A DNA stretch of 64,000 nt, from assembly GCF_004366715.1 (NCBI RefSeq), contig NZ_SOQZ01000003.1, positions 253,001-317,000 on the forward strand. The letters are read 5' to 3'. Shown one piece after another: positions 1 to 64,000 of the stretch (positions are counted from its first letter, which is position 1; the number at the start of each line of letters is the position of its first letter). The stretch is from Meridianimaribacter flavus (GTDB lineage Bacteria; Bacteroidota; Bacteroidia; Flavobacteriales; Flavobacteriaceae). Both the position numbers and the translations under genes were made by a program. Below the pieces are notes generated by a model. The model did not search any database. It was not told the origin of the DNA and saw only the letters and a list, made by a program, of their open reading frames with translations.

Positions 1-592
1 CAACTAAAGCAATATAATTTTCGTCATTAGAAATTCCACTGAAATTTAGACCATCATTATTTTGGTAAATTAATTCAGAAGAAAAATCAGCGATACTCAT
101 TTTGTACACATCAAAATAGCGAGCGTCTCTTTTGTTTGACCCAAAATAAAAACTGTTTTTATCAGCAGACCAACCGTAAAATGAAGATTTTGCTCCTTGT
201 TCAGGGGTTAAATCTTTAATCTCACCATTTGTGTCTCTCATATAAATATGGTCTATTTCGTCACCATTTCCATCGGCAGAAAGTAGCATACGCTCATCAT
301 TAGGGAAGTAAGAAACAGCAAAGTATGAAATGCTATCTGATGCTGTAATTTGTGTGTATTCACCACCTGTTGTAGGTACTGTGTACGCATTGAAAATACC
401 AGAGCGATTACTTGAGATTAAAAGCTTGGAGTTGTCAGGAGAAAAACTTCCTCCACTTACAGCTTCGTTGTTCATGAACTGTTCAATGCTGTATTGTTCA
501 ATACTTTTAGCTTGGGCTTCATTCTTGCTCTCAGTGTCTTTTTTACAAGACAGCATAGTAGCAAAAAACACTAATATTAAAATGTTTTTCAT
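1..592 (-). CDS. S9-type (prolyl oligopeptidase-like) peptidase lipoprotein, 3' part outside window
   Basis: This is the first ~197 codons of a gene that runs off the left edge. The N-terminus MKNILILVFFATMLSCKKD is a lipoprotein signal peptide with the lipobox cysteine at residue 16, so the product should be envelope-anchored. Next come TolB/PD40-like propeller strands (for example GGSFSPDNSKLLISSNRSG, and YFPNDERMLLSADGNGDE). These resemble the N-terminal propeller of flavobacterial S9-family serine peptidases. The catalytic alpha/beta-hydrolase domain would lie outside the window, so peptidase activity is inferred, not seen. The gene starts only 2 nt after the stop of the upstream BNR-propeller gene, so the two are probably co-transcribed. 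A stand-alone TolB-like protein is the main alternative. Confidence 0.75.
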   Translation of the reverse strand, partial: MKNILILVFFATMLSCKKDTESKNEAQAKSIEQYSIEQFMNNEAVSGGSFSPDNSKLLISSNRSGIFNAYTVPTTGGEYTQITASDSISYFAVSYFPNDERMLLSADGNGDEIDHIYMRDTNGEIKDLTPEQGAKSSFYGWSADKNSFYFGSNKRDARYFDVYKMSIADFSSELIYQNNDGLNFSGISNDENYIALV

Positions 593-594
593 AA

Positions 595-3500
595 TTAATT
601 GAGTTTAAAGGTTGATATGTCTTTAAACGGATTAGTTTGTAACTGTTCCATTTTTGTTTGATACGATTTCCAGTCTTCATTAAAGAAGGTGTTGGTTTTT
701 TCAAGCGCACTATTTAAAGCGTCTTTAAAGTTTTTAATTAACGTAGTTTCGGTAGTTGTGATACCGTTTTGACTATCTTGAACATAACCTCTTGCAAGAC
801 TAAGTCTTGTGTTGATGGTAACTTCAGGGTTTCTAGTAATACCTTGTCTTTCGTCAACTTTTCCTAAATAAATATCAATAATTTCATCTATTTTTTTGAC
901 GATGTCTTTAGATGATCTTATATCGTCTTTATATTTTTCTTTATCTAGTTTTTTAAGTTCAGACTGAAATTTCTCAGCTATTTCTTTGCTTTCAACAAGT
1001 TGTTTTACAGCATTAGCCATAGTTTCTTGAGCGCTTTCTAAATCTTTTAAAGTGTTGTAAACTTCATTGATATTTGCTGTAGAAATATTTAATCTTGGAT
1101 CATACATTACTGTAATTTGTTTTTCTGAAGATTGGTCTCCAAAACTTAAAACAGCTTTGTAAGTGCCTGGTTTAACAGTAATACCTCCTGGTTCACTATT
1201 TCTGGTTCTATTTCGTCTAGAAGCTCTTTCAACACCAGCTTCATCCATATACCATGTCCATTTGTGAATACCTGTTTCTTCAGGCGCTTTTTGCTTTAAT
1301 GTTCTTATCAAACGCTCTCCATCATATATTTTTAATGTTAAAGAATCCCATTTTACTTCATTGGTTTTTTCAGCAGAAGTTTCTTCGTCTTCATTTGAAG
1401 CTTCCTCTTTTGCATCTTCTTTTTGGGTATCAATATTTACGTAATATGACAATTGAGCACCATAGCTTCTGTTTTCTCCATTGTATAAAGCATCAGCTCC
1501 AAATCGACTTCCTGTTGGTTGTTGGTATGCAGCTTGAATAGCTGTAGGAGGTTGAAATAACTCTACTTTTTGTTGTAATACTTGTTTGTTTTTAGCCAGA
1601 GCGCGTAAAGGTCTTATGTCATCTAAAACCCAAGCAGCTCTACCAAAAGTGCCTATTACTAAATCGTGCTCTCTTGGATGAATTACTAAATCTTTTACAG
1701 ATGTAGTAGGGAAGCCTTCTGTCCATTTAGTCCAACTTTCTCCTGCGTTTAAGGAAATGTATAAACCGTCGTCAGTTCCTAAAAATAACAGGTTTGGTTC
1801 TTCAATATCTTCAACAATTGAGAGTGTGTAGCTTTTTACATCATTTTCATCTACAATACGTGTCCATGTTTTACCATAGTCTTTGGTTCTGTATGCATAA
1901 GGTGTGTAATTAAAACGTCTGTAATCATTAGCTATGAGCAATGCTTCTCCTTTGTTTTTGTTTGATGCTTTTATTTGAGGAATCCAACTGCCTTTAGGTA
2001 ATCCTTTTATGTTTTTGGTCACATCAGTATAGGTTTGTCCACCATTTTGAGTAACGTGAACACGACCATCATCAGTTCCTATCCACAACATGTTTTTTTC
2101 AACAGGTGAAGGTTCAATAACCAAAATAGTACAGTGGTTTTCAGCACCTGTAGCATCCATTGTTAATCCGCCACTTTCTGATTGTTTTAGTTTTTCTGGG
2201 TCGTTAGTGGTTAAATCCTCTGAAATGACTGTCCAAGTTTCACCTTTATCAGTTGATTTATGAACAAACTGACTTCCAAAATACAGTGTGCTATTGTTAA
2301 AAGGATCAATATTAATTGCAGAATTCCAGTTAAAACGTAACTCTACATTTGGGTCAGGATGTGTTGGTCTTACTAAAAGGTTATTACCTGTTTCCCAATC
2401 GTATCTGCTTACATAACCTTGTTGACTCATTGACCAGCCAAAACGAGAGTCATCTTTATCAGGAACGACATCAAAACCATCACCAAAACTTATTTCTTGC
2501 CAGTAGCTATTACGAATACCTTGTGTTTTCCAAACGTAAGCAGGACCTCTCCAAGAACCATTGTCTTGCATGCCTCCATATACATTGTAAGGGTAGTCGT
2601 TATCGACATTGATGTGATAAAATTGAGCTACAGGAATATTGCCAATAAATCGCCATGTTTTTCCACCATCTTTAGTGATATTTAATCCACCATCGTTACC
2701 ATCTATCATAAAATTACCATTGTTAGGATGAATCCACCATGCGTGATGGTCTGGATGCACACCATTATCTACACCATAAGCAGGCATTAGTTGGTCAAAG
2801 CTTTTTCCGCCATCTTCAGATACGTTTACGTAAGTGAAAATGGTATACACACGATTTTCATTATCAGGAGCTACATATATTTCGGCATAGTAAAAGGGTC
2901 TGTTTCCTATCTCATTTAAGTTGTCATTTACTTTTTTCCAAGTAAAACCTCCATCTTCACTTTTGTAAAAACCATTTTTCTTAGCTTCAATTAATGCATA
3001 TACAATATTAGGTTTGTTTGGTGCTATTGCAAGACCAATTCTTCCTAATTCTCCTTTTGGCAATCCGTCTTCATCAGTTATTTTTTTCCATGTTTTTCCG
3101 CCATCATGTGTAATGTGTAAACCAGAACCTTCACCACCAGATTTGAAAAACCAAGGGTCGCGTTTGTGTTCCCATAGAGCGGCAATTAATTTGTTTGGAT
3201 TTGTTGGATCCATGATTAATTCTGCAGCACCAGTTTTATTATTGGCAAACAAGATTTTTTCCCATGTTTCTCCTCCGTCTGTGGTTTTAAAAATACCTCT
3301 TTCAGGATGTTCTCCCCAAGGAGAGCCAATTGCAGCAACATAAACTACGTTAGGATTAGTTGGGTCAATAATTACTCTATGAATGTGTCTTGTATTTTCA
3401 AGTCCCATGAGCATCCACGATTTACCTCCATCAAGCGATTTGTATATGCCATAACCACCATTAAGACTGTTTCTAGGGTTTCCTTCTCCTGTACCAACCC

Positions 3501-3801
3501 ATATTACACTTGGGTTTGATTGTTGTATAGCAACAGCTCCTATTGAAGCAGTAGCTTCGTTGTCAAAAATAGGTTCCCATTTTATACCTCCAGAGGTTGA
3601 CTTCCATAAACCACCAGATGCTGTACCAACGTACATAATATCAGGATTGTTTGTAACTACATCAATGGCTGTAACACGACCAGACATTCCACCAGGACCT
3701 ATATTTCGTGGTTTCATGTTTTTTACTAAATCTATTGAAAACTCTTGGGCAAAAAGTAATGAGGCACTTAAGAAGAGAATGATTGAGAAGACGTTTTTCA
3801 T
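595..3801 (-). CDS. Large secreted BNR/VPS10-type beta-propeller protein ('glycosyl hydrolase'-type annotation)
   Basis: A protein of about 1068 residues. I place the start at the ATG giving MKNVFSIILFLSASLLFAQ, a signal peptide cut after AQ; the 14 codons upstream of it in the open frame look non-coding. The body is dominated by BNR/Asp-box repeats (S-x-D/N-x-G-x-T/S-W), such as KSTSGGIKWEP, KSLDGGKSWML, KTTDGGETWEK and KSEDGGFTWKK. These predict tandem beta-propellers of the sortilin/VPS10 or exo-alpha-sialidase-like fold over roughly residues 30-740. A charged, partly coiled-coil C-terminal region follows (about 900-1068). Such proteins are often labelled glycosyl hydrolase, but no catalytic residues can be assigned here. 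There is no recognisable T9SS sorting tail. It probably forms an operon with the S9-type peptidase gene 2 nt downstream, which suggests a joint role in extracellular protein or peptide handling (inference). Confidence 0.85.
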   Translation of the reverse strand: MKNVFSIILFLSASLLFAQEFSIDLVKNMKPRNIGPGGMSGRVTAIDVVTNNPDIMYVGTASGGLWKSTSGGIKWEPIFDNEATASIGAVAIQQSNPSVIWVGTGEGNPRNSLNGGYGIYKSLDGGKSWMLMGLENTRHIHRVIIDPTNPNVVYVAAIGSPWGEHPERGIFKTTDGGETWEKILFANNKTGAAELIMDPTNPNKLIAALWEHKRDPWFFKSGGEGSGLHITHDGGKTWKKITDEDGLPKGELGRIGLAIAPNKPNIVYALIEAKKNGFYKSEDGGFTWKKVNDNLNEIGNRPFYYAEIYVAPDNENRVYTIFTYVNVSEDGGKSFDQLMPAYGVDNGVHPDHHAWWIHPNNGNFMIDGNDGGLNITKDGGKTWRFIGNIPVAQFYHINVDNDYPYNVYGGMQDNGSWRGPAYVWKTQGIRNSYWQEISFGDGFDVVPDKDDSRFGWSMSQQGYVSRYDWETGNNLLVRPTHPDPNVELRFNWNSAINIDPFNNSTLYFGSQFVHKSTDKGETWTVISEDLTTNDPEKLKQSESGGLTMDATGAENHCTILVIEPSPVEKNMLWIGTDDGRVHVTQNGGQTYTDVTKNIKGLPKGSWIPQIKASNKNKGEALLIANDYRRFNYTPYAYRTKDYGKTWTRIVDENDVKSYTLSIVEDIEEPNLLFLGTDDGLYISLNAGESWTKWTEGFPTTSVKDLVIHPREHDLVIGTFGRAAWVLDDIRPLRALAKNKQVLQQKVELFQPPTAIQAAYQQPTGSRFGADALYNGENRSYGAQLSYYVNIDTQKEDAKEEASNEDEETSAEKTNEVKWDSLTLKIYDGERLIRTLKQKAPEETGIHKWTWYMDEAGVERASRRNRTRNSEPGGITVKPGTYKAVLSFGDQSSEKQITVMYDPRLNISTANINEVYNTLKDLESAQETMANAVKQLVESKEIAEKFQSELKKLDKEKYKDDIRSSKDIVKKIDEIIDIYLGKVDERQGITRNPEVTINTRLSLARGYVQDSQNGITTTETTLIKNFKDALNSALEKTNTFFNEDWKSYQTKMEQLQTNPFKDISTFKLN

Positions 3802-3858
3802 GTGTTTATTATTATTGAGTTTTAAATTTACGTAAAAAAACAATCAAGCGTTTATATT

Positions 3859-4407
3859 CTAGTCTTTTAAACGTTTGATTTGTTTGGGTTTAAGCCATAA
3901 CCAAAATCCGCTAAACGATAACAACATCAATCCTAAGGATGTGATAGTTGAATAGAAAAGCTTAAATGGTGTGGATTGATTTTTAAATAGAAAGTCCATT
4001 ATTGAGCCATCATGAATCATTTCAATAATATCAGCAGTTCTTTGTTTTACTGATAGGACTTCACCAGTATAACAGTCTATTTGAATTTCGGTAAAGTGGT
4101 TTTCAAACCTCACTTTAGCAACACCTTTATTTGGTCTGTAATCTATTCGGTTGATTTCAGGTGAAAGGCTTAAAGATTCTATATGTTTTATAGCATTGTC
4201 TCTAATTATATCTAATGATATTAGAGATAATGTGTTTGAGGACGAAGCGTGTGTTTTGGGTTTAAATTGAAATTGTTCTTTCCAAGTTAGAAGTAAGCCT
4301 GTAGCTCCTAAAAGAAACATAAAAAACACTAAGGGAATTGCAACATAACGATGAAGTTTTCTGTATGTTCTAGAGGTTTTAGCGAGTTGTTTTCGTTTTT
4401 GTTTCAA
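3859..4407 (-). CDS. Short PepSY-associated transmembrane protein
   Basis: The 182-residue product begins with a basic stretch and a first membrane helix (YVAIPLVFFMFLLGATGLLL, about residues 25-46). A periplasmic PepSY-like region follows (VRFENHFTEIQIDCYTGEV, about 97-118, ending in the typical 'D-x-x-T-G-E' turn), then a second helix (TITSLGLMLLSFSGFWLWL, about 153-172). This matches compact PepSY_TM proteins, which in other bacteria accompany iron/siderophore uptake or ferric reductases. No such partner lies next door, so the physiological role is open. It sits upstream of the BNR-propeller gene on the same strand with a gap of about 57 nt. Confidence 0.75.
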   Translation of the reverse strand: MKQKRKQLAKTSRTYRKLHRYVAIPLVFFMFLLGATGLLLTWKEQFQFKPKTHASSSNTLSLISLDIIRDNAIKHIESLSLSPEINRIDYRPNKGVAKVRFENHFTEIQIDCYTGEVLSVKQRTADIIEMIHDGSIMDFLFKNQSTPFKLFYSTITSLGLMLLSFSGFWLWLKPKQIKRLKD

Positions 4408-4490
4408 GCTTAAGATTTACAAAAAAGTTAAGAAACACTAAAAATATATAATATTCCTTAAAAATATCTTAAACTCTTGTTAATGCGAGT

Positions 4491-5090
4491 TTACTCTTTT
4501 AAGATTAAAGTTGGAACACTTGCTTTGTTTTTATCTTCATCATTATTGTTTATAATCCACTGCGTTCCATAAACATCTTCATAGGTAATTTCATAAGAAA
4601 TATTTTTTGTTTCTAAAACCTTTAAAAACATTTCAATATTTCTTTTACCATTAATTTCAATTAAGCTAATATATTCATTTGCTGGTAGTACAAAACCATT
4701 CACCAATGCGCTAGTTACTTTTGGTATTGTGTCAATCTCTTTAGAGGAATTGAAGATTTCATTAAATAAATCGTCAGAGTTATTGAATGTTTTAGAGTTG
4801 TTTAAAGTTAGTTTTACTTTTTTAATAAAAGCAGGACCAACACCCTTATTACCAAGTATAAGCTGGAAGTGATTATTGTAATTACTCTGCCATTGGTTTA
4901 GATATGGTAAGACACTTGCACTTTGCTGTTTTTGAGTAAGTTTATTGTCTTCTCTCGCTAAATAAGATTGATAAATTAATGCAATTAAAGAAATGACACT
5001 GATAAAAAGAGCAGAGGAACTCATTACTTTTTCACTGGTCCAGTTAACCTTCCATTTCCTTTTTTTGGGTTGGGTAGTTTCTTCAGACAT
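4491..5090 (-). CDS. Hypothetical protein with one N-terminal transmembrane helix
   Basis: I do not recognise this 199-residue protein. A lysine-rich cytoplasmic start (residues 1-20) leads into one predicted membrane helix (SSALFISVISLIALIYQSYL, about 25-45), with most of the protein beyond it. The remainder contains NHFQLILGNKGVGPAFIKKV, a pattern seen in many uncharacterised single-pass proteins whose soluble part is an Ig-like beta domain, and it ends in a short basic/hydrophobic tail. There is no cysteine lipobox and no T9SS tail. It stands alone, about 40 nt downstream of the YdeI-family gene and about 85 nt upstream of the PepSY gene on the same strand. Confidence 0.6.
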   Translation of the reverse strand: MSEETTQPKKRKWKVNWTSEKVMSSSALFISVISLIALIYQSYLAREDNKLTQKQQSASVLPYLNQWQSNYNNHFQLILGNKGVGPAFIKKVKLTLNNSKTFNNSDDLFNEIFNSSKEIDTIPKVTSALVNGFVLPANEYISLIEINGKRNIEMFLKVLETKNISYEITYEDVYGTQWIINNNDEDKNKASVPTLILKE

Positions 5091-5130
5091 GGTTAATTGA
5101 TAAATAGCTAGAGTTAAAGTTACTAAAATA

Positions 5131-5706
5131 TTACCTACTACTTCTTGATTTTATGTTTTTACTACACAATTCAATAATTTCAGAAATTCGTTTTATTCTT
5201 GTAGCTTCTCGTTTAGCTTGATTGAGCCAATACAAATATCCTTTTTTGTATGATGGAGCAAAGTTTTGGTAGTTGGTAAATGCTGTTTTGTTTGCATTGA
5301 AAGCAATTTGTAAATCCTCAGGAATAATACCATTTTCAACATCGTCGAGTACAGACCAACTTCCGTTTTCTTTTGCTATTTCAATAGTTTTATGACCTGC
5401 ATCATGCATTAAATTTTCAGTAATTAGATCAACTATATAACGCTTGTTTAAAGCGCTCCAAACACTTTTAGGGTTACGAGGTGAAAAATATTGTCTGCGT
5501 TTTCCGTTACCGAGACTTTTAACTGTAGAATCTATCCAACCATAACAAAGGGCTACTTTTACAGCTTCTTCCCATCGCATACTTTCATTTTCGTGTTCTA
5601 CTTTGTAGAAAATAAGATATATGCCTTTGGATAGTGAATGGTTTTTATGAAGCCATGTTCTCCATTCGCTATCGGTTTTGAAATAATGTTCTTCTATTTC
5701 TTTAAT
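5131..5706 (-). CDS. YdeI/OmpD-associated family protein with no canonical start codon for its conserved N-terminus
   Basis: The family signature is clear: EAVKVALCYGWIDSTVKSLG, then RRQYFSPRNPKSVWSALNKR, and near the C-terminus YLYWLNQAKREATRIKRISE. The first ATG is at 5580, but it falls inside the conserved domain. In the same frame upstream, 5581-5706 encodes HYFKTDSEWRTWLHKNH and GIYLIFYKVEHENE, which is the normal N-terminus of this family. No ATG, GTG or TTG exists in that stretch, and the frame closes at 5728-5730, which is the stop codon of the trehalose synthase gene itself. The most upstream near-cognate start is ATT at 5706. Options are a rare ATT start, reinitiation or readthrough after otsAB, or a recent loss of the start codon. 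Family members are small intracellular proteins of poorly known function, linked to bacteriocin or stress resistance. Confidence 0.65.
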   Translation of the reverse strand: MKEIEEHYFKTDSEWRTWLHKNHSLSKGIYLIFYKVEHENESMRWEEAVKVALCYGWIDSTVKSLGNGKRRQYFSPRNPKSVWSALNKRYIVDLITENLMHDAGHKTIEIAKENGSWSVLDDVENGIIPEDLQIAFNANKTAFTNYQNFAPSYKKGYLYWLNQAKREATRIKRISEIIELCSKNIKSRSSR

Positions 5707-5727
5707 TGTTTTTAAATTTAAGTGTTG

Positions 5728-7941
5728 TTATAATTTTGTGAATTTACGCAACAAAGTTCTTACTTCATCAGTATCTTTAACATAATATCTGGCTTTGGTT
5801 TTTTTGAAACCTACTTTTACAGTATATGCTGATTCTGGAAGTTCTTCAAACATGTATTCGTCTGTCCAGTCATCACCTATTGAAAATATAAAATCATAAG
5901 ACTTCTCGTTAAGCAATCTTAGTGCTGCTCTACCTTTGTTAACGTTACTGCTTTTTATTTCAATAACCTTATTGCCCTTAAGAACTGTTAAGTTATCGTT
6001 GGAAATTAAACTGGTTAACACAGTATTTAACTCTATAGTTCTTATTTGAGCTAATTCAGGATCTGCTTTACGATAATGCCATGCAAGAGAGTATTTTTTC
6101 TTTTCAATAAATGTACCTGGAGTTCTATCGACAAAAGTTTCTAAAATAGGTTGAATATTTGCCATCCAATCATTCTTTAAATGCTCGAGCGCTTCCCAAT
6201 TGGTATGTTGTTTTTTTAACCAAACACCATGGTCGGTAATTAACGTATAACTTTTTTTGCTGAACCATTCGTTAAAAGTATCTTGATCTCTACCACTAAT
6301 AATTACTACATCAGTGTTTTCTTGTTGATCGATGGTATCTAAGAGTTCAAAAAGCTCAGCATCAGGTCTAGCATCTTTTGGGTCGTTTTTAAAACCAGCT
6401 AATGTACCATCGTAATCTAAGAGTAGTAGTTTGCTAGAAGCCGAATTGTAATCAGATAACATTTTCTTTTGAAGTGTATCGTCTAGTCGTGTAGAAACCA
6501 TTACTGTGTCTTTAATTTTTGTAGCGTTTAATGATTTCATAAACTCATCTGCCCATTTTTCAACCGTATAACGTTTTAAACGCTTTTGTAGAATTTTCAT
6601 ACGCTTACTTTGTTCTTCGGTAGGCATTTCAATAGCTTGCTTTAAAGTGTCAGCTATTTCTTCAAAATTATTAGGATTGATAAGTAATGCCTCATTCATT
6701 TCTTTTGAAGCTCCAGCCATTTCACTTAAAATAAGCACACCATCTTCATTGGTTCTTGTAGCAACATACTCTTTAGCTACTAAATTCATCCCATCTCTTA
6801 CAGGTGTTATTAATGCAATATCCGAAGAGGTGTAAAGATCTATAAGGTTTTCAAAAGGCATTGAGCGGTAAAAATACCAAATAGGAGTCCAGCTTACTGT
6901 GGCAAACTCACCATTAATTCTACCAACAAGTTCATCAGTATCGCGTTTTAGTTTTTGGTATTGAGGAACATTGGAACGCGAAGGAACTGCAAGCATAATA
7001 AGGCGTACTTTTTCTTTAAATTGAGGGTATTTGTTTAAAAAGTACTCAAAAGCTCTTAGCCTGTTAGGGATGCCTTTGGTGTAATCCAACCTATCAATTG
7101 AGAGTACCATTTTAGCATTAGAAGTAGACTGAATGTGGTTGTCTAGTCTTCGTTGTAATTCCGATTTTTCTTTAGGATTTTGATTGGTATGTGTTAATGC
7201 AGCATCATGAAATTTGTTGTAATCAATTCCCATAGGAAACGAATCTACTGTTACAACTCTGTCATGATAATTTATTTTATTGAACTTTACATCTAGCCTT
7301 AATATACGTTTTACCGAACTTAAAAAATGACGTTCATAGTCATAAGTATGGAATCCAAGCAAATCCGCACCTAACATACCTTCAAGCAATTGTTCTCTCC
7401 AAGGGAAGGTTCTAAAAATTTCATACGATGGGTAAGGTATGTGTAAAAAGAAACCTATAGTAGTATTGGGTTTTTTGTCTTTAATAAGTTTTGGTAATAG
7501 TAAAAGTTGATAATCATGCACCCAAACATTGTCACCATCTTCAATATGCTCTAAAACTACGTCAGCAAATTTTTGATTCACTTCTTGGTAAGATTCCCAT
7601 TGGTCTTTTTCAAATTCGGTGTATTCCATAAAATAATGAAACAAAGGCCAAAGTGTTTTGTTACTAAACCCAAAATAGAAGTTTTCTACATCTTGTTCGT
7701 TTAATGAAACAGCGACGCATTTTTCTTTTTTTACAGCTTCGTTAACCTTTTTTTTAGTGAAGCTATCTGTCTCTTCTTCAGTGAGTCCAGACCAGCCAAC
7801 CCAAATTCCGTTACCTTCAGCATGTACCGATTTCATTCCTGTGGCTAATCCGCCAACACTAGGTGTGATTTTTAAAGAATTGTCGTTTTCAAGTTTAATT
7901 TGAAGTGGTAATCTATTGGAAACAATGATTGTTTTACTCAT
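5728..7941 (-). CDS. otsAB: Bifunctional trehalose-6-phosphate synthase / trehalose-6-phosphate phosphatase
   Basis: A 737-residue fusion that makes trehalose from UDP-glucose and glucose-6-phosphate in two steps. Residues about 1-470 are the GT20 synthase: it begins IIVSNRLPLQIK, has GGLATGM, the VHDYQLLLLP and FFLHIPYPSYEIFRTFPWR motifs, and the donor-site region SIDRLDYTKGIPNRL. Residues about 500-730 are a HAD phosphatase with the nucleophile motif DYDGTLAGF (first Asp near residue 507), VIISGRD, and SIGDDWTDEYMFE as the metal-binding motif. Both active sites appear intact. The gene is divergent from the GH15 hydrolase gene (86-nt intergenic region), pairing synthesis with a likely alpha-glucoside-degrading enzyme. 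The YdeI-family gene follows directly in the same frame. Confidence 0.95.
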   Translation of the reverse strand: MSKTIIVSNRLPLQIKLENDNSLKITPSVGGLATGMKSVHAEGNGIWVGWSGLTEEETDSFTKKKVNEAVKKEKCVAVSLNEQDVENFYFGFSNKTLWPLFHYFMEYTEFEKDQWESYQEVNQKFADVVLEHIEDGDNVWVHDYQLLLLPKLIKDKKPNTTIGFFLHIPYPSYEIFRTFPWREQLLEGMLGADLLGFHTYDYERHFLSSVKRILRLDVKFNKINYHDRVVTVDSFPMGIDYNKFHDAALTHTNQNPKEKSELQRRLDNHIQSTSNAKMVLSIDRLDYTKGIPNRLRAFEYFLNKYPQFKEKVRLIMLAVPSRSNVPQYQKLKRDTDELVGRINGEFATVSWTPIWYFYRSMPFENLIDLYTSSDIALITPVRDGMNLVAKEYVATRTNEDGVLILSEMAGASKEMNEALLINPNNFEEIADTLKQAIEMPTEEQSKRMKILQKRLKRYTVEKWADEFMKSLNATKIKDTVMVSTRLDDTLQKKMLSDYNSASSKLLLLDYDGTLAGFKNDPKDARPDAELFELLDTIDQQENTDVVIISGRDQDTFNEWFSKKSYTLITDHGVWLKKQHTNWEALEHLKNDWMANIQPILETFVDRTPGTFIEKKKYSLAWHYRKADPELAQIRTIELNTVLTSLISNDNLTVLKGNKVIEIKSSNVNKGRAALRLLNEKSYDFIFSIGDDWTDEYMFEELPESAYTVKVGFKKTKARYYVKDTDEVRTLLRKFTKL

Positions 7942-8027
7942 AATTATGGTTAAGATAATAGGTTTTAAAGTGTATTTTGTTAATTTAATGAAAAATTAAG
8001 TGTTAACCATACCTAAAGCAGTATTTA

Positions 8028-9830
8028 ATGGATAATTTAGATTACGGTATTATTGGAAATTGTAGAAGTGCAGCATTAATTTCAAAAACAGGAGCTATAG
8101 AATGGTGTTGTTTGCCAGAGTTTGATTCGTCTTCGGTTTTTGCAAAAATTCTGGATGAAAAAATAGGAGGAAGCTTTGATATTTTAGTAGATGAGAGTTT
8201 CTCTATAACTCAGGATTATATTGAAAACACTACTATTTTAGTTACTAAATTCAGTAACGGAATTGACACTTTTGAGATGCACGATTTTATGCCTCGATAC
8301 TACAAGCCTAATGGTGATTACCAATCTCCACCAGAAATTATTAGGTATTTTAAGCATATTTCAGGGAAACCAACATTTAAGGTTAATTACAACCCTAAAC
8401 TAGAGTATGCTAAAGGAAATACTGAAATGTATGTGAAAGACCATTTTATAGTAAGCCTAACCTATGGTGAAAAGTTTGATACTTTATTTTTATATACCAA
8501 TTTTGACAAACAAAAAGTGGTTAATGGTAATGAAATTGAATTAACTGCTGATGGATATTTTCTCTTAGGTTATAACGAAAAAGTGTTTGAGACTACTGTG
8601 GATAGTATCTTTTTGGAGCACCAACGTACTAAGGTGTATTGGTTAAACTGGATGGATAGAACACCAACCTACAAGCTATACCAAAAGCAAATAGCTAGAA
8701 GCGCTATGACCTTAAAGTTGCTTACATATGATAAAACTGGAGCAGTTTTAGCTGCAGCTACAACCTCATTGCCTGAAACTATTGGAGAAGTTAGAAATTG
8801 GGATTACCGTTTTTGCTGGATTCGAGATGCATCAATGGTAATTAAAGTGGTTTCAAAATTAGGACATAAAAATATAGCTAAACGCTACTTAAAATTCATT
8901 ATCGATTTAATACCTGATAAAGATGAAAAACTTCAGATTATGTATGGTATTAATAAAGAGAAAAAACTTACCGAATTTTCATTAGACCATTTAAGCGGTT
9001 ATAAAAACTCAAGTCCTGTAAGGGTAGGTAATGCAGCTTATAAACAAAAGCAGAATGACATTTATGGTATTTTGATGGACGTAATTCACCAACAGTTTGT
9101 AAACTTTTCAATGGATATTGAAAATACCGAAGAGTTATGGACAATTACTAAAGGTATTGTTTGGGTTGTTAACAAGCACTGGCGAGAAGCTGATAAAGGT
9201 ATTTGGGAATTTAGAGCAGAAGATAGACATTTCACATTTTCAAAAGTACTGTGTTGGGTAGCAGTTGATAAAGCAATTAAAGTTGCTGAGTTACTTAACA
9301 AGACTAATAAAATTATGAAGTGGAAGCTTATAGAATCTGAAATACGAGAGGATATAATGCAAAACGCTTGGAATAACGATGTAAAAGCCTTTACGCAATC
9401 TTATGGTTCGTCAGATTTGGATGCATCTGTATTGCTAATGGAACCTTATGGATTTATTGATGCTAGAGATCCTAAATATGTAAGTACAGTAAATGCTATT
9501 GAAAGAGAGTTGAGTAATGATGGTTTATTATATCGATATAAAAACAAAGACGATTTTGGGTTGCCATCGTCGTCATTTACAATATGTACGTTTTGGTTTA
9601 TAAATAGTTTATACAAAATAGGAGAGGTGCAAAAAGCCAAAAAACTATTTGATAAACTATTGTCTTATAGTAATCATCTAGGGTTGTTTAGCGAAGATAT
9701 AGACTTTAAAACCAAACGACTTTTAGGTAATTTTCCACAAGCGTATTCGCATTTAGCGTTAATTGAAACAGCAATTAACCTATCTAACATCACAGAGCAG
9801 GAACGTGTTATGGATACAATACTTAAATAA
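8028..9830 (+). CDS. Glycoside hydrolase family 15 protein (glucoamylase/trehalase type)
   Basis: The 600-residue product begins YGIIGNCRSAALISKTGAIEW, the hallmark N-terminal domain of bacterial GH15 enzymes, and has no signal peptide, so it should act in the cytoplasm. The catalytic (alpha/alpha)6 barrel carries EVRNWDYRFCWIRDASM (about residues 252-268), the conserved substrate-binding segment. LDASVLLMEPYGFI and SSFTICTFWFINSLY come later in the barrel. GH15 includes glucoamylases, glucodextranases and trehalases. Divergent placement next to otsAB makes trehalose or a related alpha-glucoside the likeliest substrate (inference). It converges tail-to-tail with the DUF6265 protein gene, only 2 nt apart, with no obvious terminator between them. 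Confidence 0.88.
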   Translation: MDNLDYGIIGNCRSAALISKTGAIEWCCLPEFDSSSVFAKILDEKIGGSFDILVDESFSITQDYIENTTILVTKFSNGIDTFEMHDFMPRYYKPNGDYQSPPEIIRYFKHISGKPTFKVNYNPKLEYAKGNTEMYVKDHFIVSLTYGEKFDTLFLYTNFDKQKVVNGNEIELTADGYFLLGYNEKVFETTVDSIFLEHQRTKVYWLNWMDRTPTYKLYQKQIARSAMTLKLLTYDKTGAVLAAATTSLPETIGEVRNWDYRFCWIRDASMVIKVVSKLGHKNIAKRYLKFIIDLIPDKDEKLQIMYGINKEKKLTEFSLDHLSGYKNSSPVRVGNAAYKQKQNDIYGILMDVIHQQFVNFSMDIENTEELWTITKGIVWVVNKHWREADKGIWEFRAEDRHFTFSKVLCWVAVDKAIKVAELLNKTNKIMKWKLIESEIREDIMQNAWNNDVKAFTQSYGSSDLDASVLLMEPYGFIDARDPKYVSTVNAIERELSNDGLLYRYKNKDDFGLPSSSFTICTFWFINSLYKIGEVQKAKKLFDKLLSYSNHLGLFSEDIDFKTKRLLGNFPQAYSHLALIETAINLSNITEQERVMDTILK

Positions 9831-9832
9831 AA

Positions 9833-11131
9833 TTACTTTTTATAGTTGAATTTTACGACTTCTATTGAACCATCTTTTTGGTGAATGTCAACATAAACAT
9901 TCATTTCATTGTCAGAGATGCGTTCAAAGGTCATGCCTTCAAAAATCACTTTGTTTGGTGTGATCTCTTTTAGAGGGAAATCTACAGTTTCATCCTTGGT
10001 TTCCCAACCTCGTAATTGGCTATCAAAATGTTTAAGCTGAAGGATTAAGCTGTTTTCAACCTCTCTAATAATTTCAATTTCGTAAAACGAAACTTTGTTG
10101 TCGTTAATTAATTTAAACGTCGCCATCATTGAGCCGCCTGATGGTTTGCTCCAGTTTTCTTCTGTAATTCCACCAAATGCTTCACCTTTCCAATTGCCAG
10201 CTATCCAAGCACAATTTTCTAATTTTGGTTCGAGCTTGGTTTCAGTGTTTACAGGAATTTCTGCTTGAGTAGTTTCAGCAGCAATTAATAATTTGGTAGC
10301 TTCAGGATTGGTTGTTAATCTTGTAATAGTTGTAATTCCGTAGGAAGATAAATCAGTTACGGTCTTCCAATTGTTGTCTTTGTTTAATGTGAATTTTTGT
10401 AAACTACTTCCTTTACCAGAAAGAATAGTTATATGATTAAGCCAACAAATGTCCTCAACACCTTCAATGGTGTTTGCAATGGTTTTTATAGCTCCTGTTT
10501 TTGGGTTTAAAGACTTAATTTTCCATTGGGTTTCATCCTCTTTTGAAATAAAGCTTACTAAGTTTGAATTTGGAATTTTATGAAACGAACGACCAACATT
10601 TGTTGCGTATTTTTTTGAAATACCTTTATTAACGTCAGTGATATAAAGGTTTAATTCGGTGTCTTCAATAACGGCAGATACAATTGTGTTTTCATCGTAC
10701 CATGTGTAATAAGCAACTACAAGGTCTTTGATTATTTCAGTAGATTCCGAAGTTTTTAAGTTGTACGCATATAAACGCTGTTTACCATCAGGATCTAATC
10801 TTACTGCCGAAACTGCATCTTTATTCGGAATTTTTAAAGGTGTGTATTCTCCACCTTCTGTAAAGTTTAACCATGTTTTTGAACCATAGTTTGTATGATA
10901 TTTTATAATGTCTGTTTGACCATTTCTGTTTGAAGAAAATAAAATATAGTCTTTGTTCATAAAAGAAGGTTGGTTGTCATAACCTTCATTATTAGAAATG
11001 TTTTTTCCTGATGTTACACTAATATTAGAACTTGGAGATTCAATGTTGAATAAAAATATTTCGGTGTCTTGTTGAGAAAAAGCAAAAGCAGATAGCAAAA
11101 AAGTAACACTTAATAAGACGATTTTTTTCAT
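9833..11131 (-). CDS. Secreted TolB-like propeller protein with C-terminal DUF6265-like domain
   Basis: A signal peptide (MKKIVLLSVTFLLSAFAFSQ) starts this 432-residue protein. Residues about 45-290 contain PD40/TolB-like propeller strands (QPSFMNKDYILFSSNRNGQTD is the clearest). The C-terminal ~125 residues begin CAWIAGNWKGEAFGGITEE and continue with GGSMMATFKL, matching DUF6265, a small lipocalin-like beta-barrel of unknown ligand. The gene is a single unit: it has its own upstream region facing the terminator of the beta-oxidation operon and converges on the GH15 gene. I assign no enzymatic function. Confidence 0.8.
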   Translation of the reverse strand: MKKIVLLSVTFLLSAFAFSQQDTEIFLFNIESPSSNISVTSGKNISNNEGYDNQPSFMNKDYILFSSNRNGQTDIIKYHTNYGSKTWLNFTEGGEYTPLKIPNKDAVSAVRLDPDGKQRLYAYNLKTSESTEIIKDLVVAYYTWYDENTIVSAVIEDTELNLYITDVNKGISKKYATNVGRSFHKIPNSNLVSFISKEDETQWKIKSLNPKTGAIKTIANTIEGVEDICWLNHITILSGKGSSLQKFTLNKDNNWKTVTDLSSYGITTITRLTTNPEATKLLIAAETTQAEIPVNTETKLEPKLENCAWIAGNWKGEAFGGITEENWSKPSGGSMMATFKLINDNKVSFYEIEIIREVENSLILQLKHFDSQLRGWETKDETVDFPLKEITPNKVIFEGMTFERISDNEMNVYVDIHQKDGSIEVVKFNYKK

Positions 11132-11160
11132 AGATTCAGTAATTGATTTTTAAAGGTAAT

Positions 11161-11190
11161 AAAAAAGTCGGCTATAATTAGCCGACTTTT
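11161..11190 (-). terminator. Intrinsic terminator after the beta-oxidation operon
   Basis: AGTCGGCTA at 11166-11174 and TAGCCGACT at 11179-11187 form a perfect 9-bp stem with a TAAT loop. Read on the minus strand, the stem is followed by a T run (A run 11161-11165 on the plus strand). It sits about 25 nt downstream of the acyl-CoA dehydrogenase stop codon. Confidence 0.9.
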
Positions 11191-11214
11191 CAACATTTGA
11201 ACTAGCCTATAGTT

Positions 11215-13017
11215 TTAAAAACAATATTTATTTTCTGCTTTTACTTTTTCAGCAATTGTATTTCTTAGCTCAACTACATTAGGGTAGTTTGCGTATTTTG
11301 TAAAACGTTTTAAGCCCATAAGCATTGCTTTTTGTTCGTCACCGTCAGCAAAGGACACAATACCTTCTAAGCCATTTTTCTTAACAAGTTCAACAGCATT
11401 GAACAAATACAATTTAGCCATTGCTATTTGTTCTTTTTGCTTGTCTTCACCAAAACGTTTAACGTTTTTCTCAGTTCTTAAAATTGTTGATTCTGCCATA
11501 TATATTTCAATTAAAATATTAGAAGCAGCCATCATTAATTGCTGATGCTTTTCTAAGTCTGGTCCATATTTTTGAACTGCAGCACCAGCAACCATTAAGA
11601 ATACCTTTTTAAGTTTAGCGATCATTTCTTTTTCTTCTGAAAATAACACAGAATAATCTGGCATATCAAAAGAAGGAATACCCATTAATTCATCTTTTAC
11701 AGCCATTGCAGGACCTAATAAGTCAACATGACCTTTCATAGCTTTTTTAACTAACATTCCTACTGAAAGCATACGGTTAATTTCGTTTGTGCCTTCGTAA
11801 ATACGAGCAATACGAGCATCTCTCCAAGCAGCTTCCATAGGCGTTTCTTCAGAGAATCCCATACCACCAAAAATTTGGATACCTTCATCTGCACAACTTT
11901 GTACGTCTTCAGAAACAGCAACTTTTAAGATAGAACACTCAATAGCATATTCCTCAACACCTTTAAGTTCTGCTTCTTGATGACTATTGCCTTGAGCCAT
12001 TCTTATAGCTATACGGTCTTCAATATTTTTTGCAGCTCTGTAACACGCAGATTCACCAGCATAGGCATTAGTAGCCATTTCAGCTAATTTAGATTTTATA
12101 GCTCCAAATTCAGCAATAGGTGTTTTAAATTGCTTGCGTTCAGTTGCATATTGTACACCAGTTGTAGTAATACGTCGTTGTGAATCTAAACAAGCAGCAG
12201 CTAATTTAATACGACCTACGTTTAAGGCATTCATAGCAATTTTAAAACCGTTACCACGCTCTGACAACATGTTTTCTACTGGTACTTTTGTGTCGTTAAA
12301 AAATACTTGACGTGTAGAACTTGCGCGAATACCAAGCTTGTGTTCTTCTTCACCTAGAGTGATACCATTTTCAGGATTGTTTTCAACAATAAATCCTGTA
12401 ATGTATTTATCGTCTTCAATACGAGCAAACACAATGAAAAGGTTACAGAATCCAGCATTTGAAATCCACATTTTTTGACCATTGATGATATAATGTTTAC
12501 CATCATCGGACAATTTAGCGGTAGTTTTACCAGAGTTAGCATCACTTCCGGCACCTGGTTCGGTTAAGCAGTATGCTCCGAACCATTCACCAGAAGCCAA
12601 CTTTGGCACATATTTTTGTTTTTGTTCTTCAGTTCCATAAAGTGTAATAGGCATGGTTCCAATTCCAGTATGCGCACCAAAAGCAGTACTAAAAGATCCT
12701 GTACCACTAGAAATGTAATCGCATACTAGCATAGTAGAAACAAATCCCATTCCCATTCCGCCATATTCTTCAGGAACAGCAACGCTTAAAAATCCCATTT
12801 CACCAGCTTTTCTCATACATTCTTCAGTTAAAGCATAGTCTTTTGCTTCAAATCGAGCTTTGTTAGGGATAATTTCTCGGTCGTTAAATTCAATTACCGA
12901 TTCCTTCATCATTTGTTGTTCTTCTGAAAAATCTTCAGGAGTAAAAATGTCTTCGCAGCTAGTTTCTTTAACTAAGAATTGACCACCTCGTAAAATATCT
13001 TTTTCTGTTGCTTCCAT
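11215..13017 (-). CDS. fadE: Acyl-CoA dehydrogenase (FadE-like)
   Basis: The 600-residue protein catalyses the FAD-dependent first step of fatty-acid beta-oxidation (acyl-CoA to trans-2-enoyl-CoA). It shows the acyl-CoA dehydrogenase motifs WFGAYCLTEPGAGSDANSG and HYIINGQKMWISNAG (FAD/substrate binding), followed by RKQFKTPIAEF and the C-terminal motif GIQIFGGMGFSEE with RIYEGTNEINR. A C-terminal extension of about 170 residues makes it longer than the ~380-residue classical enzymes and equal in length to the Bacillus FadE (YusJ) type. It is the last gene of a marR-fadN-fadA-fadE operon (22 nt after the thiolase) and is followed by a strong terminator. Confidence 0.93.
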   Translation of the reverse strand: MEATEKDILRGGQFLVKETSCEDIFTPEDFSEEQQMMKESVIEFNDREIIPNKARFEAKDYALTEECMRKAGEMGFLSVAVPEEYGGMGMGFVSTMLVCDYISSGTGSFSTAFGAHTGIGTMPITLYGTEEQKQKYVPKLASGEWFGAYCLTEPGAGSDANSGKTTAKLSDDGKHYIINGQKMWISNAGFCNLFIVFARIEDDKYITGFIVENNPENGITLGEEEHKLGIRASSTRQVFFNDTKVPVENMLSERGNGFKIAMNALNVGRIKLAAACLDSQRRITTTGVQYATERKQFKTPIAEFGAIKSKLAEMATNAYAGESACYRAAKNIEDRIAIRMAQGNSHQEAELKGVEEYAIECSILKVAVSEDVQSCADEGIQIFGGMGFSEETPMEAAWRDARIARIYEGTNEINRMLSVGMLVKKAMKGHVDLLGPAMAVKDELMGIPSFDMPDYSVLFSEEKEMIAKLKKVFLMVAGAAVQKYGPDLEKHQQLMMAASNILIEIYMAESTILRTEKNVKRFGEDKQKEQIAMAKLYLFNAVELVKKNGLEGIVSFADGDEQKAMLMGLKRFTKYANYPNVVELRNTIAEKVKAENKYCF

Positions 13018-13039
13018 TGCAGTATATTGTTAAATAAGT

Positions 13040-14230
13040 TTAGTTTAAAAATTCAAAAATTCCGCAAGCACCTTGTCCTGTACCAACACACATGGTTACA
13101 GCTCCATATTTACCTGCCATATTGCGTTTGCGCATTTCATCAAACAGTTGAACTGAAAGTTTAGTTCCAGTACAACCTAATGGATGACCGAGTGCAATAG
13201 CACCACCATTAACATTAACAAGGTCTGGGTTTAACCCAAGTTCACGAATTACAGCAATAGATTGCGATGCGAAAGCTTCGTTAAGCTCAATAAGTTCTAA
13301 ATCGTTTTGTTTCAAATTTGCTTGAGCTAATGCCTTTGGAATAGCTTTTACTGGACCAATTCCCATAATACGAGGTTCAACACCAGCAGCAGCATAACTT
13401 ACTAATCGTGCAATAGGCTTTAAACCTAATTCGTTAACCATGTCTTCGCTCATTACCATTACAAAAGCAGCACCATCACTCATTTGTGATGAATTTCCTG
13501 CGGTTACGCTTCCGCCTTGAGCGAAAACAGGACGAAGTTTAGCTAAAGCCTCTAGGTTTGTACCTTTTCTTGGGCCTTCATCTTTATTTACTGTATAAGT
13601 TTTGGTTGCTTTTTTACCGTTTTCGTCAATGTATGTTTGCTCTACATTAATAGGAACAATTTGATCTTGAAAACGGTCTTCAGCTTGCGCTTTTAAGGCT
13701 TTCATGTGAGAATTGTATGCAAACTCATCTTGATCTTCACGAGAGACTTTAAACTGGTTTGCAACAGCCTCTGCAGTATTTCCCATTCCCCAATAATAAT
13801 CTTCATGACCAGCTTTTACTGTGTCGTAATTTAATTCTGGTTTAAAACCTGTCATAGGTACTGCACTCATACTTTCAGCTCCACCTGCAATAATACAATC
13901 GGCCATTCCTGCTTGTATTTTGGCAGTAGCCATACCAATGGTTTCTATTCCTGAAGAACAAAAACGGTTTACGGTAACACCAGGAACATCTACAATATCT
14001 AATCCCATTAATGAAATCAAACGTGCCATGTTTAGTCCTTGTGCGCCTTCAGGCATTGCGTTGCCAACAATAACATCGTCAATACGTTTTGGGTCAAGGT
14101 TGGGCAGTTCTTTCATCATGTATTTGATGGTTTCTGCTGCCAGTTCATCAGTTCTTTTAAAGCGGAACAATCCTTTTGGTGCTTTACCAACTGCTGTTCT
14201 ATATGCTTTTACTATATATGCTGTTTTCAT
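13040..14230 (-). CDS. fadA: Acetyl-CoA C-acyltransferase (3-ketoacyl-CoA thiolase)
   Basis: This 396-residue thiolase performs the last beta-oxidation step, cleaving 3-ketoacyl-CoA with CoA. The nucleophilic cysteine is in VNRFCSSGIETIG (about residue 90). The second catalytic set is intact: ELNEAFASQS, GGAIALGHPLGCTG (histidine) and the C-terminal MCVGTGQGACG (cysteine near 379). The length is normal for the family. The gene lies 6 nt after the FadN-like gene and 22 nt before the FadE-like gene, so translation and transcription are probably coupled within one beta-oxidation operon. Confidence 0.95.
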   Translation of the reverse strand: MKTAYIVKAYRTAVGKAPKGLFRFKRTDELAAETIKYMMKELPNLDPKRIDDVIVGNAMPEGAQGLNMARLISLMGLDIVDVPGVTVNRFCSSGIETIGMATAKIQAGMADCIIAGGAESMSAVPMTGFKPELNYDTVKAGHEDYYWGMGNTAEAVANQFKVSREDQDEFAYNSHMKALKAQAEDRFQDQIVPINVEQTYIDENGKKATKTYTVNKDEGPRKGTNLEALAKLRPVFAQGGSVTAGNSSQMSDGAAFVMVMSEDMVNELGLKPIARLVSYAAAGVEPRIMGIGPVKAIPKALAQANLKQNDLELIELNEAFASQSIAVIRELGLNPDLVNVNGGAIALGHPLGCTGTKLSVQLFDEMRKRNMAGKYGAVTMCVGTGQGACGIFEFLN

Positions 14231-14236
14231 GTTTTC

Positions 14237-16645
14237 TTAGTTTCTTAAAGGTTTCCCTGTTTTTAGCATGTGCTGAATACGCTCAAGTGTTTTACGTTCG
14301 GTACAAAGACTTAAAAATGCTTCACGTTCTAGGTCTAATAAATACTGTTCGCTTACAGCTGTAGGTTCGCTTAAATCACCACCAGCCATTACGTAAGCCA
14401 ATTTATTGGCGATTTTTTGGTCGTGTTCACTTATGTAGTTACTTGCCTCCATAGAGTCAGTACCTACTAAGAACATACCTAGCGCTTGTTTACCTAACAC
14501 CTTAACGTCTTTACGTTTTATTGGTTGCGTGTAACCTTGTTCTGCCATTAATTTAGCATAGGCTTTTGCAGTTGCTATTTGGCGGTCTTTATTCACTACA
14601 ACAACATCTTTTCCTTTTTGAAGTATGCCTAAATCAAAAGCTTCGTAAGCAGAAGTTGATACTTTTGCCATACCTATGGTTAAGAAATATTCTTGAAGTA
14701 CGTTAAGTTTTACATCGCCTTTGTGGAATAAATCTGAAGCACGTAAAGCCATTTCTTTAGAACCTCCACCACCAGGAATTACACCTACACCAAACTCTAC
14801 AAGTCCGATGTAAGTTTCGGCCGCAGCCACAACTTTATCAGCATGAAGCGATAATTCGCAACCACCACCTAGTGTCATACCATGTGGTGCAGCAACTGTT
14901 GGAATAGCCGAGTAGCGCATACGCATCATCGTGTCTTGGAAGTATTTGATAGCCATGTTCAATTCGTCATATTCTTGTTCTACAGCCATCATGAAAATCA
15001 TACCAATATTGGCACCAACTGAGAAATTCGCAGCTTGATTACCAATAACTAATCCTTGGAAATCTTTTTCAGCTAAATCAACTGCTTTGTTCAATCCTGC
15101 AAGTACGTCACCACCAATGGTGTTCATCTTACTTTGGAATTCGCAGTTTAATATACCATCTCCTAAATCTTCAATAACAACACCAGTATTTTTGAATACT
15201 TCTTTGGATTTTCTGATGTTATCTAAAATGATAAATGCATCTTGACCAGGTATTTTGATTTGTGTTTTTGAAGGAATATCATAGAAATAAGAAGCACCAT
15301 CTTTTACTGTATAGAACGATTTACTACCAGAAGCTAACATGTCGTTTACCCATGAAGCTGGTTCTAAACCTTCAGCTTTCATAATTTCCAAACCTTTTTC
15401 TACACCAATAGCATCCCAAATTTGAAATGGACCATGTTCCCAACCAAAACCAGCTTTCATAGCATCATCAATCTTGTAGAGTTCATCGGTGATTTCAGGA
15501 ATTCTATTAGAAACGTAGGCAAACATAGCAGCGAAATTTTTACGATAAAAATCGCCTGCTTTATCTTTCCCGCCAACTAGAATTGGAAAACGATCTATAA
15601 CTTTATCTACTGTTTTGGTAAGTTCTAAAGTGGCAAATTTTGCCGATTTTTTCGATCTGTATTCAAGTGTATCAAGATCTAGTGATAAAATTTCGCTTTT
15701 ACCATTATCACCTTTTACTTTTTTATAAAATCCTTGACCTGTTTTGCTTCCTAGCCATTTGTTTTCCATCATGGTGCTGATGAAATCTGGTAATTTGAAC
15801 AGTTCATGGGCTTCATCATTAGGACAATTGTCATAAATACCGTTGGCAACATGTACCAAAGTATCTAATCCAACCACATCAACAGTACGGAAAGTAGCCG
15901 ATTTTGGTCTTCCAATAACAGGACCAGTTAATTTATCAACTTCTTCAATAGTTAAACCCAAATCTTTTACTTGATGGAATAACGATTGTATACCAAAAAT
16001 ACCGATACGATTTCCAATAAAAGCAGGTGTGTCTTTCGCTACTACTGAAGTTTTACCTAAGTATTGTTCGCCATAACCATTTAAGAAATCAAGAACATCT
16101 TGCGATGTTTTTGGTCCTGGAATAATTTCGAATAATTTTAAGTAACGTGCTGGATTAAAAAAGTGCGTTCCGCAGAAATGTGCTTGAAAATCATCGCTTC
16201 TGCCTTCACTCATAAACTTAATAGGAATACCAGACGTGTTGGAAGTAATCAAAGTTCCTGGTTTACGATGTTTGTCAAGCGTTTCAAACACTTTCTTTTT
16301 AATATCTAAGCGCTCTACAACCACCTCAATAATCCAATCTACATCAGCAACTTTTGCAATATCATCTTCTAAATTACCAGTAGTAATCCTGCTTGCAAAA
16401 TTTTGATGATAAATAGGAGAGGGTTTTGATTTTAAAGCGGTTTGTAACGAGGTGTTTACCAAACGGTTTCTAACCACTTTGTCTTCTAGTGTTAAACTTT
16501 TAGCTTTTTCGGCATCGGTAAGTTCTCTAGGAACGATGTCTAATAGTAGTACTTCCACGCCAATATTGGCAAAGTGGCAAGCAATACCACTACCCATTAT
16601 TCCGGATCCGATAACTGCTACTTTATTAATAATTCGTTTACTCAT
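14237..16645 (-). CDS. fadN: 3-hydroxyacyl-CoA dehydrogenase / enoyl-CoA hydratase fusion (FadN-like)
   Basis: An 802-residue bifunctional beta-oxidation enzyme. The NAD-binding 3-hydroxyacyl-CoA dehydrogenase domain is N-terminal (VAVIGSGIMGSGIACHFANI at about 8-27; NTSGIPI and HFFNPARYLKLFEI further on). The crotonase domain is C-terminal (about 480-690), with FSVGANIGMIFMMA for the oxyanion hole and MTLGGGCELSLHADKV plus GLVEFGVGVIPGGGGSKE for the active site. This order is the reverse of E. coli FadB but matches Bacillus subtilis FadN. The following genes are thiolase and acyl-CoA dehydrogenase, the same order as the Bacillus fadN-fadA-fadE operon. A MarR regulator gene precedes it by 12 nt. 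Confidence 0.94.
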   Translation of the reverse strand: MSKRIINKVAVIGSGIMGSGIACHFANIGVEVLLLDIVPRELTDAEKAKSLTLEDKVVRNRLVNTSLQTALKSKPSPIYHQNFASRITTGNLEDDIAKVADVDWIIEVVVERLDIKKKVFETLDKHRKPGTLITSNTSGIPIKFMSEGRSDDFQAHFCGTHFFNPARYLKLFEIIPGPKTSQDVLDFLNGYGEQYLGKTSVVAKDTPAFIGNRIGIFGIQSLFHQVKDLGLTIEEVDKLTGPVIGRPKSATFRTVDVVGLDTLVHVANGIYDNCPNDEAHELFKLPDFISTMMENKWLGSKTGQGFYKKVKGDNGKSEILSLDLDTLEYRSKKSAKFATLELTKTVDKVIDRFPILVGGKDKAGDFYRKNFAAMFAYVSNRIPEITDELYKIDDAMKAGFGWEHGPFQIWDAIGVEKGLEIMKAEGLEPASWVNDMLASGSKSFYTVKDGASYFYDIPSKTQIKIPGQDAFIILDNIRKSKEVFKNTGVVIEDLGDGILNCEFQSKMNTIGGDVLAGLNKAVDLAEKDFQGLVIGNQAANFSVGANIGMIFMMAVEQEYDELNMAIKYFQDTMMRMRYSAIPTVAAPHGMTLGGGCELSLHADKVVAAAETYIGLVEFGVGVIPGGGGSKEMALRASDLFHKGDVKLNVLQEYFLTIGMAKVSTSAYEAFDLGILQKGKDVVVVNKDRQIATAKAYAKLMAEQGYTQPIKRKDVKVLGKQALGMFLVGTDSMEASNYISEHDQKIANKLAYVMAGGDLSEPTAVSEQYLLDLEREAFLSLCTERKTLERIQHMLKTGKPLRN

Positions 16646-16657
16646 TATTATATATTG

Positions 16658-17101
16658 TTATTTGTCTTGTTTGTATATTTTTTTGTTTGAAATCATATCG
16701 TTAATCAACTCAGCAACTTCATAAAAGTGATTGATTTTTTCTTGTGTGATATTTTCTCTAATAGCTTCGTTAAAGGTTAGTACCTTTTCGCGAGAGTAGG
16801 CTCTTTTTTCTCTACCAAACTCTGTGAGGTGAATTAATACACCACGACCATCTTCTGGGTTTGGTTTGCGCTCAATTAAACCACGAGTTTCCATAGTTTT
16901 TAATATTCTGGATAATGAAGTAGCTTCCATTCCCATTTTTGGACCTAATGAGGTTGAAGGTGTTCCTTTTTCAGGGTCAATGCTTAATAGGGTAAAACCT
17001 GTAGCCATTGTGCTTTCAAACTTAGAGGCTTCTTCGTTATACATTTTGTTTACTGCTAACCATGTGGTTCGCAATACGTAATCGATGGTTTTGTCTTTCA
17101 T
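16658..17101 (-). CDS. MarR-family transcriptional regulator of the beta-oxidation operon
   Basis: The 147-residue protein has a MarR winged helix-turn-helix: a dimerisation start (DYVLRTTWLAVNKMYNEEAS), recognition region around GMEATSLSRILKTMETRGLI (about residues 75-94), and the wing ERKPNPEDGRGVLIHLTEFG with the conserved D-x-R of the family. It is the first gene of the operon and immediately precedes fadN. The perfect dyad at 17134-17157 upstream covers its own promoter spacer, so negative autoregulation of the whole operon is likely. The effector is probably an acyl-CoA or fatty acid, inferred from context only. Confidence 0.9.
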   Translation of the reverse strand: MKDKTIDYVLRTTWLAVNKMYNEEASKFESTMATGFTLLSIDPEKGTPSTSLGPKMGMEATSLSRILKTMETRGLIERKPNPEDGRGVLIHLTEFGREKRAYSREKVLTFNEAIRENITQEKINHFYEVAELINDMISNKKIYKQDK

Positions 17102-17120
17102 TCAAAAATTTTAAACTTTT

Positions 17121-17128
17121 CAAATATA
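17121..17128 (-). promoter_or_regulatory. -7 element of the marR-fadNAE operon promoter
   Basis: On the minus strand this reads TATATTTG, a full match to the Bacteroidota -7 consensus TAnnTTTG. It lies 20 nt upstream of the marR start codon. Nineteen nt further upstream is TATG, a weak -33 match inside the operator dyad. Confidence 0.6.
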
Positions 17129-17133
17129 ATAAA

Positions 17134-17157
17134 ATTTATTATGCATGCATAATAAAT
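17134..17157. promoter_or_regulatory. Perfect 24-bp palindrome, candidate MarR operator
   Basis: The dyad centre is between 17145 and 17146 (ATGCA|TGCAT), and 12 bp on each side are exactly complementary, ending in ATTTATT / AATAAAT. It occupies the -33 region and spacer of the promoter whose -7 is at 17121-17128, so a protein bound here would block RNA polymerase. Size and symmetry fit a MarR dimer site. The binding itself is inferred. Confidence 0.75.
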
Positions 17158-17173
17158 AATAATAATTTAACAT

Positions 17174-17203
17174 AAAAAAACACCTTGTATTAAGGTGTTT
17201 GTA
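17174..17203 (-). terminator. Intrinsic terminator after the acyl-CoA ligase gene
   Basis: AAACACCTT (17178-17186) pairs perfectly with AAGGTGTTT (17192-17200) around a 5-nt loop. On the minus strand the stem is followed by a T run. It separates the ligase transcript from the marR operon promoter 20 nt further on. Confidence 0.85.
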
Positions 17204-17216
17204 ATTTTAAGGCTTA

Positions 17217-18986
17217 TTAATTGTAGATTTTATCGTAAAGTTCCTTATGAATGTTTTTGATGACATCTCGTTTCATTTTCATAGTAGGAGTGAGATGACC
17301 ACTATCAATTGACCAAATAACTGGTGTTAATTCAAAACGTTTTATCTGTTCCCATTTACCAAAATGCTTGTTGCAATTGTCAACTTCTTTTTGAATTCTA
17401 TTTATAACTTCTTCTGAAGAACAAATAGCTTCAGGGGAATTTTCTATATTTTTCTTTTTACGTTCTATCCATTCAGAAACAAACTCAAAGTTAGGTTGAA
17501 TAAATGCAGCTGGCATTTTTTCGCCTTCACCTATAACCATTGCTTGTTCAATAAAACGGGATTGTTTTAAGTACCCTTCTAAAAGTGGTGGAATAATATA
17601 TTTACCACCTGAGGTTTTAAACATTTCTTTTTTGCGACCAGTAATTTTAAGGAAGCCTTCAGGGTCTATTTCACCTTTGTCTCCAGTATGAAAATAGTCG
17701 TTAGTCATTACACTAGCTGTTTTTTCTGGATCTTTATAGTAACCCATCATAACGTTGGGTCCTTTTATTAAAACTTCTCCATCATCAGCAATTTTAACTT
17801 CAACGTTGTCTATTGGTATACCTACACTACCAACTTTAAACATGTTGTCTGCGTATTTACCAACCGACACAACTGGCGAAGTTTCAGTAAGTCCGTAACC
17901 TTCCATGACTTGCATTCCTGCAGCGCAAAAAATTCTTGTTAACCTAGGTTGAAGTGGAGCACTACCAGACACCATTGTGCTTAAAGTTCCGCCAAGAGCT
18001 TCTTGCCATTTGCTGAAAATTAATTTGCGAGCAATACTTAATTTGAATTCATACCAAAAGCCATTTTGTTTATATGGTTTCCATTGCTCACCAAGTTCAA
18101 CAGCCCAATAAAATAGTTTTTGCTTGATACCTGAAAGATCTTCGGCTTTAGCCATAATTTTATCGTATACTTTTTCAAGTAAACGCGGAACAACACTCAT
18201 AAGGTGTGGTTTTATTTCTTTAGCATTATCACCAATTTTATCTAAACCTTCGGCAAAGTAAATGGAGGTTCCTGCATATTGATAAATGTATATGAGTACG
18301 CGCTCAAAAATATGGCAAATAGGTAGGAAACTTAAAATTCTAGTTTCTCCTTTTATGATGGGTAATCTTTTAGAGGAGTCTAATGCATTACTAGTAATAT
18401 TCCAATGAGACAGCATAACTCCTTTAGGTCTTCCTGTAGTACCAGAGGTGTATATAATAGTTGCTAAGTCTTCAGGTTTTACTGAGTTTTTTCTGGCTTC
18501 AACTTCTTCTTGATTACTTGTGTCTTTACCTAGCTCTAATAATTCAGAATAATGCTTGCAACCTTTAATGTGATTAAAAGAATATACGTCTTTTAGCTTA
18601 GTGTTTCCTATTACTTTATTTACTTTTTCTAGAACTTCTTCGTCTGATACAAAACAATAAATTGATTCGCTATGGTTTAATACATATTCATAATCCTCAG
18701 CAGAAATTGTTGGGTAAATAGGAATATTTTGAGCACCTAATTGTAGCACTCCAATATCAACAATGTTCCATTCCGTTCGGTTGGTTGAAGATATTACAGC
18801 TATTTTATCGTTTTTTTGTATACCAAGTTTTAAAAGTGCTCTACTTAGTGCATTGGCTTTGTCAATATATTCTTGAGTAGATGTTGCAATCCATTCACCA
18901 TCATATTTTGTCACCAAAGCTTTTTCAAGGCTATTGTTTTCCAATTGATAGTATGGAAAGTCGAAGAGTCTAGTAATTTCTGTCAT
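17217..18986 (-). CDS. Long-chain fatty acid--CoA ligase (AMP-forming)
   Basis: The 589-residue ANL-superfamily enzyme activates fatty acids with ATP and CoA, the entry step for the neighbouring beta-oxidation operon. The phosphate-binding P-loop is IIYTSGTTGRPKGVMLSHWN (about residues 178-197). The adenine-binding motif is MEGYGLTETSPVVS, and the hinge region YFHTGDKGEIDPEGFLKITG with RKKEMFKTSGGKYIIP is intact. The C-terminal subdomain resembles the long-chain ACSL-type (membrane-associated) enzymes. It has its own terminator and an independent upstream region, so it is probably a separate unit from marR-fadNAE although functionally linked. Confidence 0.92.
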   Translation of the reverse strand: MTEITRLFDFPYYQLENNSLEKALVTKYDGEWIATSTQEYIDKANALSRALLKLGIQKNDKIAVISSTNRTEWNIVDIGVLQLGAQNIPIYPTISAEDYEYVLNHSESIYCFVSDEEVLEKVNKVIGNTKLKDVYSFNHIKGCKHYSELLELGKDTSNQEEVEARKNSVKPEDLATIIYTSGTTGRPKGVMLSHWNITSNALDSSKRLPIIKGETRILSFLPICHIFERVLIYIYQYAGTSIYFAEGLDKIGDNAKEIKPHLMSVVPRLLEKVYDKIMAKAEDLSGIKQKLFYWAVELGEQWKPYKQNGFWYEFKLSIARKLIFSKWQEALGGTLSTMVSGSAPLQPRLTRIFCAAGMQVMEGYGLTETSPVVSVGKYADNMFKVGSVGIPIDNVEVKIADDGEVLIKGPNVMMGYYKDPEKTASVMTNDYFHTGDKGEIDPEGFLKITGRKKEMFKTSGGKYIIPPLLEGYLKQSRFIEQAMVIGEGEKMPAAFIQPNFEFVSEWIERKKKNIENSPEAICSSEEVINRIQKEVDNCNKHFGKWEQIKRFELTPVIWSIDSGHLTPTMKMKRDVIKNIHKELYDKIYN

Positions 18987-19135
18987 TGGGTTTCAGTACT
19001 ATTGAAGACTCGCAAATTATGAAATTACAAATGATTTTCAAATATGTTGTTAAAAAAAAGGGTGTTATTTTAAGATTTTGATGTTTTATAGTCTTATAAA
19101 TTAAGGATATATTAAGAGTGCTAGTTTAGAAAAAG

Positions 19136-19181
19136 AAAAAAGGCCAAGTTTAAAAACTTGACCTAATGCATGATTAATAGC
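19136..19181 (-). repeat. 3' element copy A: GCTATTAATCA motif plus terminator hairpin
   Basis: On the minus strand, GCTATTAATCA (19181-19171) is followed by a hairpin AGGTCAAGTTT...AACTTGGCCT (19164-19141) and a T run (19140-19136). The only non-Watson-Crick pair is G.U in minus-strand RNA but would be A.C on the plus strand, so the structure works in the transcript of the AraC gene 19270-20067. The same element occurs at 20149-20199 and 25487-25539. Confidence 0.75.
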
Positions 19182-19269
19182 TATATTATTCCCTAAATAA
19201 TTAACTTTAAACTTCAAAATTACTTGTTTAGAGCTAAGGTTTTATGTAAAAAATCGTCAAAATGAAAGT

Positions 19270-20067
19270 TTAATATCTTATCTTCTTGTAGAGCATGTCC
19301 CTGAGTATTGGGTGTTTAGTGCCAAAAAGTTGTTTAGGTGTTTTGCCGCTAAACTGCTTTACATCTCTTGAGAAATGGGAGTAATCATAATATTTAAATT
19401 CTTCAATAGCGCTAAGCATATCTATATTATTTGCTTCTAAATGTCTAACAATGTAATTGAACCTAATTAGTCTTAAAAATTTATTGGCAGTCACACCTGT
19501 TGCGGTTTTAAAATAACGATTTAACGATGAGTGTGAAATATGAAATTCATCAATTATATTAGTTACATTAAGCAAACCATTATTGATGAAGATGTAGTCG
19601 ATAATATCTGAAATTTTACTTTTTTTAACCCACTCAGCATAAAAAGGTTTTAAATGCTTGTCAATTATTAAAATGTAATCGTTGTGCGCTGCTGTTTCAA
19701 TTTCACGATGTAAGTCATCAACTACTTTTTGAGAAACGATATGACTTATTTTAGAAATAGCACCTTGAGTATTTACGTTGGTTTTAGAGATTTGATAGAA
19801 TCGATCAGTATTCATCCTAATAACAACAAACCAGCTGTTTTTTTTCGCAACAATATTGAAATTAGGCATTATTGAATTTATAAAAACCTTAGGAAGAGTA
19901 TAGTTTTCTTTTTTGTTGTTAATTGAAATATCACCATAAACCAATACTAAATAACTATAGCCTGTTGAGGTAATAATGGTTTCAAAGTCTTGCTCGTATT
20001 CAAGTTTAACCATATTTGAAAACAAAGGATGGTTTTTAATTTCTTTGGATAGAGATAATTTAGGCAA
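19270..20067 (-). CDS. AraC-family transcriptional regulator
   Basis: A 265-residue regulator. The C-terminal ~100 residues form the two-HTH AraC domain: LLNVTNIIDEFHISHSSLNR, then FKTATGVTANKFLRLIRFN, and the second HTH ending in the family signature DYSHFSRDVKQFSGKTPKQL. The N-terminal part (STGYSYLVLVYGDISI) resembles the sensor domain of flavobacterial AraC proteins with DUF6597-like starts. The open frame starts with TTG at 20067. No ATG lies upstream before a stop, and the first internal ATG would remove 18 residues, so TTG is preferred. It is monocistronic, ends in the shared 3' element and borders the surface-protein locus, so regulation of that locus is plausible but unproven. Confidence 0.85.
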   Translation of the reverse strand: MPKLSLSKEIKNHPLFSNMVKLEYEQDFETIITSTGYSYLVLVYGDISINNKKENYTLPKVFINSIMPNFNIVAKKNSWFVVIRMNTDRFYQISKTNVNTQGAISKISHIVSQKVVDDLHREIETAAHNDYILIIDKHLKPFYAEWVKKSKISDIIDYIFINNGLLNVTNIIDEFHISHSSLNRYFKTATGVTANKFLRLIRFNYIVRHLEANNIDMLSAIEEFKYYDYSHFSRDVKQFSGKTPKQLFGTKHPILRDMLYKKIRY

Positions 20068-20148
20068 AGTTGATGCAGTTTTTAATGTATGTAATTAATA
20101 CACTGGTGCTTGATGATATAGTAAATGTATTAAAATTAAAAGATTTAA

Positions 20149-20199
20149 AAAAGGCCAAAACAATTTATAGTCTTGACCTTTTTTAAGTTGATTAATAGC
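20149..20199 (-). repeat. 3' element copy B: TTGATTAATAGC motif (plus-strand reading) plus terminator hairpin
   Basis: The motif at 20188-20199 lies 12 nt after the stop of the beta-helix gene. It is followed on the minus strand by AGGTCAA (20079-type arm at 20179-20173) pairing with TTGGCCT (20058-type arm at 20158-20152) and a T run. The single wobble is again G.U only in minus-strand RNA. It acts as the terminator of the giant beta-helix gene. Confidence 0.75.
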
Positions 20200-20211
20200 A
20201 TCGTTTAATTT

Positions 20212-23200
20212 TTACTGCTTAATAATTTTAAAGCTTTCAGTTTTATTATTGCTTGCTAGCTTTAGTATGTATATTCCTGTTGGTAATGATGTTACATCTA
20301 TAATTGATGTTTTAACGCTATTTGATTTTAGAACTTCTTGTCCTTGTACATTGTATATACTATAGTCAAACTGCTGATTCTCTGTTTTTATGTTTAGTAT
20401 ATTACTTACTGGGTTAGGATAGATTTTAAAATCTATAGTTGAAACATCACTAATAGTTAAAGTCGATTGAAGTTCATAAGCGCCAATATCTATAGTGCCG
20501 TCAAATAGCCTTGGATTACCTGCTAAATCTAGATTAATATCTGGTATAGTGGCATTTGTTCCTGCGTTGACTAGAGGAGAAGATGTTGTTAATGCGTAAT
20601 CACCGTTTAAATTAGGAGCTGTGTTGGCTAGTATAGGATTAACAAATGCTGGATTTGTAGTCATCATCAAGTTTCCAACTCCAGTATTGTTAAAGTCTCC
20701 GTTTAATGAGTAACTTATATCGCAGCTTGTACATTGTCCCATATTAGGAAAAGCAAACCCAGCATCATTTCCACTTACTACTGAATTTGTCATAGTAAAG
20801 GACTCTCCTATATTTCCACTAGTAGGCACGTAAGCAAATACTCCACCATTGTAATTGTCTGCATAATTTCCTGAAACAGTAATGTTTGTAACAGTAGTAG
20901 TTGATGTAAATAAATACATGCCACCACCTTGACTTATTGCTTTGTTACCAGAGAATAGAGCGTTTTCTATGGTTGTGTTTGCATAGCGAGTTTCAAGAGC
21001 ACCACCTGTTGCAGCAGAATTGTTTTGAAACGTTGTGTTAAAAATTACTAATTCACTCATTGTGATATCTGCTAGTACTTCGCCTGATTGAGGTTGTACT
21101 CCGTGGAATGCAATAGCTCCTCCAATGCTAGCTGTGTTACTAGTAAATTTACAATTAGAAATAATCATGTTTGCTTCAGAAGCATATATAGCACCACCAG
21201 ATGTTTGTTCAAGACCACCAGTTGTTGGAACATTTCCGTTTTGAAAATGAATGCCATCTATAATAGTACCTAAACTTTGAATATTGAAGATTCTAGAATT
21301 ATTATTGCTACTAATTATTGTGTTTTCTATACCGTTTCCAAAGAATGTAAGTGGTTTGTCTATAAATATTTCACCTGAAGTTAAAATAATGCTACTTCCA
21401 TTAAGTGCTGGATCAAAAGAGATTGTTGTGCCATCGCAAGCATTTTCAATAACATGACGTAAAGACCCTAGACCACTATCTGCCGTAGATGTAACCATAA
21501 TAGAATTTTCGCAAGCTATGAAAAATTCATAAGCTCCTAAATCTACAGTTGAATTGTATATTCTTGGGTTTCCATCTAAATCTTCAGTTAAGTCTATGAA
21601 ATTGTTGTCGCCAGCATCTATGGCAGGAGAGCTATCGGTTAATTTGTAACCATCAACATATATAGGGTCTGCGTTTTCAATGTTATTTCCACCATCATTT
21701 ACATTTGGAGGAATGCTACCATTGTTTCCAGAAGTAATATTAAAGAATAAACAATGTGATACAATAGGAGAGTTCGCTCCTCCATTATTTATATTTCCGT
21801 TGCTACCACTGTTATTAGTGAATATACTATTTGTAGCCGTAACGTTACCAGCAAATATATGAATACCTCCACCGTGAGTGGCAATATTGTTTGCTATAGT
21901 ACAATTTATTGTTACAAGACTTCCACTTTCGGCTGAAATTGCGCCACCACCAGCAGTTGCAATGTTGTCAAAGAACAAGCTATTGGAAATAGTAGTTGTA
22001 GTTGAACTGTTACCAAAGTTTATTATAGCACCACCAACACCATTATTAATTCCGTTTCCGTAGGCGGTATTGTTTTTAAAGATGCAGTTGTTTATGTTTA
22101 TGTTTTCAGCATTTCTAATATAAATACCAGCTCCAGCACGACCAATGGCTACTTGCGAGTTATCAGAATCATCATCAGCATAACCATTTTCAATAATAAA
22201 TCCATCTAATGTAACATTGTTTTCGTTTAAGGTTATAATAGTATGTGAATCTCCAGAATTTGACGTGTTGTCATTGTTTAAATCTCCTGAAAGAATAGTT
22301 AAATTTTCTGACCAGTTACGTTCACTTGCTGTAATTTCGGTGCCATTAAAGCCTCCAAGAACGGTTATATTATTAGGAATGATAAAACTGTCGGTTTCAA
22401 GTAAACCTGGTTTGTATGTGCCAGATGCTACCCATATTTCATTAGCGCATATAGCATTGTTGATAGCATCTTGTAGGCTAGTGAATGCGTTGCTCCAATT
22501 GCTTCCATCATTTGCGCCAGTTGCATTAGCATTTACATAAAGAACATTAGGTGAGCCAATACAAGAATCAAACTCATAAGCTCCTCTGTCAATATTAGAG
22601 CCAATGATACGCTCATTACCATCTAAATCAAATGTTGAATTGTTATGTGTTGAAAGCCCTGAATCTATTGCACTTGAGGTTTCCGAAACTCTAAAATTTT
22701 TATTTAAAGCATCAATAAACAAAGGGTCGTTAGATGAATTTGAGTTTGTGTTGCTGTAAATGTTTTTTATAATGCAATGTGTTGTGTTTGAGTTGGATGC
22801 GTAAATTTGCGTGTTTAATTGCGTATTGTCTGGGTCATTAGACCTTGTGTTGTCCCAAAGAATTGAATTGTGAATGTTTACTGTTGCGGTTGTTCCGTTC
22901 CATACTCTAATGCCAGCTCCAGCTTCAGAATCGCCATCATTTTCTGTTAATGTGCAGTTAACAATATTATAGGTTGTTACACCATTATCTAATATGCTTA
23001 TTCCGCCACCTGTTCCTATATTACCATAAAATAAACTATTTGTGATGTTTACAACACCATCATCATTAGCGTTTTGTCTTGACCAAATAGCACCTCCATT
23101 TAGATTTGCTGAGTTGTCATTAAAGATGCAGTTTTTAATATTTACATTTAAAGTGGCTTCACCAGAGAATGTATTTATAGTTATCGCTCCGCCACTACCA

Positions 23201-25392
23201 TTATTGCCACTAGAAGTGCCTGTTGAGATGTTGTCTTTAAATGTGCAGTATTCAAGGTTTATACCTACAGTGCTTCCTGTTACACCATCTAAAAACAATG
23301 CTCCAGCAGAGGTTAAAGATTGGTTGTTTTTAAATATACAGTTTTTTACAGTTGGAGTAGAGGTGTCACTACCTGATGTTGTTCTGTTTAACCAAGCACC
23401 ACCTCTTTGTCCATATGTTTCTATTTTTACAGCATTTCCTTTTTCAATGGTAAACCCATCTAATAGCATATTGTTGCCTACGTTAGTTGTTTTAATGATA
23501 TTATAACTGTTGTCATTAATTTGATTTGGAGTGTTAATGTCGCCACTTAAAACAGTTATGTTATTTTCCCAATCTCTTTGATTAGAGTTGGTTTCAGTAC
23601 CGCTAAAGCCGCCAAGTATTATTATGTCTTCAGGAAGATGAAATGATTCATCGCGATTACCTGCTATTTGGTTGTTGCCATCATCTGGATAATAGGTTCC
23701 TTGAGCTACCCAAACTTCTTGTAATGTAATTCCACAACTTGAGTTGTACATATCCAAAGCGTTTTGTAATGACGAAAATGCATAAGCCCAAGAGCTGCCA
23801 TCTTGATAAGTGCTTGTATTGTTTGCGTTGACATATATTACATTATTGTTGAATGTTGGACATTCAGACGAGCCATTTTCATACGGTCCTAAATCTATGT
23901 TACTACCATTTAATCTTAAATTATTGTCTAAATCCCTTAAACTGTTATTGTAAGAGTTATTTCCTGCTCCAATTGCGGGAGATGTATTTTGTAATCTGTA
24001 ATCTTGATTAGGAACATCCTCAAAAAGCGGATTAGAATCTAAAATATTTGTTCCGTTACTATAACCACCTTGTATAATATTTGTGTCTGCAATACCATTA
24101 AAGCTTTGAATATTGGTTGTGTTATTCCAAATAATAGAATTGTATAAAGTATTTCCATTGGTAGCATTTAAGCGTAAGGCAGTGCTATTGTTTGAAAATG
24201 AAGAATTGGAAATATTAATTATTCCATTTCCATTACTTAAAGCAATAGAAGCATTGTCGTTAAAAAGAGTGTTTGTTATTGTTAGTGTTTTATTATCGTT
24301 TAAATTTATAATATAAGGTATGCTATTGTTAGAGAATTGACACTTGTCAATAAGGATGTTACCATATGGATTAATTACAGAACCTAAACTGTGTACAGAT
24401 GAATTACCAGAAAAAGTACTTTTTGATATTGTTGCGTCTGTACCATTGAAATAAATAGCAGAACCACTTATACCATTATTTGCTGTATGTGAATTGTTAG
24501 TAAAAGAGCAATTTTCTATAACAGGTGGTAAACTACTGCTTCCACTAGTATAAATAGCTCCACCACCTGAACCTGAAGAGTTACCATCAAAAATTGAATT
24601 TTTAATAACTGTGCCTTCTGTTGTCCCCATATAAAAGGCGCCTCCTCTACTTGCTGTATTTGATGAAAACGTACAATTATCAATAATAGGACCTCCATAG
24701 TCCCAGTTTAAGGTGTTGTTATAAATAGCACCACCTTCGTTTGCCATGTTTGTTTCAAAAGTACAGTCTCTTATTATTAAGCTTCCTGGTTCAATTTCTA
24801 CAATATATATAGCGCCACCTTTGGCGTTGTAAGAAGTAGTGTTTATTGCTTTATTATTTATGAACTTGCAATTTGAAATAACGGTAGCGTTTGCACCTCG
24901 TGCAAACATGCCTCCGCCCTCATTACTTCCATAACCACCTGAATTATCTGCATTGCTATTTGTAATTGTAAAACCGTCTATAACATTGTAGTCGCCAGAT
25001 GTTCTAAAAATGGTATAGACAAAGTTTTGGTCATTATTGTTTTGTTGTATATCACCATTTAGAATTGTTGGGTAGAGTTCTAGGTTTCTAGAGTTATTAC
25101 TTGCGTTATAACCACCTAAAAGAGTAATGTAGTTTTTGTTCAACAAAAAATAACTAGAACGATCGTTGTCGGTTTGGGAAGCACCTAAATCCGGATAGTA
25201 ATTCCCTTGAGCAACATGTATTTCATCATAACTACTGGCTGCATTTAAAGCGTCTGTTAAGTGTTGATATGCATTTGCCCAAGATGTGCCATCGTTGTTT
25301 CCACCAGAAACATTAACATTAACATAAATAGTGTTTTGAGCTATAGGTGTTAATGAAAATAGTAGAAATAGTAATTGTAGTAGTTTTTTCAT
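20212..25392 (-). CDS. Giant multi-module parallel beta-helix surface protein with T9SS sorting domain
   Basis: The 1726-residue protein starts with a signal peptide (MKKLLQLLFLLFSLTPIAQ) and ends with a T9SS type A sorting domain (about 1652-1726: FKIYPNPVSN, then TSLPTGIYILKL). Between them lie four tandem modules starting near residues 19, 514, 944 and 1292. Modules 1-3 open with I/LYVN...DG-S/T-W-A/S-NA and WVA.GTYYP. All contain parallel beta-helix repeats of the polymorphic outer membrane protein type (FxNN, GGAI/GGG) and close with a choice-of-anchor-Q-like ending such as LDGNPRIYNSTVDLGAYEF. It is probably exported through the outer membrane and cell-surface attached or released, as an adhesin or polysaccharide-binding protein (inference). 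It is transcribed from a promoter with a TACGTAG inverted repeat. Confidence 0.92.
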   Translation of the reverse strand: MKKLLQLLFLLFSLTPIAQNTIYVNVNVSGGNNDGTSWANAYQHLTDALNAASSYDEIHVAQGNYYPDLGASQTDNDRSSYFLLNKNYITLLGGYNASNNSRNLELYPTILNGDIQQNNNDQNFVYTIFRTSGDYNVIDGFTITNSNADNSGGYGSNEGGGMFARGANATVISNCKFINNKAINTTSYNAKGGAIYIVEIEPGSLIIRDCTFETNMANEGGAIYNNTLNWDYGGPIIDNCTFSSNTASRGGAFYMGTTEGTVIKNSIFDGNSSGSGGGAIYTSGSSSLPPVIENCSFTNNSHTANNGISGSAIYFNGTDATISKSTFSGNSSVHSLGSVINPYGNILIDKCQFSNNSIPYIINLNDNKTLTITNTLFNDNASIALSNGNGIINISNSSFSNNSTALRLNATNGNTLYNSIIWNNTTNIQSFNGIADTNIIQGGYSNGTNILDSNPLFEDVPNQDYRLQNTSPAIGAGNNSYNNSLRDLDNNLRLNGSNIDLGPYENGSSECPTFNNNVIYVNANNTSTYQDGSSWAYAFSSLQNALDMYNSSCGITLQEVWVAQGTYYPDDGNNQIAGNRDESFHLPEDIIILGGFSGTETNSNQRDWENNITVLSGDINTPNQINDNSYNIIKTTNVGNNMLLDGFTIEKGNAVKIETYGQRGGAWLNRTTSGSDTSTPTVKNCIFKNNQSLTSAGALFLDGVTGSTVGINLEYCTFKDNISTGTSSGNNGSGGAITINTFSGEATLNVNIKNCIFNDNSANLNGGAIWSRQNANDDGVVNITNSLFYGNIGTGGGISILDNGVTTYNIVNCTLTENDGDSEAGAGIRVWNGTTATVNIHNSILWDNTRSNDPDNTQLNTQIYASNSNTTHCIIKNIYSNTNSNSSNDPLFIDALNKNFRVSETSSAIDSGLSTHNNSTFDLDGNERIIGSNIDRGAYEFDSCIGSPNVLYVNANATGANDGSNWSNAFTSLQDAINNAICANEIWVASGTYKPGLLETDSFIIPNNITVLGGFNGTEITASERNWSENLTILSGDLNNDNTSNSGDSHTIITLNENNVTLDGFIIENGYADDDSDNSQVAIGRAGAGIYIRNAENININNCIFKNNTAYGNGINNGVGGAIINFGNSSTTTTISNSLFFDNIATAGGGAISAESGSLVTINCTIANNIATHGGGIHIFAGNVTATNSIFTNNSGSNGNINNGGANSPIVSHCLFFNITSGNNGSIPPNVNDGGNNIENADPIYVDGYKLTDSSPAIDAGDNNFIDLTEDLDGNPRIYNSTVDLGAYEFFIACENSIMVTSTADSGLGSLRHVIENACDGTTISFDPALNGSSIILTSGEIFIDKPLTFFGNGIENTIISSNNNSRIFNIQSLGTIIDGIHFQNGNVPTTGGLEQTSGGAIYASEANMIISNCKFTSNTASIGGAIAFHGVQPQSGEVLADITMSELVIFNTTFQNNSAATGGALETRYANTTIENALFSGNKAISQGGGMYLFTSTTTVTNITVSGNYADNYNGGVFAYVPTSGNIGESFTMTNSVVSGNDAGFAFPNMGQCTSCDISYSLNGDFNNTGVGNLMMTTNPAFVNPILANTAPNLNGDYALTTSSPLVNAGTNATIPDINLDLAGNPRLFDGTIDIGAYELQSTLTISDVSTIDFKIYPNPVSNILNIKTENQQFDYSIYNVQGQEVLKSNSVKTSIIDVTSLPTGIYILKLASNNKTESFKIIKQ

Positions 25393-25419
25393 AACTATAT
25401 AGGTTGTTGATTCGATATG

Positions 25420-25427
25420 CTAAATTA
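25420..25427 (-). promoter_or_regulatory. -7 element of the beta-helix gene promoter
   Basis: It reads TAATTTAG on the minus strand, 7 of 8 matches to TAnnTTTG. It lies 27 nt upstream of the start codon and exactly 23 nt downstream of the box at 25451-25466. Confidence 0.65.
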
Positions 25428-25450
25428 TACGAGTGTAGAACTCTATTCAA

Positions 25451-25466
25451 TACGTAGGTCTACGTA
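25451..25466. promoter_or_regulatory. Response-regulator box 1 (TACGTAG-GT-CTACGTA)
   Basis: A perfect 7-2-7 inverted repeat centred about 31 nt upstream of the -7 element, where the -33 element would be expected next to it. Two other boxes at 26960-26975 and 27509-27524 keep the same 23-nt distance to their -7 elements. The nearby NarL/FixJ-class response regulator is the obvious candidate binder; the assignment is inferred. Confidence 0.75.
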
Positions 25467-25486
25467 GTGTAATTTGAATTAAAAAA

Positions 25487-25539
25487 GAAAGAGGCCAAAC
25501 GTTTTTAAATTTTGACCTCTCAAAGGATTGATTAATAGC
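25487..25539 (-). repeat. 3' element copy C: TTGATTAATAGC motif (plus-strand reading) plus terminator hairpin
   Basis: The motif at 25528-25539 begins 5 nt after the stop of the 293-residue gene. The hairpin AGAGGTCAAA / TTTGGCCTCT (arms 25520-25511 and 25499-25490, minus strand) differs from copies A and B in its outer pairs yet stays paired. The central wobble is again G.U in the minus-strand transcript. Confidence 0.75.
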
Positions 25540-25544
25540 TTAGT

Positions 25545-26426
25545 TTAATTTTGTTCTGCAGGCTTATAAGTACCACAAAGGCAAGGGTAGTTTAGCCCAT
25601 TTATAACTTCTTGTTCTACATTAAAGAATCGAGGTATTGTTAAACCTCCACCGTTTCCTATACTTGTGTAGTTAAAAGTAATGGTACCTCTAACTCCTCT
25701 AGATTCATCTGCAGCGTTTTCTGAAAAGTTTTGTGAATTATTAAAACCAGAATCATTAAAAGAATCTCCTTTAGTAACAGAAGAGGTGATAACCCAAAAA
25801 GGGACGTTGTCATAATTTGAATTAGATGAATAATTACCAATAACAATAGCTTGTGTTATTTGTTCGGCAGTAAATGCTCTTGCATACGGTTCTTCAGGAT
25901 AGCTATCCTTGCACATTTCATTTGCTGCTTGCCAACCAGTTTTACCATTGTAACTAAACTTTCCATCATCAGATGGGTAGCTTCTACCTAAAATATAAGG
26001 TTCCATTAGGACAGGATTGGTTACTGTAGATGCTGTCTTAGCATGTAGCGCATATGGTACACTTAATAACTGACTTGTAGCAATAATAGTATAGTTTGTG
26101 CCTCCATCGGGATCTGTTTCGGTTTTAATAAAATAAGTGTTAGATGACCAATCAATAGTACTTAAGTCTCCAGATACTACTGATCCACTACCTATTTCTA
26201 TGCTTATCAATCCGTTTTGGTTTGTTACTGGTGCATGTGTTTCTGTATAAACCGCTGTACCTGTAGAGTTTCCTTGCAAAATGCTTATTTGCATACCAAC
26301 GCTAGCATTGCTAACAAGTTCGTTAGATGCATTTCTTATAACTGCTTGATAGCTCATTTTTTCAGGGCTTTGAGCATATGACAAAAAATAGCAAAACACA
26401 CATGCGATAAGGTATAGTTTTCTCAT
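25545..26426 (-). CDS. Secreted SYQAVIRN-type protein of unknown function
   Basis: A 293-residue protein with a signal peptide (MRKLYLIACVFCYFLSYAQS). It opens with the recurrent flavobacterial sequence EKMSYQAVIRNASNELVSN and VGMQISILQGNSTGTAVYTE, then LISIEIGSGSVVSGDLSTIDW and the segment LLSVPYALHAKTA. This beta-rich N-terminal domain is found in many Bacteroidota surface proteins, fused to variable C-terminal regions. Here the C-terminal ~150 residues (after YILGRSYPSDDGKFSYNGKT) are not recognisable, and there is no T9SS tail. It is the second gene of a two-gene unit, 4 nt after the T9SS-tail gene, and ends in the shared 3' element. The function is unknown. Confidence 0.8.
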   Translation of the reverse strand: MRKLYLIACVFCYFLSYAQSPEKMSYQAVIRNASNELVSNASVGMQISILQGNSTGTAVYTETHAPVTNQNGLISIEIGSGSVVSGDLSTIDWSSNTYFIKTETDPDGGTNYTIIATSQLLSVPYALHAKTASTVTNPVLMEPYILGRSYPSDDGKFSYNGKTGWQAANEMCKDSYPEEPYARAFTAEQITQAIVIGNYSSNSNYDNVPFWVITSSVTKGDSFNDSGFNNSQNFSENAADESRGVRGTITFNYTSIGNGGGLTIPRFFNVEQEVINGLNYPCLCGTYKPAEQN

Positions 26427-26430
26427 AATA

Positions 26431-26901
26431 TTAGTTTTTAATGATTTTGAATGTTTTTATAAGATTAGATTGATGATATATGTTTAAAAAGTAGGTGGCC
26501 GAAGGTTTCTGCTTCATATTAATAATTGTGCTATTAGAGACTATTTTCTCTATGCTAATTGTTTCACCTAAGAGGTTGACAAGTCTATAAGATAAATCAG
26601 GATTATCGTTTTCTAACTTAAGTTGTAATGTATTGGTTGTAGGATTTGGAAAAGCAACTATTTTTAATGATATAGCACTTTCTTGTGTTCCTAATGTTTC
26701 TGAAATTGAATACGACTGTTGTACACCTTGCTCAATACTTCCACTTGAAGACGTGCTATTGGTGTAGGCAATCTGTCCTATAGTATAACTTACACTACCT
26801 TGAGAGCTATTTGCTGTGTTACCATTGCTTACTGTAGCAGTTTGTGCAACTATTTTTGTATTAAAAAGCAAGACTATAACTATTAAAATAAGTTTTTTCA
26901 T
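26431..26901 (-). CDS. Small T9SS type A sorting domain protein
   Basis: The 156-residue product has a signal peptide (MKKLILIVIVLLFNTKIVAQ) and a short mature region with the phrase TATVSNGNTANSSQGSVSYT followed by IGQIAYTN and GSIEQGVQQSY. A T9SS type A C-terminal sorting domain follows from about residue 80 (AFPNPTTNTLQLKLEN and ATYFLNIYHQSNLIKTFKI). More than half of the protein is therefore sorting signal, leaving a small exported beta domain of unknown role. It forms an operon with the SYQAVIRN protein and is driven by the duplicated promoter cassette with box 2. This pairing recurs in flavobacteria as I recall, but I know of no assigned function. Confidence 0.85.
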   Translation of the reverse strand: MKKLILIVIVLLFNTKIVAQTATVSNGNTANSSQGSVSYTIGQIAYTNSTSSSGSIEQGVQQSYSISETLGTQESAISLKIVAFPNPTTNTLQLKLENDNPDLSYRLVNLLGETISIEKIVSNSTIINMKQKPSATYFLNIYHQSNLIKTFKIIKN

Positions 26902-26928
26902 AACTATATAGGTTATTGATTCTATATG

Positions 26929-26936
26929 CTAAATTA
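26929..26936 (-). promoter_or_regulatory. -7 element of the T9SS-tail/SYQAVIRN operon promoter
   Basis: TAATTTAG on the minus strand (7 of 8 to TAnnTTTG), 27 nt upstream of the start codon at 26901 and exactly 23 nt from box 2. Confidence 0.65.
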
Positions 26937-26955
26937 TACTAGTGTAGAGCTCTAT

Positions 26956-27393
26956 TCAATACGTAGGTCTACGTAGTGTAATTAGAATATTTTGATACTG
27001 AATAAAAGAAAGTCCAACGCTACGTTTAAACAGGTTTTCAATGTTTTTGGTATCGCATTGATAGCGTTTAGAAAGTTGTTTTAGTGATGTGTTTTCGTTT
27101 AAAAAGTGTAGGTGAAAAATAATACTATCTAATATTGAAGGTGTAAGATCTTTAAGTTTAGGTGTATTTAGTTGTGCTAAAAATTCATCAGAATTGGTAG
27201 CCTGTATAGTTATATTATTCTGAGTAAGATGATCTACATATGTTGGTCTGCATTTAACTACAAATTGAGAATGTTTTAATTGTAAAGGGTTTGCAAGTGG
27301 CTTATGATAGGTTGTGTTATTTTCTTCAGAATATAAAATGTAACTATATCCATCGGGTTGTAATAGATCATAGTCTTTATTGCTTATACTCAC
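26956..27393 (-). CDS. Truncated AraC-like protein (single HTH)
   Basis: A 145-residue protein. The N-terminal half (LLQPDGYSYILYSEENNT) resembles the start of the sensor domain of the AraC protein at 19270-20067 (STGYSYLVLVYGD). The C-terminal part ENTSLKQLSKRYQCDTKNIE then NLFKRSVGLSFIQYQNILI is the first HTH and linker of an AraC domain. The protein then stops at ITLRRPTY, so the second HTH, normally about 50 residues, is missing. These last codons coincide with the TACGTAG box of the next promoter, suggesting that a promoter cassette truncated an ancestral AraC gene or that the gene evolved to this short form. It may be a one-HTH regulator, a dominant-negative partner, or a decaying gene. 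Confidence 0.7.
   Translation of the reverse strand: MSISNKDYDLLQPDGYSYILYSEENNTTYHKPLANPLQLKHSQFVVKCRPTYVDHLTQNNITIQATNSDEFLAQLNTPKLKDLTPSILDSIIFHLHFLNENTSLKQLSKRYQCDTKNIENLFKRSVGLSFIQYQNILITLRRPTY
26960..26975. promoter_or_regulatory. Response-regulator box 2 (TACGTAG-GT-CTACGTA)
   Basis: A perfect inverted repeat identical to box 1, again exactly 23 nt upstream of a TAATTTAG -7 element. It overlaps the last codons of the truncated AraC-like gene (…LRRPTY), so coding and regulatory sequence are nested. Confidence 0.75.
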
Positions 27394-27477
27394 ATAAAAG
27401 ATATCTACAACCCAATAATTAATAGGTAAATAATATTTGTGCTTAGTGATAATAGTATGTTACAATTTTATAAGTTT

Positions 27478-27485
27478 CAAAATTA
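27478..27485 (-). promoter_or_regulatory. -7 element of the truncated AraC-like gene promoter
   Basis: TAATTTTG on the minus strand is a full match to TAnnTTTG. It is exactly 23 nt from box 3 and about 85 nt upstream of the start codon at 27393. Confidence 0.65.
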
Positions 27486-27508
27486 TAACATGTTGTTTGG
27501 TAGTAAAA

Positions 27509-27524
27509 TACGTAGGCTTACGTA
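27509..27524. promoter_or_regulatory. Response-regulator box 3 (TACGTAG-GC-TTACGTA)
   Basis: An inverted repeat with one mismatch, overlapping the final codons and stop of the response regulator gene (AAT ACG TAA). Spacing to the -7 element is 23 nt, as in boxes 1 and 2, although the sequence between box and -7 is unrelated to the other two. The conservation is therefore functional rather than due to recent duplication. Confidence 0.7.
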
Positions 27525-28150
27525 TTAAAAAGGTCTGGGTTTTGTTTTAACCAGACAAAAAGTGCATTTTGGTTGGTGGTATCTATCTCTAGCTTTTTTA
27601 TAATGTTACTTCGGTGTTTTTCAACAGTACGTTTAGAGATAAATAGCTCTTCGGCAATCTGTGTGCTGTTGAGGTTTTTTTCTAAGTATTTTAATATTTT
27701 TAATTCGGTAGCAGTTAAAGTTTCAATAGATGTATTAGTGCCGCTATCAAAATGAACTGTGCTTTTTAGTTTCTTTCCTATGTACGTGTTGTTATTATTA
27801 ATACTATCTAAGCATAGCTCTAACTCTTCTAAAGCACTATCTTTTGTAATGTATCCATGTATAGTTTTTCCCACTTCGTTTAGTAACGATTCTTGCTTAT
27901 GAAGTGTTAAAATAATAACTTTAGTATTTATCTTATTGCGTTGTATTTCTTGTGCGACTTCGAGCCCATTTAGTTTAGGCATGTCAAAATCCAGTATAGC
28001 AATATCAGGAATTTGTTTTGAAATTTTGTTGTACGCAGTATTACCGTCGGTTGCAGTATCAATAACTTTAAACCACTTTTTTTCTAAAAATTCCTTTGTT
28101 CCATTAAGTAGTAATGGGTGGTCATCTGCAAGAATGATAGTTGTTGGCAT
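27518..28150 (-). CDS. LuxR/FixJ-class response regulator
   Basis: A 210-residue two-component regulator. The receiver domain begins TTIILADDHPLLLNG and carries the acidic pair D9/D10, phosphoacceptor D54 in DIAILDFDMPKLNG, the conserved switch threonine in VIILTLHKQ and the lysine in YITKDSA. The C-terminal GerE/LuxR HTH is LTATELKILKYLEKNLNSTQ with IAEELFISKRTVEKHRSNII. It follows the histidine kinase gene by 3 nt, so the pair is one operon. The dyad TACGTAG...CTACGTA at three neighbouring promoters is a plausible target, since this DNA-binding class binds inverted repeats as dimers. Box 3 overlaps its own stop codon. Confidence 0.92.
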   Translation of the reverse strand: MPTTIILADDHPLLLNGTKEFLEKKWFKVIDTATDGNTAYNKISKQIPDIAILDFDMPKLNGLEVAQEIQRNKINTKVIILTLHKQESLLNEVGKTIHGYITKDSALEELELCLDSINNNNTYIGKKLKSTVHFDSGTNTSIETLTATELKILKYLEKNLNSTQIAEELFISKRTVEKHRSNIIKKLEIDTTNQNALFVWLKQNPDLFNT

Positions 28151-28153
28151 TGT

Positions 28154-30178
28154 TTAACTTTTAGGAACTTTTATTTGTATCGTTGTGCCTTTTCCTTTAA
28201 CAGAATCAATACTTAACTGAGCACCGATTATTTGGGCACGCTCTTTTAGAGTTTTTAATCCAAGGCTATCTATAATTTGACTGTTTTCAGACACATCAAA
28301 CCCAATACCATTATCTTTTATTTGAAATAATACAGAATCGTTTAGGTTTTCAACCATGATGTTACAAGCTTTTGCTTTAGAGTGTTTTTCAACATTGTTT
28401 AAGCATTCTTGCAGCATTCTAAAAACAAAAATTTCTTTGTCTTTAGAAATTTCTAACTTTTCGATTTCAATAACTTCAGAATAGAAGATGTCAGAGTTTT
28501 TCTGAAAATTCTCAACCGTATTTTTAATTGAAGCTAATAAACCTAATTTTTCAAACTGAAAAGGATGAAGACTTTGAGATATATGTCTCACTTCATCAAT
28601 AGTGTCGTCTATAATTTTGGTGTCTTGGTTTTGCTTATCGTTGAGCAAAACTTTATTTTTTATAAGCAACAGACTTTGGCCCACACTATCGTGAAGTTCG
28701 CTAGAAATGCGTTTGCGTTCGGTTTCTACATTTCTAATTAAATCTTGTGCAAAGGTTTTTTGTAGTTGTGCTTTTTTTTGTGAAAATCTTCGAGAACGCC
28801 ATAAAACGATAATACTAAACAGTGCTATTAATGCTAAAATGCTAAACCATAAGGTTTGTTTTTTGCGTTTGTTTTGTTCATCTAGAAGTGCAATTTCACT
28901 ATTTTGTTCTTCTATCTTTTTGTCTCGTTTTGCAGTTTCATAAAGCGTTTGGTAATAGGCTAGTGCTTTGGTTTTTTGTACAGACTGTATCGAGTCTTCA
29001 ATTTTTTTTGAAGCTTTATAAAACGAAAGTGCTTCATCAGGTCTGTTTAATTTTTCGTAGACTTCAGATAAGAATTTCTGAGCCTTTCTTTTTCCTTTAA
29101 TGTCGTTACTTGTAGAGACAATGTTTAAGTGCTCTATACCAAGTGTCTTTGCCTTTTCGTAGTCTTTTTCAGCAAAAGCTAGTTTTTTTATGGCTTTATA
29201 ATATCTGGCTTTATGGATGCCTTCTGTATTTTGTTGGTCTTTTTCAACTTCTTTTAAATAGAATTTTGCCTTTTCTAAACTATCATTTTCGGCATAAGCA
29301 ATAGTGAGCGCATTCAATAAAATAGGGTTGAAGTAATTGAAATGATTCGATTTTTTACAAACCACCATAGCTTTGTGAAGATTCTCAATACGTTGGGTTT
29401 CTAAACCTAGTTTTTTTAAATCGTTTGCTTCGTTAACATACAGTGAAATAAGCTGTCCGTAACCTTTAATTTTGGTGGCTAATTTTATAGCTTCTATGCG
29501 CTCATTTTGGGCTTCTTCTATAAAACCATTAACACTATACAATATGGCTAAGGTGTTTTTAGCAGCTATGATATTGAAAGTGTCTTTTTCTTGAATAAAA
29601 ATTTCTGAAGCTTGTTTTAGAGTTTGCGAAGCCAACGCAAATTTTCCTTCATCAGAATAGGCATAACCTTTATACAGAATAGCAAATCCTTTAACCCGAT
29701 TATCATTAGCTTTTTCGGCATAAGTAATAGCTTTGTCGTAGTGAGACATTGCAGAGTCTACTTGCTTGGTAAAGTAATAACTATCGCCAGAGTCTATATA
29801 CAAACTAGCTAAATTTCTAGCACTAATATTATTTTTTAAGGTTTTAAAATAGGTATTGAAAATAGCAATACCAGTTTTAGGTTTGCCTAAAAAATTATTG
29901 TGATAATTAATAAGGTTTGTAGTATTGTAAGCCGCAATATTAAAAGAGTCTAGCTTTATAGCGAGATCTATAGTAGAACGTGCAATAGAGTCGTAAGGAA
30001 AATTAGATTTATCTCTAACAACCGATGTTAGGCTATCTAAAAGAAATAACTTTTTGGCATCGTCCTTTTCAGATTGTATTTCAGTTTTTAGTTGATCTAC
30101 GAGTGGTTTTAAATCTGAATCTTGAGCATTTACAGATAAAAAAAATAGTAGAGAAAATACGAGTGAAAGTTGTTTCAT
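28154..30178 (-). CDS. TPR-containing sensor histidine kinase (HisKA_3 type)
   Basis: A 674-residue membrane kinase. A signal peptide (MKQLSLVFSLLFFLSVNAQ) precedes a periplasmic region of TPR repeats (about residues 90-390; SHYDKAITYAEKANDNR and ALSFYKASKKIEDS are examples), then a coiled coil. One membrane helix is at about 440-458 (SILALIALFSIIVLW). The cytoplasmic HisKA_3 box ERKRISSELHDSVGQSLLLI contains the phospho-accepting histidine (near 495), and the HATPase domain has NVEKHSKA, IKDNGIGFDV and GKGTTIQIKV. TPR kinases of this kind are common in Bacteroidota; their ligands are mostly unknown. It is the first gene of the kinase-regulator operon, which leads directly into the box-regulated surface-protein genes. 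Confidence 0.92.
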   Translation of the reverse strand: MKQLSLVFSLLFFLSVNAQDSDLKPLVDQLKTEIQSEKDDAKKLFLLDSLTSVVRDKSNFPYDSIARSTIDLAIKLDSFNIAAYNTTNLINYHNNFLGKPKTGIAIFNTYFKTLKNNISARNLASLYIDSGDSYYFTKQVDSAMSHYDKAITYAEKANDNRVKGFAILYKGYAYSDEGKFALASQTLKQASEIFIQEKDTFNIIAAKNTLAILYSVNGFIEEAQNERIEAIKLATKIKGYGQLISLYVNEANDLKKLGLETQRIENLHKAMVVCKKSNHFNYFNPILLNALTIAYAENDSLEKAKFYLKEVEKDQQNTEGIHKARYYKAIKKLAFAEKDYEKAKTLGIEHLNIVSTSNDIKGKRKAQKFLSEVYEKLNRPDEALSFYKASKKIEDSIQSVQKTKALAYYQTLYETAKRDKKIEEQNSEIALLDEQNKRKKQTLWFSILALIALFSIIVLWRSRRFSQKKAQLQKTFAQDLIRNVETERKRISSELHDSVGQSLLLIKNKVLLNDKQNQDTKIIDDTIDEVRHISQSLHPFQFEKLGLLASIKNTVENFQKNSDIFYSEVIEIEKLEISKDKEIFVFRMLQECLNNVEKHSKAKACNIMVENLNDSVLFQIKDNGIGFDVSENSQIIDSLGLKTLKERAQIIGAQLSIDSVKGKGTTIQIKVPKS

Positions 30179-30217
30179 TTGGGGTAATTTCTCTACTAAA
30201 TTAATTAAAAAAAATAA

Positions 30218-33200
30218 TTAGTTGTTCTCAATCCACTTTCTGGCATTTACAAAGGCTTCTAACCAAGGCGACACTTCATCTTGTCGTCCATCAGGATAGT
30301 TAGCCCAGTTCCATTGAAATGTAGAACGCTCAATGTGAGGCATAGTCACCAAATGTCTTCCAGTTTTATCAGTCATCATAGCTGTATTAAAATCTGAACC
30401 ATTTGGGTTATGAGGATATTCAGCATAACCATATTTTGCTACAATATGGTATTTGTCTTCAGAGTATGGAAGGCTAAATTTACCTTCTCCATGCGAAATC
30501 CAAACACCTAATGTGCTACCTGCTAAGGTTGAAAGCATAATAGAGTTGTTCTCTTGAATTTTTACAGAGGTAAATGAGCTCTCGTGTTTATGAGAATCAT
30601 TATGCACCATTTTACCATGCTGCTCATGCTCTGGATTAATAAGATCTAGTTCCATCATTAACTGGCAACCGTTACAAATACCAACAGAAAGCGTGTCTTC
30701 TCTTTCAAAGAAATTTTTAATGACTTCGTTAGCTTTGTCATTGTATTTAATAGCACCAGCCCAACCTTTAGCAGAGCCTAAAACATCAGAGTTAGAGAAA
30801 CCACCAACCGCACCAAGGAACTGAATGTCTTCTAATGTCTCACGCCCAGAAATTAAATCGGTCATGTGTACATCTTTAACATCAAAACCTGCTAAGTACA
30901 TAGCATTTGCCATTTCACGTTCAGAGTTACTTCCTTTTTCACGTAAGATAGCAGCTTTCGGTCTCGGTTTGCTACTGTCAATACTAGGTAATTTACCTGT
31001 AAAATGACTTGGGAATGTATATTGAAGTGGTTGTTGCTTGTAGTTGTTGTAACGTGCTTCCGCTAAACCATTAGCAGTTTGTTTCTGGTCGAGTAGGAAA
31101 GAGGTTTTGTACCACATATCTCGTAATCTTGAAACCGTCATGGTAAATACGTCGCTTCCATTGATGATGCTTAATACATCAGCATCAGTTACTTTTCCAA
31201 TGTTATGGAAGGTAATCCCAGCTTCAGACAATGTGTTTTCAATACTGTTATCTGTAGATTGAATAACGATACCAGCGTTTTCAGCAAATAAAACTTTGAA
31301 TGAATCTTTTTCAGCCAATTCAGTAATATCTAATTCTGCACCAAGATTGTTATCTGCAAAACACAATTCTAGTAAAGTTGTAATTAATCCACCTGAAGCC
31401 ACATCATGACCAGCAACAATTTTATTATCTTTTATTAATTGCTGAATCGTGTTAAACACAGTTTTGGTATAAGCTGCACTTTTTACATTTGGTGTGCTGT
31501 TTCCTACTTTATTATTGATTTGTGCAAACGAGCTACCACCAAGTTTAAAGTCGTCTTGAGATATATTGATATAATAAATATCGCCTTTATCCTTCTTGAA
31601 AACAGGCTCTACCACCTTGGAAATATCATTACAATTGGCAGCAGCAGAAATGATAACTGTACCAGGAGAAATTACATCACCATCAGGATATTTTTGTTTC
31701 ATAGACAATGAATCCTTTCCTGTTGGAACATTGATACCTAAATCTATTGCAAATTCAGAAACCGCTTTTACAGCTTCATATAGTCGTGCATCTTCACCTT
31801 CATTTTTACAAGGCCACATCCAGTTTGCAGAAAGCGAAACACTTTGCAAACCATCTTTTAATGGAGCCCAAATAATATTTGTTAAGGCTTCGGTAATAGA
31901 ATTGCGACTACCAGCTACAGGGTTTATTAATCCTGAAATAGGTGAGTGGCCAATACTTGTTGCAATACCTTCTTTTCCTTTATAATCTAAAGCCATTACA
32001 CCTACATTATTTAATGGAAGTTGTAATGGACCAGCACACTGCTGTTTAGCTACTTTACCACCAACGCAACGGTCTACTTTGTTAGTTAACCAATCTTTAC
32101 AAGCTACAGCTTCGAGTTGTAATAGTTGGTCTAAGTAATCGTAAAAGTTATCTGAATTATAGGATAGATCACTGTAGTTTTTGTCAACCGTATGATCAGT
32201 CATTATAGTTTTTGGAGAGCTACCAAACATGTCTTCTAAAGCCAAATCCATTGGTTTATCACCATTGGTTTTAGATTCAAAAGTAAAACGATGCTTGCCA
32301 GTAACCTCACCAACATCGTAGATTGGTGAACGTTCTCTGTCTGCAATTTTATGTAAAGTGTCTAAGTGTTTTTCTGAAATGACTAATCCCATACGTTCTT
32401 GAGACTCGTTACCAATAATTTCTTTGGCAGAAAGGGTAGGATCACCCACTGGTAATTTATCTAAATCAATGTGCCCACCTGTGTCTTCAACCAATTCTGA
32501 TAAACAGTTAAGATGTCCACCAGCACCATGATCGTGAATAGAAACAATTGAATTTTCATCACTTTCTACCATACCACGAACCGCATTGGCAGCACGTTTT
32601 TGCATTTCTGGGTTAGAACGTTGTACGGCATTTAATTCAATACCACTGTCAAATTCACCTGTGTCAGCAGACGATACAGCAGCACCTCCCATACCAATAC
32701 GGTAATTATCACCACCTAAAATTACGATTTTGTCACCTTCTTTAGGTGTGTCTTTTATGGCTTGATCTGCTTTTCCGTAACCAATACCACCAGCTTGCAT
32801 TATCACTTTGTCGTAACCGATTTTATCAGTACCTTCTTGATGTTCAAAGGTTAATACAGAACCACAAATAAGAGGTTGCCCGAATTTGTTTCCAAAATCT
32901 GAAGCTCCGTTAGATGCTTTAATTAGAATATCCATTGGAGTTTGGTATAACCATTTACGCTCAGGAAACGCCTTTTCCCAAGGACGCTCTTCTTCTAAAC
33001 GCGAATACGATGTCATGTAAACAGCTGTTCCAGCTAACGGAATAGAACCTTTACCACCAGCAAGTCTATCTCTAATCTCTCCACCAGAACCTGTAGCAGC
33101 TCCATTAAAAGGCTCTACAGTTGTTGGGAAATTGTGTGTTTCAGCTTTTAATGAAATTACAGATTCATAATCTTTAGTTTGATAATATTCAGGAACATCT

Positions 33201-33880
33201 GCACGTTTTGGAGCAAACTGTTCTACAACAGGCCCTTTTATAAACGCTACGTTATCCTTGTATGCAGAAACAATATCATTTGGATTTTGTTTTGATGTTT
33301 CTTTAATCATTTTGAATAACGATGTCGGTTTTTCTTCACCATCAATAACGAATGTTCCATTGAAAATTTTATGACGACAGTGTTCTGAGTTCACTTGTGA
33401 GAACCCGAATACTTCAGAGTCTGTTAATGGACGACCAATCTTTTTTGAAACACCTTCAAGATATTCAATTTCATCGTCGCTAAGCGCTAAACCTTCTTGT
33501 TGGTTATATGCCGAAATATCTTCAATATTCTGAATCGCTTCAGGTTGAATGTTTATGGTGAAGATGTCTTGATTTAAGCTTGAAAACTTTTCAGAAATCA
33601 TTGGGTCGTACCCTTTAAAATCTTCAGATGTAGAAATGAATTCTTCAATTCTAATGATGCCAGAAATTCCCATGTTTTGAGTAATTTCTACAGCATTTGT
33701 ACTCCAAGGCGTTATCATAGCAGCTCTTGGACCAACAAAAAAAGCATCGAGAGATGCTTGTTCTATTTTTGGCTGGTCGCCAAATAACCATACTAATTTA
33801 GAAATGGTTTCTGTTGATAATTCTTTTGTGGCTTGAACAGCAAATACTTTGCTGTTTTGGTTTCCGAAGAAATGAATCAT
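30218..33880 (-). CDS. purL: Phosphoribosylformylglycinamidine synthase, single-chain type
   Basis: The 1220-residue enzyme performs step four of purine synthesis (FGAR + glutamine + ATP to FGAM). It is the large single-chain form: an N-terminal PurS-like region, two AIRS-like halves (MGGAAVSSADTGEFDSGIEL; ETHNFPTTVEPFNGAATGSG with GEIRDR) and a C-terminal class I glutamine amidotransferase from about residue 970 (PKAAILREKGSNSEREMANA). The nucleophile cysteine is in SVGICNGCQLMMEL, and the His/Glu pair is in MPHIERSTF. The length is close to the normal ~1220-1300. It stands alone and has a good -7 element upstream. Confidence 0.96.
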   Translation of the reverse strand: MIHFFGNQNSKVFAVQATKELSTETISKLVWLFGDQPKIEQASLDAFFVGPRAAMITPWSTNAVEITQNMGISGIIRIEEFISTSEDFKGYDPMISEKFSSLNQDIFTINIQPEAIQNIEDISAYNQQEGLALSDDEIEYLEGVSKKIGRPLTDSEVFGFSQVNSEHCRHKIFNGTFVIDGEEKPTSLFKMIKETSKQNPNDIVSAYKDNVAFIKGPVVEQFAPKRADVPEYYQTKDYESVISLKAETHNFPTTVEPFNGAATGSGGEIRDRLAGGKGSIPLAGTAVYMTSYSRLEEERPWEKAFPERKWLYQTPMDILIKASNGASDFGNKFGQPLICGSVLTFEHQEGTDKIGYDKVIMQAGGIGYGKADQAIKDTPKEGDKIVILGGDNYRIGMGGAAVSSADTGEFDSGIELNAVQRSNPEMQKRAANAVRGMVESDENSIVSIHDHGAGGHLNCLSELVEDTGGHIDLDKLPVGDPTLSAKEIIGNESQERMGLVISEKHLDTLHKIADRERSPIYDVGEVTGKHRFTFESKTNGDKPMDLALEDMFGSSPKTIMTDHTVDKNYSDLSYNSDNFYDYLDQLLQLEAVACKDWLTNKVDRCVGGKVAKQQCAGPLQLPLNNVGVMALDYKGKEGIATSIGHSPISGLINPVAGSRNSITEALTNIIWAPLKDGLQSVSLSANWMWPCKNEGEDARLYEAVKAVSEFAIDLGINVPTGKDSLSMKQKYPDGDVISPGTVIISAAANCNDISKVVEPVFKKDKGDIYYINISQDDFKLGGSSFAQINNKVGNSTPNVKSAAYTKTVFNTIQQLIKDNKIVAGHDVASGGLITTLLELCFADNNLGAELDITELAEKDSFKVLFAENAGIVIQSTDNSIENTLSEAGITFHNIGKVTDADVLSIINGSDVFTMTVSRLRDMWYKTSFLLDQKQTANGLAEARYNNYKQQPLQYTFPSHFTGKLPSIDSSKPRPKAAILREKGSNSEREMANAMYLAGFDVKDVHMTDLISGRETLEDIQFLGAVGGFSNSDVLGSAKGWAGAIKYNDKANEVIKNFFEREDTLSVGICNGCQLMMELDLINPEHEQHGKMVHNDSHKHESSFTSVKIQENNSIMLSTLAGSTLGVWISHGEGKFSLPYSEDKYHIVAKYGYAEYPHNPNGSDFNTAMMTDKTGRHLVTMPHIERSTFQWNWANYPDGRQDEVSPWLEAFVNARKWIENN

Positions 33881-33912
33881 TATGCGTATGTTATAGTTGT
33901 GTTTTGAAAGTG

Positions 33913-33920
33913 CAAAAATA
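33913..33920 (-). promoter_or_regulatory. -7 element upstream of purL
   Basis: TATTTTTG on the minus strand matches TAnnTTTG in full, 32 nt upstream of the purL start. No clear TTTG is found 19-20 nt upstream of it. Confidence 0.45.
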
Positions 33921-33987
33921 CACTTTTTTTCGTGTAATGATGATTATTTCAATTATTGATTGTAGGATTTATTCACGAGGTTTTGAA

Positions 33988-34020
33988 CAAAAAAAAGCGA
34001 CTTGTAAGAGTCGCTTTTTT
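33988..34020 (-). terminator. Intrinsic terminator after the endonuclease I gene
   Basis: AAAAAAGCGACT (33991-34002) and AGTCGCTTTTTT (34009-34020) form a perfect 12-bp stem around TGTAAG. The A run on the 5' side and T run on the 3' side would allow action in both directions. On the minus strand it ends the T9SS nuclease transcript 5 nt after its stop. Confidence 0.9.
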
Positions 34021-34024
34021 AAGT

Positions 34025-35854
34025 TTAGTTTTTTATGAGCTTTTTGCTTAAGGTAGAATTACCTTGTTTAATTCTTAAAATATAAACTCCTGTTGAAAGT
34101 TGTTCTGTATTTATTGTACTAGAATTGGTAATTACTTTTGATAAAACATGCTTACCTAAAACATTAAACATGTCGATTTGAGTTTCGATTTGACTGTTAA
34201 GTTTAATGTTTAAGCTGTTTTTTACTGGGTTTGGATAAATTGAAATAGCTTCTATACTATTTTCAGGTAAACTTAAACTTGAATAGCATGTCCAAGATAA
34301 ATTATCCATTCCTACTCTGGCATCACCTGAGTTATTGTCCTCAATTACCACAGTTACATTTCCATCAACATTAATATCAGTAATAGTTGTAGTTTGTACA
34401 GTATCGCTATAAGGGATTGTGCCTGCAAGATTTCCATTTACCATTACATTTAAGGTTCCATCAGAACCAGAAAAGATACGTTGAGTAGTAATCGTAAAAC
34501 TTCCAATACCACCACTAAGAGTAGGTGAGGTTAAAGATGCGCCATCAGTAGTGCCTCTATAATCGATTAATATAGCTCTACTGCCTTCTATGGTTTGGTC
34601 TGTTCTAGCTTCGGTGGCGTTCCAAGTACCACTATCTCCTGTCCAGGTTCTATCAGTATATTGCGAACTGTTTGCTGGCATGTCTTCAAAATCTTCTGAG
34701 GCACACTCATCACCATTAGCTCCAGCTTCAGTTGTGGTGCCATTTACTGAGTTACTTTGAGAAGATTCGTTTCCTGCAGCATCTTTTGCAATTACATAAA
34801 ACGAATATGTGGTTTCTGGAGTTAAATTAACTACAGTTGCTGAATTTGTAGTAACCGTCATATTATATACACCATCTACATAAACATCATAAGCAGTAAC
34901 ACCTATGTTGTCAGTTGAAGCAGTCCAATCTAAAGAAATTGTAGTTGAACCTTCGTTAGTAACCATAAGATTGGTTGGAGTAGAAGGAGCTTCGGTGTCA
35001 GGAGTTATGTTCCAAATCATTTCAACGTACTCAGGATGGTCAACAAAAGGGTTTCTGTTACTCTGATGGTTGTAATAGATATTGTTATTTCGATCTATTT
35101 CTTTTTGAGAAACAGGGTCCATTTGGTGCCATGTTAGAAGTATACTTAAAAAAGGATCGTCTAATACTTTGTCTGAACTTCCGTCAAACATAGCATAGCT
35201 TCCCCAACTACTGATTTGATCTTCGTATCGTGTTACAAAATAGAAGTAGATACGAGCAATGTCTCCTTTAAATTCATCAATAGGTTCAAAAACTGTATTG
35301 GTATAACCAGCAGAGTAACCACTATTGAGGTTGCCTCCAAGTTTAGAGCCATTTTGCGTTGGATTAGAAATACCTTCTTGACTTACTAATTGACTGTTAT
35401 CAACTACTCCAAATGGATAATTGTTTCTAAAACCGTTAACTCTACCATCTGTAGGTAGGAGATGGTGCGCATCGCTTCTCATTGGAGTATTTTGGCTGAA
35501 AACAGATTGTGGAATAACGTGTTCTTTGTTATAGCAATCGCCTTCTCCACTGTAATTTCCACACTCGTCACTAACAGGAGAGAAGGTGTAAGGGTCTGAT
35601 CCTGTTGGATTTTCTGAATAAGGATCTAAAATGGTGTTACTTCCTGTTTCATAATAATTATCTAAATCATAAGAAGCAATAAAACCATCCATAGCATTAT
35701 AACCTTGATCGTTATGGTTGTCTATAATGTTGTGTAGTTGCGTTTTTAAAGTGTAGCCAGTTCCTGTTGCGCTATCATAATAACCTGCAGGTATTTGTGC
35801 AAAAGCTGCAGTTGAAAAAATTAAAGTAGCTATTAATGTGTAGAATTGTTTCAT
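34025..35854 (-). CDS. Secreted endonuclease I with fibronectin III and T9SS sorting domains
   Basis: A 609-residue extracellular nuclease. After the signal peptide (MKQFYTLIATLIFSTAAFAQ) comes an endonuclease I domain (about 22-280) with the conserved CYNKEHVIPQSVF and SDAHHLLPTDGRVNGFRNN motifs containing the catalytic His/metal site. A fibronectin type III domain follows (about 290-375: APSTPTNLMVTNEGSTTISL). A beta-sandwich module lies at about 385-520, and a T9SS type A sorting tail at about 535-609 (ISIYPNPVKNSLNIKL and LSTGVYILRIKQGNS). It should degrade extracellular DNA/RNA for nutrients. It lies 10 nt after the RsmB-like gene but has a different role, so the pairing is probably incidental. 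Confidence 0.93.
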   Translation of the reverse strand: MKQFYTLIATLIFSTAAFAQIPAGYYDSATGTGYTLKTQLHNIIDNHNDQGYNAMDGFIASYDLDNYYETGSNTILDPYSENPTGSDPYTFSPVSDECGNYSGEGDCYNKEHVIPQSVFSQNTPMRSDAHHLLPTDGRVNGFRNNYPFGVVDNSQLVSQEGISNPTQNGSKLGGNLNSGYSAGYTNTVFEPIDEFKGDIARIYFYFVTRYEDQISSWGSYAMFDGSSDKVLDDPFLSILLTWHQMDPVSQKEIDRNNNIYYNHQSNRNPFVDHPEYVEMIWNITPDTEAPSTPTNLMVTNEGSTTISLDWTASTDNIGVTAYDVYVDGVYNMTVTTNSATVVNLTPETTYSFYVIAKDAAGNESSQSNSVNGTTTEAGANGDECASEDFEDMPANSSQYTDRTWTGDSGTWNATEARTDQTIEGSRAILIDYRGTTDGASLTSPTLSGGIGSFTITTQRIFSGSDGTLNVMVNGNLAGTIPYSDTVQTTTITDINVDGNVTVVIEDNNSGDARVGMDNLSWTCYSSLSLPENSIEAISIYPNPVKNSLNIKLNSQIETQIDMFNVLGKHVLSKVITNSSTINTEQLSTGVYILRIKQGNSTLSKKLIKN

Positions 35855-35864
35855 CTATTTAGGT

Positions 35865-37079
35865 TTATTTTTTCTTTTCAAGTAATGCCATGTAAAACCC
35901 ATCAAAACCTGATTTATGGGCTAAAATCTTTTTGTCTTTTACAAAGGTAAAGTCTTTTCCAGATTCCGATGTTAAAAATTTGTCAACTTGTTTTTGGTTT
36001 TCAGAAGGTAAAACCGAACATGTAGCATACACTAGTTTGCCACCAGGTTTTACCATTTTAGAGTATTGTTGTAATACCTCTTGTTGTGTTACTCTTATGC
36101 TGTCTAGAAATTCAGGTTCTAATTTCCATTTTGCATCAGGATTTCTACGTAAAACACCTAATCCAGAACAAGGAGCGTCAATTAAAACTCTATCGGCTTT
36201 GTCATAAAGTTTTTTGATAGGTTTTGTAGAGTCAATAACACGCATGTCAAAATTATGAACACCATTACGCTTGGCTCTGGTTTTCAGCTTTTTTAACTTA
36301 CTTTCATAAATATCCATTGCAATCACCTGACCTTTGTTTTGCATCAAAGCAGCGATGTGTAATGTTTTACCACCAGCTCCAGCACAAGTGTCTACAACTT
36401 TCATTCCTGGTTGCACATCTAAAAAGTCGGCTACTAATTGAGACGATGCATCTTGTACTTCGAACCAACCATCTTTAAAAGCTTCGGTTTTAAATACATT
36501 AGCGCGTTCTTTTAATTTTAGAGCGTAAGGATAGTTGTTTAAAAACTCGGTTTCAATATCTTCAGACTGAAGTTTTAACTGTAAGTCTTTTTTGTTGGTT
36601 TTTAAAGTGTTTACACGTAAGATAACTTCGGCTTGCTCATTTTGCATAGCAATTTCCTTAGTCCATGTATCTTCACCTAATTCTGCAATTCCAACTTCAT
36701 CAATCCAATCAGGAATAGATTCGCGAAATTTTCTAATTTTTGATAATTCATCAAAACGACCTTTAATTTTACGTGTTGGCGTATTTACAAAATACTTCCA
36801 ATCAGGTAAACGAATACCTTTTAAGGTTGCCCAAACAGCAAACATTCTCCAAAGGTTGTCTCTGTCGTAAGGCGCTTTAACTTCAGCTATTTCAGCATAT
36901 AAACGTTTCCAACGTACAATATCGTAAGTGGTTTCGGCAACAAACGATCTGTCTCTACTTCCCCAACGTTTATCACGCTTTAAAAGAGATTGAATTACCT
37001 TGTCGGCATATTCTCCTTCGTTAAATATCTTGTGTAAGCCGTCAATAACGGCAAAACATAAATTTCTATGTAATCGCAT
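35865..37079 (-). CDS. RsmB/NOP-family RNA (cytosine-5) methyltransferase
   Basis: A 404-residue SAM-dependent methyltransferase; I start it at MRLHRNLCFAVIDGLHKIF rather than at the ATG 21 nt upstream. The N-terminal RNA-binding (NusB-like) part is followed by the Rossmann domain: DTCAGAGGKTLHIAALM (SAM motif I), VIDSTKPIKK, DAPCSGLGVLRRNPDAKW (motif IV cysteine) and YATCSVLPSENQKQVDKFL (motif VI, catalytic cysteine). Both catalytic cysteines are present. The family modifies 16S/23S rRNA or tRNA cytosines to m5C, and the exact target cannot be told from sequence. It is divergent from the ECF sigma gene 37155-37733. Confidence 0.92.
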   Translation of the reverse strand: MRLHRNLCFAVIDGLHKIFNEGEYADKVIQSLLKRDKRWGSRDRSFVAETTYDIVRWKRLYAEIAEVKAPYDRDNLWRMFAVWATLKGIRLPDWKYFVNTPTRKIKGRFDELSKIRKFRESIPDWIDEVGIAELGEDTWTKEIAMQNEQAEVILRVNTLKTNKKDLQLKLQSEDIETEFLNNYPYALKLKERANVFKTEAFKDGWFEVQDASSQLVADFLDVQPGMKVVDTCAGAGGKTLHIAALMQNKGQVIAMDIYESKLKKLKTRAKRNGVHNFDMRVIDSTKPIKKLYDKADRVLIDAPCSGLGVLRRNPDAKWKLEPEFLDSIRVTQQEVLQQYSKMVKPGGKLVYATCSVLPSENQKQVDKFLTSESGKDFTFVKDKKILAHKSGFDGFYMALLEKKK

Positions 37080-37154
37080 TGTAAAAAATTCAGCATGCAA
37101 ATTTACGGTTAATTCCTAAGATTTTTCCTTAATTTACTACCGAAAATATAATAT

Positions 37155-37733
37155 TTGGAAGAAAAGGAGTTTATACAAGCATTAAAGAGTAGAGATTCTT
37201 TAGCTTATAGTAAGTTAATTGATGATTTTCAAGACAAGGTTTTTGGGACCTGTATGTCATTTGTGCCAAATAAAGAAGATGCTGAAGATATTGCTCAAGA
37301 GGTGTTTTTAGAGGTGTTCAATTCAATAGATAAGTTTAAAGGTAAATCAAAACTTACTACATGGATTTATAGAATAACCACTAATAAATGTTTAGAATTT
37401 ATTAGAAAAAGAAATACTAAAAAACGATTTGCTTTTTTGCAGTCAATAACTGGAAATGTTTTACCTCTGGACAAAACAACTTATTTTACTGAAATAAACC
37501 ATCCAGGAATACAACTAGAAAATAAAGAATTAAATGAAACTTTGTTTAAAGCTATAAATTCACTTCCGGAAAGTCAAAGTGTTGTGTTTACATTACACAA
37601 AATTGACGGAAAGAGTTATGATGAAATAGCTGAAATAACTAATAAGAGTTTATCTTCAGTTGAATCAACAATGTTTAGAGCGAAGAAGAATTTAAAGAGT
37701 ATACTAGAAAATTACTATAAGAATGAATACTAG
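37155..37733 (+). CDS. ECF-type RNA polymerase sigma factor (module 1)
   Basis: A 192-residue group IV sigma factor that starts with TTG: an in-frame stop lies directly before it, so no earlier start exists. Region 2 includes GTCMSFVPNKEDAEDIAQEV and FKGKSKLTTWIYRITTNKCL; region 4 includes LPESQSVVFTLHKIDGKSYD with IAEITNKSLSSVESTMFRAK. The next genes encode a membrane protein that looks like its anti-sigma factor and a Spy-like periplasmic protein. Just downstream of the sigma gene (37735-37763) is the first of three ACAAGT-N15-CATCTAAA promoters that probably define its regulon. The sigma gene itself lacks this motif upstream. Confidence 0.93.
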   Translation: MEEKEFIQALKSRDSLAYSKLIDDFQDKVFGTCMSFVPNKEDAEDIAQEVFLEVFNSIDKFKGKSKLTTWIYRITTNKCLEFIRKRNTKKRFAFLQSITGNVLPLDKTTYFTEINHPGIQLENKELNETLFKAINSLPESQSVVFTLHKIDGKSYDEIAEITNKSLSSVESTMFRAKKNLKSILENYYKNEY

Positions 37734-37734
37734 T

Positions 37735-37763
37735 ACAAGTTTTTTTGAGTATTTGCATCTAAA
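37735..37763 (+). promoter_or_regulatory. Candidate ECF promoter P1 (ACAAGT-N15-CATCTAAA)
   Basis: ACAAGT at 37735-37740 and CATCTAAA at 37756-37763, separated by 15 nt. The next start codon is ATG at 37788. Identical blocks with identical spacing occur at 38659-38687 and 39298-39326, while the spacer and flanks differ. The block length and spacing are those expected of -35 and -10 elements for an ECF sigma factor. Confidence 0.75.
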
Positions 37764-37787
37764 TATAAAGAGACTAAAAATATTAAT

Positions 37788-38084
37788 ATGAATAAAAAAG
37801 TGCAAGAGGTATTAGATTCTGCTGAATCAATAGGAAGCGTAAAAGCATCTCCTTTTTTTAAAGAAGGTGTCATGCGTCAAATTCACAATGTATCAAATGA
37901 AAAAGAATTGGTGTTGTGGTCTTGGTTTACGCCTAAATTGCAACTAGTAACCTTGACTTGTGTTATTGTTTTGAATATTGTAGCATATACTAAACTTAAA
38001 GAGATTACTTACAATGAAAATGTAAATAGCTTTGCAGAATCATATGGTTTGTTAGAAAATAATGAATCTTCAATATTAAATTAA
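37788..38084 (+). CDS. Small membrane protein, probable anti-sigma factor of module 1
   Basis: A 98-residue protein with a short cytoplasmic N-terminal part (VQEVLDSAESIGSVKASPFF) and one membrane helix (LQLVTLTCVIVLNIVAYT, about residues 52-69), then a periplasmic tail. No zinc-finger anti-sigma motif is present, so the role is inferred from position directly after the sigma gene and before the Spy-like protein. In the second module, gene 43421-43921 holds the same place and has a similar layout. It has its own ECF-type promoter P1 and is followed 2 nt later by the next gene. Confidence 0.65.
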   Translation: MNKKVQEVLDSAESIGSVKASPFFKEGVMRQIHNVSNEKELVLWSWFTPKLQLVTLTCVIVLNIVAYTKLKEITYNENVNSFAESYGLLENNESSILN

Positions 38085-38086
38085 GC

Positions 38087-38593
38087 ATGAAAAAAAACAC
38101 AATTATATATTCGTTACTTGTTTTTTTAGTAATCATGAACATGTTTTTCTTGTATAATTATATGTTTAAACCTACTAATATAAATGAGCGACGTCAGCAG
38201 AATAATAAAGATTTTATAGTTAGTGAGCTAGGGTTTAGCGAAGAACAAAAAGCCGAATTTAGAAAAAAAAGTATCAGTCATCACGAAGCTATGAGACGTC
38301 TAAATGATGAAATAAAAATCCTTAAGGATGAATTGTTTGATAAATTATCTGACGATATAGTTAATGATAGTGTTATTGACTCTATTACTTCATTGATAGG
38401 TGAAAAAGAAAAATCTAAGGAACAAGAGGTTTTTCGTCATTTTAAAATGATTCAAGAATTATCCAACGATAAGCAGAAAGAAAAATTTAAAATGATAATT
38501 ATGGATGCTTTAAGACGAAACGATAGAGGTGCTAATAGAATTCCGCCTCCTCTAAGGGAAGAGAATAATCGTATTAGGCCACCAAGAAATTAA
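38087..38593 (+). CDS. Spy/CpxP-like periplasmic sensor protein
   Basis: A 168-residue protein with an N-terminal membrane anchor or signal (IIYSLLVFLVIMNMFFLYNY). The helical part has the Spy/CnrX-like LTXXQ-type pattern (ELGFSEEQKAEFRKKSISHH, then MKMI- and H-rich helices QEVFRHFKMIQELSNDKQKE). Proteins of this family sense misfolded protein or metal at the envelope and control a sigma factor or kinase. It follows the probable anti-sigma gene by 2 nt, and the strong 23-bp terminator at 38592 ends this unit. The C-terminus is proline- and arginine-rich (NRIPPPLREENNRIRPP), unlike the second module's member. Confidence 0.75.
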   Translation: MKKNTIIYSLLVFLVIMNMFFLYNYMFKPTNINERRQQNNKDFIVSELGFSEEQKAEFRKKSISHHEAMRRLNDEIKILKDELFDKLSDDIVNDSVIDSITSLIGEKEKSKEQEVFRHFKMIQELSNDKQKEKFKMIIMDALRRNDRGANRIPPPLREENNRIRPPRN

Positions 38594-38643
38594 AAATCAC
38601 AAAAAAAAGACTCCAATAAAGGAGTCTTTTTTTTGTGATTTTT
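38592..38643 (+). terminator. Long intrinsic terminator of sigma module 1
   Basis: A perfect 23-bp stem (38592-38614 and 38621-38643) around AATAAA, with GACTCC/GGAGTC at the apex and A/T runs flanking it, followed by more T. It separates the Spy-like gene from promoter P2. Confidence 0.92.
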
Positions 38644-38658
38644 TTAACACCATTAAGC

Positions 38659-38687
38659 ACAAGTATAAAATGAAAACCACATCTAAA
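38659..38687 (+). promoter_or_regulatory. Candidate ECF promoter P2 (ACAAGT-N15-CATCTAAA)
   Basis: ACAAGT at 38659-38664 and CATCTAAA at 38680-38687 with a 15-nt spacer, 24 nt before the ATG of the EF-hand gene at 38711. Same motif and spacing as P1 and P3. Confidence 0.75.
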
Positions 38688-38710
38688 AATATCTAACAAC
38701 AATAAAAAAT

Positions 38711-39208
38711 ATGAAAACAAAAACATTAATTACTGCCATTTTTATCTTAACAAGTATAAATCTTTTTGCTCAAGGACCAGGAGGTAGAGGAGGAAGAGGT
38801 AATGGAAATCAACAAAGAGGTGAGAAACCTAGTGCATCTAAAATTTTAGAAATGTTAGATGTTAATAATGATAAAGTTATAGATAAAGACGAAGCCTCTA
38901 ATGATAGACGAGGCAAGATATCTGAAGATTTTGCTGAAATAGATACCAATGAAGATGGAGTGATAGATTTAGATGAGCTAGAAGCATCATTAGAATCTAT
39001 GGATAAACCTAGAGAAATTTCTGCAGAAAAGGTTTTAAAAGAGGTAGACGATAATGAAGATGGATTGTTAAATGAGCTAGAAGTAGCCGCAAAAGATAGA
39101 AGAGAGCTCATCAATAATTTTAAAATTATTGATACCGATGAGGATGGTCAACTTAATCTTGAAGAATTAAAAACATTTTACTCAAGCATGAAAAAGGAGA
39201 AGCGATAG
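38711..39208 (+). CDS. Secreted EF-hand calcium-binding protein
   Basis: A 165-residue exported protein. A signal peptide (MKTKTLITAIFILTSINLFA) is followed by a glycine/arginine-rich linker (GPGGRGGRGNGNQQRGEK). Four EF-hand loops then come in two pairs: DVNNDKVIDKDE, DTNEDGVIDLDE, DDNEDGLLNELE and DTDEDGQLNLEE, all with acidic residues at the calcium positions 1, 3, 5 and 12. It probably binds Ca2+ in the periplasm or outside the cell. Its own ECF-type promoter (P2) makes it a member of the sigma regulon. A related two-EF-hand lipoprotein is encoded next. Confidence 0.88.
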   Translation: MKTKTLITAIFILTSINLFAQGPGGRGGRGNGNQQRGEKPSASKILEMLDVNNDKVIDKDEASNDRRGKISEDFAEIDTNEDGVIDLDELEASLESMDKPREISAEKVLKEVDDNEDGLLNELEVAAKDRRELINNFKIIDTDEDGQLNLEELKTFYSSMKKEKR

Positions 39209-39297
39209 AAAGTAAATTAAGTATGATGATGCTAAAAGAATTTGGTTTTAAATTGTTGTTTTGGTTATAGCCTAAGCTAATAAAGGTATAAAAAAAC

Positions 39298-39326
39298 ACA
39301 AGTTTTAATTGAAAGTAGCATCTAAA
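39298..39326 (+). promoter_or_regulatory. Candidate ECF promoter P3 (ACAAGT-N15-CATCTAAA)
   Basis: ACAAGT at 39298-39303 and CATCTAAA at 39319-39326, again with a 15-nt spacer, 28 nt before the ATG at 39354. It should drive the EF-hand lipoprotein and, judging by spacing, the YHYH, MORN and SCO genes. Confidence 0.75.
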
Positions 39327-39353
39327 TAAATATAACCAAAAAACAAATTATAA

Positions 39354-39677
39354 ATGAAAAGACAATTTTATCATGTAGTAGCTGTAATAGGAGTTTTATG
39401 TTTTATGAGTTGCAAATCTTCTGAAAACACAGCAGAAACAAAGAGTAATGAGCAAAGAGAATCAGGTGGAGCACCAAATGTAACCGAGTTGATTAAAGAA
39501 ATGGATGCTAATGGAGATGGTAAGTTATCTAAAGAAGAAGTAAAAGGACCATTAGCTGAAGATTTTTCTAAAATAGATACTAATGAAGATGGATTTTTAA
39601 GTCTAGAAGAGTTAAAGAATGCTCCTAAACCTAGTAGAGATGAACGAGGAGGTAGACCTCAAAGAGGAAGAAACTAA
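39354..39677 (+). CDS. EF-hand lipoprotein
   Basis: A 107-residue lipoprotein with a lipobox at VLCFMSCKSS. It carries one EF-hand pair (DANGDGKLSKEE and DTNEDGFLSLEE) and ends in an arginine/glycine-rich tail (DERGGRPQRGRN) that echoes the linker of the preceding secreted EF-hand protein. It lies 22 nt before the YHYH gene and is probably co-transcribed with it from P3. Calcium binding at the envelope is predicted from the loop residues; the biological role is unknown. Confidence 0.85.
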   Translation: MKRQFYHVVAVIGVLCFMSCKSSENTAETKSNEQRESGGAPNVTELIKEMDANGDGKLSKEEVKGPLAEDFSKIDTNEDGFLSLEELKNAPKPSRDERGGRPQRGRN

Positions 39678-39699
39678 ATAATAAATCAAGATTTAAATT

Positions 39700-40443
39700 A
39701 TGAAAATAAGATATTATAACATATTAATTATTTTAGGATTAGTCGTTGTATCTTTTATTGCTTGTTCTAGTGGAGACGATTCAACAGCATCAAATGAAGA
39801 AGAAGTTATTTCTGAACTTCACCCAGCTTTTTCAGAATTTAATAGTGATGCAGTAACAATTTTTTTAGAGGGTTCTAATGTGGTTATTGAAACTACAGGT
39901 TTGCCAAACCATGAAACAGTATATTGGGGAGTTGGTCACGAGCTTTATATGGAAGAACCAGATGTTGCGTTAACACCAAGCATTATGAATAGTAATAATA
40001 ATGCAACAACAATTGTAGTAGATGCAACACCTAATTTAACAGGAAATACTGTCGCCACAACTTTTGATACTATAGGTATAGCGGTTAGTGGAGCATCAAT
40101 ATTTAATGATCAAGAAGGAGGAGGACCTCTTGATGCTGCAGCAGCTAGTTTAGACTGGACAGGAGCTCATATTGGTCCAGGAGTATACCACTATCATTTA
40201 GAACCAAAGGCTTTTAGTAATGATGATGATAATTTAGTAGGTATTTTATTAGATGGCGTTTTTCTTTATGGACGTAGAGATTACCCTTCAAATGAATACC
40301 CAACAGATTTAGATGAATCAGGAGGTCATTTTGGGCCTACACCACATAATCCAGATGGTGAATATCATTACCACATTATAAATGAAGTGTATTCAACAAC
40401 AGGCTCGTATTTAGCATTTGCAGGACCATATCAAGGATATTAA
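39700..40443 (+). CDS. YHYH domain lipoprotein
   Basis: A 247-residue lipoprotein (lipobox VVSFIACSSGDD) of the YHYH family, named after the motif seen twice here: GPGVYHYHLEPK (about residues 163-174) and GEYHYHIINEVY near the C-terminus. The histidine and tyrosine clusters suggest metal binding, but no activity is established for the family to my knowledge. Bacterial YHYH genes are often found near SCO or copper-related genes, as here (SCO gene two genes downstream). Middle gene of the P3 unit. Confidence 0.85.
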   Translation: MKIRYYNILIILGLVVVSFIACSSGDDSTASNEEEVISELHPAFSEFNSDAVTIFLEGSNVVIETTGLPNHETVYWGVGHELYMEEPDVALTPSIMNSNNNATTIVVDATPNLTGNTVATTFDTIGIAVSGASIFNDQEGGGPLDAAAASLDWTGAHIGPGVYHYHLEPKAFSNDDDNLVGILLDGVFLYGRRDYPSNEYPTDLDESGGHFGPTPHNPDGEYHYHIINEVYSTTGSYLAFAGPYQGY

Positions 40444-40458
40444 TTAATCGTTTTTATT

Positions 40459-41079
40459 ATGAAACCCACATTGTTAATGATTGTTATGGTAGTTCTTTTA
40501 GGTTGTGGTAACTCTCCTGATAAAACTGCAAACGTAAATGTATTATTGTCTGCTGATACTGATGCTATAGCCATTGCTAATGTTGAAGTCTTAAAATCAG
40601 AGTTGGTTTTAAATCAAATAGAAGGAGTTTGGTATTATAATAATCAACCTTATAATGGTTACAGTTTAAAGTTTCATAAAAATGATTTGCTTAAGGAAAA
40701 ACTAGGTTTTTTTAAAGGTAAACGACAAGGGCAAGCAAAAACTTGGTCAGAACGTGGAGTATTACGTACAGTCTCATTTTATAACCAAAATAAATTAACA
40801 GGAGTTTATAAAAGTTACTGGGAAAACGGAAATTTAGCTTTGCAAGTTCATTACAAAGACGGGAAGAAACAAGGTGAAGAAAAGCAATGGTACCCAAATG
40901 GAACGTTGGCTAAACAACGATGGTTAGAAGATGGTAAAGAAAAAGGAATGCAAAAAGCATGGTTGTCTAACGGAAAGCTATATGTTAATTATGAAGTTAA
41001 AAACGGAAGAGTTTTTGGGCTAATGCGCTCCAATTCATGTTATAAATTAGAGAATGAAAAAGTTACTAAAAAGATATAA
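40459..41079 (+). CDS. MORN-repeat lipoprotein (YwqK-like)
   Basis: A 206-residue lipoprotein (lipobox MVVLLGCGNS). Its body contains MORN/YwqK-type repeats, each with a W-x-x-x-G pattern: KTWSERGVLRTVSFYNQNKL, YKSYWENGNLALQVHYKDGK, KQWYPNGTLAKQRWLEDGKE and KAWLSNGKLYVNYEVKNGR. Such repeats form extended beta ribbons; 'antitoxin YwqK' annotations of this family are not supported by context here, since no toxin gene is adjacent. It overlaps the SCO gene by 26 nt, implying translational coupling. Confidence 0.8.
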   Translation: MKPTLLMIVMVVLLGCGNSPDKTANVNVLLSADTDAIAIANVEVLKSELVLNQIEGVWYYNNQPYNGYSLKFHKNDLLKEKLGFFKGKRQGQAKTWSERGVLRTVSFYNQNKLTGVYKSYWENGNLALQVHYKDGKKQGEEKQWYPNGTLAKQRWLEDGKEKGMQKAWLSNGKLYVNYEVKNGRVFGLMRSNSCYKLENEKVTKKI

Positions 41080-41749
41080 TATAGACGTCGTTTCGGTTTG
41101 TATTGCATTAATAGTATTAAGTTGTAATAACACTGTAAAGCCTAAAACCCCTAAAGCTTTAGAGACTAGTAGAGTTAACTATTTGCCTTACTATAATGAA
41201 GCTTCTTTTACACCTAATTGGATAACTCCAGGAACAGAGGAAGGAGCGCAATTTCATAAAATCCCAGACTTTAAACTCGTTAACCAACTAGGAGACACAA
41301 TAACCCAAAAGACTTTTGATAATAAAATATATATTACCGATTTCTTTTTTGCAAGTTGTCCAGGAATTTGCCCTCAAATGACTAGTAATATGTTTAAAGT
41401 ACAAGAAGCGTTTTTAAATGATGATGAAGTATTGTTTTTGTCGCATTCTGTTACGCCAAATAGAGATTCTGTTCCTGTTTTAAAAAAATATGCAGAAAAA
41501 CATGGTGTAATTGAAAATAAATGGCATTTAGTAACAGGAAACAAATTAGATATATACAACTTAGGTAGAGAGCATTATTTTGTTGAAAATGATTTAGGCG
41601 AACCAAAAAACATTGAAGATTTTTTACATACTGAAAATTTCTTATTAATAGATAAAAATAAACACATAAGAGGAATCTATAATGGGTTAAATAGAGCCTC
41701 AATACAACAATTAATAATAGATATTAAAGCACTTAAAGACGAAAGCTAG
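41054..41749 (+). CDS. SCO1/SenC-family lipoprotein
   Basis: A 231-residue thioredoxin-fold protein with a lipobox (LIVLSCNNT). The metal/redox motif is CPGIC (C102, C106, in FFASCPGICPQMTSNM) and the distal histidine is H192 (EDFLHTENF). This is the full Cu-binding set of SCO proteins, which deliver copper to the CuA site of cytochrome oxidase or act as periplasmic thiol oxidoreductases. It starts inside the MORN gene. No oxidase genes are in the window, so the partner is unknown. Presence in an ECF-regulated envelope cluster with a YHYH protein hints at a metal or redox stress role (inference). Confidence 0.9.
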   Translation: MKKLLKRYNIDVVSVCIALIVLSCNNTVKPKTPKALETSRVNYLPYYNEASFTPNWITPGTEEGAQFHKIPDFKLVNQLGDTITQKTFDNKIYITDFFFASCPGICPQMTSNMFKVQEAFLNDDEVLFLSHSVTPNRDSVPVLKKYAEKHGVIENKWHLVTGNKLDIYNLGREHYFVENDLGEPKNIEDFLHTENFLLIDKNKHIRGIYNGLNRASIQQLIIDIKALKDES

Positions 41750-41786
41750 ATTGGTAACCTAGTTTTTTTTTGATTGATTGATGAGT

Positions 41787-41822
41787 GAAAAGCTTTGTGG
41801 TATATCGCAAAGCTTTTCTATT
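41787..41822 (+). terminator. Intrinsic terminator after the SCO gene
   Basis: GAAAAGCTTTG (41787-41797) pairs perfectly with CAAAGCTTTTC (41808-41818) around a 10-nt loop, followed by TATTTTTA. It ends the P3 unit before the YCF48-like gene. Confidence 0.7.
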
Positions 41823-41843
41823 TTTAATAAAAATATATTAAGG

Positions 41844-42941
41844 ATGAGAATATTAGTTGTTGCTGTATTGCTAATTGTGTTAAGTTCATGTAATGATAAG
41901 GTAGCTAAAAGAAGCAATAGTTTTACAAGTGTTGAAATTGAAACTATTATTACAGAAGATTCATTATTAGATGTTAGAGCAATTAAAATTGCGAATGGCA
42001 AAGTTTGGTTTGCTGGTTCTAATGGTAATTTTGGTTTTGAATCAATTGATGAAATGAATAAAGAGAATTCAAATGTATTTGGTTCTTCAGATTTTGGTGA
42101 AAGATTGTCCTATTGGTCAAGACTTTTTAAATCAGATACTTCAGCGCTAGCTATTAGATCAATAGATAAGATTGAAGATGCATTATTTGTGTTATCAATA
42201 GCTTCACCAGCCATGTTATATAAATTTGAAGACAATGAAATTAAACTTGTTTATCAAGAAAACCATCCAAAAGCATTTTACGATTCTATGGATTTTTGGA
42301 ACGACCAAGAAGGTATTGCTATTGGTGATCCAACTGATGATTGTATGAGTGTAATAATTACCAGAGATAGTGGAGAAACATGGACTAAATTGCCTTGTGA
42401 AGATTTACCTAAAACTCTAGATGGTGAAGCGGCTTTTGCTGCAAGTGATACTAATATTGCTATAGTTGACAACCATACTTGGGTTGCTACAGGAGGAAAA
42501 GCGAGCAGAATTTTATATTCACCAGATAAAGGGGCAACTTGGGAAGTTTATGATACTCCAATTATTCAAGGAAAAGAAACTACAGGAATGTACTCTTTGG
42601 ATTTTTATGATGCACAACATGGTTTTGCAATAGGAGGAGATTATACCCAACCTAATGATACTATAGGCAATAAAATACGAACAGAAGATGGAGGGAAAAC
42701 ATGGAGTGTGGTTGCTAACGGAAAAGGACCAGGTTATAGAAGTTGTGTGCAATATGTACCAAATAGTAATGCTAAAGAATTAGTTGCTGTAGGCTTTAAT
42801 GGAATTGACTACACTAATAATGCAGGAGATTCATGGAAGCATCTTAGTGATGAAGGGTTTTATACCATAAGGTTTTTAAACGATTCAGTAGCTTATGCAG
42901 CAGGAAAAGGACGAATTTCTAAGCTTACTTTTAAGAACTAA
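41844..42941 (+). CDS. YCF48/BNR-propeller lipoprotein
   Basis: A 365-residue protein starting at the ATG that follows AAGG and gives MRILVVAVLLIVLSSCNDKV, a lipoprotein signal; the 22 codons upstream in the open frame overlap the terminator hairpin and are unlikely to be coding. Repeats of the BNR type (TRDSGETWTKLP, SPDKGATWEVYD, TEDGGKTWSVVA, TNNAGDSWKHLS) predict a seven-bladed YCF48-like beta-propeller. YCF48 in phototrophs helps assemble photosystem II; the bacterial homologues are of unknown function and often labelled oxidoreductase without evidence. It converges with the second sigma module. Confidence 0.85.
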   Translation: MRILVVAVLLIVLSSCNDKVAKRSNSFTSVEIETIITEDSLLDVRAIKIANGKVWFAGSNGNFGFESIDEMNKENSNVFGSSDFGERLSYWSRLFKSDTSALAIRSIDKIEDALFVLSIASPAMLYKFEDNEIKLVYQENHPKAFYDSMDFWNDQEGIAIGDPTDDCMSVIITRDSGETWTKLPCEDLPKTLDGEAAFAASDTNIAIVDNHTWVATGGKASRILYSPDKGATWEVYDTPIIQGKETTGMYSLDFYDAQHGFAIGGDYTQPNDTIGNKIRTEDGGKTWSVVANGKGPGYRSCVQYVPNSNAKELVAVGFNGIDYTNNAGDSWKHLSDEGFYTIRFLNDSVAYAAGKGRISKLTFKN

Positions 42942-42966
42942 AAAAAGAGCCTGAATAGGCTCTTTA
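42941..42966. terminator. Bidirectional terminator between convergent genes
   Basis: AAAGAGCCT (42944-42952) and AGGCTCTTT (42957-42965) form a perfect 9-bp stem around GAAT, with A and T runs on the two sides. It serves both the YCF48-like gene and the 148-residue gene of module 2. Confidence 0.9.
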
Positions 42967-42971
42967 ATTAT

Positions 42972-43418
42972 TTAGGGATTGTTTTTTCGTTCTTGTCGAC
43001 GTTTTTTAAACTCTTCAAACATTTTTCGTTTAAAGTTTTCTTCGGCGGTTTTAAGCTGCAGGATTTTTTTTGAACTAATCACTTTTCTTAAACTGTCAAA
43101 AAAGTCAGTTCTTAAATTGTGTTTTTCGTTTTCTAGTTTTATAAGATCATCTAAAATAGCTTTAGCTTCAGCTTCAGAAATGTCATTATTTATTTTTCGC
43201 TTCTTTTCTCTAGATAGTTCACGTAGCATGTCTTCTTCTAGCTCATAAGCATTATATATAGGCCAAAACTTTTGTGCTTCACTTTCGGTAAGGTTTAAGT
43301 GTTCTGTTATAAATGCTATTTTTAGTGCGTTAATGCGTTCTTTTTTTTCTTCATGAGATTGAGAAAAAGCAGTTGCAAAAAGGCTAATAAAACAAAGGGA
43401 TACTATTAACTTTTTCAT
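42972..43418 (-). CDS. Spy-like 'sensor of ECF-type sigma factor' (module 2)
   Basis: A 148-residue periplasmic protein with signal peptide MKKLIVSLCFISLFATAFSQ. The helical body has the typical pattern ITEHLNLTESEAQKFWPIYN followed by YELEEDMLRELSREKKRK and charged helices to the C-terminus. This is the family usually annotated as sensor of ECF-type sigma factor in flavobacteria. It comes 2 nt after the anti-sigma-like gene, the last of three genes in module 2, mirroring the Spy-like gene of module 1. Confidence 0.82.
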   Translation of the reverse strand: MKKLIVSLCFISLFATAFSQSHEEKKERINALKIAFITEHLNLTESEAQKFWPIYNAYELEEDMLRELSREKKRKINNDISEAEAKAILDDLIKLENEKHNLRTDFFDSLRKVISSKKILQLKTAEENFKRKMFEEFKKRRQERKNNP

Positions 43419-43420
43419 TA

Positions 43421-43921
43421 TTAATCAGTAATTAAATCTTCAACAGTTGTATTTTCAATAATATAATTTTCAAGGGTGTTTTCGGTTATTGATAGTTCCG
43501 AAAAGTCGTAAATGCTAATATCATCATTGGTAACTAAAGAAGCAAAGTCCTCATTGGTAAAATCTTCTTCACTAATGTAGCTTTCAATAGATGTTAGCTC
43601 TAGGTCATCAAAACTTATTTGGTCTTCAGAACCAAAAAACAAATTAAAAGCTAAAACCATACATGCTGCTATTGCTGCAACTGATGCTGCTTTTTTCCAA
43701 TTAAACAACTTTATAACTTTGGTTTCTGGTTGCGTTTTTACAGCATCTAACACCTTTACATCTAAATTTTCAAAGTAAGACTCAGGTGCTTTAAATCCAT
43801 TAGTATCTATTTTTGAAGATAGCTTAGCTTGATTCAGTATAGAGTCGTCTAAACCTTCAAAATAGTTTTTTGGAGTTTTAAAGCCAGTTGTTTTTATATG
43901 TTCTAATTTTTTGTTTTTCAT
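43421..43921 (-). CDS. Membrane protein, probable anti-sigma factor (module 2)
   Basis: A 166-residue protein with two copies of a short N-terminal motif, GFKTPKNYFEGLDDSIL and GFKAPESYFENLDVKVL (about residues 12-28 and 42-58). A single membrane helix follows (AASVAAIAACMVLAFNLFFG, about 82-101), then a strongly acidic periplasmic part (EDQISFDDLELTSIESYISE). The location between the sigma gene and the Spy-like gene and the membrane topology suggest an anti-sigma factor; the G-F-x-x-P-x-x-Y-F motif recurs in Bacteroidota proteins of this context. The gap to the sigma gene is 32 nt. Confidence 0.7.
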   Translation of the reverse strand: MKNKKLEHIKTTGFKTPKNYFEGLDDSILNQAKLSSKIDTNGFKAPESYFENLDVKVLDAVKTQPETKVIKLFNWKKAASVAAIAACMVLAFNLFFGSEDQISFDDLELTSIESYISEEDFTNEDFASLVTNDDISIYDFSELSITENTLENYIIENTTVEDLITD

Positions 43922-43953
43922 TTGTTTATTTGACTAAAATATACTCAAAAGGT

Positions 43954-44496
43954 TTAATTCGAGGTTAGGTAGTCTTCTATTTTTTTTACTGCAATATGGT
44001 ATGATGCTTTTAATGCTCCTTCACTTGTGTCTAGTATTTCAGCCATGTCTTTGTACTTTATATCATCAAAATATTTCATATTGAATACAAGTTGTTGTTT
44101 TTGAGGCAACGTTGCAATGGCTTGCTGTAATTTTAATTGTATATCGTCTCCTTCAAAGTATACATCAGCTTTTAAATTGGAAATTGAGTGTTGCTGAAGC
44201 TCCTCATTACTAATTTGAAGGTGTTTCGCATTTTTGTTTAAATGAGTTATAGATTCGTTGGTAGCGATACGATACATCCATGAAAACAATTTACTATCTC
44301 CTTTAAAATTATGAATGTTCTTATACACTTTTATAAATGTATTTTGAAGTACATCATCAGCATCATCGTGTGAAATCACAATTTTTCGAATATGCCAATA
44401 TAAGCGTTCCTTGTAAAGCGATAGTAATTCTTTAAAGGCTTGTTCTTTGGTGTTTTCAGTTCTTAATCTAAGTAATAGCTCTTTTTCGTCAGTCAC
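43954..44496 (-). CDS. ECF-type RNA polymerase sigma factor (module 2)
   Basis: A 180-residue group IV sigma factor. Region 2: HIRKIVISHDDADDVLQNTF and IHNFKGDSKLFSWMYRIATN. Region 4: ATLPQKQQLVFNMKYFDDIK with MAEILDTSEGALKASYHIAV. It is the first gene of a three-gene unit (sigma, membrane anti-sigma candidate, Spy-like protein), the same architecture as module 1 in the opposite orientation about 7 kb away. Its upstream region has only a weak match to the module 1 promoter (AGTCTAAA on the minus strand near 44510), so I do not claim cross-regulation. Confidence 0.93.
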   Translation of the reverse strand: MTDEKELLLRLRTENTKEQAFKELLSLYKERLYWHIRKIVISHDDADDVLQNTFIKVYKNIHNFKGDSKLFSWMYRIATNESITHLNKNAKHLQISNEELQQHSISNLKADVYFEGDDIQLKLQQAIATLPQKQQLVFNMKYFDDIKYKDMAEILDTSEGALKASYHIAVKKIEDYLTSN

Positions 44497-44802
44497 TTAT
44501 AAGTTTATTATTTAGACTTTTGAAAATATGAAAAGTTTAATTAAAAAAAGTGGTTTTTTATTTTAAAATTTAAAATACTGATTTGCAATATGTTAATATA
44601 ATTTTTATCGATTAAGTGTAACTTTATTACGACGAAATGCATTTTTTTCTTGCTTTGTAAGAATTTTTGTTTTATGTTTACATCACCTAACCTACTAGCT
44701 TATTGCCAGTGTCCCCAAATCTGGTAATATAAAGAAAGGGATACATCCTAAATAGATGTATCCCTTTTATATTTACTTATTTATTTTAAGTGAAATAGTA
44801 GC
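44497..44802. other. 306-bp intergenic region upstream of sigma gene 2
   Basis: No open reading frame with coding character is seen. It contains the minus-strand upstream region of the sigma gene, an AT-rich stretch, a small potential hairpin at 44703-44729 (ATTGCCAG...CTGGTAAT with one wobble and an unusual CCCC loop), and the terminator of the ABC transporter at 44735-44767. A short non-coding RNA cannot be excluded. Confidence 0.5.
44735..44767 (-). terminator. Intrinsic terminator after the ABC transporter gene
   Basis: AAAGGGATACATC (44735-44747) and GATGTATCCCTTT (44755-44767) form a perfect 13-bp stem with a 7-nt loop. On the minus strand it ends the pgm-ABC transporter transcript about 36 nt after the stop. 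Confidence 0.85.
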
Positions 44803-46626
44803 TTATTCAAAACTCTGCATATCCACAAGTTTTTTGTAAACACCATTTAAAGCAATAAGCTCATTGTGTTTGCCTTGTTCGGCAATTTCACCTTTTTGCA
44901 TTACTATAATTTCATCGGCATTTTGAATGGTTGATAATCTATGCGCTATAACAATTGACGTTCTGTTTTTCATCATGTTTTCTAGTGCAACTTGTACTAA
45001 GCGTTCGCTTTCTGTATCAAGGGCAGAAGTTGCTTCGTCTAAAATCATGATAGGTGGATTTTTTAAGACTGCTCTTGCAATGCTTAAACGTTGTTTTTGA
45101 CCACCAGATAATTTTCCTCCAGAGTCGCCAATGTTGGTGTCTATTCCGTTAGGTAAATCTTTAACAAACTCCCAAGCATTAGCTACCTTTAAGGCTTCAA
45201 TAATTTCTTCATCAGTAGCATCTTTTTTACCAAGAAGAATATTATTTTTTACAGACTCGTTGAATAATATTGAATCTTGAGTAACCAATCCCATAAGGTT
45301 TCTCAACGATTTTTTAGTAAGGTCTTTAATGTTTTCACCATCAATTTCAATGCTACCTTTAGTAACATCATAAAAACGAGTTACAAGATTAGCAATTGTA
45401 GATTTTCCGCTACCTGATTGCCCAACTAAAGCAATGGTTTTGCCTTTAGGTACTTTAATGGAAAAGTTTTTAAGTACTAGATCGTCTTCATATTTAAAAG
45501 ACACATCGTTTATCGCTATTTCAGAATTAAAATCTGATTTGTTTTTGGCGTTAGGTTTATCTTCAAGTGGAGAAGGTGTGTTTAGAATTTCCAGTACTCG
45601 TTCGGCAGCAGCATTTCCTTTTTTTACACTATAGCTTGCTTTGCTTATTGCCTTTGCAGGTGTTAAAATATTGTATGCTAATCCCATATAAACAATAAAT
45701 AAACCAGCCTCTAAGCTACCATCAATTAATACCATTTGTCCTCCATACCATAGTAGAATAGAAATAACCAAAATACCTAAAAACTCACTAGTTGGCGATG
45801 CTAAATTTTGACGGTTAAGTAGGTTATTTGAAAACTTGTTGAATCGTGTTGTAGATTCTTTAAACTTTTCGCCAAATATTTTTTGAGAGTTAAAACCTTT
45901 AATCACTTTAAGTCCACCAAGAGTTTCTTCAATGATAGATAGTAATTGACCTTGTTCACTTTGAACTCTGTCAGAACGTTTTTTTAAGCTTTTTCCAATT
46001 CTGGAAATAATAAAACCAGAAACAGGAATAAAAATAAAAACAAACAACGTGAGTTTAGCACTAATGAGAAACATGGTAATGATTGTAAACAGTATCATTA
46101 ACGGTTCTCTAACAATAAGTTCTAGTATCGACAAGAATGAAGTTTGTATTTCTTGAACATCAGTTGTTATTCTAGCAATAGTATCTCCTTTTCGTTTTTC
46201 AGAAAAATAAGCGATAGGTAAATCTACCACTTTGTCATACAATTCATTTCTTATGTCTTTTAAAACACCGTTTCTTAAAAAGGTGATAAAGTACATTGCT
46301 AAATAGCTAAACAGGTTTTTTAGTAAAAACATACTTACTACCAAAACTACCATAAAAATAAGGACATCGTCATGTCCTTCATTAGCTTTTTGAGTAACAA
46401 AGTAATTTAAATAGCTTTCTAAATAATCTTTAATTTTAGAAATGCCTTCCCAAGTTGGCTTAGTGTTTATTTGTTTGGTTTTATCAAATAACACATTAAG
46501 CATTGGAAATAGTGAAACCATAGCTAAAGTACCAAACAATGCATAAAAAACATTGCTTATAATATTAAGTACAGCATAACTTTTATAAGGTTTCGCAAAG
46601 CGAAGTATTTGCTTAAAGTAATTCAT
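44803..46626 (-). CDS. MsbA-like ABC transporter, fused permease/ATPase
   Basis: A 607-residue half-transporter. Six membrane helices lie in residues about 18-320. The ATPase domain follows, with Walker A GQSGSGKST (about 398-406), the signature LSGGQKQRLSIARAVL and Walker B with MILDEATSALD, then IAHRLSTIQNAD. All catalytic motifs are present. MsbA-type exporters flip lipid A or other hydrophobic molecules across the inner membrane; drug export is the alternative. Its ATG overlaps the stop of the phosphohexomutase gene by one base, indicating translational coupling. Confidence 0.92.
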   Translation of the reverse strand: MNYFKQILRFAKPYKSYAVLNIISNVFYALFGTLAMVSLFPMLNVLFDKTKQINTKPTWEGISKIKDYLESYLNYFVTQKANEGHDDVLIFMVVLVVSMFLLKNLFSYLAMYFITFLRNGVLKDIRNELYDKVVDLPIAYFSEKRKGDTIARITTDVQEIQTSFLSILELIVREPLMILFTIITMFLISAKLTLFVFIFIPVSGFIISRIGKSLKKRSDRVQSEQGQLLSIIEETLGGLKVIKGFNSQKIFGEKFKESTTRFNKFSNNLLNRQNLASPTSEFLGILVISILLWYGGQMVLIDGSLEAGLFIVYMGLAYNILTPAKAISKASYSVKKGNAAAERVLEILNTPSPLEDKPNAKNKSDFNSEIAINDVSFKYEDDLVLKNFSIKVPKGKTIALVGQSGSGKSTIANLVTRFYDVTKGSIEIDGENIKDLTKKSLRNLMGLVTQDSILFNESVKNNILLGKKDATDEEIIEALKVANAWEFVKDLPNGIDTNIGDSGGKLSGGQKQRLSIARAVLKNPPIMILDEATSALDTESERLVQVALENMMKNRTSIVIAHRLSTIQNADEIIVMQKGEIAEQGKHNELIALNGVYKKLVDMQSFE

Positions 46627-48356
46627 TAATTTATTTTCATGTCGTCAACAATGGCGTCAATTTTCGATTCCAATTTTTGTTCCACTGTTTTAAAGTCTGA
46701 CACATTGTCTAATGTAGTGTTTACGCTGATGTAAAACTTAATTTTTGGTTCGGTACCACTTGGTCTAAGTGCTATTTTACTACCATCTTCTGTGTAGTAA
46801 ATCAATACGTTAGATTTTGGAATATCAATGGCTTCTTCAGTATTGTTTTTTACATCTTTTGCAATAGATAATTGGTAGTCTTCAATTCTAACTACTTTTG
46901 AGCCATTAACTTCTTTTAACGGATTTTCTCTAGCATCAATCATCATTTGTTTAATTTCTTGAGCGCCTTCAATTCCTTTTTTGGTTAATGATATTAAACG
47001 CTCTTTATACAATCCATGTTCAGCGTATAAATCAATTAATGCTTCATATAGTGTTTTACCTTCAGCTTTTGCTTGAGCAGCAATTTCACAAGCTAAAAGG
47101 GTAGAGGTTACAGCATCTTTGTCTCTTACGAAATCACCAACCATGAATCCAAAACTTTCTTCACCACCACCAATAAAATCCATATTAGGGAAGTCTTTAA
47201 TCATTTTAGCAATCCATTTAAAACCAGTTAAACCAATTTTGCATTCTACATCATAAGCATTTGCTAAAACCGACATCATAGGAGTAGATACAATTGTAGA
47301 GCCTACAAATTGACTACCATTGATTTTGCCAGAGTTTTTCCATTGTTTTAATAAGAAATCAGTCATTAAAATCATGGTTTGGTTACCATTTAAAATCACC
47401 AATTCATTATCTAGGTTTCTTACAGCAACACCCAAGCGGTCACAATCAGGATCAGTACCAACTACAATATCTCCATTTACTTTTTCAGCAAGTTCCATAG
47501 CCATTTTTAAAGCTTCAGGTTCTTCAGGATTTGGAGATGCTACAGTAGGGAAATCACCATTTGGTTGACGCTGTTCTTCAACTATGTTTACATTTGTATA
47601 ACCAGCTCTTTTTAGAGTTTCAGGAACAGCAGTAATTGAGGTTCCGTGTAAAGAGGTAAATACAATATTTAAGTTTTCTCTGGCTTCTGTGGAGGTGTTA
47701 AAACTTCCATTTCTTACTGAGTTATCAATAAACACATTGTCAATAGCTTCACCTATGTATTCGATTAAATCTGTATTTGCTTCAAATTTAATTTCAGAAT
47801 AATCCAACTTGTTTATTTCAGCAATAATTTCGGCATCTTGTGGTGGTACTAATTGTCCGCCATCTTGCCAATATACTTTGTATCCATTGTATTCTGGTGG
47901 ATTGTGCGAAGCAGTAAGTACAATTCCGCAGTGACAACCTAAATGTTTTAGCGTAAATGAAAGTTCAGGAGTAGCTCTTAAATCTTCAAATAAATACACT
48001 TGAATTCCGTTTGCCGAAAATACATCTGCTACAACTTTACCAAAAGTGTTACTGTTGTGTCTACAATCATAAGCAATGGCAACTTTTATAGTTTCTCCAG
48101 AAAATACTTGTTTTAAGTAATTGCTTAGTCCTTGTGTGTTTTTTCCTAACGTGTATTTGTTAATTCGGTTAGTGCCAAGTCCCATAATACCTCTCATTCC
48201 TCCAGTACCAAACTCAAGGTCTTTGTAAAAGCATTCTTTAAGCTCTTTTGGGTTGGTTGCAATTAAATGTTTTATCTGTTCTTGAGTGTTATCGTCAAAA
48301 GTTGGTGTTAACCAAGTGTTCACTCTCTCTAATAATTCTGGTTCAATATAAATCAT
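46626..48356 (-). CDS. Phosphoglucomutase/phosphomannomutase (phospho-sugar mutase)
   Basis: The 576-residue alpha-D-phosphohexomutase interconverts hexose-1- and hexose-6-phosphates, feeding polysaccharide, lipid A and trehalose precursors. The active-site phosphoserine is in [16 protein letters not shown] (near residue 147), the metal-binding loop is [13 protein letters not shown], the sugar-binding loop is [13 protein letters not shown] and the phosphate-binding loop is [14 protein letters not shown]. The length is that of the bacterial PgcA/PGM2-like subfamily. It overlaps the ABC exporter gene by one base and is probably co-transcribed with it. Confidence 0.94.
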
Positions 48357-48440
48357 AAGTTATCTGAAATTGTATATAACAAAAATAAACAATTAGGTAA
48401 ATGTTAAAGTTTAATTAGGCGTTAATTTATAAGAAAAGGA

Positions 48441-49388
48441 TTATAAATTTAGTTCATCCTTAACCAAATAGCGTTTTTTGTCCTGCTTACTTCTTAAAAT
48501 AATCTCACCTAAAAACCCAGCAACAAAAAACTGAGTTCCAATAATCATTGTGGCTAGTGAGATGTAAAATTGTGGTCGTTGGGTTATGAGTCGACCTGTT
48601 GGGTTTAAAAAGAGTTTATCTATTCCTAAGTATAGCGCAAACCCAAAACCAATGGCAAACATAATCACTCCAAGTGCGCCAAAAAGATGCATAGGACGTT
48701 TACCAAAACGCGATAAAAACCAAATGGTGATAAGGTCTAGAAAACCATTAATAAAACGTTCCATTCCAAATTTGGTTTCGCCATATTTTCTAGCTTGATG
48801 TTGCACCACTTTTTCACCAATTTTAGTAAAACCAGCGTTTTTGGCAAGCACAGGAATGTATCTGTGCATTTCGCCATTAACATCAATGTTTTTTACAACT
48901 TTATTATTGTATGATTTTAAACCGCAATTAAAATCGTGCAATTTTACGCCTGATGTTTTTCGTGCAGCCCAATTAAAAAGTTTGGAAGGTAGATTTTTAG
49001 AAATAACCGAATCGAAGCGTTTCTTTTTCCAGCCAGAAACCAAATCGTAACCCTCTTTAACAATCATATTGTAAAGCTCAGGGATTTCGTCAGGATTGTC
49101 TTGCAAATCGGCATCCATAGTAATTACTACTTCACCTTTTGCTTTTTCAAAACCAGCGTGTAGTGCTTGCGATTTCCCAAAGTTTTTAAGAAACCTAATG
49201 CCTTTTACATTTGGATTTTTATTAGATAACGATGTAATGGTCTCCCAAGAGCCATCAGTACTACCATCGTCAATAAATAGAATTTCATAAGAAAAATGAT
49301 TGGATTGCATAACATTTGCAATCCAATCATGTAATTCTGTTAAAGAGTCGCTCTCGTTAAGTAGTGGTATGACTACTGATATGTTCAT
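48441..49388 (-). CDS. GT2-family glycosyltransferase, dolichol-phosphate mannose synthase-like
   Basis: A 315-residue membrane glycosyltransferase. The GT-A domain starts SVVIPLLNESDSLTELHDWI, has the nucleotide-binding FIDDGSTDGSWE and the metal-binding MDADLQDNPDEI (about residues 90-101), and RYIPVLAKNAGF further on. Two C-terminal membrane helices are at about 235-257 (FGALGVIMFAIGFGFALYL) and 275-300 (FYISLATMIIGTQFFVAGFL). This layout is typical of ArnC/GtrB-type enzymes that transfer a sugar to undecaprenyl phosphate. The acceptor and sugar are not predictable. It shares strand and vicinity with DUF4199 and the hexomutase genes. Confidence 0.9.
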   Translation of the reverse strand: MNISVVIPLLNESDSLTELHDWIANVMQSNHFSYEILFIDDGSTDGSWETITSLSNKNPNVKGIRFLKNFGKSQALHAGFEKAKGEVVITMDADLQDNPDEIPELYNMIVKEGYDLVSGWKKKRFDSVISKNLPSKLFNWAARKTSGVKLHDFNCGLKSYNNKVVKNIDVNGEMHRYIPVLAKNAGFTKIGEKVVQHQARKYGETKFGMERFINGFLDLITIWFLSRFGKRPMHLFGALGVIMFAIGFGFALYLGIDKLFLNPTGRLITQRPQFYISLATMIIGTQFFVAGFLGEIILRSKQDKKRYLVKDELNL

Positions 49389-49432
49389 GTAAATGATTTC
49401 TAAATTCTATCGTTCAAAAATAAAGAAATTAT

Positions 49433-49963
49433 TTAAGCTACGTTAGGATCTTTCTTTTTCATTGACAATGCAACAATTAATCCAATTACTGCGTAGAAAA
49501 TTAATTGAAAAGCAACCGATTTTAGCTGATTTCCTAAAGCAAATTGATTTTGGTCAGCCATTTCTGCAATAGCTTTGTCAATCTCAGATTGAGGAGCTCC
49601 AAAATTTTCCATCATTTGTCGAGAAGCTTCAATGACATTTTCTTTTAAAATTTCAGCAGCTTCAGGATCAATAACATTAAATAATAAAACACTCACTGCT
49701 GTACTTAAAATAAAGCCTATTGCTATTGTAATGAAATACGAGGAAAATGCTTGTTTAAAAGAAATAAATCCTCCTAAAAGGCTTTTAGATTTTGCTGTAG
49801 ATACAATTCCAAAAATTAAGATGACCAAGAATAATATGATACCTAACCACCATTTAGTCAACATTTCTAGGTTAACAGCATAAAATAAAACTGTTATTGT
49901 AGAAAGAAATAAACCAAGGTATAAGCCATAGTTTATTGATGAAGATTTAATCGATTTTTCCAT
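49433..49963 (-). CDS. DUF4199 membrane protein
   Basis: A 176-residue integral membrane protein with four hydrophobic segments (about residues 13-30, 36-53, 72-96 and 146-166). The family-typical QAFSSYFITIAIGFILSTAV comes after the second helix, and an amphipathic linker (RQMMENFGAPQSEIDKAIAE) precedes the last helix. DUF4199 is found throughout Bacteroidota with no known function; it often neighbours the GT2 gene seen here, 44 nt downstream, so the two may act together at the inner membrane. Confidence 0.88.
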   Translation of the reverse strand: MEKSIKSSSINYGLYLGLFLSTITVLFYAVNLEMLTKWWLGIILFLVILIFGIVSTAKSKSLLGGFISFKQAFSSYFITIAIGFILSTAVSVLLFNVIDPEAAEILKENVIEASRQMMENFGAPQSEIDKAIAEMADQNQFALGNQLKSVAFQLIFYAVIGLIVALSMKKKDPNVA

Positions 49964-50057
49964 AAGTTTTAGTTGATTTATTAGTTTATATATCTAATAT
50001 GTATTCAAAGATAACAAAACGTTACATGAATTTTAAGAAATAAAAAACAATAAAAAG

Positions 50058-50088
50058 ATTGTACAATAATAAAATTTGCTTAAATTTG
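50058..50088 (+). promoter_or_regulatory. rpmE2 promoter (ATTG-N19-TAAATTTG)
   Basis: The -7 TAAATTTG at 50081-50088 matches TAnnTTTG in full. ATTG at 50058-50061, 19 nt upstream, matches the -33 TTTG at three of four positions. The start codon of L31 is at 50127. Confidence 0.65.
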
Positions 50089-50126
50089 CACCTCGAAAAA
50101 AACGAAACGATAATAAAGCATTAGAG

Positions 50127-50378
50127 ATGAAAAAAGGTATACATCCAGAAAATTATAGACTTGTAGCATTCAAAGATATGTCTAATGATGATGTATTTTT
50201 AACGAAGTCAACTGCAGATACTACAGAAACTTTAGAAGTAGATGGTGTAGAGTATCCGTTAGTAAAATTAGAGATTTCTAGAACATCTCACCCATACTAC
50301 ACTGGTAAATCTAAATTAGTTGATACAGCAGGACGTATTGACAAGTTTAAAAACAAATACGCGAAATTCAAGAAATAA
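50127..50378 (+). CDS. rpmE2: 50S ribosomal protein L31, type B
   Basis: The start is the ATG that gives MKKGIHPENYRLVAFKDMSN; the longer open frame from 50076 overlaps the promoter. The 83-residue product has the type B (cysteine-free, non-zinc) signature: VAFKDMSNDDVFLTKST, the conserved EISRTSHPYYTGKSKLVDTA and GRIDKFKNKYAKF at the end. Type B L31 replaces the zinc form under zinc limitation in many bacteria; here it may be the only version. It stands alone with its own promoter and terminator. Confidence 0.96.
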   Translation: MKKGIHPENYRLVAFKDMSNDDVFLTKSTADTTETLEVDGVEYPLVKLEISRTSHPYYTGKSKLVDTAGRIDKFKNKYAKFKK

Positions 50379-50401
50379 ATTTCTCGAAAATATATTTATT
50401 A

Positions 50402-50434
50402 AAGCCTTTCAACTATTGAAAGGCTTTTTTATTT
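50402..50434 (+). terminator. Intrinsic terminator after rpmE2
   Basis: AAAGCCTTTCAA (50402-50413) pairs with TTGAAAGGCTTT (50417-50428), a 12-bp stem, followed by a T run to 50434. Confidence 0.92.
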
Positions 50435-50515
50435 TAGGCAATTAAGTTACTTTTGGATAAATGAAAGTTTAGGTTTTAAAAGACAACTCTAAACTTTAAG
50501 CTTTAAACTTTTATT

Positions 50516-51691
50516 ATGAATTATATTCTTTTTGATGGTCCTTGTCGTAACAGTTTGTTGCCATTTACCTATACAAGACCAGTAGCCGATATACGTGTAG
50601 GGATTTTAACCATTAGAGAAAAATGGGAAATGTACCTTGGTTATACTACCACAACTTTAACCGAAGATTACTTATCCAATAAATACCCAATGGTTGAAAT
50701 GGATGAGAATGTAATGATTAATGCGTCGTATGTGCCAAACTTTGAGCTTGCAGAAATGGTGAAAAGCCTTGAGGAAAATCAGGCAATTTTTAAGGATGAA
50801 GACGTTATCGCTTTTTTTACTAAAGACACGCAAGATGATGTGGATTTTGAAACCTATGAAGCGATTGAGTTTAATGCTGAAGTTATAAAGGTTGAACACA
50901 CTTGGGATATTTTCTCAAAAAACGGTAATGCTATAGCTGAAGATTTTGAGCTTTTAACAAAAGGTCGAAAATCGCAACCAATACCTGCAAGTAACAATAC
51001 CATTGAAGCAAGCAACATTTTTATAGAAGAAGGTGCAAAACTAGAGTTTGTAACTTTAAATGCTACCAATGGCCCAATTTACATAGGTAAAGATGCTGAA
51101 ATAATGGAAGGTAGTATTATAAGAGGCCCTTTTGCGTTGTGTGATCATGCTACTGTAAAATTAGGAGCCAAAATTTATGGTCCTACAACGGTTGGTCCAT
51201 ATAGTAAGGTTGGAGGAGAGGTAAATAACTCGGTGATTTTCGGATATTCAAACAAAGGACACGATGGGTTTTTAGGAAATTCAGTTTTAGGAGAATGGTG
51301 TAATCTTGGTGCAGACACCAATAATTCCAACCTTAAAAATAATTATGCTGAAGTAAGACTGTGGAGTTATGAAACCGAAGGTTTTGCAAGAACAGGCTTG
51401 CAGTTTTGTGGCTTAATGATGGGAGATCATAGCAAATGTGGTATTAACACTATGTTTAATACAGGAACAGTAGTTGGTGTGAGTTCAAATATTTTTGGTA
51501 GTGGATTTCCAAGAAATTTTGTGCCAAGTTTTAGTTGGGGAGGAAATAGCGGATTTACAACATATCTAACTAAAAAAGCATTTGAGGTTGCAAAGGTAGT
51601 TATGCAACGAAGGTCAATTGAATTTACACAACAAGATGCCGATATTTTAGAGCATGTGTTTGAAATCACCCAAAAATATAGAACTAAATAA
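50516..51691 (+). CDS. GlmU-like sugar nucleotidyltransferase/LbH acyltransferase family protein
   Basis: A 391-residue protein of the alternate bacterial GlmU family. The N-terminal ~190 residues resemble a nucleotidyltransferase (MNYILFDGPCRNSLLPFTYT then RPVADIRVGILTIREKW), but the classical G-x-G-T-R-M loop is replaced. The C-terminal half is a left-handed beta-helix (hexapeptide) domain with GPIYIGKDAEIMEGSIIRGP, YGPTTVGPYSKVGGEV and GADTNNSNLKNNYAEVRLW. By analogy it would make UDP-GlcNAc for cell wall and LPS. Bacteroidota often have this protein in addition to or instead of GlmU. The catalytic equivalence is inferred. Confidence 0.88.
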   Translation: MNYILFDGPCRNSLLPFTYTRPVADIRVGILTIREKWEMYLGYTTTTLTEDYLSNKYPMVEMDENVMINASYVPNFELAEMVKSLEENQAIFKDEDVIAFFTKDTQDDVDFETYEAIEFNAEVIKVEHTWDIFSKNGNAIAEDFELLTKGRKSQPIPASNNTIEASNIFIEEGAKLEFVTLNATNGPIYIGKDAEIMEGSIIRGPFALCDHATVKLGAKIYGPTTVGPYSKVGGEVNNSVIFGYSNKGHDGFLGNSVLGEWCNLGADTNNSNLKNNYAEVRLWSYETEGFARTGLQFCGLMMGDHSKCGINTMFNTGTVVGVSSNIFGSGFPRNFVPSFSWGGNSGFTTYLTKKAFEVAKVVMQRRSIEFTQQDADILEHVFEITQKYRTK

Positions 51692-51702
51692 ATTAAATAT
51701 AT

Positions 51703-52032
51703 ATGTTAGGAATAGTACTCATCTACTTTATAGGTCGTTACTTTTATAGGTTAGCAGAAGGATACAATAAAAACAAATGGTTGTTTGCCATTATTGGTGT
51801 GTTAAGTTATTATGTTGGAACCTTTGTTGGTGGAATAATTTTAGGTGTTTTAGATGGAATTTTCAACATTGGAATGGATTGGGACAATAGCTTAATGCTT
51901 GGTCTTTTGGCGTTACCATTTGGAGTGGCAATGGTGTATTTGTTTCACTTTTTGTTAAAACGACACTGGGAAAAAACAACTATCAAACCAGTTGATGAGA
52001 TTGAAACTATAGGGAAATCTATTGAAGAGTAG
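51703..52032 (+). CDS. Small three-helix membrane protein of unknown function
   Basis: A 109-residue protein with three predicted membrane segments (about residues 2-15, 25-47 and 65-85; IGVLSYYVGTFVGGIILGVL is the clearest) and an acidic C-terminal tail. I do not recognise a family. It follows the GlmU-like gene by 11 nt and is likely co-transcribed. Its 3' end overlaps the convergent oligopeptide-binding protein gene by 14 nt. Confidence 0.7.
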   Translation: MLGIVLIYFIGRYFYRLAEGYNKNKWLFAIIGVLSYYVGTFVGGIILGVLDGIFNIGMDWDNSLMLGLLALPFGVAMVYLFHFLLKRHWEKTTIKPVDEIETIGKSIEE

Positions 52033-53653
52033 TTTTTCTCACCTTTTTTAATTCCAATAAATTAATAGGGTTAATCCCTAGTCCATTTACATTTTTTCTT
52101 GTAAAACGAACGACTTCATCGTAAAACATAACCACGACTGGAGCGTCTTGCATGATTAAACTATCCATTTTGGTGTAAAGTGCTTCACGTGATTTAGTAT
52201 TGGTTTCAGTAAAAGCTTGTTCGTACCAAGTGTCAAATAATTCATTTTTAAAATGTGTGTAGTTTGGACCATTAGGAGCAAAATTTTTGCTGTAGTAAAG
52301 GGATAGGTAGTTTTCAGCATCAGGATAATCGGCAACCCAACTTGCACGAAACATATCTAATTTACCATTTGCCTTAGCGTCTTTTAAAGTAGCCGCAGGA
52401 ATAACATCTACATTTACTTGTAGGCCAACTTTTTGAAGTTCACGTTGTATATATTCGCAAAAACTCAAATAATTACTAGTTGTTGTAATGGTAATGCTTG
52501 GTTGAGTAATTCCTGTTTCAGCTTTAAAATCATCAATAAGTTGTTTGGCTTTTTCAGGTTGATAACTGTAACCTGTCTGTTCGTTGTAACCAGGTAATCC
52601 CTTTGGGATAAATCCACCATTGGCAGGAATACCAATACCATTTCGCAAGTAAGTCATCATTTTATGTCTGTCGAACCCATAATTTACTGCTTGTCGTAAT
52701 AGTTTGGATTGAATTTCGCTAACTTCAGAATCTAAATAAAACGCTAAATATTCAGTATTTAGATAAGGACCTCTAATGATGTCAACGTCTGTTTTGTATT
52801 GAGCTCTAAGTTCTCCTTTTGAGGTTAAAATTTCATCTTTATAAGAAGCATCTAAACCAGATACATAATCAATATTTCCTTGAGCAAATTGTAAAAATTC
52901 ACTTTGTTTGTCTGGTAAAAATGTAATAGCAACTGCTTCTAAATACGGAAGTTGGTTTCCGTTTGTATCCTTTTCAAAATACAAATTATTTTTCCTGAAT
53001 ACGAGTTTAATATTTTCTTCCCAACGTTTAAATTTAAAAGGACCAGTTCCAATAGGATTACTTCTAAAATCAGAACCATAATGCGCTACAATTTCTTTAG
53101 GAACAACCGAACAATATTTCATAGTCAGTAATCCTAAAAAAGCAGGAAAAGGTTGTTTTAACTGTATTTGAAAAACAGTATCGTTAACCGCTTTAAAATT
53201 GGCAACTTTGTTTAATACCCAACTTCCAGGAGAGGCAACTTGTTTGTCTTGTAATCGGTTTAAACTGTACTCAAAATCTTGAGCAGTAACAGTTCTTGTA
53301 GAGTCTTTTCCAAACAACTCGTGTTTGTGAAAATAAACGTCATTTCGTAAGTTAAACGTGTAAGTTGTTGCGCTGTCTGTAACAGTCCAGTTTTTAGCAA
53401 TACAAGGTATTACGTTAAGGCTGTCATCCATTTGTACCAAACCGTTAAACAATTGGTTAGTTGCCCAAATATCGGCATTGTCTTTTGAAAACGCAGGATC
53501 TAATGAACCAATGTTTTTATGTTCATTGTATCTAAAAACTGAATTTGAATTGCTTTGATTGTTGCTTTCACATGAGATTAGAATAAAAATTGCACAACAT
53601 ATTGATATGTAGTGTGGTAGTTCTGAGCTACTAAGAAAAAAGCGTTTTACCAT
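52019..53653 (-). CDS. Oligopeptide/dipeptide ABC transporter substrate-binding lipoprotein
   Basis: A 544-residue SBP_bac_5 protein. I start at the ATG giving MVKRFFLSSSELPHYISICC with the lipobox AIFILISCESN; the open frame upstream to 53722 overlaps the divergent mtaB gene. Conserved family segments are NIGSLDPAFSKDNADIWATN, LFNGLVQMDDSLNVIPCIAK, TYTFNLRNDVYFHKH, NPIGTGPFKFKRWEENIKLV and LRQAVNYGFDRHKMM. It should bind peptides in the periplasm, tethered to a membrane. No permease or ATPase genes are adjacent, so it is an orphan binding protein of the kind common in Bacteroidota. Confidence 0.92.
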   Translation of the reverse strand: MVKRFFLSSSELPHYISICCAIFILISCESNNQSNSNSVFRYNEHKNIGSLDPAFSKDNADIWATNQLFNGLVQMDDSLNVIPCIAKNWTVTDSATTYTFNLRNDVYFHKHELFGKDSTRTVTAQDFEYSLNRLQDKQVASPGSWVLNKVANFKAVNDTVFQIQLKQPFPAFLGLLTMKYCSVVPKEIVAHYGSDFRSNPIGTGPFKFKRWEENIKLVFRKNNLYFEKDTNGNQLPYLEAVAITFLPDKQSEFLQFAQGNIDYVSGLDASYKDEILTSKGELRAQYKTDVDIIRGPYLNTEYLAFYLDSEVSEIQSKLLRQAVNYGFDRHKMMTYLRNGIGIPANGGFIPKGLPGYNEQTGYSYQPEKAKQLIDDFKAETGITQPSITITTTSNYLSFCEYIQRELQKVGLQVNVDVIPAATLKDAKANGKLDMFRASWVADYPDAENYLSLYYSKNFAPNGPNYTHFKNELFDTWYEQAFTETNTKSREALYTKMDSLIMQDAPVVVMFYDEVVRFTRKNVNGLGINPINLLELKKVRKTTLQ

Positions 53654-53668
53654 TTTATTTATTAGTTG

Positions 53669-53676
53669 TAAATTTG
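53669..53676 (+). promoter_or_regulatory. -7 element of the mtaB promoter
   Basis: TAAATTTG matches TAnnTTTG in full, 21 nt before the mtaB start at 53698. The -33 element is not clear. Confidence 0.5.
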
Positions 53677-53697
53677 CAACTTGGTAAAAGTACAAGA

Positions 53698-55029
53698 ATG
53701 AACGGAAGAAAAAAAGTAGCATTTTACACTTTGGGTTGTAAGCTTAATTTTTCTGAAACTTCTACTATAGCAAGAGGTTTTAAGGATGAAGGCTTTGATC
53801 GTGTTGATTTTTCTGAAACAGCAGATATATATGTTATCAATACATGTTCTGTTACCGAAAATGCTGATAAACGATTTAAAACTATAGTTAAACAAGCTCA
53901 AAAATCTAATCCAGAAGCTTTTGTTGCAGCAGTAGGTTGTTATGCGCAATTAAAACCTCAGGAGTTGGCAGATGTTGATGGTGTTGATCTTGTGCTTGGT
54001 GCTACCGAAAAATTCAAAATTACCGACTACATTAATGACCTGAGCAAAAATGACTTTGGAGAAGTGCATTCTTGCGATATTGACGATGCCGATTTTTATG
54101 TTGGTTCCTATTCTATAGGTGATAGAACAAGAGCATTTTTAAAAGTACAAGATGGCTGCGACTATAAATGTACTTACTGTACAATACCATTAGCTAGAGG
54201 TATTTCGCGGAGCGATACCATGGATAATGTTATTAAAAATGCCAAAGAAATCTCTGAAAAAGACATTAAAGAAATTGTACTTACTGGTGTTAACATTGGC
54301 GATTATGGTAAGGGCGAATTTGGTAACAAGCGTCATGAACATACGTTTTTAGATTTAGTAACCGAACTTGATAAGGTAGAAGGTATTGAGCGTTTACGTA
54401 TTTCTTCAATAGAACCTAACCTTTTAAAGAATGAAACTATTGAGTTGGTTTCGCAGTCTAGAGCCTTTGTGCCTCATTTTCATATTCCATTACAAAGTGG
54501 AAGTAACGATATTCTAAAAAAAATGAAGCGTCGTTATATGCGAGAACTTTATGTGGATAGAGTCGCCAAAATACGAGAAATTATGCCTAATGCTTGTATA
54601 GGTGTTGATGTTATTGTTGGTTTTCCTGGTGAAACTGATGAGCGTTTTTTAGAAACGTATAATTTTCTGTCAGATTTAGATATCTCGTATCTTCATGTGT
54701 TTACCTATTCTGAAAGAGATAATACCGAAGCTGCAAAAATGGATGGCGTTGTTCCTAAAAATGTAAGGTCAAAGCGTAGTAAAATGTTACGAGGTTTATC
54801 GGTTAAAAAACGTAGAGCATTTTATGAAAGCCAAATAGGAACACAACGACAAGTATTGTTTGAAAGCGAAAATAAAGAAGGTTACATTCATGGGTTTACC
54901 GAAAACTACGTAAAAGTAAAATCGCCTTGGAATCCACATTTAGTAAATACGATTCACGATGTGGAGCTTACCAAAATTGATGACGATGGTATTGTACGTT
55001 TTGATTTGATAAATCAGGAAGCGGTTTAA
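53698..55029 (+). CDS. mtaB: tRNA t6A37 C2-methylthiotransferase
   Basis: A 443-residue radical-SAM methylthiotransferase that turns t6A into ms2t6A at tRNA position 37. The N-terminal UPF0004 domain begins RKKVAFYTLGCKLNFSETST and contains three cysteines for the second Fe-S cluster (LGCKLN, VINTCSV, AVGCYAQ). The radical SAM motif is CDYKCTYC (C154, C158, C161) in KVQDGCDYKCTYCTIPLARG. FHIPLQSGSNDILKKMKRRY and a TRAM-like C-terminus (ESENKEGYIHGFTENYVKVK) complete it. The start at 53698 is chosen because the longer frame covers the promoter. Divergent from the peptide-binding protein. Confidence 0.94.
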   Translation: MNGRKKVAFYTLGCKLNFSETSTIARGFKDEGFDRVDFSETADIYVINTCSVTENADKRFKTIVKQAQKSNPEAFVAAVGCYAQLKPQELADVDGVDLVLGATEKFKITDYINDLSKNDFGEVHSCDIDDADFYVGSYSIGDRTRAFLKVQDGCDYKCTYCTIPLARGISRSDTMDNVIKNAKEISEKDIKEIVLTGVNIGDYGKGEFGNKRHEHTFLDLVTELDKVEGIERLRISSIEPNLLKNETIELVSQSRAFVPHFHIPLQSGSNDILKKMKRRYMRELYVDRVAKIREIMPNACIGVDVIVGFPGETDERFLETYNFLSDLDISYLHVFTYSERDNTEAAKMDGVVPKNVRSKRSKMLRGLSVKKRRAFYESQIGTQRQVLFESENKEGYIHGFTENYVKVKSPWNPHLVNTIHDVELTKIDDDGIVRFDLINQEAV

Positions 55030-55122
55030 ATACTGTTAATCTTATATTTTTAGCGTTTCATCTAAATTATAATAGCTAACTTGTTAGAGGTTATATATTT
55101 ACTGCAAATTAATTGGTCCCAT

Positions 55123-55605
55123 ATGAAAAACCTACTCTCACTTGCAGTACTTTGCATTTCGTTTACTACACTATTTTCTTGTTCTAAAGACAGCAATAAC
55201 GATTCAAATCTTGTTGGTATATGGAAATTAACTAATTATGATATTAGTATTTCTACTGATGTGGATAAAGATGGAGTAGAGCACAAAAATATTTTAAATG
55301 AAATAGTTTGTAGCGTCAATGAAACATTAGAGTTTGAAACTAATAAATCTATGACTTCTAGCGATTCTTTTCACCATGAAGTAAAAGTATCTAAGGTTGA
55401 TGATTCCTATTTAGTAAATGTTGAGTGTAGTGATGGTTATATAAGTTCTATTAATGTGCTTACTGAAGAAGAGTTTACCGAGTACGAATCGTATATTGAA
55501 GGTAACCAGCTAACCTTAGTTTATGCAAATGCAGTTAAAGTTTATAACGAAGACTTCACAGAAGTGATTGAAACCAAAGATTTAATAAAAGTTTACACTA
55601 AGTAA
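55123..55605 (+). CDS. Lipocalin-like lipoprotein
   Basis: A 160-residue lipoprotein that starts at MKNLLSLAVLCISFTTLFSC, with the lipobox cysteine at residue 20; the 14 codons before it are an unlikely N-terminus. After a linker the mature region begins DSNLVGIWKLTNYDISISTD, the lipocalin-like (DUF4923/Lipocalin_4-type) start common in Bacteroidota. The rest is beta-rich with TLEFETNKSMTSSD and QLTLVYANAVKVYNED. The ligand is unknown. It is monocistronic, about 90 nt after mtaB, and ends in a terminator almost identical to the one after the next gene. Confidence 0.75.
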   Translation: MKNLLSLAVLCISFTTLFSCSKDSNNDSNLVGIWKLTNYDISISTDVDKDGVEHKNILNEIVCSVNETLEFETNKSMTSSDSFHHEVKVSKVDDSYLVNVECSDGYISSINVLTEEEFTEYESYIEGNQLTLVYANAVKVYNEDFTEVIETKDLIKVYTK

Positions 55606-55620
55606 CAACTTGAGAAATAT

Positions 55621-55654
55621 AAAAAAAACCGAAGTAAAAGCTTCGGTTTTTTTA
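55621..55654 (+). terminator. Intrinsic terminator after the lipocalin-like gene
   Basis: AAAAAAACCGAAG (55622-55634) pairs with CTTCGGTTTTTTT (55641-55653) around TAAAAG. The next terminator at 56213-56246 has the same core and nearly the same loop. Confidence 0.92.
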
Positions 55655-55740
55655 TAGTATTAATATTAAAAGTGTGTTAATCAAATTGTTTTGCTGATTT
55701 TCGTGTTCTATATTTCAAGTGAAATTAAAAACTATAGATT

Positions 55741-56193
55741 ATGAAAAAAATTATTTTATGTATTTTGACTTTAGGAGTACTGACCTTAACATCATGCTCA
55801 AGTGATGATGATGGAAGTATTAACATTGAAAATGCTAATATATCAATTGATAATACCTTAATGGATTTTGATGTTGCAGTACAAAACATACAATCTTTTC
55901 GTGTAATGTCATTTTCAAATTCATCTGATGATTCTAAATATTTTATTATAACATTAGAGAGAGATGAAGTAGGAAATGAAGCTGTTGCAAGTGTTAGCTA
56001 TCTTACTGTTGATGGTACTTATCGTTATGATAAATATACAGTCGATAATCCTGCGACAATTTCAAGTGATATTGAAATTAATACTTCAAATGCATTCAAA
56101 GGAACATTATCTGGAGTTTTGTCAAAGTATATAGAAGGAGTTGGTTACGAAACGATTACTATAGAGAGTGGTAATTTTGATGTGACTTTTTAG
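55741..56193 (+). CDS. Hypothetical small lipoprotein
   Basis: A 150-residue lipoprotein of unknown function: signal MKKIILCILTLGVLTLTSCS with the lipobox cysteine near residue 19, then an acidic serine/aspartate linker (SSDDDGS). The mature part is beta-strand-rich (YFIITLERDEVGNEAVASVS, TVDGTYRYDKYTVDN, GTLSGVLSKYIEGVGYETIT) and resembles small secreted Bacteroidota beta-sandwich proteins without a named domain. It is monocistronic and convergent with the acetyltransferase-like gene. Confidence 0.75.
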   Translation: MKKIILCILTLGVLTLTSCSSDDDGSINIENANISIDNTLMDFDVAVQNIQSFRVMSFSNSSDDSKYFIITLERDEVGNEAVASVSYLTVDGTYRYDKYTVDNPATISSDIEINTSNAFKGTLSGVLSKYIEGVGYETITIESGNFDVTF

Positions 56194-56212
56194 ATGCTTA
56201 AAATCATATAAT

Positions 56213-56246
56213 AAAAAAAACCGAAGTGAAAGCTTCGGTTTTTTTT
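56213..56246. terminator. Bidirectional terminator between convergent genes
   Basis: AAAAAAAACCGAAG pairs with CTTCGGTTTTTTTT around TGAAAG. It is nearly identical to 55621-55654 and serves the lipoprotein gene on the plus strand and, by its symmetry, the gene 56252-56548 on the minus strand. Confidence 0.9.
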
Positions 56247-56251
56247 GTGAG

Positions 56252-56548
56252 TTATATTCTAATGCCAACTGGTAGCATTTTTTTGTAGCGTCTATTTCTT
56301 CTAATAAATTTTGCAATTTCAGGACTTGTAGGAACTACGCTTATATTTCTTTCTTGTATGTTTTCAAAAACAAGTTTTAAAAAATCCTCTTCAAACCCTT
56401 CAGAGTTAATACATTCTGGAATTATTAGTTTTGTTAAAAAAATCTTTCGATCTTGGAGTGAATATTCAATTTTTGCTAATTGGTCATCAATTTTTAGCTC
56501 AAATTGACGTAAAAAGTCATTGTCTATTAGTTCAGCTGCATCAATCAT
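56252..56548 (-). CDS. GNAT-like N-acetyltransferase (YjdJ type), small
   Basis: A 98-residue protein. The pattern LAKIEYSLQDRKIFLTKLII followed by an acidic segment and NISVVPTSPEIAKFIRRNRR matches the compact YjdJ-type GCN5-related acetyltransferases of flavobacteria, whose C-terminal block usually reads P.SP.I..F.RRN. The usual acetyl-CoA loop (R-G-x-G-x-G/A) is not evident in the middle segment (ECINSEGFEEDFLKLVFENI), so the activity is uncertain. It stands alone, convergent with the hypothetical lipoprotein gene. Confidence 0.65.
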   Translation of the reverse strand: MIDAAELIDNDFLRQFELKIDDQLAKIEYSLQDRKIFLTKLIIPECINSEGFEEDFLKLVFENIQERNISVVPTSPEIAKFIRRNRRYKKMLPVGIRI

Positions 56549-56709
56549 AATAAATTAATTTTAATCTAAGGTCGGTAAGGATAAAAACTACAATTTGTAT
56601 AGTTTTGCAATGCAAATTTATAAAAAATATCGCACATATTAAAGTATAGTGATGGTTAAATGCTTATGGAATAAACTATTAAGATTTTTAAAACTACAAT
56701 AGCTCTAAA

Positions 56710-57372
56710 ATGAAACAAGATATCATACATGTTTACTTTATGCCTGGTATGGCAGCTAACCCATCAATTTTTGAGTATATTAAGCTTCCTGAAAACCAAT
56801 TCGAAATGCATTGGTTAGAGTGGGTGTTACCTCTAGATAATGAAACTTTGGAAGGCTATGCGAAACGTATGGTAAAAAAGATTGAGCATAAAAATATTGT
56901 GCTTCTTGGAGTGTCTTTTGGAGGTATTTTGGTTCAAGAAATGAGCAAATTTATAGACTGCAAAAAAGTAATAGTAGTTTCAAGTGTAAAGTCTAAACAC
57001 GAGTTGCCAAAACGTATGAAGGTGGCAAAGTTTACTAAGGCTTATAAATTGTTGCCTACACAACTAATGAGTAATGTAGAGTTGTTAGCAAAATACGCTC
57101 TTGGTAATACAGTAAAGAAAAGAGTGGAACTGTATAAAAAATACCTTTCAGTAAATGATAAAAAGTACTTGGATTGGGCAATTGAGCAAGTGATTACCTG
57201 GAAACAAGAAAAACCACATCCAAACGCTATTTATATTCATGGAAATAAAGACATGGTTTTTAACCATTCGTGCTCTGGAGACTGTATAGTTATTGAAGGA
57301 GGAACGCATATCATGATTATAAATAAGTATAAATGGTTTAACGAAAATTTACCAAATCTTATATTAAACTAA
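56710..57372 (+). CDS. Alpha/beta-hydrolase fold protein
   Basis: A 220-residue cytoplasmic protein with an alpha/beta-hydrolase layout: an opening strand (VYFMPGMAANPSIFEYI) with the oxyanion-type MPGMAANP turn, and the nucleophile elbow GVSFGGILVQEM with the serine at residue 69. The acid residue is probably in IYIHGNKDMVFN, and the histidine in EGGTHIMIINKY near the end. The triad is thus plausible. The substrate is unknown. It precedes the lytic transglycosylase gene by about 60 nt on the same strand, perhaps by chance. Confidence 0.82.
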   Translation: MKQDIIHVYFMPGMAANPSIFEYIKLPENQFEMHWLEWVLPLDNETLEGYAKRMVKKIEHKNIVLLGVSFGGILVQEMSKFIDCKKVIVVSSVKSKHELPKRMKVAKFTKAYKLLPTQLMSNVELLAKYALGNTVKKRVELYKKYLSVNDKKYLDWAIEQVITWKQEKPHPNAIYIHGNKDMVFNHSCSGDCIVIEGGTHIMIINKYKWFNENLPNLILN

Positions 57373-57433
57373 TTTTGAAAGCATTGTAGATTTCTCTACA
57401 TTTATAAAAACGTCAAACAAATAAGTGTTACTT

Positions 57434-58372
57434 ATGAAAACTTTAAAAAATATATTAGCTGCTGTAGGTTTAATAGCGTTGTCTGGGCTTTTTATTTTTG
57501 CAGCCCAAAAATCACCTTCTGATAATACAATACAAGAAGAACAGAAAAAATTAATCAATGATTATAATGTGTATGCTTTAGCAGTTCCAGATCATCTGGA
57601 GTTTGCAGGTGAAGCTGTTCCATTAGAAGATCCAGATGTTTTAGAGCGTATGGATAGAGAGCTTTTAGTAAATACGTATTGGCAATCTAATGGGTTGCTA
57701 ATGTTTAAGAGAGCTGAAAAGTATTTTCCTGTAATTGAGCCTATTTTGGAAAAACATGGTGTTCCTGACGATTTTAAATATTTAGCAGTTATTGAAAGCG
57801 GATTAACAAATGCTGTATCTCCTGCTGGAGCAAGAGGTGTATGGCAAATTATGAAAGCAACAGGAAGAGAGAATGGACTTGAGGTAAATGATAATGTTGA
57901 TGAACGTTATAATTTAGAAAAAGCTACTGAAGTGGCTTGTAAATACCTTTTAGACTCTAAAGAACGATTAGGATCTTGGACATTGGCTGCTGCTGCTTAC
58001 AATGCTGGAAACGCTGGTGTTTCTAGAAGATTAAAAGAACAAGATGTAACGGATTACTACGATTTACTTTTAGGTGAAGAAACAGGACGTTACCTGTTTA
58101 GAATTGTGGCACTTAAAGAAATTTTAAGCAACCCTAAAAAATACGGATTCAATTTTAAAGAAAACGATTTGTATAAAAATATACCAACCTATAAAGTGTC
58201 AGTAGACACTGTGGTGACTGATTTTTCAAGATTTGCAAAACAGTTTGGTATCAATTACAAAATATTGAAAATCCATAATCCTTGGTTGCGCGAAGATCAT
58301 CTTAACAATGCTTCTAGAAAGCAGTATTTTATTGAAATACCTAAAGAAGGATACTATCCTACAACGCCTTAA
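57434..58372 (+). CDS. Lytic murein transglycosylase (SLT/MltD-type)
   Basis: A 312-residue exported peptidoglycan hydrolase. The ATG at 57434 gives the signal sequence MKTLKNILAAVGLIALSGLF; the GTG 9 nt upstream opens the frame but is less likely. The goose-type SLT domain (about residues 105-235) has the catalytic glutamate in YLAVIESGLTNAVSPAGARG, followed by GVWQIMKATGRENGL and AAAYNAGNAGVSRRL. The C-terminal part (SRFAKQFGINYKILKIHNPW) resembles a LysM-like region. Its stop codon overlaps the cardiolipin synthase start by one base (TAATG), so the two are coupled. Confidence 0.9.
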   Translation: MKTLKNILAAVGLIALSGLFIFAAQKSPSDNTIQEEQKKLINDYNVYALAVPDHLEFAGEAVPLEDPDVLERMDRELLVNTYWQSNGLLMFKRAEKYFPVIEPILEKHGVPDDFKYLAVIESGLTNAVSPAGARGVWQIMKATGRENGLEVNDNVDERYNLEKATEVACKYLLDSKERLGSWTLAAAAYNAGNAGVSRRLKEQDVTDYYDLLLGEETGRYLFRIVALKEILSNPKKYGFNFKENDLYKNIPTYKVSVDTVVTDFSRFAKQFGINYKILKIHNPWLREDHLNNASRKQYFIEIPKEGYYPTTP

Positions 58373-59826
58373 TGATTGATTTTGTTAAGCACAATTTTTG
58401 GAACATTTTAATTGTTCTTAATTATGTTGTGGCAATTTCTGCTGCAATAACTATTCTTCTAAAAAATATTAACCCAACCAAAACCATTTCTTATATAATG
58501 GTTTTGGTTTTTTTTCCTTTTTTAGGGTTGTTAGTTTACTATTTCTTTGGGCAAGAATATCGAAAGAACAAAATATTCAACCGAAAACATATTTTAAATA
58601 AAAGAGTTGTAAAAAACATCAATAAAGAGTTACAACTTAATAACAAAGAAAAGAGAGAAATTAAGCAAACTCTTGACGAAAAAGTAAAACTTGTAAAGTT
58701 GCTTTACAATAGCGAACAGTCGCCTTTAACGCTCAACAACAAAGTTAAACTGATTAAAAACGGAGAAGAAAAATTTAAACTATTACTTAAAGACTTAGAG
58801 CAAGCCCAATCTCACATCCACATGGAATACTATATCCTAAAGGATGATAAAATAGGAACACAAGTTTTGGATGTATTGTGTGAGAAAGCTATAGAAGGTG
58901 TTAATGTAAGATTAACTTTTGACGATGTAGGAAGCAAGCTTTCAAAAGCAATAAAAAATAAACTCAAAGAAAGTGGAGTAGAGTTTGCGCCTTTTATGCC
59001 TGTGTTGTTTCCAAAATTCACAGGAAAGATGAACTACAGAAACCATAGAAAAATTGTGGTTATTGATGGGCGTATTGGTTATTTAGGAGGTATAAACATT
59101 TCTGATACTTATGTAAACTACGAAACTGATAACTCATATTGGAGAGATACGCACCTGAGAATTGAAGGTGAAGCAGTAAAACCGTTGCAGATAAACTTTT
59201 TAACCACTTGGAATTTTGTATCTAATACTGATTTGCCAATTTCTAAAACCTTTTTTCCTGAAATAGAAGTTACTGAAGAAGTGCCAGTACAGATTGCAGC
59301 TAGTGGTCCAGATACTGATTGGGCAAATATTATGGAGACTATTTTTACAGCTATAGTTACTGCGCAAAAATATGTGTACATAACCACGCCTTATTTTATT
59401 CCTAATGATGAAGTTATTACTGCAATGCAAGTAGCTGCGAAAAGTGGTGTAGAAGTAAAATTGTTAATTCCAAAACATTCAGACTCTTGGACTGCTGAAC
59501 ACGCTACAAACTCTTATTTAGAGTCGTTATTAGAAGCAGGAGTGGAAATTTATCGATACAAAAAAGGATTTGTTCATGCTAAAACATTAGTTGTTGATGA
59601 CATTTTTTGTACTGTAGGAACTTCTAATATGGATTATAGAAGCTTTAATATCAATTTTGAAATAAATGCTTTAATATATGATGAAACACAAAGTAAGGCA
59701 CTTAAAAAGTTTTTTAATGATGATATTAAAGATAGCGAACAATTAACTTTACAAAGCTGGCAAAAAAGACCTAGATTAAGTAGGCTTAAAGAATCTTTTT
59801 GTAGGCTTTGGGCTCCTTTATTGTAA
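58372..59826 (+). CDS. cls: Cardiolipin synthase
   Basis: The 484-residue phospholipase-D-superfamily enzyme makes cardiolipin from phosphatidylglycerol at the inner membrane. Two N-terminal membrane helices (about residues 10-30 and 38-58: MVLVFFPFLGLLVYYFFG) are followed by two PLD domains with HKD motifs: NHRKIVVIDGRIGYLGGINI (about 225-244) and VHAKTLVVDDIFCTVGTSN (about 402-420). Both are complete (H-x-K-x4-D). The length is typical. It is coupled to the lytic transglycosylase gene by a one-base overlap. Confidence 0.94.
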   Translation: MIDFVKHNFWNILIVLNYVVAISAAITILLKNINPTKTISYIMVLVFFPFLGLLVYYFFGQEYRKNKIFNRKHILNKRVVKNINKELQLNNKEKREIKQTLDEKVKLVKLLYNSEQSPLTLNNKVKLIKNGEEKFKLLLKDLEQAQSHIHMEYYILKDDKIGTQVLDVLCEKAIEGVNVRLTFDDVGSKLSKAIKNKLKESGVEFAPFMPVLFPKFTGKMNYRNHRKIVVIDGRIGYLGGINISDTYVNYETDNSYWRDTHLRIEGEAVKPLQINFLTTWNFVSNTDLPISKTFFPEIEVTEEVPVQIAASGPDTDWANIMETIFTAIVTAQKYVYITTPYFIPNDEVITAMQVAAKSGVEVKLLIPKHSDSWTAEHATNSYLESLLEAGVEIYRYKKGFVHAKTLVVDDIFCTVGTSNMDYRSFNINFEINALIYDETQSKALKKFFNDDIKDSEQLTLQSWQKRPRLSRLKESFCRLWAPLL

Positions 59827-59829
59827 AAA

Positions 59830-60408
59830 TTATCTTCTGCTACGTCTGTTTTGTCTAGCCGAAGTAGGTTGACCATACTGCTGTTTAGGAATAGCAGTTT
59901 TTTTCATTTGTTGCTTAAACATTTTAATTTGGTCGGTCAACATTCCTCTTTTATCAAGAGTTTCAGCCTCTTTTAATAAGATTTGAGCCTCTTGTTTTCT
60001 GCGTTTAGAAAAAGCAATTCCTGCTAAGTTTAATTTAGCCATTGCCAAATCATGATCCATAGATAAACCTAGGCTAACCGCTTTTTTAAAGTATTTTTCA
60101 GCTTCGTTCATATTAGTTTGAGAAACCATAATACCATGTAAGTAGTTGTAGTAGCCTTCTTGTTTTTTTACTAAAGCAGCTGAAGGGTTTTTAATTTTAT
60201 CAAGCCATTTTTTTGCACCATCAAAATCTTGCTTACGAAGTTTTAAAAAGGCTAGAAGAATAAATTCGTTTTTAAAATAAAGGAATACAAAAATAAGTGA
60301 AAGTAAAATCAACATAATACCATTACCAATGTAGCCTTCGGTAAATTGATAAACGGCATAACCAATAATTAAAACAGCAATTACTAACTTTATATTTTTA
60401 TTGTACAT
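59830..60408 (-). CDS. Small membrane protein with TPR-like helices
   Basis: A 192-residue protein. Two N-terminal membrane helices (IKLVIAVLIIGYAVYQFT, and GIMLILLSLIFVFLYFKN) are followed by TPR-like pairs (EGYYNYLHGIMVSQTNMNEA with EKYFKKAVSLGLSMDHDL; AQILLKEAETLDKRGM). The C-terminal tail is rich in glutamine and arginine (QQYGQPTSARQNRRSRR). I do not know its function. It converges with cardiolipin synthase and faces rpmH divergently. Confidence 0.8.
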   Translation of the reverse strand: MYNKNIKLVIAVLIIGYAVYQFTEGYIGNGIMLILLSLIFVFLYFKNEFILLAFLKLRKQDFDGAKKWLDKIKNPSAALVKKQEGYYNYLHGIMVSQTNMNEAEKYFKKAVSLGLSMDHDLAMAKLNLAGIAFSKRRKQEAQILLKEAETLDKRGMLTDQIKMFKQQMKKTAIPKQQYGQPTSARQNRRSRR

Positions 60409-60474
60409 ATTTTCTATTGAATTTTTGAGTGTGCAAAGTTAGTAAAAACAATTGGAAATATTTTTAACTTTTGA

Positions 60475-60505
60475 TTTGTCAAAGTAAAAAGTCTTTGTAT
60501 ATTTG
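60475..60505 (+). promoter_or_regulatory. rpmH promoter (TTTG-N19-TATATTTG)
   Basis: TTTG at 60475-60478 and TATATTTG at 60498-60505 with a 19-nt spacer: a full match to the Bacteroidota consensus, about 71 nt upstream of the L34 start. It is the best housekeeping promoter in the window and confirms the promoter model used elsewhere. Confidence 0.8.
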
Positions 60506-60576
60506 CAGCCAATTTTGAAACAAACTTCAAAAGTAATTAACGGAAACTAAGATTATTTTTTTAAAGATATAAGACA

Positions 60577-60738
60577 ATGAGTAAAAGAACGTTTCAACCG
60601 TCAAAAAGAAAGAGAAGAAACAAACACGGTTTTAGAGAAAGAATGGCTACTGCTAACGGTAGAAAAGTACTTGCTCGTAGAAGAGCTAAGGGAAGAAAGA
60701 AATTGTCTGTGTCTTCAGAATCAAGACATAAGAAATAA
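60577..60738 (+). CDS. rpmH: 50S ribosomal protein L34
   Basis: A 53-residue basic protein: [20 protein letters not shown], then [20 protein letters not shown] and [13 protein letters not shown]. This is the complete L34 sequence, with the family KRTFQPS start and the A-R-R-R-A-K-G-R segment. The stop is TAA at 60736-60738. The promoter at 60475-60505 and the terminator at 60763 make it a single-gene unit. In many bacteria rpmH is next to rnpA/dnaA; here it neighbours carB instead, as in many flavobacteria. Confidence 0.97.
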
Positions 60739-60762
60739 TGATTAACAATTGTTAATATTTTG

Positions 60763-60793
60763 AGGTGTTACTTAGGTGTAGCACCTTTTTTTG
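60763..60793 (+). terminator. Intrinsic terminator after rpmH
   Basis: AGGTGTTAC (60763-60771) pairs with GTAGCACCT (60778-60786) with one G.U wobble and a 6-nt loop, followed by seven T (60786-60792). Confidence 0.85.
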
Positions 60794-60816
60794 TACCCAA
60801 TAGATACCTATTTTTG
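60790..60816 (+). promoter_or_regulatory. Possible carB promoter overlapping the rpmH terminator
   Basis: TATTTTTG at 60809-60816 is a full -7 match, 23 nt upstream of the carB ATG. TTTG at 60790-60793 lies inside the T run of the rpmH terminator, only 15 nt upstream of it, shorter than the usual 17-23. Confidence 0.4.
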
Positions 60817-60838
60817 TAAACCAAAAAAACACAACACA

Positions 60839-63691
60839 ATGCCAAAGAATAAAAACATAAGCTCTGTATTAATTATTGGATCAGGACCTATCATTATTGG
60901 TCAAGCATGCGAGTTTGACTACTCAGGATCTCAAGCACTACGATCGTTAAGAGAAGAAGGAATCGAAACCATTTTAATTAATTCTAATCCTGCAACAATC
61001 ATGACTGACCCAAAAATGGCAGATCATGTGTATTTGTTGCCACTTAATACAAAATCTATTGTTAAAATATTAAAAGAGCATCCGCAAATTGATGCTGTTT
61101 TACCAACAATGGGAGGACAAACTGCTTTAAACCTTTGTATTGAAGCAGATGAAAAAGGGATTTGGGAAGACTTTGGTGTAAAAATTATTGGTGTAAATAT
61201 TGATGCAATTAACATTACCGAAGACAGAGAGAAGTTTAGAGAGTTAATGTTAAAAATTGGAGTTGGAATGGCACCACAAGCTACAGCAACTTCATTTTTA
61301 AAAGGTAAAGAAATAGCTCAAGAGTTTGGTTTTCCATTATGTATTAGAGCATCGTTTACCTTAGGTGGAGCAGGAGCTTCAATTGTTTACAATGAAGAAG
61401 AGTTTGATGAAGCCTTGACTAGAGGTTTAGAAATCTCACCAATTCATGAGGTGATGATTGATAAAGCGATGATGGGATGGAAAGAGTATGAGTTGGAGTT
61501 ATTACGCGATAAGAATGATAACGTAGTTATTATTTGTACTATTGAAAATATGGATCCAATGGGAATTCATACAGGAGACTCTATTACTGTGGCACCTGCA
61601 ATGACACTTTCAGATAGTACATTCCAGAAAATGCGTGATATGGCTATACTTATGATGCGTAGTATAGGTGATTTTGCAGGAGGATGTAACGTACAGTTTG
61701 CGGTAAGTCCAGATGAAGAAGAAGAAATTATCGCTATTGAAATTAACCCTCGTGTATCGCGTTCTTCAGCATTAGCGAGTAAAGCCACAGGTTACCCTAT
61801 TGCAAAAATTGCTGCTAAGTTGGCTATTGGGTATCATTTAGATGAATTAGAAAATCAAATTACCAAGTCTACTTCGGCATTGTTTGAGCCAACTTTAGAC
61901 TACGTAATCGTAAAAATACCTCGTTGGAATTTTGATAAGTTTGAAGGTTCTGATAGAACATTAGGACTTCAAATGAAAGCGGTTGGAGAAGTGATGGCAA
62001 TAGGTCGTTCATTCCAAGAAGCACTTCATAAAGCAACACAATCATTAGAAATAAAACGAAATGGTCTTGGTGCAGATGGTAAAGGGTATAAAGATTATGA
62101 CCAAATAATCGAGAAACTTACTTATGCAAGTTGGGATCGTGTATTTGTGATTTATGATGCTATTCAAATGGGAATTCCATTAAGCAGAATTCATGAAATC
62201 ACAAAAATTGATATGTGGTTCTTAAAGCAATACGAAGAATTGTATATGTTGGAAAAAGAAATTTCAACATTCACGATAGATACTATAGACAGAGACTTGT
62301 TGCTAGAAGCTAAACAAAAAGGGTATGGAGATCGTCAAATTGCGCACATGCTAAACTGTTTAGAAAGTGAAGTCTATAACAAGCGTGATGAGTTAAAAAT
62401 TAATCGTGTTTATAAACTTGTAGATACATGTGCTGCTGAGTTTAAAGCACAAACACCATATTACTATTCTACATTTGAAAACGAATTAGAAACAGCTGAT
62501 GGTAAACTATATTCAGATAACGAAAGTGTAGTTTCAGATAAGAAAAAAATAATTGTTTTAGGTTCTGGACCAAACAGAATTGGGCAAGGAATTGAATTTG
62601 ATTATTGCTGTGTGCATGGAGTATTGGCGAGTGCTGAATGTGGTTACGAAACAATTATGATTAATTGTAATCCTGAAACCGTTTCAACCGATTTTGACAT
62701 CGCTGATAAACTGTACTTTGAACCAGTATTCTGGGAACATATTTACGACATCATTCGTCATGAAAAACCAGAAGGTGTTATCGTTCAACTTGGCGGTCAA
62801 ACAGCACTTAAACTTGCTGAAAAATTAGACCGTTACGGAATAAAAATTATCGGAACTACATACCAATCTTTAGATTTAGCTGAAGATAGAGGAAGCTTCT
62901 CTACCTTACTTAAAGAGAATAACATTCCTTATCCAGAGTTTGATACTGCCGAAACTGCTGATGAAGCCTTAGCTGTAGCTGATAAGTTAGATTTCCCAAT
63001 CTTGGTAAGACCATCTTATGTATTAGGAGGTCAAGGCATGAAAATTGTAATTAACAAGAAGGAACTAGAAGAGCATGTCGTTGACTTACTTCGTAAAATA
63101 CCAAATAACAAACTCTTATTAGACCATTATTTAGATGGTGCTATTGAAGCAGAAGCTGATGCTATTTGCGATGGTGAAAACGTTTACATTATTGGTATAA
63201 TGGAGCATATTGAACCTTGCGGAATTCACTCAGGTGATAGTAATGCAACATTACCTCCTTTTAACCTTGGAGATTTAGTATTAGAACAAATAAAAGATCA
63301 CACCAAAAAGATTGCATTAGCTTTAAATACTGTTGGGTTAATCAATATCCAGTTTGCTATTAAAGATGATAAAGTTTACATAATAGAAGCTAATCCTAGA
63401 GCGTCTCGTACTGTGCCTTTCATAGCAAAAGCGTATGGCGAACCTTATGTAAACTATGCTACTAAAATCATGTTAGGCGATAAAAAAGTAACCGATTTTG
63501 ACTTTAATCCTAAGCTTGAAGGTTATGCAATAAAGCAACCAGTGTTCTCATTTAATAAGTTTCCAAACGTAAATAAAAAGTTAGGACCAGAAATGAAGAG
63601 TACAGGAGAAAGTATCTTGTTTATTGATAGTCTAAAAGATGATGAATTTTACAACTTGTACTCAAGACGTAAAATGTATTTGAGCAAATAG
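60839..63691 (+). CDS. carB: Carbamoyl-phosphate synthase large subunit, short form
   Basis: The 950-residue protein makes carbamoyl phosphate for arginine and pyrimidine synthesis. It begins MPKNKNISSVLIIGSGPII (the ATG at 60839; the frame open from 60791 overlaps the promoter). Two ATP-grasp halves are clear: half one with SGPIIIGQACEFDYSGSQAL, FTLGGAGASIVYNEEE and INPRVSRSSALASKATGYPI; half two with GSGPNRIGQGIEFDYCCVHG, SYVLGGQGMKIVINKKELEE and ANPRASRTVPFIAKAYG. The protein ends shortly after the second half, so the C-terminal ~120-residue allosteric (MGS-like) domain found in E. coli CarB (1073 residues) is absent. Short CarB is usual in flavobacteria. The carA gene is not nearby. Confidence 0.95.
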   Translation: MPKNKNISSVLIIGSGPIIIGQACEFDYSGSQALRSLREEGIETILINSNPATIMTDPKMADHVYLLPLNTKSIVKILKEHPQIDAVLPTMGGQTALNLCIEADEKGIWEDFGVKIIGVNIDAINITEDREKFRELMLKIGVGMAPQATATSFLKGKEIAQEFGFPLCIRASFTLGGAGASIVYNEEEFDEALTRGLEISPIHEVMIDKAMMGWKEYELELLRDKNDNVVIICTIENMDPMGIHTGDSITVAPAMTLSDSTFQKMRDMAILMMRSIGDFAGGCNVQFAVSPDEEEEIIAIEINPRVSRSSALASKATGYPIAKIAAKLAIGYHLDELENQITKSTSALFEPTLDYVIVKIPRWNFDKFEGSDRTLGLQMKAVGEVMAIGRSFQEALHKATQSLEIKRNGLGADGKGYKDYDQIIEKLTYASWDRVFVIYDAIQMGIPLSRIHEITKIDMWFLKQYEELYMLEKEISTFTIDTIDRDLLLEAKQKGYGDRQIAHMLNCLESEVYNKRDELKINRVYKLVDTCAAEFKAQTPYYYSTFENELETADGKLYSDNESVVSDKKKIIVLGSGPNRIGQGIEFDYCCVHGVLASAECGYETIMINCNPETVSTDFDIADKLYFEPVFWEHIYDIIRHEKPEGVIVQLGGQTALKLAEKLDRYGIKIIGTTYQSLDLAEDRGSFSTLLKENNIPYPEFDTAETADEALAVADKLDFPILVRPSYVLGGQGMKIVINKKELEEHVVDLLRKIPNNKLLLDHYLDGAIEAEADAICDGENVYIIGIMEHIEPCGIHSGDSNATLPPFNLGDLVLEQIKDHTKKIALALNTVGLINIQFAIKDDKVYIIEANPRASRTVPFIAKAYGEPYVNYATKIMLGDKKVTDFDFNPKLEGYAIKQPVFSFNKFPNVNKKLGPEMKSTGESILFIDSLKDDEFYNLYSRRKMYLSK

Positions 63692-63768
63692 CAGTAAAAA
63701 TCGATAAACGGTTAATACAATCTCCTAAAAATTACTACTTTAGCCTTGTGTAACTCAAGTAGTATAGA

Positions 63769-64000
63769 ATGAAGCTAAAAGGCTTTTTGTTAATAGTGAG
63801 TGTATTAGTATCAGGTTTTGCTTTTTCCCAGCAAAATATTTTTGATGCAGCACGTTTTGGTACAATTGATGATGTAAAAGAATTAATTGCTAAAAACCCA
63901 GATACTATTAATGTGGTCGATGCTTCAGGATATTCTCCATTAACATTGGCATGCTACAGAGGAAATGATAAGGTCGCTATATTTTTAGCATCAAAAGTTG
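63769..64000 (+). CDS. Secreted ankyrin-repeat protein, 3' part outside window
   Basis: The start codon ATG at 63769 begins a signal peptide (MKLKGFLLIVSVLVSGFAFS) followed by ankyrin repeats: IFDAARFGTIDDVKELIAKN and SGYSPLTLACYRGNDKVAIF. The reading frame stays open to the window edge (77 codons seen). Ankyrin proteins with a signal peptide act as periplasmic binding scaffolds, sometimes protecting catalase or toxins in other bacteria; no partner is visible here. Confidence 0.8.
   Translation, partial: MKLKGFLLIVSVLVSGFAFSQQNIFDAARFGTIDDVKELIAKNPDTINVVDASGYSPLTLACYRGNDKVAIFLASKV

Follow-up and report, generated by a model that had tools for sequence, protein, structure and literature searches.

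A NarL-type two-component system and its putative operator, at a fixed distance from the -7 element, form a conserved cassette in Flavobacteriaceae

Introduction

Two-component systems and giant T9SS adhesins abound in flavobacteria, whereas assignments of operators and targets are rare. The PorXY-SigP system ties two-component control to T9SS, as far as the accessible parts of the sources go. PorX is not known to be a LuxR-class regulator. GacA/UvrY is a NarL-class regulator with a palindromic box upstream of Rsm/Csr small RNA units, an arrangement that is resembled by the second regulator branch described below (RR2); to our knowledge, no Gac/Rsm-like output has been found in this phylum. 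For NarX-NarL of Escherichia coli, the available part of PMC4549865 places 7-2-7 sites, for example TACCCCTAAAGGGGTA, upstream of napF (-40 to -49) and yeaR (-38 to -47).

Results

Genes and boxes of the locus

The locus lies on the minus strand of a window (the whole stretch of DNA that was analysed) of 64,000 nt from Meridianimaribacter flavus. It comprises the following features.

28154..30178, minus strand: sensor histidine kinase, 674 aa (Pfam TPR_12, HisKA_3 and HATPase_c above cut-off)
27518..28150, minus strand: RR1, NarL/FixJ-class response regulator, 210 aa (Pfam Response_reg and GerE above cut-off)
27509..27524, minus strand: box 1, TACGTAAGCCTACGTA, including the RR1 stop codon at 27518-27520 (motif scan)
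27478..27485, minus strand: predicted -7 element TAATTTTG, 23 bp past box 1 (sequence, spacing profile)
26956..27393, minus strand: 145-aa protein with a C-terminal HTH weakly resembling AraC-family domains (no Pfam match; model, Foldseek)
26960..26975, minus strand: box 2, TACGTAGACCTACGTA (motif scan)
26929..26936, minus strand: predicted -7 element TAATTTAG, 23 bp past box 2 (sequence)
26431..26901, minus strand: 156-aa protein with a T9SS sorting tail (Pfam Por_Secre_tail above cut-off)
25545..26426, minus strand: 293-aa "SYQAVIRN" protein (ORF, no Pfam match)
25451..25466, minus strand: box 3, TACGTAGACCTACGTA, within a copy of the box-2 promoter (motif scan)
25420..25427, minus strand: predicted -7 element TAATTTAG, 23 bp past box 3 (sequence)
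20212..25392, minus strand: giant right-handed beta-helix protein with a T9SS sorting tail, 1726 aa (Pfam Beta_helix and Por_Secre_tail above cut-off)

The first-pass annotation had recognized a TPR histidine kinase and a LuxR/FixJ-class regulator at the head of the locus, and the Pfam domains bear this out. HisKA_3 of the kinase scored 31.1 bits; Response_reg and GerE of RR1 scored 86.5 and 52.7 bits, respectively, which fulfils the criterion of a receiver joined to a LuxR-type HTH. The adjoining HisKA_3-type kinase, a criterion for the NarL/FixJ class, is also present, and at all 20 RR1-clade loci a homologue of the kinase is found upstream of the regulator. The best solved relatives of RR1 include EvgA and NarL. 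In an alignment of four response regulators D9, D10, D54, T82 and K103 were invariant; from general knowledge, we take these to be the phosphorylation residues (two acidic residues, Asp, Thr/Ser and Lys).

The 145-aa gene, the 3' end of which reads through box 2, had been described as a truncated AraC-like gene. It is not truncated, as four relatives are 137-152 aa long; locus L064 has just a 68-aa piece. A Pfam search of the protein gave no match, and the structural model (mean pLDDT 84) contains one HTH-sized helical end, so that the criterion of a two-HTH AraC DNA-binding domain was not met. The best Foldseek matches were Rns/ToxT (E 0.013-0.05, TM-score 0.3-0.4), and AraC C-terminal domains were likewise weak fold matches. 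Membership in the AraC family is only weakly supported, by the predicted fold. Behind box 2, the ATG of the 156-aa T9SS-tail gene follows its -7 element by 27 nt, and the "SYQAVIRN" gene presumably shares its transcript.

The palindrome TACGTAG-N2-CTACGTA was confirmed as perfect at boxes 2 and 3 and with one mismatch at box 1, as was the spacer of 23 nt on the minus strand before each -7 element. At up to three mismatches the window contained 4 matches compared to 1.11 expected (3 of 100 shuffles reached 4); the fourth, at 54897, has three mismatches. The box-2 and box-3 promoters are almost identical in sequence and represent one duplication, so that the window holds two independent instances of the box. 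The earlier argument that the third promoter is unlike the first two was correct in that little is common to them beyond the box and the -7 element, but the first two cannot be counted separately.

In the complete genome, TACGTAG-N2-CTACGTA with at most one mismatch occurred only at these three places, and with two mismatches at 10 further places compared to 7 for the reversed control. The exact shorter form, TACGTA-N4-TACGTA, occurred eight times, always in one of three clusters, i.e. the RR1 locus, cluster C5 adjoining a paralogous response regulator, and cluster C2; one mismatch raised the number to 12 (reversed control, 6). Only 2 of 13 GerE loci of this genome (roughly 3 kb each) contained a box with up to two mismatches, namely the two of this clade.

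The box accompanies the regulator in relatives

The boxed arrangement was confirmed far beyond the window, 3' of genes predicted to encode RR1 and paralogous regulators of Flavobacteriaceae. Among 554 related regulator loci the best 80 were compared, and in 70 of the 80 a box with up to two mismatches started between -25 and +400 from the regulator stop codon; 32 loci had an exact box. Control windows at 13 other offsets contained a box in 0-1 of 76-80 loci, the adjacent +400 window in 11 of 80. The best of 179 permuted palindromes reached 16 of 80 loci (median 2). When gaps of 0-10 between the TACGTA halves were tried, gap 4 gave the 70 loci and the next best 23. A box was lacking at 10 loci (2 of 20 RR1 and 8 of 60 RR2 by locus numbering). 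Absence of the box from orthologues of the regulator had been named as a potential refutation, which the interpretation thus survived. In a set of 100 genomes, the box was present in 32 of 54 with a regulator match (the exact box is absent from the other 22) compared to 8 of 46 without one, and 43 of 102 boxes were within 1 kb of a match. In 10 of 20 RR1-clade relatives the box likewise overlaps the regulator stop codon, at an equivalent position. These counts were made without phylogenetic correction for loci that are kin, the two-mismatch limit was chosen after the data had been seen, and the search alignment (A2) included two regulators (L041 and L055) that were first found via the box.

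Spacing and promoter geometry

Sequence comparison revealed that the position of the palindrome relative to the predicted flavobacterial promoter is fixed. The pattern nAnnTTT[A/G] was present exactly 23 bp after 83 of 110 boxes and at any other offset after no more than 4; the stricter TAnnTTT[AG] was found at offset 23 for 52 of 110. The family-wide search envisaged in the first-pass annotation was carried out for the box, N18-30 and TAnnTTTG, and gave 38 matches, distributed over 26 of the 199 genomes (one sequence is counted twice, on two contigs). Although 13 spacings were allowed, 27 of the 38 matches had a spacing of 23, and the reversed control yielded one match. In 16 genomes, a -7 element was found at 22-24 bp for 64 of 68 boxes and for none of the controls; these genomes had been picked as box-bearing, and some also underlie the 80 loci.

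According to the part of PMC9723704 that is available, the flavobacterial -7 box spans -12 to -5. A box 23 bp before the -7 element would thus be located at about -51 to -36, adjoining the -33 TTG. The sequence criterion of a class II activated sigma-A promoter of Bacteroidota, i.e. a TAnnTTTG -7 element with an activator box fixed beside -33, is fulfilled, the transcription start and activator dependence being predictions. In 6 of 7 solo-HTH genes and in 17 micropeptide genes, the ATG follows the -7 element by 3-5 nt, which argues that these promoters are real. A sigma-70 promoter scan was uninformative for this phylum (13 found, 14.1 in shuffles).

Two branches of regulators with different boxes and cargo

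By locus number, the 80 loci fall into RR1 (L062-L081) and RR2 (L082-L141). The central four bases of the box were GG.. or ..CC in 30 of 33 RR1-clade boxes compared to 3 of 77 RR2-clade boxes. This mark was picked after the counts were known; the mark GR.. was dropped because RR2 boxes fit it too. In the tree L082 and L085 cluster with RR1; with this grouping the mark is found in 30 of 34 and 3 of 76 boxes, respectively. Within our genome the centres are GGTC/GGCT at RR1 and ACGT/ACAT at the paralogue, the box of which has the form TACGTAACGTTACGTA. In 15 of the 20 RR1-clade genomes, 19 of 23 marked boxes, and 0 of 39 boxes without the mark, were in the RR1 locus; a 20th marked box was just past the fetched stretch. 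Together with the restriction of the RR1-type box (at most one mismatch) to a single locus in our genome, this agrees with the notion of a compact, self-contained regulon. A box letter and a residue of the recognition helix (Y/H at ISxRTVEKH with inner G) covary in 22 of 28 against 1 of 44 cases, but this co-evolution was not counted as proof because the tree contains only two changes of the residue.

The genes behind the boxes are not uniform. At 7 of 20 RR1-clade loci the gene behind the last box encodes a giant secreted protein, and beta-helix giant homologues are present behind boxes at L055, L068, L076 and L078. At another 7 of 20 (L062-L067 and L080), the last box is not followed within 260 nt by the start of any 60-aa ORF. 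The proposed role in surface-protein display is thus backed by the former loci, but not by the latter. A stand-alone LuxR-type HTH protein is encoded between two boxes in 7 of 20 RR1-clade relatives. The paralogous RR2 fronts RNA units or membrane micropeptides with its boxes; the RNA units are directly 3' of the regulator and frequently in tandem, and the micropeptide genes are close by. Therefore, the box is non-specific as a mark of T9SS substrates. A T9SS-only regulon across the family was rejected because boxed genes elsewhere are mixed and frequently no ORF follows the box. Rfam returned a tRNA as the only match above the gathering score at five loci. One C2 box is overlapped by an STnc370 match below threshold (34.1 of 54 bits), which was taken as chance. 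As judged from these comparisons, kinase, regulator and putative operator form a conserved cassette in Flavobacteriaceae relatives, while its cargo varies or is absent.

Discussion

In our preferred reading, to which we assign a probability of roughly 0.76, the TPR kinase and the NarL-type regulator together switch on a surface-protein cassette that is self-contained; binding of the box, activation and the signal are all inferences. The TPR histidine kinase would phosphorylate RR1, a dimer of which would bind the 16-bp palindrome, for which there are no binding or footprint data. At the box RR1 may then recruit RNA polymerase as a class II activator, an inference without expression data. Three transcripts would be driven, encoding the 145-aa AraC-like protein, the T9SS-tail/SYQAVIRN pair, and the giant beta-helix T9SS protein. 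With binding and activation remaining inferences, the first-pass interpretation is supported overall.

RR1 might instead bind the box and repress, or repress in one state and activate in another. NarL acts in both ways, and its output domain by itself constitutively represses frdA, as stated in the accessible part of PMC4549865. In the same material, though, the NarL repression site is at -4/+6, far from the present location abutting the -33 TTG, and RR2-clade -7 elements frequently lack the first T (e.g. GAAATTTA), as expected for activator-dependent promoters. We regard repression as unlikely, while granting it some weight. Alternatively, the box may be the target of a different regulator and be kept at the locus by linkage, an idea that draws on the lack of binding data for RR1 and on the 8 of 46 genomes with a box but without a regulator match. 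But the box subtype tracks the regulator clade, within our genome as well as across loci, and no further GerE locus of this genome has a box within about 3 kb, leaving this explanation quite improbable.

The least credible alternative is that the palindrome is mainly an RNA hairpin or a terminator that ends the regulator gene. The box 1 region does fold as RNA (-6.3 kcal/mol, z -2.25), and a T run follows the box at some RR2 loci. Yet the regions of boxes 2 and 3 barely beat shuffles (z -0.93 and -1.39), a terminator scan of 25300-28200 did not report the box, and permuted palindromes should fold equally well but never exceeded 16 loci. The -7 element follows at a constant distance, and some boxes stand before genes remote from any regulator. 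Based on permutation counts, spacing, terminator scan and folding, termination was rejected as the main role.

There is also a broader conjecture, which we consider possible but would not expect to hold in full. This regulator family, presumably an old one in flavobacteria, may carry its operator at its own 3' end (for RR1, in the stop codon), such that duplication of the gene end would copy the DNA-binding domain together with the operator. In the RR1 branch this could have generated stand-alone HTH proteins, mostly leaderless and between two boxes, that might serve as a latch for the switch; the giant surface proteins encoded behind them would be exchangeable. In the RR2 branch the box may drive leaderless membrane micropeptides where the kinase was kept, and tandem RNA units of about 80 nt, Gac/Rsm-like, where it is gone.

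The box was not described in the titles or abstract starts among the matches listed from the open literature, and no paper there reported a TACGTA palindrome as a LuxR binding site; this is weak evidence, since most subscription journals lie outside. If the reading is correct, the sequences of many named genera reveal the regulator, its 16-bp operator, the geometry of the promoter and the targets, and control of T9SS cargo becomes testable. The rule of box, 23 bp and -7 element also enables a search for the paralogous regulon of micropeptides and RNAs in other genomes.

GacA/UvrY differs from RR2 in that the RNA units of the latter are directly downstream of the regulator, frequently tandem and near micropeptide genes; a link to CsrA is unestablished. 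PorXY-SigP, as far as it is covered by the parts of the sources at hand, governs secretion-machinery genes and not a local cargo cassette. FixLJ of rhizobia shares the HTH class. The first-pass annotation had noted a FixJ-like TACGTAG core, and one FixJ SELEX class, GTAMGTAG, indeed matches, whereas the 16-bp fixK site TAAGTAATTTCCCTTA, the sensor and the targets differ (PMC4999443, partly accessible) and the geometry is nearer to the 7-2-7 sites of NarL (PMC4549865, likewise in part). Like NarL, RR1 combines REC and GerE domains, and its putative 16-bp operator consists of two inverted heptamers with a 2-bp gap and TAC...GTA ends; the 7-2-7 geometry is met, binding being inferred. The predicted position of the box is also near that of the NarL sites at napF and yeaR. 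In contrast to NarX-NarL, the heptamer is TACGTAG and not TACCCCT, the sensor kinase is of the TPR type, the targets form a local cassette, the promoter is of the flavobacterial -7/-33 type, and the box lies across the stop codon of the regulator.

Box promoters in the window and in the genome of M. flavus

The first-pass annotation had claimed three palindromic boxes beside a two-component regulator, each separated by 23 nt from a -7 element (a TAnnTTTG-type promoter element). Boxes and spacing were present as described:

27518..28150, minus strand: RR1, the NarL/FixJ-class response regulator
27509, minus strand: box 1 (TACGTAG-N2-CTACGTA with one mismatch), followed by the gene of a 145-aa AraC-like protein
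26960, minus strand: box 2, followed by the T9SS-tail/SYQAVIRN pair
25451, minus strand: box 3, followed by the giant beta-helix T9SS protein

Because boxes 2 and 3 lie within near-copies of a single promoter, the window holds only two independent cases. A search of the own genome (GCF_004366715.1) with the annotated pattern and up to one mismatch returned only these three sites; at two mismatches, 10 further places were found, versus 7 for the reversed control. The exact looser form, TACGTA-N4-TACGTA, occurs at eight sites, all within three clusters. Contig C5 carries two boxes, both 3' of RR2, another regulator of the NarL class (43% identity to RR1). The nearer one begins a few bases past the RR2 stop codon, comparable to box 1, which overlaps the RR1 stop codon. 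The cluster on contig C2 comprises three boxes, all of the TACGTAACGTTACGTA kind; a -7-like element was found 23 nt behind two of them (TATCTTGC and TATATTGC), and the third fitted poorly. Eleven of the 13 GerE genes of this genome had no box inside their roughly 3-kb stretches.

The box is linked to the regulator in Flavobacteriaceae

Species genomes were scanned solely with protein patterns from an alignment of four such regulators, two of which (L041 and L055) had first been met via the box, a possible bias. Among the best 80 of 554 relatives, a box with up to two mismatches started between -25 and +400 from the regulator stop codon at 70 loci (exact in 32) and was absent from ten. In each of 13 control windows, 425 bp wide and placed elsewhere relative to the stop codon, 0 or 1 loci had a box; the adjacent +400 window yielded 11, and permuted palindromes near the stop codon reached at most 16 of the 80 loci. 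The inner gap between the palindrome halves peaked at 4.

RR1 alone was analyzed in 100 genomes, using a match cut-off of 1e-30 and the pattern TACGTAN4TACGTATT. The pattern occurred in 32 of 54 genomes with an RR1 match versus 8 of 46 lacking one; the Fisher p of 3e-5 takes no account of kinship or genome size. Of the 102 boxes, 43 were no more than 1 kb from an RR1 match.

Most RR1-clade boxes also carry a mark, picked after the counts had been seen: their four central bases read GG.. or ..CC. It was present in 30 of 33 RR1-clade boxes versus 3 of 77 RR2-clade boxes. In 15 of the 20 RR1-clade genomes, 23 of 62 exact boxes were marked; 19 of these 23 lay inside the fetched RR1 locus and a twentieth about 270 bp past the stretch of L069, versus none of the 39 unmarked boxes inside the locus. 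These counts fit a self-contained regulon.

The distance between box and promoter is fixed

In 26 of 199 family genomes, 38 matches to a box followed by 18-30 nt and TAnnTTTG were found (reversed control, 1), and the spacing was 23 nt in 27 of the 38, counted from the listing. When 110 boxes near the related regulators were aligned on the box alone, 83 of them had nAnnTTT[AG] exactly 23 nt on, whereas no other offset had it in more than 4. In 16 genomes picked as box-bearing, partly overlapping the earlier samples, 64 of 68 listed matches with 22-24 nt had exactly 23 (control, 0). PMC9723704 puts the -7 box between -12 and -5, so the palindrome would cover about -51 to -36, beside the -33 TTG. 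According to PMC4549865, NarL 7-2-7 sites lie at -40/-49 for napF and -38/-47 for yeaR.

A search for leaderless ATGs gave 25 hits, two of which resemble chance ORFs. At the other 23 loci, representing 6 solo-HTH and 17 micropeptide genes, the ATG lies 3-5 nt past the -7 element. As far as sequence can tell, this short distance speaks for the promoters as assigned, and the transcripts at these loci are predicted to be leaderless.

The RR1 cassette in relatives

In the tree, RR1-type regulators and that of the window formed a supported group of 23 rows, L082 and L085 included. A TPR-type kinase homologue is encoded upstream in all 20 RR1-type loci (L062-L081 by number), 18 have a box, and in 10, as in the window, the regulator stop codon lies inside it. 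PurL upstream is common to 8 of the 20 and the AMP-ligase-like gene to 5, so the cassette's chromosomal place is kept in the window's nearest relatives.

Between boxes one and two, seven loci (L071, L072, L074-L078) encode a stand-alone GerE-like protein, confirmed by Pfam in all three scanned (L072, L076, L077), and five (L062-L065, L067) a relative of the 145-aa protein, merely a 68-aa piece in L064. In the window's genome, the AraC-like protein takes the solo-HTH position. Because stand-alone proteins in L071, L072 and L076-L078 end in a box-borne stop codon like that of the regulator, it appears as if the regulator 3' end had been duplicated, which remains an inference.

Behind the last box, seven of the 20 loci (L068, L069, L072, L074-L076, L078) have an ORF of at least 766 aa with a signal-like N terminus, 19-29 nt past the -7 element; two run past the end of the stretch. 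A Pfam scan, which left out L069 and L075, placed a T9SS tail over the cut-off in L068, L072, L074 and L076 and below it in L078. Tail-collar-domain proteins occupy this position in L070, L073 and L077, and a 267-aa ORF in L071. No ORF of 60 aa starting within 260 nt of the last box was found in L062-L067 and L080, where the cargo may be lost or unrecognised. About 270 bp past the end of L069 (G206, C4:275053), a third RR1-type box lies near the giant gene's expected end, which is outside the fetched DNA; its placement resembles that of box 3.

RNA units and micropeptides at RR2

Among the 60 RR2 loci (L082-L141 by number), a retropepsin-like aspartyl protease gene lies upstream in 54 (within L083-L140; also seen in L041) and a kinase homologue in 34. 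A unit starting with GCTATTAA (GCTATTAATTAGTTCTTAGGGAGAATTA-like) follows 44 of 77 RR2-clade boxes, at 25 loci within L083-L139, which are 25 of the 26 kinase-less loci versus 0 of the 34 kinase-bearing ones. Alignment of 32 of the 44 units revealed a common, terminator-like stem of 11 pairs with compensatory changes at 10. A covariance model (E up to 0.01, rough) found units in all of 16 chosen genomes, some distant from RR2; in the own genome it found two, both at RR2 (E 7.7e-6 and 3.6e-5). These two box-led units lie downstream of RR2 at C5:138500-139180 (L017:9500-10180). Behind each comes a short ORF, judged by eye, encoding one hydrophobic peptide of 33-34 aa. Units are often in tandem, and a Bizionia genome (L129) has seven exact boxes and one imperfect box in series.

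At 17 of the 34 kinase-bearing loci, a leaderless peptide with one hydrophobic stretch is encoded, its ATG 4 nt past the -7 element. Several end in an LLNxxNYFVS-like C-terminus, and the sole one scanned (L092) had no Pfam match. A second family has ORFs 85-91 nt past the -7 element.

Small proteins encoded behind box promoters
Micropeptides, 43-48 aa: L090, L092, L094, L097, L104, L106, L112, L122, L125, L126, L130-L133, L136-L138
Second small membrane-protein-like family, 60-68 aa: L036:1227-1409, L043:1209-1415, L052:1229-1411

In L142-L144 (G214; C16, C36, C43), near-identical repeated box promoters, TACGTAGGAGTACGTATTCTTAATTG...TACTTTTG, precede varied genes and look like an amplified or mobile promoter.

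Proposed mechanism

The finding of the first-pass annotation is real, and the evidence is stronger than its reader could know: regulator-box linkage, a fixed box-promoter distance, a clade-specific box subtype and a recurring cassette order were all observed. We infer that the neighbouring kinase would phosphorylate the regulator, that the regulator would bind the box, for which there are no binding data, and act there as a class II activator, and that the cargo would be displayed via T9SS. The solo HTH may, hypothetically, serve as a latch. This role is possible since, according to PMC4549865, the output domain of NarL by itself can bind 7-2-7 DNA and suffices for full activation of napF. The box system, in which binding is inferred, is a new variant of NarL-type control, built from parts of known kinds.
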